Shown here in pieces: positions 1 through 24,414 of a DNA stretch of 24,414 nucleotides (positions within the stretch are counted from its first letter, which is position 1; every line of letters starts with the position of its first letter). This stretch comes from a virus, in IMG/VR virus record IMGVR_UViG_3300033153_002870, positions 1 to 24,414 of that record; one strand, given 5' to 3'. Position numbers and translations under genes: made by a program. The notes below the pieces were generated by a model. The model had not been told where the DNA came from. It worked only from the letters and a program-made list of their open reading frames with translations, and searched no databases.

Positions 1-200
1 AGTTCACCATCTGAATCGTATTTTAGATCACCTTTGCGATACATACGTTTACGTTTTAATTCAGCAGCTCTTTCAAGTCTTAATGATTTATCATTAAATC
101 CAGACAAGTCTCCAACATAACTATCAGTACCAGAATCGATATCATATGACTCTGGCGATATATAATTTCCTAGGTCATCAATGTATCCACCATTTGCCAT
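1..200 (-). CDS. Start of an unknown virion-cluster protein (cut by the window edge)
   Basis: The first 66 codons of a gene run off the left edge of the window. The ATG is preceded by TAAGGATTAAC, the same ribosome binding site type as its neighbours, and no stop is met. The visible residues are hydrophilic, rich in Asp, Ser, Tyr and Gly at first and then basic (a run with ELKRKRMYRKGDLKYD). There is no signal peptide or membrane segment in the part seen. It starts 10 bases after the stop of a coiled-coil protein in a row of probable internal virion genes, so a virion or ejection role is likely by position only. In N4-like phages a very large virion RNA polymerase lies in the late region; nothing visible here supports or excludes that. 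Confidence 0.75.
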   Translation of the reverse strand, partial: MANGGYIDDLGNYISPESYDIDSGTDSYVGDLSGFNDKSLRLERAAELKRKRMYRKGDLKYDSDGE

Positions 201-210
201 ATGTTAATCC

Positions 211-1482
211 TTAATCGTTTTCTTTTCTTAATGCTTTAAGTTTTTCTTTTAATATCTTAAATTCTACAATTTGCTTCGGAGTTTTATTTTCAGTTGCAAG
301 TAGTATTTCATATCTTTTTATTTCTTTTTTAGCTGCATTGTCTATAATTTTTTTATCTTTATAAACCTTAATTTCACGTTTATCTTTTCTAGTTTCTTCT
401 TGTTTTTTAATTAAAGCATCTCGTTTTCTATCATATGTTTCTTGTTTTTTAAGAAGCTTTCCACTTATAACTTCAAGTGCTTTAATTTTACCCTTAACAC
501 TTAATGTTTTATCATTATTTATTTTTGCGAAAGCATCTTGTCTAGACTTATACATATTATTTGTAAAATCTTCAGGAGAAAGAGTAACATCTTTGGTTGT
601 AACTTTTTCGGTTATCTTTTCTTTTATTCCAAGAGTATCAACTAGATTTTTTACTTTTTTATCGACATCTTTTTCTTGAACTTTTCTTTTAGTTCTTATA
701 TCACCAATAGATTTAAGCTTTTCATCTATCATATCTGATTGACTCTTTCCTTTATATTTTCTATCGATCATTTTACCAAATTCATCCATTCCAATATTTG
801 CTTTTGCAATATCTTTTGGTGTTCTAAATAGATCCACAACAGGAGAAAATGCTCTTGCTATTCCTTCAGTAATTTTTGCACCTCCATATGGTATCATAGA
901 TGGAATTCCACCTGGATATGAACCAAGTGTTTTTTCTTTTCCTACTACTCCATATTTATCTGCTAAATCTAACTGTGCAACTTTTCTTCTATTTATATCC
1001 TCAATATAATTTGGACTATTAATATCTTCATATGATTTATATTGTTTTTCAAACTTTAAGTCATCTTCAGTATTTCTTGTTACTCCAGCAGTTCCCTCAT
1101 CGTAAGCTTTTACTATTTGTTTATTTGCTTCATCACTATAGGTAGTTGCCTCAGTTATAACATCTTTAGTAATATCTCCAGTCATTTTTGGATCAACAGA
1201 TACATTCATTCCAGCCATAATACCAGCAAGTGCATCAGTATCTGATTGCTTTCTTCTTGTTATTTCATCTTGATATCTACCTTCATCTCTTTCAATTTTA
1301 CCAGCAGCAAGCGAATCTAATCTGTTCTGTCTTGCCATTTGAATTTGATATCTACGTTCATTTCTTGCATCAAGAAATTCATCTCTTCTTGATTCATCTC
1401 TTTGTTTAGACATTTCCATTAGTGCATCGCCAAATCCACGTACAGCGGCAGGAGCTGAAAATCCTCTTATTCTACTAGCCAT
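211..1482 (-). CDS. Putative internal virion protein, charged coiled coil (423 aa)
   Basis: I do not recognise a named family. The N-terminus is basic and has a short hydrophobic stretch (GFSAPAAVRGFGDALMEM), followed by a helical Arg/Glu/Gln-rich segment to about residue 80. The middle has a Gly/Pro-rich patch near residues 190-210 (LGSYPGGIPSMIPYGGAK). The C-terminal third, from about residue 325, is Lys/Glu-rich and strongly helical, ending in LKALRKEND. There is no signal peptide. The ATG has AAAGGATATAT upstream. It lies 9 bases after the 167-aa gene and 10 bases before the next one, in a cluster that also holds a membrane-helix virion protein. Soluble helical proteins in this place are often ejected internal virion proteins, as gp15/gp16 are in T7. 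That role is inferred from position and composition only. Confidence 0.8.
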   Translation of the reverse strand: MASRIRGFSAPAAVRGFGDALMEMSKQRDESRRDEFLDARNERRYQIQMARQNRLDSLAAGKIERDEGRYQDEITRRKQSDTDALAGIMAGMNVSVDPKMTGDITKDVITEATTYSDEANKQIVKAYDEGTAGVTRNTEDDLKFEKQYKSYEDINSPNYIEDINRRKVAQLDLADKYGVVGKEKTLGSYPGGIPSMIPYGGAKITEGIARAFSPVVDLFRTPKDIAKANIGMDEFGKMIDRKYKGKSQSDMIDEKLKSIGDIRTKRKVQEKDVDKKVKNLVDTLGIKEKITEKVTTKDVTLSPEDFTNNMYKSRQDAFAKINNDKTLSVKGKIKALEVISGKLLKKQETYDRKRDALIKKQEETRKDKREIKVYKDKKIIDNAAKKEIKRYEILLATENKTPKQIVEFKILKEKLKALRKEND

Positions 1483-1491
1483 ATATATCCT

Positions 1492-1995
1492 TTAAACGTA
1501 CTTATAATCAGAACCAGATAAGTCTCTTGTTCCACCAGTCATTTGGTCTTGAACAGCCTTGGCTCTTTCTCTTGAGTTTTGTCTATCTTTTATTTGAACA
1601 TTAATTGCTGCATCAGCTCTTTTATCATTCTTGTATGCTTCATATAGTTTACCAAGTGTACCAACTGTACTCATCCAATCCATTCCTTGACTTGTTCCAC
1701 CAGTTCCTGGAGCATTTAGATTTGTACTTTTAGCTAGATTTCCAGCTGAACCACCAAGACCACCAGTAGTATTTGGTACAACTGCACCTTTTGTATCTAG
1801 TTGTAGCTTTGGAGCAAATGAAGGCATTCCTGTTTGATTACTCATAGGAGTAAATCCTTCTAGTTGTGTTGATTCTAAATTAATATCTGGAACTGCTTCT
1901 GCAACATTTGGAGTTATTGCCTCACCTAGTCCTGACATCATTTGTCCTGGTAATTGAAGTATACTTCCAAAAAGATTTCCTAATCCTAAACTCAT
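1492..1995 (-). CDS. Putative small internal virion protein, Gly-rich (167 aa)
   Basis: The protein begins with a hydrophobic, glycine-punctuated segment (GLGNLFGSILQLPGQMM) that could be amphipathic. It then has a low-complexity Gly/Asn/Thr linker around residues 75-105, a short helix (WMSTVGTLGKLYEAYKND) and a basic helical end with DRQNSRERAKAVQDQM. This pattern, a Gly-rich start followed by a hydrophobic patch and an Arg/Gln helix, recurs in small internal virion proteins that sit ahead of larger ejection proteins in podoviruses. The resemblance is in layout, not in a proven family match. The start has AAAAGGAAATAAT directly upstream and is the first gene after a 65-base gap with a probable promoter, so it may lead its own transcript with the 423-aa gene. 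Confidence 0.8.
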   Translation of the reverse strand: MSLGLGNLFGSILQLPGQMMSGLGEAITPNVAEAVPDINLESTQLEGFTPMSNQTGMPSFAPKLQLDTKGAVVPNTTGGLGGSAGNLAKSTNLNAPGTGGTSQGMDWMSTVGTLGKLYEAYKNDKRADAAINVQIKDRQNSRERAKAVQDQMTGGTRDLSGSDYKYV

Positions 1996-2060
1996 ATTAT
2001 TTCCTTTTATTGTGTAATTATTCTACTATTATATCTTATTTTGCATAAAGATGCACTATA
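1996..2060 (-). promoter_or_regulatory. Gap with probable promoter (-10 at 2033-2028) and small hairpin
   Basis: Read on the minus strand, the gap first has a hairpin with arms TGCAT and ATGCA and loop CTTT (2055-2042). Eight bases later comes GATATAAT, with the -10 hexamer at 2033-2028, and then AAAAGGAAATAAT before the ATG of the 167-aa gene. The -10 context resembles that in the gaps at 15664-15672 and 22831-22839, except that AG replaces TG before the hexamer. There is no recognisable -35 box. Confidence 0.45.
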
Positions 2061-4340
2061 CTATCCAGATACAACTTGTTTTCTTAATTCTATTTGTGAA
2101 TCAATGTCATAGAACTGATCAAAGTTATATAGATTTTCACCTAATAAATTATGATATAGCGTTTCTGGACCATTCACATCCATGAATGAAAAGTGTGCTG
2201 ACATATCCGCTTTAGGATATAGAGTCATGGCACTTTGATAATCTTCTATTCTATCACCTATTCTTTCATCTGCTTCTTCTTCTTTCTTTCTCATAGCTTC
2301 TTCTTTTGCTATATGTATTGAATATGCATTTAAAGCCATACTAGAAACTTGTGTTGCAAGTTGAAGATAGTTTTCAACTGTAAGCATTTCAAAGTCAAAT
2401 CCACCCATATACATTTGCATAAGCATTATTACCATTTGTAATATTAATTTTAATATATCACTATCTATCATTTCGGCTATCTTTTCCAATACTAAAGTTA
2501 TGGCTATGGATACAACTATCTTTATTATCAATGCTGCCCATCCACATCCTGCTCCCCACGAACCTATACATACAACAATAGCTATCAATACTCCAATAAA
2601 TCGTTCATACCATTTTATTGTTACAGTCTTTACAGCATAAGCTAAGAGTGAAAATGAATGTTCATATAATGTTACATATTCATTAAACTTTACATCCTTT
2701 AGTACATGATATGGTAATATTATTCTGTGCTCACCCATTGGAGAACCAAGTTTATTTTTGAATCCATGTCCAGATATATTAAACTTTTGTTGATAATTTA
2801 TGATTATCATTTCTTGATATTGTGTAGGATTTTTTTGTACACGAATAACTAATTTATCAAAGCCTTCAGAGTCTTCAGTTACGGTTTTTGTTCTATCACC
2901 TTCATCATCTTTAACACTAATTAGTGTTCCAGAGAAATGTAAATATCCTTGTTCTCTTTTATTCGTAACTCCTTCATCACCTCTAACCGTTCCTTCATAT
3001 GTTTTTACACTCATATCAAAGTTATATGACATATCTAATTTTGACATTGCAAATGATACACCACCAACACTTGAACTCCTTGGACTAAAGAATCGGCTAG
3101 ATGGTGGAACATAGTCAGGATCTGCCGCCATTGCTTCTTCACATTCAATATCACCTTCTTCACATTCAGGTTCAATTAATCTATCATCTATTGTAGCATC
3201 AAAATCACCATCTATGATTTCATCACCCATATAGAATATAGTTTTTCTAGCCACTGGTTCTGAGTCGTATGCATTTGCATAATATCCAAATGTTCTGAAT
3301 AATGCTCTTGCTAAATAGTTTTGTTCCTTCAGGTGATCTTGATACCATTTTTCAGCAACTTCTTCTGTAACTTCATATGAGGTTTTATTCTTATCAGATG
3401 TATAAGATAGTCCTTTCTTAGTAAGTATTTGCAATAGTCCAGTAGACAATGCTTCTGCTTCACTAGGACTATATGATCCGACTCTTACTTCATATGGATT
3501 TCTTAATGGTATTCCATTTACAAGATATGCATTATCAATTAATGGTTCACCGTCATCATCTCTTTCAGTCAATGATTCTTCAAAATCTCTTGATGATACA
3601 TTTAGTTTATTCATCATTCTTCGAAGATTCATTGTGGTAGGAATGATTTTTCCTCTTTCTTTTAGAGGGACAATTGGAGTAAGAGATAATTCTTCTTCAA
3701 AATATATATCTTCTGGTATAGTATCTACATCCTCAATATATATAAAGAAGTCATCAACATTCAGTCTAAAATATAGAACAACAAATATTTTTAAATCAAG
3801 AACATCATTTGAAAATTCAATATATATATCTTCTATTTCTTCATCTGCATTTACAAATGTTCCAACCAGAATTGTTTCATCATCATCTATATTTGGATCA
3901 TCATTCTCTTTATAACTTATATATTCTAATTTATACGGAACCAGATCTACAATTAATTCATTTGTTTTAGTTACCCAATCATAATCACTTTCTTGCATTC
4001 TATATGTAAAATATATATCATTTTCTGAACTTGATACAAATGTTGAAAATGTTTTTTCAAAATACTCATCTTTAGATAATATATAGTCGTTCACTACATC
4101 ATCGTTAAATTGTATTGTGAACCCATTAGCAGTTGGTTGATATCCAAATCTTATAAGGAAATCTTCAGTATATCTAGATCGATAGTCATGTTTCCAATTC
4201 CAGTATCCCATGTTGTATTCATTCATTGAATTTGTAGTCCACATAAGTTGCTTTTTTGTTGATCTAATAGAAATATCTGTTTCTAATAGATTTACAAATT
4301 GCATATCAGTAAAGGTTTTCTTTTTATCTAATGCACTCAT
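2061..4340 (-). CDS. Large virion protein with hydrophobic helices; possible ejection-channel component (759 aa)
   Basis: I place the start at the ATG giving MSALDKKK, because GGAGAAG lies just upstream and this ATG shares its A with the TAA stop of the preceding gene. An upstream TTG would add five residues but lacks support. The first 540 residues are hydrophilic and acidic, with long beta-like stretches. Residues about 581-619 and 628-645 are strongly hydrophobic (for example FIGVLIAIVVCIGSWGAG), enough for two or three membrane helices. A charged helix (AKEEAMRKKEEEADERIGDR) follows at about 679-698. There is no signal peptide. A soluble virion protein with late hydrophobic helices suits a protein that enters the host envelope during DNA ejection. 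This is inference; I do not recognise a characterised homologue. Confidence 0.85.
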   Translation of the reverse strand: MSALDKKKTFTDMQFVNLLETDISIRSTKKQLMWTTNSMNEYNMGYWNWKHDYRSRYTEDFLIRFGYQPTANGFTIQFNDDVVNDYILSKDEYFEKTFSTFVSSSENDIYFTYRMQESDYDWVTKTNELIVDLVPYKLEYISYKENDDPNIDDDETILVGTFVNADEEIEDIYIEFSNDVLDLKIFVVLYFRLNVDDFFIYIEDVDTIPEDIYFEEELSLTPIVPLKERGKIIPTTMNLRRMMNKLNVSSRDFEESLTERDDDGEPLIDNAYLVNGIPLRNPYEVRVGSYSPSEAEALSTGLLQILTKKGLSYTSDKNKTSYEVTEEVAEKWYQDHLKEQNYLARALFRTFGYYANAYDSEPVARKTIFYMGDEIIDGDFDATIDDRLIEPECEEGDIECEEAMAADPDYVPPSSRFFSPRSSSVGGVSFAMSKLDMSYNFDMSVKTYEGTVRGDEGVTNKREQGYLHFSGTLISVKDDEGDRTKTVTEDSEGFDKLVIRVQKNPTQYQEMIIINYQQKFNISGHGFKNKLGSPMGEHRIILPYHVLKDVKFNEYVTLYEHSFSLLAYAVKTVTIKWYERFIGVLIAIVVCIGSWGAGCGWAALIIKIVVSIAITLVLEKIAEMIDSDILKLILQMVIMLMQMYMGGFDFEMLTVENYLQLATQVSSMALNAYSIHIAKEEAMRKKEEEADERIGDRIEDYQSAMTLYPKADMSAHFSFMDVNGPETLYHNLLGENLYNFDQFYDIDSQIELRKQVVSG

Positions 4341-4825
4341 TAGTCTTCTCCACAAATTCTTTTAAGTCTTGGTCCAACATCTGAATTGAATATTGAAAAT
4401 TCAAGCAAAGCTGGAAGGGGTTTTACTAGTTTACCATACAATGATAAATCAGTAGCTCCCATCTGTATTATTGCACCTTTATATAGGTGATTGATTAAAT
4501 AGTTTATTAAAACTATTGATCCCTTTCCTTTTCTGTTATCTTTATGAATATAGAAGTATCCAAGCCAAGGAGTTTTTTCTTCTTCTGTAACACTTGAAAA
4601 CGATATTCCAATAAGCTTATCGTTTTTAAATAAGCCAATTGGATTATAGTTTGGTTTAGTTAATGCAAACATAATTTCTTTTTTTAACACTCTTCTATCT
4701 TTTGAATTCATTTCTATGCCACGTTGTCTACTTAGTTTTACGGTAGACAGTAATCTGAATATATCAATACCATCATCCTTGTTTAGTAGTCTCAATTGAA
4801 ATCCAAATTTTTCATAAAGTATCAT
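4340..4825 (-). CDS. GNAT-like N-acetyltransferase domain protein (161 aa)
   Basis: The length and pattern fit a single GNAT domain. There is a central beta pair (PIGLFKNDKLIGISFSSV, about residues 62-79), then a strand (GYFYIHKD) followed by R98-KGKGS at about 98-103. That run matches the Arg/Gln-x-x-Gly-x-Gly/Ala loop that binds the acetyl-CoA pyrophosphate. A helix and another strand follow. The acceptor cannot be predicted. Its start codon shares its A with the TAA stop of the 354-aa gene, and its own TAA shares an A with the next ATG, so translation is coupled on both sides to virion genes. Possible roles are acetylation of a virion or host protein, or a catalytically dead structural use of the fold. 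The assignment rests on motif reading without an alignment. Confidence 0.6.
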   Translation of the reverse strand: MILYEKFGFQLRLLNKDDGIDIFRLLSTVKLSRQRGIEMNSKDRRVLKKEIMFALTKPNYNPIGLFKNDKLIGISFSSVTEEEKTPWLGYFYIHKDNRKGKGSIVLINYLINHLYKGAIIQMGATDLSLYGKLVKPLPALLEFSIFNSDVGPRLKRICGED

Positions 4826-5889
4826 TAAAATTCTCCTGTTCTGTATATTGTACCATCGCCAAGAGTCATCTTTGGATATTGTGGTACAGCTATTTGTCTA
4901 CATGAACTCCAGTCATTGAAATGTAAACTATAATATCTACAACATGTAGTATATCTTCTATCATCATATTGACTATAATCAAAATATTTATCTAAAAATA
5001 TTTCAACTTCAAATTCTTCACAGGCTACATATATTTCGGAACCTGGAGTTATAAAGAAATTTAAATTTTCATCAAGTACTTTAAATTCAATTTCTATTTC
5101 AACTTCTTTTTGATGCATCGGTATTGTTACTTGAATTGGTGCAAAAAAATCTACATCATTTTTAGCAGTTCCACCAATATATGATAATGATACTACAGTA
5201 TCTTCTTTTATTATATCGTCTTCCCATCTATCATCAAATCCTATAATGTATTTATATATACCAGGCTCTTTTATTTCATCTTCACCATGAACTTCAAGAC
5301 ATACAAATGGTATATATTTGTTTAGTTCCTCATCCCATGTCCAATCTGGCAGCTCATCACATGTTCCAGTTTTTGGATTATATATTGTCCCTGGAGGACA
5401 ATATGATTCTGGATTAGCAACTTTTAAAAAGCGAAAATTTATGTCAGTAGAATAGAAATATGGATGCTTGTATCTTCCTACTTCAGACCACCATTCAGTA
5501 GGAATATAAAATTTAGCATATACACTATCTGCCCAGTAGTTTTGAAATCTATCTACACCATTTCCAGCAGAAATATAATCATCATTTACTGATGTTGTAT
5601 ATGTTCCTGCTGTTGTATCTCTAAGGTCATATGTCCAGTATCCAGAAAAACCAATACTATGTAAAACTAATCCATAATCAAATCTTCCGTCACCACAACT
5701 ATATCCAGTACTTCCAAATGATGTTATTGCTGGATCATATCCAGGTCCAACAATAACAGAATGATATTGATTTGTTGCAGTATAACTTCTATCTGGAAGA
5801 AATGCACGCATTGCTTCAAAATCTAAGTTACAAGGTGAACTGTTTGGATCGAGATATATACATCTTCCATCATAGCAATTTCCATCCAT
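4825..5889 (-). CDS. Virion surface protein with Cys module and Calx-beta-like domain (354 aa)
   Basis: Three parts can be seen. Residues 1-160 are aromatic and Gly-rich with several Cys, without a family I can name. Residues about 163-177 (YCPPGTIYNPKTGTCDE) resemble the short Cys-bounded motif of carbohydrate-binding or EGF-like modules. Residues about 205-285 look like a Calx-beta domain: an extended strand with VSLSYIGGTAKNDVDF followed by VTIPMHQKEVEIEIEF, matching the usual 'GTA..D.DF ... V.IP' pattern. Calx-beta repeats are common in adhesins and in phage appendage proteins. The C-terminus has a CC pair at residues 316-317. The ATG has TTAAGGATAAACT upstream. It follows the BppU-like gene by 9 bases and overlaps the next start by one base. 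A host-binding or appendage role is likely but inferred. Confidence 0.75.
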   Translation of the reverse strand: MDGNCYDGRCIYLDPNSSPCNLDFEAMRAFLPDRSYTATNQYHSVIVGPGYDPAITSFGSTGYSCGDGRFDYGLVLHSIGFSGYWTYDLRDTTAGTYTTSVNDDYISAGNGVDRFQNYWADSVYAKFYIPTEWWSEVGRYKHPYFYSTDINFRFLKVANPESYCPPGTIYNPKTGTCDELPDWTWDEELNKYIPFVCLEVHGEDEIKEPGIYKYIIGFDDRWEDDIIKEDTVVSLSYIGGTAKNDVDFFAPIQVTIPMHQKEVEIEIEFKVLDENLNFFITPGSEIYVACEEFEVEIFLDKYFDYSQYDDRRYTTCCRYYSLHFNDWSSCRQIAVPQYPKMTLGDGTIYRTGEF

Positions 5890-5898
5890 AGTTTATCC

Positions 5899-6663
5899 TT
5901 AAACTGTCAAGTCATCAACAATAGTGAATACACCTTTTTCGTAAGTATAAACATATGTTCCATCATTACCTTCGATATCATATACTCCAGAACCAGCTTC
6001 ACCTACAGCATCTACTTCGAGTACAAATTCAACTCTACCATTTACACCATCAATAATTGTTCCAACAGAAGTATATAGTATTTTATTATTTAATCTACTA
6101 GACAACTTAAAGGTATGACCTTCAATATTTGTATTACCATTTCTACCTAAAACTGTCTGTACAGGATAAGTATCGCCTCTAAATCTTTTAAGTTCCACAC
6201 TTGCTCCTTTAATTCTACATACTGAACTATCAATTTCTTGTACTATCATATTTATTGTTAAGTCTGCACAGTATACTAATGCATGTGCATTTACAATATT
6301 TGATGATAGAAATCCAAACATTGATGAATATGCATTTACAAGATTTTGAGCTGAAAGATCTTCGGTTATTAATTCACCAACAAACGATACTACTCCAGCA
6401 TTACTATATACTCTTGGAGATACTAGCATATCTGCTTCGGCTCTCATTACAACAGCAAATGGTCCATTCTGCTTACCATCTATACTACTGTTAAGCACTC
6501 CATCAATAATTATATGCCCAGAACTTAATAGATTTTGAGCATCAACTATACTTGATAATATTCCTACTACACCACTTAGTTGTGCAGTAACAATTGTTTG
6601 GCTACTAACACTTACTAGTAATGTTCCTTCGATACCTACAAATCCACTATCTTGATTAGCCAT
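5899..6663 (-). CDS. Virion protein with BppU-like C-terminal domain (254 aa)
   Basis: The C-terminal 100 residues match the pattern of the N-terminal domain of baseplate upper protein BppU and related phage proteins. It opens with VELKRFRGDTYPVQTVL, then an Ig-like beta run with GTIIDGVNGRVEFVLEVDAV, and closes with TYVYTYEKGVFTIVDDLT. That domain usually anchors receptor-binding parts to the particle. The first 150 residues contain two similar segments, GILSSIVDAQNLLS near 34-47 and GFLSSNIVNAHALV near 117-130, which suggests an old internal repeat. The start has ATAAGGATTAGACT upstream, 10 bases after the previous gene. An appendage or collar position is likely; the exact place in the particle is unknown. 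Confidence 0.75.
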   Translation of the reverse strand: MANQDSGFVGIEGTLLVSVSSQTIVTAQLSGVVGILSSIVDAQNLLSSGHIIIDGVLNSSIDGKQNGPFAVVMRAEADMLVSPRVYSNAGVVSFVGELITEDLSAQNLVNAYSSMFGFLSSNIVNAHALVYCADLTINMIVQEIDSSVCRIKGASVELKRFRGDTYPVQTVLGRNGNTNIEGHTFKLSSRLNNKILYTSVGTIIDGVNGRVEFVLEVDAVGEAGSGVYDIEGNDGTYVYTYEKGVFTIVDDLTV

Positions 6664-6673
6664 AGTCTAATCC

Positions 6674-7069
6674 TTATGCGAATGTAATTTCTAAATCACC
6701 TATTGGAATTCTAAAATTATTTGTATCCAGTACAGATACTGGATTAGTTAATATCTTATGCATTAACATGTTTCCACCAGTTGCTTCATCAAATACAGCA
6801 ACATGAGTAATCGTTACCCAATCACCAGTAGCAGCAGTAAACAGCAATTCATTAGTATTTAATGAAACTCCATTTGCAGGTGCATCCATAGTAATTGTTA
6901 TTCTAGCATATGCTGGAGATGTTCCATCTTCTAATTCCGTACCACTTCCATCATCAAGAGGATCTGTACTGAAAAGAGCTAAATGTATAACCCCTGGAGT
7001 TGTGAAAGCTGTATTTCTAAATACGTGATCTACTAATTTGTTTTCTAAGTAATCTGACATTTGTGCCAT
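6674..7069 (-). CDS. Conserved small phage structural protein (131 aa)
   Basis: The protein begins MAQMSDYLENKLVDHVFRN, followed by a beta-rich domain with HLALFSTDP, YARITITMDAP, a WVTITHVAVFDEATGGNML strand pair and a closing GDLEITFA. This is a family I recognise from many tailed phages, where a protein of about 130-150 residues starting with 'YLEN.LLDHVF' lies among tail or appendage genes. It is often labelled a tail or fibre protein, without a proven role. The length is normal and complete. The ATG has AAAAGGAAACAAT upstream, after a 67-base gap with a hairpin and probable promoter, so it may be the first gene of a transcript that includes the BppU-like and Calx-beta-like genes. Confidence 0.85.
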   Translation of the reverse strand: MAQMSDYLENKLVDHVFRNTAFTTPGVIHLALFSTDPLDDGSGTELEDGTSPAYARITITMDAPANGVSLNTNELLFTAATGDWVTITHVAVFDEATGGNMLMHKILTNPVSVLDTNNFRIPIGDLEITFA

Positions 7070-7098
7070 ATTGTTTCCTTTTGTTTTTTATATTTTAT

Positions 7099-7131
7099 AT
7101 AATACCATAATTTTTTATATTATATGGTATT
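7099..7131 (-). promoter_or_regulatory. Hairpin overlapping an extended -10 box upstream of the 131-aa gene
   Basis: On the minus strand, AATACCATATAAT pairs with ATTATGGTATT around a short A-rich loop (7131-7101), with two unpaired bases in the first arm. The second arm contains TGGTATTAT (7107-7099), an extended -10 motif. No run of T follows on the minus strand, so this is not a classical intrinsic terminator in the coding direction. On the plus strand it is followed by TTATTTTTAT, but there is no plus-strand gene to terminate. Confidence 0.45.
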
Positions 7132-7136
7132 TATTT

Positions 7137-8255
7137 TTATCTAGTATAACTTGAACCTTGACAAGCTGTTCCAGCTCCAGTTATAAAGTTACCATCTTCA
7201 TCCCAAGAACCAGCTAGTCTATTTCTAAGTCTTTCGTATGATTCACAAATTTGTGTATCTACAATAGATGGTGTTACTGCATCCATTTCAGTATCAGCAA
7301 ACACCATTGACCACGCTTGTAGTTGAGAATCATATAACTTCTGGTTCGCATTGTCGTTAAATCCTTCGATCTGACGTTCATACAATCTAGATTGTGCACT
7401 TGCAATTTTAGATGAATTACAACAGTCACATGCTAACTTATTTTCATTAGCAGCATTAAGTGAAATCTTACTATCTGTTATGTTCGTTTCGTTATCACAC
7501 TCACATACCATTTTCTCAATTTGTTGAGTATTAACTGCACATTGTGATGCTGTTGTACAATCTCTTCTTGCAGATTCAAGAGGAATTTCTTTTTCTTGTG
7601 CAACAATTAGATCTACTTCAGCATCCATTTTACCATCTTCTGAATCTTCTCCGACAACAATATTTCCATCAGCATCAAGAGTATATTCATATCCAAGAAC
7701 TTTATCTATTTGTGCTATTGAATTAGCTTGATCAAGTGCAACTTGTGTTTTAGCTATTTCAACATCAGCTATCATCTTATATGTTTGTTGATCGTAGATA
7801 CCATCGTCTTCATTATGTTTGTTTTCTGATTCAATCTTCTCAACAACTAATGCAGTTTCTTCAGTAACTTTAAGTGTTTCTTCTTCAACTTTTAATGTTT
7901 GTGCAGTTTTTAATGCACACTCAGCAGCAGCAAGACATGCATCATTTTCAATATCAGCACGCAACTTATCTATTTGTGCCTGAAGGAAACATAATTCAAG
8001 CTGGTTCTTCTTCTCGTTCAATTCAAATCTTATTGATTCTTTCATTGACTCCATGATTGCAGTACCATATGCCACACCTGCATCTTCTTCTCTAAGCTCT
8101 CCTCTATTTTTAGAGTCTTCAAGATGTACTCTTGTAATACTTAAAAGATCGCCAAAGAATCCACCATCGCTAATGGTCATATCACCGACTACATTGGACC
8201 AATCGACCTTCTTTACGGGATCTGTGCCATCACAATTTAATATTTCTTCAGCCAT
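7137..8255 (-). CDS. Coiled-coil virion protein with a cysteine cluster (372 aa)
   Basis: A helical, Ala/Glu/Gln-rich protein that resembles a coiled-coil structural family of marine-type podoviruses. The recognisable part is the C-terminal block RQIEGFNDNANQKLYDSQ followed by LQAWSMVFADTEMD (about 294-324). It has 13 Cys, unusually many for a cytoplasm-assembled virion protein: residues 8, 89, 107, 113, 233, 239, 251, 253, 276, 278, 279, 337 and 365. Seven of them fall in residues 233-279, including CEC and CDCC. This could bind metal or form cross-links after release; neither is shown. The start has AAAGGAATTTT upstream and follows an 87-base gap with a probable promoter and a hairpin. A tail or head-tail structural role is inferred from position. 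Confidence 0.8.
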   Translation of the reverse strand: MAEEILNCDGTDPVKKVDWSNVVGDMTISDGGFFGDLLSITRVHLEDSKNRGELREEDAGVAYGTAIMESMKESIRFELNEKKNQLELCFLQAQIDKLRADIENDACLAAAECALKTAQTLKVEEETLKVTEETALVVEKIESENKHNEDDGIYDQQTYKMIADVEIAKTQVALDQANSIAQIDKVLGYEYTLDADGNIVVGEDSEDGKMDAEVDLIVAQEKEIPLESARRDCTTASQCAVNTQQIEKMVCECDNETNITDSKISLNAANENKLACDCCNSSKIASAQSRLYERQIEGFNDNANQKLYDSQLQAWSMVFADTEMDAVTPSIVDTQICESYERLRNRLAGSWDEDGNFITGAGTACQGSSYTR

Positions 8256-8285
8256 AAAATTCCTTTATATTGTATAAACATAATG

Positions 8286-8307
8286 GAACCAGCTTTCACA
8301 CTGGTTC
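8286..8307 (-). other. Leader hairpin (7-bp stem) ahead of the 372-aa gene
   Basis: The minus strand reads GAACCAG, an 8-base loop TGTGAAAG, then CTGGTTC, a perfect 7-bp stem. It lies between the probable promoter at 8329-8321 and the ATG at 8255, so it would be in the 5' leader of the mRNA. The following bases (CATTATGTTTATAC) are not a T-run, so strong termination is unlikely. It could instead be a weak terminator of the upstream gene, an attenuator or a stabilising stem. Confidence 0.5.
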
Positions 8308-8320
8308 TATATATTTACAT

Positions 8321-8329
8321 ATTTTATCA
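8321..8329 (-). promoter_or_regulatory. Probable extended -10 promoter upstream of the 372-aa gene
   Basis: The minus strand reads TTTATGATAAAATATG, containing TGA followed by the hexamer TAAAAT (8326-8321). It sits 14 bases after the TAA stop of the preceding gene and would start transcription near 8314, giving a leader of about 59 bases that contains the 8286-8307 hairpin. I see no -35 box. It shares the TGn spacing with five other gaps in this window. Confidence 0.45.
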
Positions 8330-8342
8330 TAAACTTCTTATA

Positions 8343-8993
8343 TTAGATTAAAGATTCTATAGATGCATCTCGAATTGTTTGTCGCTTCGCAATTCTTGTA
8401 ATCTCATCTTTAGTAAGTGGATCTAAATATTGGATAACCCATGCTGGGATTGTTTCAAATCTAACTTGATTTCCTTCGTCATCCTGTACAGACTGAGTAA
8501 TCTTAGCATTCTTTAAATTTCTTAATGCACCTTCTCTTACGTGCCAAGCCTTACCAATTACAACATTATCTGTCTGGTGTCCAAGCAATCTGTTACCCCA
8601 AGAGATACGTTCAATACCATTAGTTTTTGTTTGGTTTGTCGCATTCGATGTAACAATAACTCTTTTCAATGCCATCAATTCTGTATGTTGACTACGTTTC
8701 TTATCTCTTCGTGATACTACTTTTTTGGTTTTGGATTCTTCTTTTTGCACGCCATTTGTATCTCCTAGTGTTTTTACAACTGCAACTTCTTTTGTGAAGT
8801 CATCTTCATCAGCAATTGTTTCAAATTCTTCTATTACAACTTTTTCACCAATCTTGTTTTCAAACTTTTCAATTGAAGCTATATACTCTGCTCTGGTTGG
8901 TTTACTAACATTCTTCGAATCAACGTCAATACCTTCTGTTTCACAGTATTCCTTAAAGTCTTTGTTGTTCATTCCGCTATATTTTTCACTCAT
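8343..8993 (-). CDS. Probable head completion or connector-region protein (216 aa)
   Basis: The start is set at the ATG that has AAAGGAAATAAT directly upstream (protein MSEKYSGMNNKDF). A GTG 33 bases earlier would add 11 residues but has no ribosome binding site. Residues about 8-42 (NNKDFKEYCETEGIDVDSKN and the following KPTRAEYIASIE) resemble a short SAP/HeH-like helix-extended-helix module, which is often nucleic-acid binding. A charged linker follows. Residues about 90-200 form a mixed domain with LMALKRVIVTSNATNQ, NVVIGKAWHVREGALRNLKN and IPAWVIQYLDPLTKDE. Small proteins of this layout often follow the major capsid gene in podoviruses, where they are called head or connector proteins. 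The gene lies after the capsid terminator, so it depends on read-through or on a promoter I cannot see. Confidence 0.75.
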   Translation of the reverse strand: MSEKYSGMNNKDFKEYCETEGIDVDSKNVSKPTRAEYIASIEKFENKIGEKVVIEEFETIADEDDFTKEVAVVKTLGDTNGVQKEESKTKKVVSRRDKKRSQHTELMALKRVIVTSNATNQTKTNGIERISWGNRLLGHQTDNVVIGKAWHVREGALRNLKNAKITQSVQDDEGNQVRFETIPAWVIQYLDPLTKDEITRIAKRQTIRDASIESLI

Positions 8994-9055
8994 ATTATTT
9001 CCTTTGGATTTGCAATGCTGGGACACTCACAGTCTTTCGCTACTTGCCAAAATGT
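8994..9055 (-). other. Leader between capsid terminator and 216-aa gene; no promoter seen
   Basis: After the terminator this stretch has no TATAAT-like box, unlike the other large gaps. It is less AT-rich than they are. It ends with the AAAGGA ribosome binding site. The only TATAAT in the whole gap (9088-9083, without TG) lies before the terminator hairpin. The 216-aa gene may therefore rely on partial read-through from the capsid operon. Confidence 0.4.
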
Positions 9056-9078
9056 AAAAAGCCTCCATCTCAGGAGGC
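9056..9078 (-). terminator. Intrinsic terminator after the major capsid gene
   Basis: On the minus strand the sequence is GCCTCC, loop TGAGAT, GGAGGC, then TTTTT. This is a perfect 6-bp GC-rich stem followed at once by five T, which is strikingly GC-rich for this AT-rich DNA. It begins 22 bases after the capsid stop codon and faces the coding direction. It is the clearest intrinsic terminator in the window and marks the end of the head operon. Confidence 0.85.
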
Positions 9079-9094
9079 GAATATTATAAGCTAT

Positions 9095-9111
9095 AAGACT
9101 TATACAGTCTT
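9095..9111 (-). other. Hairpin across the capsid stop codon
   Basis: AAGACT, loop GTATA, AGTCTT on the minus strand forms a 6-bp stem that includes the TAA stop of the capsid gene. It lies 16 bases before the intrinsic terminator. It may simply help protect the 3' end of the abundant capsid mRNA, or may be chance. Confidence 0.35.
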
Positions 9112-10425
9112 AAGACTACAAGAAATTTGTCTAATCCACTCTGGGTGAAGATACATAATTCCGTAGTACCATGCGATTGATACCGCACCTTTTTTACCGT
9201 ACACATCGTTATGTGCATCAGCTTTAGGCATAATTGTTGTTACTCTCGCAACATCACCTTCGAATCCTACAGTTGCAAAAGAACCAGAACCTACGAATAG
9301 GACAGGGAATACATCATAGAAATCATTAGTTGTGTTGAATGTTACATCATTAGCTGTTGCTGCTGGATCAGAAGCAGTTCCATCTCTATCAGTATCATCA
9401 GTTGAGTTAGAACCTTGACCTGCATAGTTTGGCATTTCTTCAACTTCGATGAATCTAAATGCACCGATTCTACCGATCTCGTCCATTGCAATTGTTCCAG
9501 CAGCTGCATAATCCTCTACAGGACTCCATACATCTTTACTGTTATGTTGCATATCTTCAAGAGTTGGTAGTGCTTCAAGACCTACATAAACATATCTAGC
9601 TTTTCCAATAGTAGTTGTACCTACTTTTGTAGAACCGTCAATTAGCTTAGTTGATTTTGGGCTTCTCGCTTCTTTAAGGGATTGGTCCATTAGTCTAAGG
9701 TCTGCGAATGTTAATGTGTCATCTGCACCAACTGCACCTAGCTCTGTTGCATCACCTGCAAATACTCTGTTGTCTTCTGATTTACTGATTAGAGAGTTTC
9801 TAATTTGTGCTTCACGAATGTCACCTTGAGTTTCACCAATACCTCTTGAATATCTAGCAAGTAAACCTACTTCAGTATCCATTTCTAGTGATTTTTTAGT
9901 GAATGATAGATAGAACCCAAACTCTGAAACTTGTGCTTCAATAGTAAGTCTTTTCATACCAACTCTATTAATCATTCCACCTTCTTCTGAAAGTGCTGGG
10001 AATGAACCATTTTGAACAAGTAAATCTTTAGATCCACCGAACAAGTTACCATTACCAGATTTCATCGATACAGCTCCATCTGTTGCTGCTACAATTGCAT
10101 CTTGTGCAAGCAAGTAAGTTGCAAATGTTCCAACTTTAGCTCCATCAACATCATACGTATACCACTCACCAGCAACCATAGTTACTCCGTTAGCATCAAT
10201 ACCTTGATCATTAATGTTTCTAGCATCTAGGATTGGAATCTCGTGATATTTCACGATTTTGTCTCCATAGTGTTTAGGTTGAGTCAATTTGTCACCTAAT
10301 TGTGAAAATGTTTTTACTTTTTTCGCTTCAATTACAGCAGCTCTTGACCAATGTTTGTCGTTAAACTGTACACCAAGTGTACTCGTGGCTGGATCATATC
10401 CACCCGTATTAAACTTCATACTCAT
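9100..10425 (-). CDS. Major capsid protein, N4 gp56 type (441 aa)
   Basis: This forms the icosahedral head shell and should have the HK97 fold. Typical features of the N4 gp56 family are visible. These are a basic N-terminal region with VKTFSQLGDKLTQPKHYGDK (about 37-56), IPILDARNINDQG (about 63-75), a middle block with EFGFYLSFTKKSLEMDTE (about 168-185), and a C-terminal signature AHNDVYGKKGAVSIAWYYG (about 404-422). The length is close to that usual for the family. A low-complexity Asp/Thr/Ala segment at about 335-360 interrupts the C-terminal part and is likely a surface loop. The start has AAAGGAAACTCAA upstream, 25 bases after the scaffold stop, and the gene ends at a strong terminator. 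This arrangement fits high, independent expression. Confidence 0.95.
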   Translation of the reverse strand: MSMKFNTGGYDPATSTLGVQFNDKHWSRAAVIEAKKVKTFSQLGDKLTQPKHYGDKIVKYHEIPILDARNINDQGIDANGVTMVAGEWYTYDVDGAKVGTFATYLLAQDAIVAATDGAVSMKSGNGNLFGGSKDLLVQNGSFPALSEEGGMINRVGMKRLTIEAQVSEFGFYLSFTKKSLEMDTEVGLLARYSRGIGETQGDIREAQIRNSLISKSEDNRVFAGDATELGAVGADDTLTFADLRLMDQSLKEARSPKSTKLIDGSTKVGTTTIGKARYVYVGLEALPTLEDMQHNSKDVWSPVEDYAAAGTIAMDEIGRIGAFRFIEVEEMPNYAGQGSNSTDDTDRDGTASDPAATANDVTFNTTNDFYDVFPVLFVGSGSFATVGFEGDVARVTTIMPKADAHNDVYGKKGAVSIAWYYGIMYLHPEWIRQISCSLKTV

Positions 10426-10450
10426 TTGAGTTTCCTTTTATTTTTATAGC

Positions 10451-11812
10451 TTACGATGAATACATAATAGAATCTATATATTTTGTAAATTCTTCATCAT
10501 TCGCTGTACTAGGATCAAAAACTGTTTTTTTAGCTTTTGTTCTAGGTTTCTTTTTGCTTACAGATGTTGCTTTTTTACGAGCTTCACTTGATTTAGCATT
10601 TTGCTTTTCGACCTTTAAACGATACTCTTCATCTGAGCGTTCTTTTGCAATACGATTTACTTCAGTCTGAACTGCACTCTCATCAATTTGATTAGTCTGT
10701 GTTTCATCCTCTGTTACTTCGTTTTGCATAGAGCTAAGATATTCATGTTCAATTTCTCTAGCTGCTTCACGATACTGTTCAATAGAAGGTTTACGTGAGT
10801 AAACATTATTTCCATCAGTACGTTTCTTTTCAGCTATTCTTTCTTGAACAACTTCGTATGCTCCGTTACTTATATGACTTATTAAATCCGCAGAACTCTG
10901 TGGATCCTCAAGTAATGCAATAACACTTTGGTCATCCCAATCCTTACTAATTACATCTTGCACTTGACTTCTTACATTCTGAGTGTTTGCACTCTCAAGT
11001 ATGTCATCATATGCGATTTCCAAGTTGGACGAAACTTGGTTTTTACTTTTGTAATCAATATTTTCCATATCCATTTCAAATGGATCGATTTCCAAGTTTT
11101 TAATATGTTGCTTTAAAGCTTCTGGATCACCTTCAAATAAATTCATTGCTAAATTAAATTTGTCAGGACTATCTAAGAACCCATGATCTTTTATTGCATT
11201 CATAAAAGGTTTATATTTACTGAAAGTTGCCATCTTATCACTGAACCCTGCGGCCATTTGTTGTGATTCGATAATTTTCTTTGGATCAGTAAATCCTTTA
11301 ACTTTTCTACCATTTGCTACAAATTCAGAAGTTACTTCATTATAAAAATTTTCAAAACTTTTAAGCTTCTCATTGTCACCAAGGAGTGCTTTATATTGTT
11401 CTTCATAGTTGATTTCTTCAGTTTCCTTGGATTCCTCGGCAGGATTACCATCTGTTTCTGATTCATCTGTAGTTTCTTCTGGTTCAGGAGTTTCATCTTC
11501 TTCTTCAGTTTCTTCTTCACTACTAGTTTCTACTTGAGTGTTGCCCTCAGCTTCTTCTTCTGCTTCAGATTCATTTGACTCTTCAGTTTCTAAATCAATC
11601 TCGTCATCTTGATTTGTCGTTTCTGTTTCATCAGATTCTTCTTCTTCAGATTCTTCCGCCTGATTAGTGTCCTCAACGATTTCTTCTTCTTCTTCTACTT
11701 CTTCTATAGTCTCTACTTCTTCTGGTATAGTAGAACCAGCTTCTTCTAAGGCAGCTAGAAAATCATCATCATTTAGTGAATCATAATCTATTTCATTTTC
11801 TTTGTCAGCCAT
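10451..11812 (-). CDS. Head scaffolding protein, acidic (453 aa)
   Basis: Position directly ahead of the capsid gene and composition identify it. Residues about 30-135 are an extreme Glu/Asp/Thr/Ser run with no order. A helical core follows, with a segment I recognise from N4-like and related scaffolds: VANGRKVKGFTDPKKII (165-181), then KYKPFMNAIKDHGFLD (199-214) and a KFNLAMNLFEGDPEALK block. The C-terminus is strongly basic (ARKKATSVSKKKPRTKAKK, about 411-429), typical of the capsid-binding end of scaffolds. It finishes with ANDEEFTKYIDSIM. The N-terminus has a similar short motif (LNDDDFLAALEEA). The protein should be needed for procapsid assembly and then lost or degraded. The ATG has AAAAGGATAAGAT upstream, only three bases after the previous stop. 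Confidence 0.88.
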   Translation of the reverse strand: MADKENEIDYDSLNDDDFLAALEEAGSTIPEEVETIEEVEEEEEIVEDTNQAEESEEEESDETETTNQDDEIDLETEESNESEAEEEAEGNTQVETSSEEETEEEDETPEPEETTDESETDGNPAEESKETEEINYEEQYKALLGDNEKLKSFENFYNEVTSEFVANGRKVKGFTDPKKIIESQQMAAGFSDKMATFSKYKPFMNAIKDHGFLDSPDKFNLAMNLFEGDPEALKQHIKNLEIDPFEMDMENIDYKSKNQVSSNLEIAYDDILESANTQNVRSQVQDVISKDWDDQSVIALLEDPQSSADLISHISNGAYEVVQERIAEKKRTDGNNVYSRKPSIEQYREAAREIEHEYLSSMQNEVTEDETQTNQIDESAVQTEVNRIAKERSDEEYRLKVEKQNAKSSEARKKATSVSKKKPRTKAKKTVFDPSTANDEEFTKYIDSIMYSS

Positions 11813-11815
11813 ATC

Positions 11816-12190
11816 TTATCCTTTTGAATCAATTAGTGAATATTTTTTAGTTACTTCTTTACGATAACTTTCTTCAGTTACTAATTCTTCTGGAGCCATT
11901 GATGCATTCATAAGTACAGTACCAAAATACTGTTTAATGTTTCTTGTTGATGTAAGCTTATCCATTAGATTTTCCATTACATCTCTTTTTAGGTGATGAG
12001 ATGGATCTGTTAATACTCCAAATATTCTTTTAGCTTCCGCCTCAAGATATCCTTCAAGTATTACGTTTATAAATCTTGGATCTTCATGCATTTCTTCAAG
12101 ATCTTTACCTGCCTTAATGTTGTCATTAAGTGTTTTAATTCTAGCATCAATATCTGCTAATTCTACCTGGAGGTTAGTTTGTTCAACCAT
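11816..12190 (-). CDS. Conserved small protein between portal and scaffold (124 aa)
   Basis: A helical protein with ELADIDARIKTLNDNIKAG (about 10-28) and DPRFINVILEGYLEAEAKRI (about 37-56), then TDPSHHLKRDVMENLMDKL. Proteins of this size and pattern ('NP.F..VILEGY...EA.R') often lie between portal and scaffold genes in phages with this head module. Their role is not established; an assembly factor or minor head protein is plausible. The start has ATAAGGAAAACAA upstream. It is the first gene after a 160-base gap and heads the scaffold-capsid transcript. It is three bases from the scaffold start, so translation is likely coupled. Confidence 0.8.
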   Translation of the reverse strand: MVEQTNLQVELADIDARIKTLNDNIKAGKDLEEMHEDPRFINVILEGYLEAEAKRIFGVLTDPSHHLKRDVMENLMDKLTSTRNIKQYFGTVLMNASMAPEELVTEESYRKEVTKKYSLIDSKG

Positions 12191-12350
12191 TTGTTTTCCT
12201 TATATTGGTTATCTATTTAAAGACATTGCCATATTTAGGATATTCATTTAAGAACATTGCCTATTTATTAAACCATCAGAGTTTAAAGCCATTCAGAGTT
12301 TCTGGGCTTATTTTTAATATTATAACATATTATTCATAATATTTAGCAAT
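12191..12350 (-). promoter_or_regulatory. Capsid-operon promoter and repeat-bearing leader
   Basis: This is the longest gap in the window. On the minus strand it has an AT-rich inverted repeat (ATATTAT, GA, ATAATAT; 12342-12327) running into an extended -10, TGTTATAAT (12327-12319). Transcription would start near 12312. The RNA would open with a stem-loop: AAGCC pairs with GGCTT and CAGA with TCTG around AAC (12309-12286). After this come two pairs of imperfect direct repeats. One pair is at 12301-12283 and 12284-12268 (AAACTCTG.TGG.TTTAA type). The other is at 12261-12246 and 12230-12215 (GGCAATGT..TTAAAT, 14 of 16 alike). A leader of about 120 bases for scaffold and capsid is unusual in such compact DNA. 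Confidence 0.5.
12215..12301 (-). repeat. Two interleaved pairs of short direct repeats in the capsid leader
   Basis: Repeat pair B (12268-12284 and 12283-12301) and repeat pair A (12215-12230 and 12246-12261) lie in tandem. Pair A matches in 14 of 16 bases. Pair B matches after allowing two one-base gaps and reads TTAAACCATCAGAGTTT against TTAAAGCCATTCAGAGTTT on the plus strand. They may be repeated protein-binding sites on the RNA or DNA, or remnants of local slippage. Confidence 0.6.
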
Positions 12351-12956
12351 CTACTGCATTTGTTGTTGTTGTGGTTGTTGCTGCGGCTGCATAACTTCTT
12401 GTAGAAGCTGTGCAGAACCAGCTGTAATGCCATATGGATCTCGTTGATTACCTTGTGGTGTTTGAGCAGATTGCTGTTGCTGTGCATCAGTCATCTGCTT
12501 TATTTCCATTACTTTTCCTTTTAATTCAGGAGGAATAGATTGAAACATTTGTTCCAACTGTTCAGGAGTTGCACCTTGTGCTTGTGCTTCACCTAATTGT
12601 TGAATAATACTAATTGCTTCATTTTCAAGTGAACTCTGCTGCATATCGTCTTGTTGTTGAATACCATCAAGTGTTTGAGAACCCATACCAAGACCTTCTT
12701 GTGGTGCAGTTGCATTCATATCATCTTGTAGGTATCCAGCATCAACCATATTATTTAGCATCTGCAATCTTTCAGACTCTTGACCTTTAGAGTATGCATC
12801 AGACTCTCTTTCTGATTGAGCTAATTGTTGTGCTTCAATTTCAGCTGCTCTATTGATTTGTTCTCTTGCTATTTCAGATCCACGACTTTCAGCAGATTGT
12901 CTACGTCTTGTTTCCTCGCCAATTCTTTCATTTTCTAATCTATCATAAAGTCCCAT
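12351..12956 (-). CDS. Gln-rich helical protein following the portal (201 aa)
   Basis: I chose the ATG giving MGLYDRLENERIGEE, because GGAG lies six bases upstream and only one base separates it from the portal stop. An in-frame ATG 39 bases earlier lies inside the portal gene without a ribosome binding site. The first 75 residues are charged helix (Arg/Glu/Gln/Ala). The middle is Gln/Asp-rich with GATPEQLEQMFQSIPPELKG (about 128-147). The last 30 residues are mostly Gln with Pro, ending in QQQPQQQQMQ. There is no membrane segment. Small Gln-rich helical proteins beside the portal can be head or internal proteins. I do not recognise a named family, and the role is unknown. Confidence 0.75.
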   Translation of the reverse strand: MGLYDRLENERIGEETRRRQSAESRGSEIAREQINRAAEIEAQQLAQSERESDAYSKGQESERLQMLNNMVDAGYLQDDMNATAPQEGLGMGSQTLDGIQQQDDMQQSSLENEAISIIQQLGEAQAQGATPEQLEQMFQSIPPELKGKVMEIKQMTDAQQQQSAQTPQGNQRDPYGITAGSAQLLQEVMQPQQQPQQQQMQ

Positions 12957-12957
12957 A

Positions 12958-15330
12958 TCATGCTCCAGTTTTTGTATTTTGTTTCTGTAAATCATTTTGA
13001 TTAAAAGCTCTTGAATCTTCCATCTCTAAATCCATTTGATGTTTTTGATTAGCTACATCTTCCTGTACAAGTTCTCTTTCTCTTTGCTCAGAACCAGCGT
13101 AGGAATTTGATTCTTGTCTATCTATTTGTTTTGATAGATGATCAAACTCTTTATCTTCTTTAGCTTCTGCACGCTTAGTTCCATCTTGAGTTCTCAGGAA
13201 TTCTTGAGCTATAACATCTGTTTCCTCTTCAAGTTTGGCTGCTTGTGCATTTTTATATCTTGCATTTGCTAGATTTTCTTCAGCTTCACTTTCAATATTT
13301 TGAGAAGTTCTACTATCTCTTTCTTCAATTTTACTATCTTCAGATTCAATATCTTTAGCTAACTTAGCAATTTCCATTTTAATTTTCTGATTTGTAAGCT
13401 GTGCATTTTCTAATTGCATTTGTTGAATTTGTTGTTCCATAGGATCAGGCTCAGGTTCAAATGTTTTTATTTGTTCTTCCAAGTCTGGTTCTTTCCATAG
13501 TTTAGCCATTTTACCATAAATGATTTTTTGCAATCCAGGATCCATTGATGCTGCATTTGTTTGCATAAGCATATTAAGCTTTTCTGCTTTTTCATTATCT
13601 TTCTCTGGTGTACTAACATCAACCATAAGGTCATATTCTCCAGATATATCTTCTCTTTTAATTGTCACATATTCTTTATTTGTAATTCTTACAACTTCCT
13701 CTTCAGGCATAAAGATCTGGTTCATAGATATAGTCTTTGCTCCAAGGTCTTTAAACAGCTCTGAGAGTCTTCTAAGCAATGATAGCTCACGTTTACTTGT
13801 GGCATCTAACGCAGAGCGTATTCCAGTAGCTACAGAACCTAAAGCTTGTGAACCAATTCCTTGCGAGAATGATTTTGTACCCGAATAGGATTCTGCTTCA
13901 TTATTATTTATAGCTATCATATCAAATACTGTTTTAGGTACAGCATCTATTGATTGCTTATAGATACTGGTTCTTGGATCCATACCATGTCTAAACATAA
14001 CTGTTTTACCACTTCTATGATTATCACGTTGTGATGGTCCAGCAAAGAATTGTTCATCAATGTATTCTTGACCAACAGCAATATCAGATGTTATATCTAA
14101 TGCAGCTCTTGTCATCTTACCAATAGTTTCTTGATTATCTATAAGGAGTTCTCCATCTGGTTCTCCATATATCTCATTCTTAACTGGCATATATTTTGCA
14201 AAGCTAAATGGTAATCCTTTAAATGGGAATGGATTTTCTTCCATTCTTACCATTTGTTTTCCTACCCATGTAGCAACGATAGATACTTTTTCTCCAGTAT
14301 CATGTATATCCCAATATCCCCAATACTCATATGCTCTTAGTTTTTTTCTAGGCTTATCATCAAATTCAAAATGTGTTTCATCTTCATTTGTGTCATTATA
14401 ATATTCTCTTGCATCTGAGTTTCTTGATACTCGTACTTTGCTTAGATTCTTATATATTCCAGATTCATATACTGTTTTTTTACCAGTAGTTTCATCAACT
14501 TCAACAGTTTTTTCATATTTTTGCTTAGATAGTGTACTCATGTCTGTTTCATATTCATGAATTATAAAGTTAAGATCTTCTACTTTACCATTTGCAGTTG
14601 GATCCAATATTACATTTCTGTTATTACATACTTCATATGTAGGTTTATTCTCAACGAGGAATGTTTCTTCAACATCCAACATCTCAGAACCCGTCTGCAT
14701 AGGTTGACCACTCTGTATCATAGCTTGTGCTTGTTCAGGAGATAGTTTTCCAAGCTCAACAGCTTTTTGCATAATCATTAGTGATTCTTCTGGTGAAGCA
14801 TATATTGGAAATTCTTTTTGAACTATTCTAGTATCTTCTTCTGCATACCATCCAGTTTTAACTATAACAGTACCTTCATCAACATCTGTACGAACAATGT
14901 CACCGACAAGTTCTACCTTATCGATTTTAACTGTCCATTGATAATTCAACAGAAGCTGGTTCTGTTCTGCTCCATCTGCATCTTCAAATGTTCTAGGATT
15001 AACTTCAAACATATTTGCAGTATTAAGGAATGGTTCTTCAAGGGCTGGATACTTCCATTCTGCTTGCTTTCTTATAAGCTTAGGTCTAACTTTACTTTTA
15101 CCTTTAGGTGAAGCAACAACTGCACCACCATCTAGATTTAATTCCCATCTGTCTAATTTGTTTATAATTAGTGCATGGTCATCTTGTGCACTCTGATAAT
15201 CTTTGTATAGATCATTAAACGTAGGTTCGTTTTTCCATGAAGTAAGTTTCCATGAGGTATTAACCTCTTCCACACCTACATCAGATTCAGTATAGTTCTC
15301 ATTTTGAACTTTATCTTTATATTCTTCCAC
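12958..15330 (-). CDS. Portal protein, N4 gp59-like (790 aa)
   Basis: It forms the dodecameric ring at the packaging vertex. Recognisable segments are KLIRKQAEWKYPALEEPF (about 84-101), then LLLNYQWTVKIDKVELVGDI (126-145) with DEGTVIVKTGWY (151-162), and the core signature SYSGTKSFSQGIGSQALGS (481-499) with SALDATSKRELSLLRRLSEL (506-525) and a following EEEVVRITNKEYVTIKRED. The length fits N4-like portals, about 760 residues. The last 155 residues (about 635-790) are a long Glu/Gln/Lys coiled coil that reaches into the capsid or the DNA core in such portals. The start is GTG, with AAAAAAGGAAAGTTAATC upstream, a rare non-ATG start here. It follows a 93-aa gene by 30 bases. Confidence 0.92.
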   Translation of the reverse strand: MEEYKDKVQNENYTESDVGVEEVNTSWKLTSWKNEPTFNDLYKDYQSAQDDHALIINKLDRWELNLDGGAVVASPKGKSKVRPKLIRKQAEWKYPALEEPFLNTANMFEVNPRTFEDADGAEQNQLLLNYQWTVKIDKVELVGDIVRTDVDEGTVIVKTGWYAEEDTRIVQKEFPIYASPEESLMIMQKAVELGKLSPEQAQAMIQSGQPMQTGSEMLDVEETFLVENKPTYEVCNNRNVILDPTANGKVEDLNFIIHEYETDMSTLSKQKYEKTVEVDETTGKKTVYESGIYKNLSKVRVSRNSDAREYYNDTNEDETHFEFDDKPRKKLRAYEYWGYWDIHDTGEKVSIVATWVGKQMVRMEENPFPFKGLPFSFAKYMPVKNEIYGEPDGELLIDNQETIGKMTRAALDITSDIAVGQEYIDEQFFAGPSQRDNHRSGKTVMFRHGMDPRTSIYKQSIDAVPKTVFDMIAINNNEAESYSGTKSFSQGIGSQALGSVATGIRSALDATSKRELSLLRRLSELFKDLGAKTISMNQIFMPEEEVVRITNKEYVTIKREDISGEYDLMVDVSTPEKDNEKAEKLNMLMQTNAASMDPGLQKIIYGKMAKLWKEPDLEEQIKTFEPEPDPMEQQIQQMQLENAQLTNQKIKMEIAKLAKDIESEDSKIEERDSRTSQNIESEAEENLANARYKNAQAAKLEEETDVIAQEFLRTQDGTKRAEAKEDKEFDHLSKQIDRQESNSYAGSEQRERELVQEDVANQKHQMDLEMEDSRAFNQNDLQKQNTKTGA

Positions 15331-15360
15331 GATTAACTTTCCTTTTTTCTAACTATATTC

Positions 15361-15642
15361 TTATCTTCTTGAACCACAACCACTTGTAGCTTTTGCAGCT
15401 CTATTTCTAGCAGCTTCAACTTTAGGATTAGCACCATGAGTATCATCTCTTTTAGGTCTATCTTGTTCTCTAGGTCTGTCCTCTGGCTCTGGACTTCTAT
15501 ATATTTTTTGATCTATTGGATATGGATTACTTTCAACTTTGTTTCCAAATATTCTATCTAATTCAAGATATAAGCCTCTTGCTTCATCGAGACTCATTAT
15601 TTTTGAATCTTCTCCCATAGTTATTGTTAAATCTATTCTCAT
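15361..15642 (-). CDS. Small hydrophilic protein upstream of the portal (93 aa)
   Basis: The N-terminal half has an LTITMGEDSKIMSLDEARGL strand-helix pattern (about 5-24). The 'I.MSLDEA..LY..L..IFG' motif occurs in small phage proteins encoded beside portal or tail genes. The second half, about residues 45-93, is disordered and rich in Arg, Asp, Pro and Glu, ending in SGCGSRR. There is no membrane segment. The ATG has TTAAGGATATAT upstream, just after a probable promoter, so it leads the portal transcript. The function is unknown. Confidence 0.75.
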   Translation of the reverse strand: MRIDLTITMGEDSKIMSLDEARGLYLELDRIFGNKVESNPYPIDQKIYRSPEPEDRPREQDRPKRDDTHGANPKVEAARNRAAKATSGCGSRR

Positions 15643-15663
15643 ATATATCCTTAAATTTTTATT

Positions 15664-15672
15664 ATTATATCA
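15664..15672 (-). promoter_or_regulatory. Probable extended -10 promoter for the portal transcript
   Basis: The minus strand reads ATATGATATAATAATA, with TGA before the perfect hexamer TATAAT (15669-15664). CTGTCA, four of six bases like a -35 box, lies 17 bases upstream. Transcription would start near 15657, leaving a very short leader before the ATG at 15642. The 54-base gap holds nothing else. Confidence 0.55.
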
Positions 15673-15696
15673 TATTTTTTATAATTGACAGCTACA

Positions 15697-16032
15697 CTAA
15701 TCGTTACGAGCTGTTATTTTCTTATAATCTAATTTATATTCTGCAATTACATAATTCATTTCAGTTATTACGCTATCATTTAAATATACAAGTAATCTAT
15801 ATATTCCAAAGAGATATTGTGTTTGAGTTTTACCTAGAAGAAAAGTTAAACTCAACTCATCTCCACTTTTCATAAGCGTATCCGTTGCTATTACTTTTCC
15901 TTTTGTATCGATTAATTTATATGTTGCAATTTCATTTGCTTTCCATATAGATTCATCATCTTTAACTAAAGACTTAGTAAAGCTTTCACCTTGATATTCT
16001 ACAGATGTTCCAGTTTTTTTAGCATATGCCAT
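15697..16032 (-). CDS. Small beta-rich virion protein (111 aa)
   Basis: The sequence alternates as a beta sandwich: TSVEYQGESFTKSLV, then ATYKLIDTKGKVIATDTLM, LSLTFLLGKTQTQYLFGIYR, LLVYLNDSVITEMNYVIA and a final YKLDYKKI. This layout resembles small Ig-like phage proteins in the appendage region that recur next to beta-helix proteins; no named family is claimed. The start (GAGGA nine bases upstream) lies within the end of the 91-aa gene, overlapping it by 14 bases in another frame, so the two are translated together. Collar or appendage role by position only. Confidence 0.75.
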   Translation of the reverse strand: MAYAKKTGTSVEYQGESFTKSLVKDDESIWKANEIATYKLIDTKGKVIATDTLMKSGDELSLTFLLGKTQTQYLFGIYRLLVYLNDSVITEMNYVIAEYKLDYKKITARND

Positions 16033-16294
16033 TTAGATTTTCCTCATCTTCTATTTTTATGTTTTCTTCATTCTTTTCAATAATCGCAACTGATTCAGTA
16101 TCATTTAGTATTATATCACTTTTTGTATCAGATAACATTATACTAGGTTCTTCCTTGAGTCCAACAAACTCACCATTTATTGTTATATCTCCACCCATAG
16201 TTAAACAGTTAGTGGCAGACATGTGTTCTCGAATAGTATAAGATCCTATAAGTGGAGAAGCACATACAACTAGTTCTCTTAGAGTCATACTCAT
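16019..16294 (-). CDS. Small protein coupled to the beta-helix gene (91 aa)
   Basis: The protein has a short first segment with LRELVVCASPLIGSYTIREH (about 5-24), then a beta-like stretch, then an acidic tail with VAIIEKNEENIKIEDEENL. No signal peptide or membrane helix is visible. I do not recognise it. Its ATG overlaps the TGA stop of the 906-aa gene (ATGA), with GAGG seven bases upstream, and its end overlaps the next gene. The tight coupling argues that it is real and made with its neighbours. The codons are normal for the region. Confidence 0.65.
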   Translation of the reverse strand: MSMTLRELVVCASPLIGSYTIREHMSATNCLTMGGDITINGEFVGLKEEPSIMLSDTKSDIILNDTESVAIIEKNEENIKIEDEENLNGIC

Positions 16295-19011
16295 GGTGCA
16301 ACCTCATCTAGAACCAGAGCTGGTATTTCTGATATATCAACTATGATATTATCTATCTTAGTTTCCTGTTCAGGAGTTAATCCAGATGCAACAGTTAACT
16401 CTCTTGTTAAGTATGTCCATACATCCGTAGATATTGAATTTAAATTTACAGTATTGTCTATTACTGTTGAACCATTTGAATTATCAGTAACATTAGATAG
16501 TCCGCAAATCTTTATTGTTCCATTCACACATGAATCATCAATTACTACAGAACCAGTGTTCTCAATATTAATTATATCATTTACATGATCAGAATTTGTA
16601 ACTAACATTTCACCTTTAAAGTCTCTAAATGCTATATTGCTTGCAATTCCAGAATTCATTGATATTGTTGATCCATTAATGCCAGCTACACAAGAATACA
16701 TTAATATTTCATTTGTAGAATTTACAACAACTTCACCATGTAGTTTGCAGCTATCAAAGTTTCCACTTAGCATGAATCCATCTTCAAGCATACATTTTTC
16801 TGCCATTATGGAATCTGTATATGTTCCAGATAGTGAACAATTATAAAATTTAGATTTCTTAACATCTTGTCCATTTAGATTTATACGTACCAATCCAATA
16901 CCATGAACATTCATTCCTTTTAAATTTCCTGGAACAGTTATATCACCAGATGCATATATCTTTTTTATACCAGTTAGTTCTGCCATATCTTTTGAATCAT
17001 TTACATTATCAAATGGATTTCCTTGTGAGCCATCACCATTTACTATTGCATCAGTATCTACATATATTGCTTTTTCTAGATATGATACATCTGCTTTCCA
17101 ATTATCTTTATTTGTATAGCTATCGAGTCCATTATGTAAATCTGATTCACTAAGTCCACCAGTAGATGAACCTTCTATATTCAATACATTATCATATCCA
17201 AGATCATCAAATGCACCAAGTGCATTATACTCTACAACATTACCAGATTCTGATACGAATTTACGAGTTGTTGCACTAAGACTTACACCATATCCATCTG
17301 AACTCATAATGACTGTATCTCTCATTTTTATTCCACCACTAGTCTCAGTTGTGTTTATTTGAATTGCTGTTTCTCCAGCATCTCCTGCTGTACAATCATA
17401 TATTTCTCCATGAGAAACATCACCTTCTATTTTTATTGCATATCCAGATACTCCATGAAATTTACATGAATGGATCAGTGGATGATGTGCTGACATATAT
17501 GTACCGTTTTCACAGTCTTCAAACCATAAGTTTTCAAGAAGAGTGAATGCTCCAGTTGAATGAACACCGTGTCCATCTATAGTTGTATTTTGAATTCTAA
17601 ATCCACTAAACTCTGTACCTCTTGCATTAGTTACACAAGTATCTTCTAGCGTATCCTGTACAACAAGCACATCTCTTCCAGGTCCACGTATAAATAAATA
17701 ATCTTTAGTAACACTAATTTGTTCTGTTATTGTAGTAACTCCATTTGGATCTCCAGGAACTATCATTATAGTATCGTGATTTGCGTTTTCAGCAGTATCA
17801 TGTGATTTTGCAAATGTTTTGAATGCTCTATCTGGGTGATCTCCATCCCATATATCATTTCCAGAATATGGATTCCAATATATAATCTTGCCAGTTCCAG
17901 TATGATGTGGACGCAAGTGTTCAATTATAGTTGTTAGGTTCATAATTTCTGATCCATCTACAAGTGTATTTATTACATAGCAATCATTTGAACTATTGTC
18001 AATTAATGAACCTGTTCCAGATGTACTAATTGTACCATTGACACATGTATCCTCTATGACTATAGAACCAGCTGAACAACCTATTCCTATCTTGCTTTCA
18101 CCAGTAATATTTTGAATATTTAATATTCCACTCCATTCTGTCATTATTAGATCTTGACCAGTTCCACCAGCATTTATGATTGGTATATTATTAATATCAT
18201 GCATTTTACAATTTGTAAATGATGCATCCTTGTCGCCACTAAGGTTTATTGTTCCATCAAAAGCACTATGAAATATGAACCCATTGAAATAGTCAATGTC
18301 ACCAATTATTGAATCATGAATCTCACAATCATCATCAAGTGTACCACTTATTTGAAATGTTGTGAATATTGTATTGTGACATGTAGCCCCTGGTTCTATT
18401 GTTATTTGTGCAATAGCATGTGATACTCCACGAAGATAAAATCCACTTACGTCATCGCCTATTCCTAGCCCATATGGACTCTTGAATAGTATCTCATCTA
18501 TACCTTCACGATTCGCTATTGTAATGGCATCTTGAAGCGTTAAACATGGGTATCTGTTTGTACCAATAGGAAATACTGTACCAGAAAATCCATTATTGTT
18601 ATCAACAGTAACATGACCTCCAAAACTTGCGGCTTGCAATGATGTTGAATCTTGAAGTCCAGCAGAGTTTGAAGTGTTTACACCAACTTGATTTTTAACT
18701 ACTTTATCGGCAACATTTGAGTTTCCACCAACGATATTTACATTGTATAGTCCATCTTCAAATGTAACAGTATAATTGTTTACAATAGTTACAACTTGTG
18801 CAAGTGTTACACCAGCAACTGTTACAGGAGGATTATGTTCATGCATATGCATATATGCCATACCTGCTTCATCATCTTGCTTATCATGCATTGCATATCT
18901 AAAATCTGTAAGATCTAATTGACGAATTTCAACGGGAACCGATTGAATTAGTAGCATTTCATCTTTAGGAACATTAATATTGAGAGTACCCCAATCCATA
19001 CTTATATTCAT
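16291..19011 (-). CDS. Large beta-helix appendage or tailspike-like protein with duplicated module (906 aa)
   Basis: Residues 1-125 resemble a conserved phage attachment region; the clearest part is TVTFEDGLYNVNIVGGNSNV (81-100), with a following NQVGVNTSNSAGLQ. Residues about 145-350 and 650-856 are two copies of one module, each ending in a closely similar strand pair: SIVIEDTCVNGTISTSG (316-332) and SVVIDDSCVNGTIKICG (821-837), both followed by DNS. Between them, about 378-610, is a pectate-lyase-like right-handed beta-helix opening with YWNPYSGNDIWDGDHPDRAF. The C-terminus has a VWTYLTRELT module (864-873) and GLTPEQETKID, also common in phage appendage proteins. Binding or cutting of surface polysaccharide is likely; I see no certain catalytic site. 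The start has AAAGGGAATATAA upstream. Confidence 0.85.
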   Translation of the reverse strand: MNISMDWGTLNINVPKDEMLLIQSVPVEIRQLDLTDFRYAMHDKQDDEAGMAYMHMHEHNPPVTVAGVTLAQVVTIVNNYTVTFEDGLYNVNIVGGNSNVADKVVKNQVGVNTSNSAGLQDSTSLQAASFGGHVTVDNNNGFSGTVFPIGTNRYPCLTLQDAITIANREGIDEILFKSPYGLGIGDDVSGFYLRGVSHAIAQITIEPGATCHNTIFTTFQISGTLDDDCEIHDSIIGDIDYFNGFIFHSAFDGTINLSGDKDASFTNCKMHDINNIPIINAGGTGQDLIMTEWSGILNIQNITGESKIGIGCSAGSIVIEDTCVNGTISTSGTGSLIDNSSNDCYVINTLVDGSEIMNLTTIIEHLRPHHTGTGKIIYWNPYSGNDIWDGDHPDRAFKTFAKSHDTAENANHDTIMIVPGDPNGVTTITEQISVTKDYLFIRGPGRDVLVVQDTLEDTCVTNARGTEFSGFRIQNTTIDGHGVHSTGAFTLLENLWFEDCENGTYMSAHHPLIHSCKFHGVSGYAIKIEGDVSHGEIYDCTAGDAGETAIQINTTETSGGIKMRDTVIMSSDGYGVSLSATTRKFVSESGNVVEYNALGAFDDLGYDNVLNIEGSSTGGLSESDLHNGLDSYTNKDNWKADVSYLEKAIYVDTDAIVNGDGSQGNPFDNVNDSKDMAELTGIKKIYASGDITVPGNLKGMNVHGIGLVRINLNGQDVKKSKFYNCSLSGTYTDSIMAEKCMLEDGFMLSGNFDSCKLHGEVVVNSTNEILMYSCVAGINGSTISMNSGIASNIAFRDFKGEMLVTNSDHVNDIINIENTGSVVIDDSCVNGTIKICGLSNVTDNSNGSTVIDNTVNLNSISTDVWTYLTRELTVASGLTPEQETKIDNIIVDISEIPALVLDEVAP

Positions 19012-19023
19012 TTATATTCCCTT

Positions 19024-19221
19024 TTATGATGTAGAACCAGATCCCATACTTTTGGCAAACAGTATGCTCACTTGTTGTTGCATAGTATCTATTCTTATAT
19101 TTTGTTGAGCAATTATACCATCTTTACGTTTATTGTCTTCTTTCATTGTCATTATCTCATCTCTAACAGATTTTAATCCATCAGACAATGTATGAAAGTT
19201 TCGTTGTGTAAGTTGATCCAT
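19024..19221 (-). CDS. Small conserved coiled-coil protein (65 aa)
   Basis: A short helix-forming protein: MDQLTQRNFHTLSDGLKSVR, then a heptad-like run (IIAQQNIRIDTMQQQVSILF, about 36-55) and a SMGSGSTS end. Small proteins of this pattern ('LNQR....L.DGV..L.. ... QQVS.L.A.SMGSG') occur beside virion appendage genes in several phages, so this is a genuine gene despite its size. The role is unknown; a trimerising adaptor or a chaperone is plausible. The start has AATAAAGGAATAAA upstream. It is nine bases after the 563-aa gene and 12 bases before the 906-aa gene. Confidence 0.75.
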   Translation of the reverse strand: MDQLTQRNFHTLSDGLKSVRDEIMTMKEDNKRKDGIIAQQNIRIDTMQQQVSILFAKSMGSGSTS

Positions 19222-19230
19222 TTTATTCCT

Positions 19231-20922
19231 TTATTCGTCAGATATCATATATAGTGTCAATGTTAATCCAGTTGATGAACTAATAGTAGCTCCCACTGGT
19301 TCTGTCTTGTAGAACGGTGATATAGATGCATATCTAGCTCTACCAAGTATTGGTTGATCAGAACTCAAAGATCTAGTATCACTTACTTGTCCATTAACAT
19401 CGGTAAGTACTTTATTTATAATTACTGTTCCTTCAGTAAGCCCACCACCAGTATCAGCATAAATGTATACCATTGCATTTTGAATAATTGCTTTTGTATC
19501 TTTATCTCTTACTGTAATAGTTGTTGTCACTTGTCCAGCAACTACATCAACTGTACCAGTTCCAGCATTTGCTATACTTGGAACGGATGCTCCTGTTTGA
19601 ACATTTATTGTTAATACTTCACCATTATTGACACTTACTAATATTGTTTCATTTCCAGTTGGAGCTACACCTACATCTGTACCAGTAGAACCTGTAACAT
19701 GATCTGATTCATAATTATCCCAGTTATACGATACTGTATTTACTGTTCCTAAGTCAGCACCATAGTTGCTTCCATCTGAGTTAAATGTACACTTGGTTAC
19801 ACTATTTAAATTACTAACCAATAATCCTGATACTCCTATAGGTTTATCAAATGTACAACTAGTGAATGTTGATCCAAGCTGAGATACTAATTCTTGTGTT
19901 CTAAATGTTACACCTACTTGTGTACTATTGCTTCCATATAAAAATGTTCCTAGATTTGTAAAAACACATCCAGTATGATTTGTTGTAGCACTATCGTTTA
20001 CTGTAAATTTATATTTTGCAACAGCACTAATATTTTTTATTGATATGTTTGTCCAATTTAGAACAGATGACGCATGATTAACTATACCTTGATTAAAGTT
20101 AGTTCCAACTTTTGGATCATCGGCTATAACTATTGCTTTATCAGAGTCTTCAAAATATACTGCTGTGGCTGCTGTACCAAAAGTCATAAGACCTCTTGCT
20201 TTGTACCCATCCTCTGTATATTTTAATAGATTGAATCTGTCTGCTGCTGTATTATCTACTATAGCATAACCTTCAAATGTAGCTGGAGTTGTAGCATCAC
20301 CAATTGTATATTCTTGTTCACATCTTCCATATCTAATTGCTTGAACAGCATTTGGATTTCCTCTTGCTTGTGCAGTAGCAGCGATAGCAATACCAACCAT
20401 AGTAGTTGTAGTTGGAGTACCAACAGATGTATCTGGTGTGATTGTTGGATCAACAGCATATGTTGCCCATCCACCTTCTGGAGCTGGTGCTCTATCGGAA
20501 CCTGATACATAGTGTACATCAAATACTCCTAAATCATCTCCTACTAATACTGAGACACCAGCTTCTGCTGTACCTGGAGTTCCCCCATATATATTTAATG
20601 ATGTTGGAGCTGCCCATAAACTATGGATAACTACTGCTCCATCAGTAGGAACAGTAAACGCTGCTGTATGAACATACATAATAGTACCTGGTCCAGATGC
20701 TCCAGATCCATCACCATCTTTAGTATACTGTGCAGAAGTACAAGAGTTAGCTGCTTCACCAGTATTTATCATGTTCTCTGTGTACCATAGGTTTAGATCA
20801 TCAACCATAGAACCCGCTGTATCCCATCCACCATCAGAACTTTCATCCCAAGTACCTGTATCATAGTTTAAATCACCAGTGGCTATTGTAGTTAAATCGT
20901 TTGAGTATGCTGGAGCTGCCAT
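19231..20922 (-). CDS. Virion structural protein with beta-helix and C-terminal beta domain (563 aa)
   Basis: The N-terminal 230 residues are low-charge, Thr/Gly/Ala-rich beta sequence (MAAPAYSNDLTTIATGDL onward). Residues about 240-410 have regular strand repeats with Cys at turns (GCVFTNLGTFLYGSN, SCTFDKPIGVSGLLV, KCTFNSDGSNYGADL), consistent with a right-handed beta-helix. The C-terminal domain, about 465-563, resembles a transthyretin or carboxypeptidase-regulatory-like fold: TTTITVRDKDTKAIIQNAMV, VLTDVNGQVSDTRSL and LTLTLYMISDE. This C-terminal block recurs in phage structural proteins that I recognise but cannot name further. The start has AAAGGAACCAGCAT upstream. Its place beside the 580-aa and 906-aa proteins suggests an appendage or tail structure. 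Confidence 0.8.
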   Translation of the reverse strand: MAAPAYSNDLTTIATGDLNYDTGTWDESSDGGWDTAGSMVDDLNLWYTENMINTGEAANSCTSAQYTKDGDGSGASGPGTIMYVHTAAFTVPTDGAVVIHSLWAAPTSLNIYGGTPGTAEAGVSVLVGDDLGVFDVHYVSGSDRAPAPEGGWATYAVDPTITPDTSVGTPTTTTMVGIAIAATAQARGNPNAVQAIRYGRCEQEYTIGDATTPATFEGYAIVDNTAADRFNLLKYTEDGYKARGLMTFGTAATAVYFEDSDKAIVIADDPKVGTNFNQGIVNHASSVLNWTNISIKNISAVAKYKFTVNDSATTNHTGCVFTNLGTFLYGSNSTQVGVTFRTQELVSQLGSTFTSCTFDKPIGVSGLLVSNLNSVTKCTFNSDGSNYGADLGTVNTVSYNWDNYESDHVTGSTGTDVGVAPTGNETILVSVNNGEVLTINVQTGASVPSIANAGTGTVDVVAGQVTTTITVRDKDTKAIIQNAMVYIYADTGGGLTEGTVIINKVLTDVNGQVSDTRSLSSDQPILGRARYASISPFYKTEPVGATISSSTGLTLTLYMISDE

Positions 20923-20953
20923 ATGCTGGTTCCTTTAATTATATTTAAGTTTA

Positions 20954-20962
20954 ATTATACCA
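20954..20962 (-). promoter_or_regulatory. Probable extended -10 promoter for the 563-aa gene
   Basis: The minus strand reads GGTGGTATAATTAAAC, with TGG before a perfect TATAAT (20959-20954). The TGG is also part of the second arm of the TTCG-loop hairpin at 20960-20973, so the hairpin and the promoter overlap. Transcription would start near 20947, giving a leader of about 25 bases. Confidence 0.5.
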
Positions 20963-20973
20963 CCCGAAGGTGG
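20960..20973 (-). terminator. TTCG-tetraloop hairpin downstream of the 580-aa-class gene
   Basis: On the minus strand, CCACC, loop TTCG, GGTGG form a 5-bp GC stem closed by the very stable C(UUCG)G loop. The flanks are also partly complementary (TTATAATG against TATAATTAA). The bases after the stem are AT-rich but not a T-run, so it is an imperfect terminator, or a stabilising 3' end. It lies 42 bases after the stop at 21015. Confidence 0.45.
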
Positions 20974-20986
20974 CATTATAAGCTTA

Positions 20987-21006
20987 AATTACACTTTTGT
21001 GTAATT
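20987..21006 (-). other. Perfect 8-bp hairpin after the stop codon of the gene at 21015
   Basis: AATTACAC, loop AAAA, GTGTAATT on the minus strand is a perfect 8-bp palindrome nine bases after the TAA stop. It is followed 13 bases later by the TTCG hairpin. The pair of stems may mark the end of the upstream transcript. On its own it is AT-rich and only moderately stable. Confidence 0.5.
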
Positions 21007-21014
21007 ATGACTGA

Positions 21015-22760
21015 TTAATCATCCGCTCCTCTTATGGCAGATATAGAACCACCAAGTGCAACAGAACCTTCGAATGTTTTAATAACTTCTACTGCATCTC
21101 TTACTCTTACGAATAATGAACGAGCAGAATGGAATACTGTTGTAAATTCAATTTCAAAATTTGTACCAGATTCGGTTGCATCAATATATCCGATGAATCC
21201 ATCTTGATCAACAGCAGCTGTTAATCCAGTTGTGTCACCACCTGATACTGTAAATGTTGCAATTCCTGAACCATGAGTTACAGCTGAATATGGGATTCTC
21301 CAGAATACTCCACCATCATCTAAGACTCTAAGTGCAGTTACTGAACCACCACCAGCTGGACAGTCAGTACCAAATTGTGTACCAGTACCAATTGTTTCTT
21401 GTGCTGTAGACTTCATTATAATAGTCGTAGCTCCAGATGTAATTGCTGTTGATACTGCAAGTTGATCATCTTGAAGTGTTGTACCACCACCATTTGGACC
21501 AACAAGAACTCTGTTTCCATCAATAAGACCAGCAACTTTAGTTGTTTGGTAATCTGGTGGAATAACTGGAGTTCCAGCATCTTCAAGTGCAAAGACTTTA
21601 TCTGAAGATGAAAGATCAAGTGCTTCAACACCAAATCCATATGCTCCAATAATAGCAGAACCAGTAGATGCACCAATCACAACAGGACTAACTGTTCTTT
21701 CAGTAATGTTTGTATCCATATCAACCGTAGCACTAGATGAAGTTCCAGTTATTGTTTCAGTATCAGTTGGAACAACACCTGTAATTAATTGCATCCATAA
21801 TGCTGTAGCAGCAGTTGTTGAATTGATTGCTAACATTTGTCCCATACCAGCAGTTGCACCAGTACCCCATGTTATTTCTTCAAACGGATCAAATGTTCCA
21901 GTTGGAGAACCTACTTGTATTTCATGAGTAATACCTCTAAAGATTTTACCATCAATTCCATATACTGTTCCAACTCTATCATAAGCTGTTTCCATTTTTA
22001 CATATTCATATAAGTCATTTATACTTTGAATACCTCTATCATATTCTGAGTAGTAATGCTCATCAACCGTATCGATATCAACATCCATAGTTCTATATCC
22101 TTCGATATTTGCTATGGTCCATCCTTCTATAACTCCTACAGCAGTTTGGTTGTTAAGGTCAATTGCATTTACAAGTGCCAGTGTATTGTTTCCTCTTGAT
22201 GTTGTAGATTTAAATTCTGAGTATGTTTTACCAAGTTCTCTTGACATACCAATTACTCTTCTACCATCAATATCATCACCAGTGGTTCTTACTTTCAGCA
22301 TAAATCTATGTGAAATACCAGCAGCAATGTTTCTATTTAGTCCACTTAATGATTCCCCATCAGGTGTACTATTCCAGAAATCATTTACTTCATATGCTCC
22401 GTCCTGGAGAATTTGAATATTGATACCTTCATTTCCGTAGTTTACAAATCCATCCCATATATCATCACCTCCTGCTTGTGCAATTGATCCATCATACAGA
22501 TGTTCTGCGGCAGTTTGATCAATGTTATACGGTGCATAAATTGTGATGTTGTTGTCCGTACCATTTCTTTCCGATGGTGTACTATCTGTAATATCTAGAA
22601 GATCATCCCCAGATGCACTCGCATCATCAGCTAGGTCTTGAAGCCATCTGTGTAATTCAATTGTTGTTGCGTATGATGCGTCAGCTACTCCGTGAGCAGG
22701 ACCATCATATCGAATATCACCACCAGCGGTAATACTCCAATCAGTTGAGACTAAAGCCAT
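21015..22760 (-). CDS. Large virion structural protein, unknown family (581 aa)
   Basis: A soluble, low-Cys, Gly/Thr/Asp-rich protein. The N-terminal part (VSTDWSITAGGDIRYDGP, then IELHRWLQDLADDAS, about 34-48) resembles a class of large phage structural proteins seen in environmental phages. The middle contains RRVIGMSRELGKTYSEFK (about 167-184) and a helical YYSEYDRGIQSINDLYEYVK (about 236-255). The C-terminal half is mostly beta (TAITSGATTIIMKSTAQET, IGYIDATESGTNFEIEFTTV) and ends in SARSLFVRVRDAVEVIKTFE and a short Gly/Ser tail. No enzymatic motif is visible. It begins after a 98-base gap with a probable promoter and is followed by a two-hairpin gap, so it may form its own transcript, which suits an abundant particle protein. 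The exact role is unknown. Confidence 0.8.
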   Translation of the reverse strand: MALVSTDWSITAGGDIRYDGPAHGVADASYATTIELHRWLQDLADDASASGDDLLDITDSTPSERNGTDNNITIYAPYNIDQTAAEHLYDGSIAQAGGDDIWDGFVNYGNEGINIQILQDGAYEVNDFWNSTPDGESLSGLNRNIAAGISHRFMLKVRTTGDDIDGRRVIGMSRELGKTYSEFKSTTSRGNNTLALVNAIDLNNQTAVGVIEGWTIANIEGYRTMDVDIDTVDEHYYSEYDRGIQSINDLYEYVKMETAYDRVGTVYGIDGKIFRGITHEIQVGSPTGTFDPFEEITWGTGATAGMGQMLAINSTTAATALWMQLITGVVPTDTETITGTSSSATVDMDTNITERTVSPVVIGASTGSAIIGAYGFGVEALDLSSSDKVFALEDAGTPVIPPDYQTTKVAGLIDGNRVLVGPNGGGTTLQDDQLAVSTAITSGATTIIMKSTAQETIGTGTQFGTDCPAGGGSVTALRVLDDGGVFWRIPYSAVTHGSGIATFTVSGGDTTGLTAAVDQDGFIGYIDATESGTNFEIEFTTVFHSARSLFVRVRDAVEVIKTFEGSVALGGSISAIRGADD

Positions 22761-22830
22761 ATTGTATCCTTTTATTTTATTTACGTGCCTCTTTTAATCG
22801 CCTAGCATCTTTGCGAATATTTATTTCACC

Positions 22831-22839
22831 ATTATATCA
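22831..22839 (-). promoter_or_regulatory. Probable extended -10 promoter for the 581-aa gene
   Basis: The minus strand reads AAATATGATATAATGG, with TGA before a perfect TATAAT (22836-22831). Twelve bases around it are the same as in the gap at 15664-15672 (ATATGATATAAT). Transcription would start near 22824, leaving a leader of about 64 bases that ends in AAAAGGATACAAT. I see no -35 box and no strong hairpin in the leader. Confidence 0.55.
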
Positions 22840-22858
22840 TATTTGTTTATAATATATT

Positions 22859-23485
22859 CTATATTGAATTAAAGAAATCTTCATATGCTTTTAATAATAT
22901 TTTTCTATATTTTCCATATTCTGTAAACTTACTTTGATGTGCACCAAAGAATGGTTCAGTCAATATTGCCACAGACTTTCCTCTACAACAAAAGCCACCA
23001 CCATTATCACTCATTGAAACTCGTTTAATTCCTCTATCTCTGTTTGGAATATTATCTAAAGCTTTATCCAGCTTTTTAGCTAATCCAGAACCATCTGTAG
23101 AGCAGTACAATACTTCGTGTCCATTTACTGATGCATCACTTGCACCATTGAAATGAAATTCAATACTTATATCTACTCCATCTCGATCCATTCTTCTATG
23201 AAGATCTATCATTTTGTTTCCATATCCAGAAATATCTGAATCTCTGTAGTATATTATATATTTATGTTGATTTGGAAGATATCCTTCTATCTGTAAGTCA
23301 TTAATGAACTCACTATTAAAGTTAAATTCAGATATACCATAGTTACCATATGCACCTTGTGATTTTATATCATGACCTATTACAAGTCCTATTGTTTTAC
23401 CACTAGTGCTAGTTGGTTTAGAATCGATAGCATATAATATACATTCTCCAATTCTGGTTCCGTCTTCATCATATATATATTTCAT
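22859..23485 (-). CDS. N-acetylmuramoyl-L-alanine amidase, Amidase_3 type (208 aa)
   Basis: This zinc enzyme cuts the bond between N-acetylmuramic acid and the L-alanine of the peptidoglycan stem. Family motifs are in order. H38 is in LVIGHD, E53 in GISEFN and H111 in ISIEFHFNGA; these are the zinc ligands. E177 in ILTEPFFGA is the catalytic Glu. A conserved GHEVLYC (122-128) follows the second His. The length is that of a bare catalytic domain, without signal peptide or cell-wall-binding repeats. It could act as the endolysin with a holin, or as a particle-borne enzyme that opens the wall at entry. The position beside a small membrane protein favours lysis, while the surrounding structural genes allow the other. 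The start has AAAAGGATATAA upstream. Confidence 0.92.
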   Translation of the reverse strand: MKYIYDEDGTRIGECILYAIDSKPTSTSGKTIGLVIGHDIKSQGAYGNYGISEFNFNSEFINDLQIEGYLPNQHKYIIYYRDSDISGYGNKMIDLHRRMDRDGVDISIEFHFNGASDASVNGHEVLYCSTDGSGLAKKLDKALDNIPNRDRGIKRVSMSDNGGGFCCRGKSVAILTEPFFGAHQSKFTEYGKYRKILLKAYEDFFNSI

Positions 23486-23498
23486 TTATATCCTTTTA

Positions 23499-23759
23499 TT
23501 ACATAAATACTAATACTAGATGTAATATCATTACACCAATTATTGATCCTGCTACTGTAGCAAAGAAGTCAAAGAAATCAAAGACACCATATGACTTATA
23601 ATCATATGCTTCTTTAGCTGTTGCTAGTATTAGAACAGATACTAATCCAACTATTGGACTAACTAGTAATGTCATAATTATAGAGACTACTAATCCTACT
23701 CCAAAGTGACATATTTTATCTGCATTTTTTTCTACTGGTATCCAATTACAATTTATCAT
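23499..23759 (-). CDS. Small membrane protein, possible holin or lysis partner (86 aa)
   Basis: The protein has membrane segments at about 20-45 (GVGLVVSIIMTLLVSPIVGL and following residues) and about 67-86 (TVAGSIIGVMILHLVLVF). Between them lies a charged loop with ATAKEAYDYKSYG. The pattern 'DK..HF ... KE.YD ... G...G' is one I recognise from small phage and bacterial membrane proteins of the YfiM-like type, often found near lysis genes. The start overlaps the end of the 121-aa gene by 14 bases, with GAGG six bases upstream. It is followed 13 bases later by the amidase. A holin role is plausible from size, two to three helices and neighbour, but the sequence does not prove it. Confidence 0.75.
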   Translation of the reverse strand: MINCNWIPVEKNADKICHFGVGLVVSIIMTLLVSPIVGLVSVLILATAKEAYDYKSYGVFDFFDFFATVAGSIIGVMILHLVLVFM

Positions 23760-24111
23760 TTTCTACCTCATTTCCATAATTTATCCATTCATCTTTTTTC
23801 AACTCTTCAAGATGCTCTGTGTAACTCAAAAACCAAAAGTTTTCATCTTCAATCAAACCATATTCAGCAAGTTTTGCTTCTATCTCTTTTTGACCTTTTC
23901 GTGTGAAGTTAAAAGCTTTTAAGAAATATCCGTCTGTACTGAAAAGTTCTACTGTTTGACCGCTGTTTGCAAGAAAGCTTCTGATAGAATTATCAACCAC
24001 ATTGCCGTCTTCGTCTGTTGTTTGTATTGCCTCTACACCTACAAGCACAACATCAAGAAGTGCTATAGGTGATTTTACTATCCAGTTGGTTGGAAAGTTG
24101 TTTTGTGTCAT
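23746..24111 (-). CDS. Small protein of unknown function next to tail fibre end (121 aa)
   Basis: A soluble acidic protein with beta-like first half (LLDVVLVGVEAIQTTDEDGN, about 18-37; GQTVELFSTDGYFLKAFNF, about 51-69) and helical second half (QKEIEAKLAEYGLIEDENFW, then a LEELKKDEW helix). I do not recognise a family. The ATG overlaps the TGA of the preceding tail-fibre-like gene (ATGA), with AAAGGATATTTATC upstream. A small gene translationally coupled behind a fibre gene is often a fibre-assembly chaperone, which is a reasonable guess but not shown. Asn codons are more often AAC here (6 of 11) than in the amidase (4 of 12), a small hint of different origin. Confidence 0.7.
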   Translation of the reverse strand: MTQNNFPTNWIVKSPIALLDVVLVGVEAIQTTDEDGNVVDNSIRSFLANSGQTVELFSTDGYFLKAFNFTRKGQKEIEAKLAEYGLIEDENFWFLSYTEHLEELKKDEWINYGNEVENDKL

Positions 24112-24414
24112 GATAAATATCCTTTATTGAGTGCATCGTTGTAGGCTTTTGTTGCTAATTCTTGTGTTGGTGCTATATTTTTATGAAACTGTATTAGTGG
24201 AGCAGGTGTCAGAAGTGTTCTGTTTAGTCTAGGTGTTCCGTCTGTGTCAGACGGCATACCCACAAAGAATTTATGAGAACTTGTGCCTAGTGTTGTTGCC
24301 TTTTCATCAATTAATATTCCATTTTCAAATAATAGAATATTTCCAGATACTTTGTCGTATCCTCCATATAGATGAACTTTCTCAGTCTGTGTGTTGCCTG
24401 ATATAGATAATGTT
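24108..24414 (-). CDS. C-terminus of a probable tail fibre or receptor-binding protein (partial)
   Basis: An open frame enters from the right edge and ends at a TGA that overlaps the next ATG; 101 residues are visible. It is beta-like, with SISGNTQTEKVHLYGG, NILLFENGILIDEKAT and FFVGMPSDTDGTPRLNRTLL. Its end, TQELATKAYNDALNKGYLS, resembles the 'ATKAYVDAAL' motif repeated in many phage tail fibres and tail-fibre-like proteins. This supports a fibre or receptor-binding role, though the bulk of the protein is outside the window. There is no start codon in view because the gene is cut. Confidence 0.75.
   Translation of the reverse strand, partial: TLSISGNTQTEKVHLYGGYDKVSGNILLFENGILIDEKATTLGTSSHKFFVGMPSDTDGTPRLNRTLLTPAPLIQFHKNIAPTQELATKAYNDALNKGYLS

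Follow-up and report, generated by a model that had tools for sequence, protein, structure and literature searches.

The window analysed here, the whole 24,414-base stretch of a virus record, carries on its minus strand the late operon of an N4-like (Schitoviridae-like) phage (Table 1). The operon runs in the order portal, scaffold-like protein, major capsid protein, tail tube, three further genes, a gene for a GNAT-fold protein and the tail plug. The portal matches SU10_portal (2e-105) and, among phage records, is most similar to those of Schitoviridae, Pylas (41% identity) being one example; the major capsid protein matches phrog_1357 (1e-83). N4 gp53 itself is assigned to phrog_2220 (1041 bits), the family that the window's plug also matches. 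The initial annotation had described this gene as coding for a membrane-helix virion protein. A particle protein it is, and its identity is corrected here: it is homologous to gp53, the tail plug of N4.

Table 1. Features of the late operon around the GNAT-fold gene, in window coordinates.
Feature	Position	Strand	Remarks
N4 gp51-like periplasmic tunnel protein	211..1482	-	position only
N4 gp52-like outer-membrane channel protein	1492..1995	-	position only
Tail plug, N4 gp53-like	2061..4340	-	759 aa from ATG; upstream TTG at 4355; phrog_2220, E 8e-12
TAATG junction with downstream tail plug gene	4338..4342	-	GGAG 7 bases 5' of ATG
GNAT-fold protein gene	4340..4825	-	161 aa; start ATG at 4825-4823; ends TAA
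Y130 codon, equivalent of usual GNAT catalytic Tyr	4436..4438	-	kept in 2/7 family members
RKGKGS codons, R98-S103	4517..4534	-	non-consensus P-loop position
TAATG junction with upstream gene	4823..4827	-	GGAG 7 bases 5' of ATG
Direct upstream neighbour	4825..5889	-	no counterpart in L087, L098; sub-threshold CBM_14 match
Protein with phrog_1084-like C-terminal domain	5899..6663	-	
Gp80-type fibre/head protein	6674..7069	-	PF23140, 136 bits
Tail tube, N4 gp54-like	7137..8255	-	phrog_2050

In N4, gp54 is reported as the tail tube, gp53 as the tail plug, and gp52, gp51 and gp50 as ejected proteins (PMC12633501); a tail plug is likewise reported for phage DEV (PMC12892993). The N4 operon gp54-gp53-gp52-gp51-gp50 has the same gene order as the window around the GNAT-fold gene. 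In N4, Pylas and Vibrio phi 1, by contrast with the window, the tube and plug genes adjoin, with no gene between them. The gp52-like and gp51-like genes gave no sequence match and were assigned by position. At the N4 gp51 position, Pylas gp66 (L002:23012-24436) is annotated as an acyl-CoA reductase, an annotation that looks doubtful.

On the other side, the direct upstream neighbour had been called appendage-like, a description that is unproven; the one match of its product was sub-threshold, to CBM_14. The Gp80-type protein has matches in 632 phage records, mostly of Mycobacterium phages, under names that vary between head, minor tail and hypothetical protein. In the metagenomic contig L087, the tail tube (L087:4237-5517) bears a C-terminal extension that shares about 36% identity, over 99 aligned residues, with the C-terminal region of the 5899-6663 product, as if a separate accessory protein had been fused to the tube.

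By sequence comparison, the 161-aa reading frame is a real gene, more than a chance ORF, because a homologue with 56% identity lies at the same place in L087. The TAATG overlaps with a GGAG-like site, proposed for both of its junctions, were confirmed on the minus strand. Such one-base overlaps occur at two of the 24 consecutive operon junctions listed, both flanking the GNAT-fold gene, and most other starts in the window have AAGGA-type sites rather than the GGAG of these two. The tight coupling of the gene to a particle protein is thus upheld as an arrangement, and translation of the GNAT-fold protein and the plug would probably be coupled.

Then, we evaluated whether the product has the GNAT-type domain suggested for it. 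The Pfam match of the window protein to Acetyltransf_4 (PF13420) was sub-threshold (18.4 bits vs a cut-off of 24.3), and sub-threshold GNAT matches were obtained for three of the seven family members (window, L009 and L096). A single-sequence AlphaFold model was discarded (mean pLDDT 39.6). The model built from the seven-sequence family alignment (A7) reached a pLDDT of 59.1 and a pTM of 0.58, with the best blocks at 70-79 and residues 23-59 poor. Its topology (strand, helix, gap, three strands, helix, strand, helix, two strands) is that expected of a GNAT. A Foldseek search of the PDB returned 27 chains at E <= 0.001, led by 8gxj_C (E 1.2e-4, probability 1.00, TMq 0.56); of the 50 matches listed, almost every one was a named acetyltransferase or GNAT toxin. 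In the VIA structure comparison, the best match was 8gxk_B (Z 11.1, rmsd 3.5, 138 aligned); GNAT-type rows alone stand out in that list, where the absence of other folds carries no weight. When viral structure models were compared with the GNAT-fold model, GNATs were again among the matches. A GNAT fold for the 4340-4825 product is thus supported by a predicted model of moderate confidence.

Foldseek also matched the toxins KacT and AtaT, and Rac of phiKMV-like phages, which has a host target, is reported as a predicted GNAT (PMC7552054), so that a packaged or early host-acting effector, either a KacT/AtaT-type toxin or a Rac-like shut-off factor, has to be weighed. We consider this very improbable: KacT and AtaT rank no better than other GNATs, the gene is located among late structural genes, the window's ORF list holds no antitoxin-like neighbour, PADLOC gave no match for the window protein, and the consensus acetyl-CoA loop is lost. 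Nothing was found in favour of packaging or of action on the host, as the initial annotation had imagined them.

The loss of the loop was assessed against published descriptions of the superfamily, which give the GNAT P-loop consensus as Q/R-x-x-G-x-G/A before helix alpha3, report the catalytic Tyr of alpha4 in 62% of characterised GNATs, and note atypical loops in genuine GNAT enzymes (PMC4964394). None of the seven family members contains the consensus anywhere in its sequence. The loop column reads RKGKGS in the window, KKTKGA in L087 (the closest relative), and EKTKAS, RKTKAL, RNSKAI, RVSDGN and RKTMMS in the other members. Two guides set the register, with R98 first: the spacing of the helices and a single weak profile alignment with 6ao7 (E 1.2), in which R98 falls on the Q of QNQGIG and a Lys on the first Gly. 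A second register, with N97 first, was rejected: it places G/A at the sixth position in 6/7 sequences, but Q/R fails in 7/7 and Gly in 6/7. Since the consensus fails here as well, it is absent in either register. The RKGKGS stretch does lie at residues 98-103, where the initial annotation had placed an acetyl-CoA loop, but it lacks the GNAT P-loop signature. Conservation of that loop in relatives, a check set in advance, was not found either, with KKTKGA in L087 and the consensus in 0/7. At the Tyr130 position the seven members read Y, Y, L, F, M, F and F, with Tyr in the window and L087 and other residues in the remaining five.

This variation of loop and Tyr argues against ordinary catalysis by the protein, as far as its sequence can tell. 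An enzyme that modifies virion parts or acts on the host is unsupported, because the consensus loop is missing in all seven members and the Tyr is kept in two.

A reading that would retain activity is that of a GNAT with a non-standard P-loop acetylating a virion protein; the plug or tube might, for instance, be modified at its N-terminus or at a lysine. This reading would agree with the GNAT fold of the model, with the retention of Tyr130 by the window and L087 proteins, and with the solved GNAT 3d8p, whose loop RNLKIG has a Lys at the same position as the window loop. Furthermore, Met-Ser opens the plug sequence of the window, L087 and L009, Met-Gly that of L098, L065 and L097, and small second residues are of the kind taken by N-terminal acetylases. 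However, the plugs of two further contigs, L093 and L101, also start with Met-Gly, and these 41-kb contigs have no GNAT. Given this, the complete absence of the consensus loop and the wide variation of both columns, we hold an active virion-acetylating enzyme to be unlikely.

The window protein used as query found nothing, by sequence, in 50,697 phage records, in viral contigs or in solved structures. Relatives were located by capsid- and plug-guided scans, reading the gene upstream of the plug, which gave six metagenomic ones: L087, L098, L065, L009, L097 and L096. In all but L096 the GNAT-fold gene lies directly before the plug gene; in L096 it precedes a protein unrecognised as a plug. This last sequence was included in A7 on visual inspection, because of its position and its GNAT-like appearance, and it matches A7 by construction; its own evidence is a sub-threshold match to Acetyltransf_10 (15.9 bits vs a cut-off of 23.6). 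When L065, L009, L087 and L096 were searched in the phage records, the only matches were weak ones of L065 (E 8e-3 to 4e-2), to seven records of 251-257 kb (Klebsiella, Raoultella and Stenotrophomonas phages). A scan of genome contigs with alignment A6 found no relative.

The family stands directly upstream in six of 57 recognised-plug loci, window included (a count from which the already counted L001, L088, L089 and L099 were dropped and in which some near-identical contigs remain, e.g. L021/L022); in most of the others this place is taken by the tail tube. The spacing from GNAT gene to plug ranges from -11 to +4 bases, with the ATG taken as the start of the window's plug. The GNAT gene of L087 and L098 directly follows the tail tube, without the window's three intervening genes, and still adjoins the plug. 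Because these two of the five plug-adjacent relatives keep the adjacency without the accessory genes, the GNAT gene stays with the plug. L093 and L101 have the plug, as well as a capsid that is 65% identical, with no A7 match anywhere on their 41-kb contigs: there the gene is dispensable or replaced.

Several other observations were made at this position. Proteins of 161-164 aa directly before the plug in L016, L041, L105 and L109 received no support as relatives from Pfam, PHROGs (where two of the four were compared) or hhalign and were not counted. They are pre-plug proteins of another lineage (L016:3813-4307, L041:12281-12766, L105:13149-13643, L109:13426-13920), with a TAATG junction in 3/4. 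In L097, the region from tube to GNAT-fold gene (L097:10135-11213) holds an 82-aa ORF, acyl-carrier-like on visual inspection, and a gene whose 279-aa product has the C-terminal domain of a beta-ketoacyl synthase (PF02801, 35.3 bits vs a cut-off of 20.8), a second CoA/acyl-type fold in the GNAT slot. In L096, an ORF between the capsid and the gp55-like gene (L096:11371-12111) resembles, on visual inspection, an insertion of the homing-endonuclease type.

We then compared how the GNAT-fold protein and its neighbours diverge, using pairwise similarities over six phages, Spearman correlation and 720 permutations. GNAT and tail tube correlated by identity at 0.71 (2/720 permutations) and by score at 0.55 (101/720). 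For GNAT and plug, the score gave 0.75 (5/720), the identity a weak 0.34 (74/720). GNAT and capsid gave -0.11 by identity (499/720) and 0.33 by score (135/720). On six phages it is suggestive only, but GNAT similarity would track tube and plug and not capsid. The capsid of the window is closest to that of L009 (77%) and then L065 (69%), whereas for GNAT and plug the nearest relatives are L087 (56% and 42%) and L098 (41% and 41%). Thus the head module (9100-10425) and the tail module (2061-8255) have different closest relatives (L009 for the capsid, L087/L098 for the tail), which, at the level of sequence similarity, is a sign of probable module exchange.

GNAT-type proteins are also found near the tail and ejection genes of other podophages, T7 gp13 being counted among them by analogy. 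T7 gp13 (138 aa) and epsilon15 gp13 (154 aa) lie between the tail tube/nozzle gene and the first internal virion protein: the former between gp12 and gp14, the latter between gp12, a tail protein, and gp14, an internal one. The record of epsilon15 gp13 notes a match to a GNAT by HHpred. Epsilon15 gp13 overlaps both neighbours by one base, like the window gene, and the two gp13 proteins share phrog_308. In the gp13 set, the Tyr position is not Tyr in 8/8 sequences, and the P-loop consensus is matched in T7 gp13, by RLSGKA, but in none of the other seven. The slot between tail tube and ejection module is thus shared with the T7 gp13 family, with the difference that the window GNAT precedes the tail plug, which intervenes, whereas the gp13 proteins precede an ejection channel protein. 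PF11090 (Phage_T7_Gp13) had no match at E<=1 in the window family. Because the profile comparison of A7 with the gp13 set (A8) was not significant (hhalign probability 0.1%), we do not file the window family as a T7 gp13 homologue; homology is not shown, and the likeness may be a functional analogy drawn from fold and position. P22 gp14, in the same slot, belongs to its own family (DUF2824) with a weak glyoxalase match, and was left out of the argument.

A comparable arrangement occurs in Cobavirus/Zobellviridae, where CRP-5 gp41 and SIO1 pc40 (phrog_1249) are annotated GNATs between structural and internal virion proteins, the internal proteins of CRP-5 being identified by position. The CRP-5 gene has a TAATG junction upstream, like the window gene, and the Cobavirus loop RNGKTS resembles RKGKGS; however, this is a different phage family and its hhalign match to the window family was not significant. 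According to published reports, pc40 could correspond to T7 gp13, for which a function in virion morphogenesis has been suggested (PMC6775973). They describe YA3 ORF13 as an acetyltransferase/DUF2833 that overlaps both neighbours, in a phage whose particles yielded 13 proteins, some but not all of them named (PMC7326022), and place ZP6 ORF12 after the tail tubular proteins (PMC8515928). The virion-protein table of phiPsa17 has gp14, gp15, gp16, gp6.7 and gp7.3 and does not include VO98_195, the T7 gp13 homologue (PMC4517105). No description of a GNAT-fold gene at the tube/plug boundary of an N4-like phage was found in the parts of the literature that our search covered.

Elsewhere, such GNAT genes have been read as host-metabolism genes (PMC6918029, PMC10504331), and for the same slot in CRP-5 this is the published reading (PMC6918029). 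An auxiliary metabolic gene standing in the structural operon by chance, as proposed for CRP-4/CRP-5, is likewise very improbable: adjacency to the plug is kept over strong divergence while neighbour genes come and go, and the same slot is occupied in other podophage groups.

The explanation we favour, with a probability of roughly 0.55, is that the gene product is an assembly factor with a GNAT fold, probably non-catalytic, dedicated to the tail plug and perhaps also to the adjoining ejection module. Re-initiation would lead to its translation immediately before that of the plug, which would make it present while the plug is made. It would presumably bind the plug, or the plug and the tail tube, as the tail closes, and need not remain in the finished particle. 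A role in assembly may be proposed by analogy, since the protein would work like T7 gp13, epsilon15 gp13 and the Cobavirus GNAT at the tail/ejection boundary. More tentatively, it is possible that the GNAT fold was adopted repeatedly in podophage families as a cofactor-free tube/ejection chaperone, here dedicated to the plug and exchanged with tube and plug.

The class of GNAT-type proteins in this slot and their proposed morphogenesis role are already known; new here are the pairing with the plug, the occurrence in an N4-like phage and the erosion of the loop. GNATs beside podophage tail/ejection genes are repeatedly annotated as acetyltransferases or host-metabolism genes, and the present case, in which the cofactor signature is lost and the gene goes with the plug, offers an assembly factor as a concrete alternative. 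If the broader proposal is true, the GNATs annotated as host-metabolism genes in the tail/ejection slot would be mostly morphogenesis proteins. In N4-like phages, the present case would name a missing assembly partner of the plug that gates ejection.
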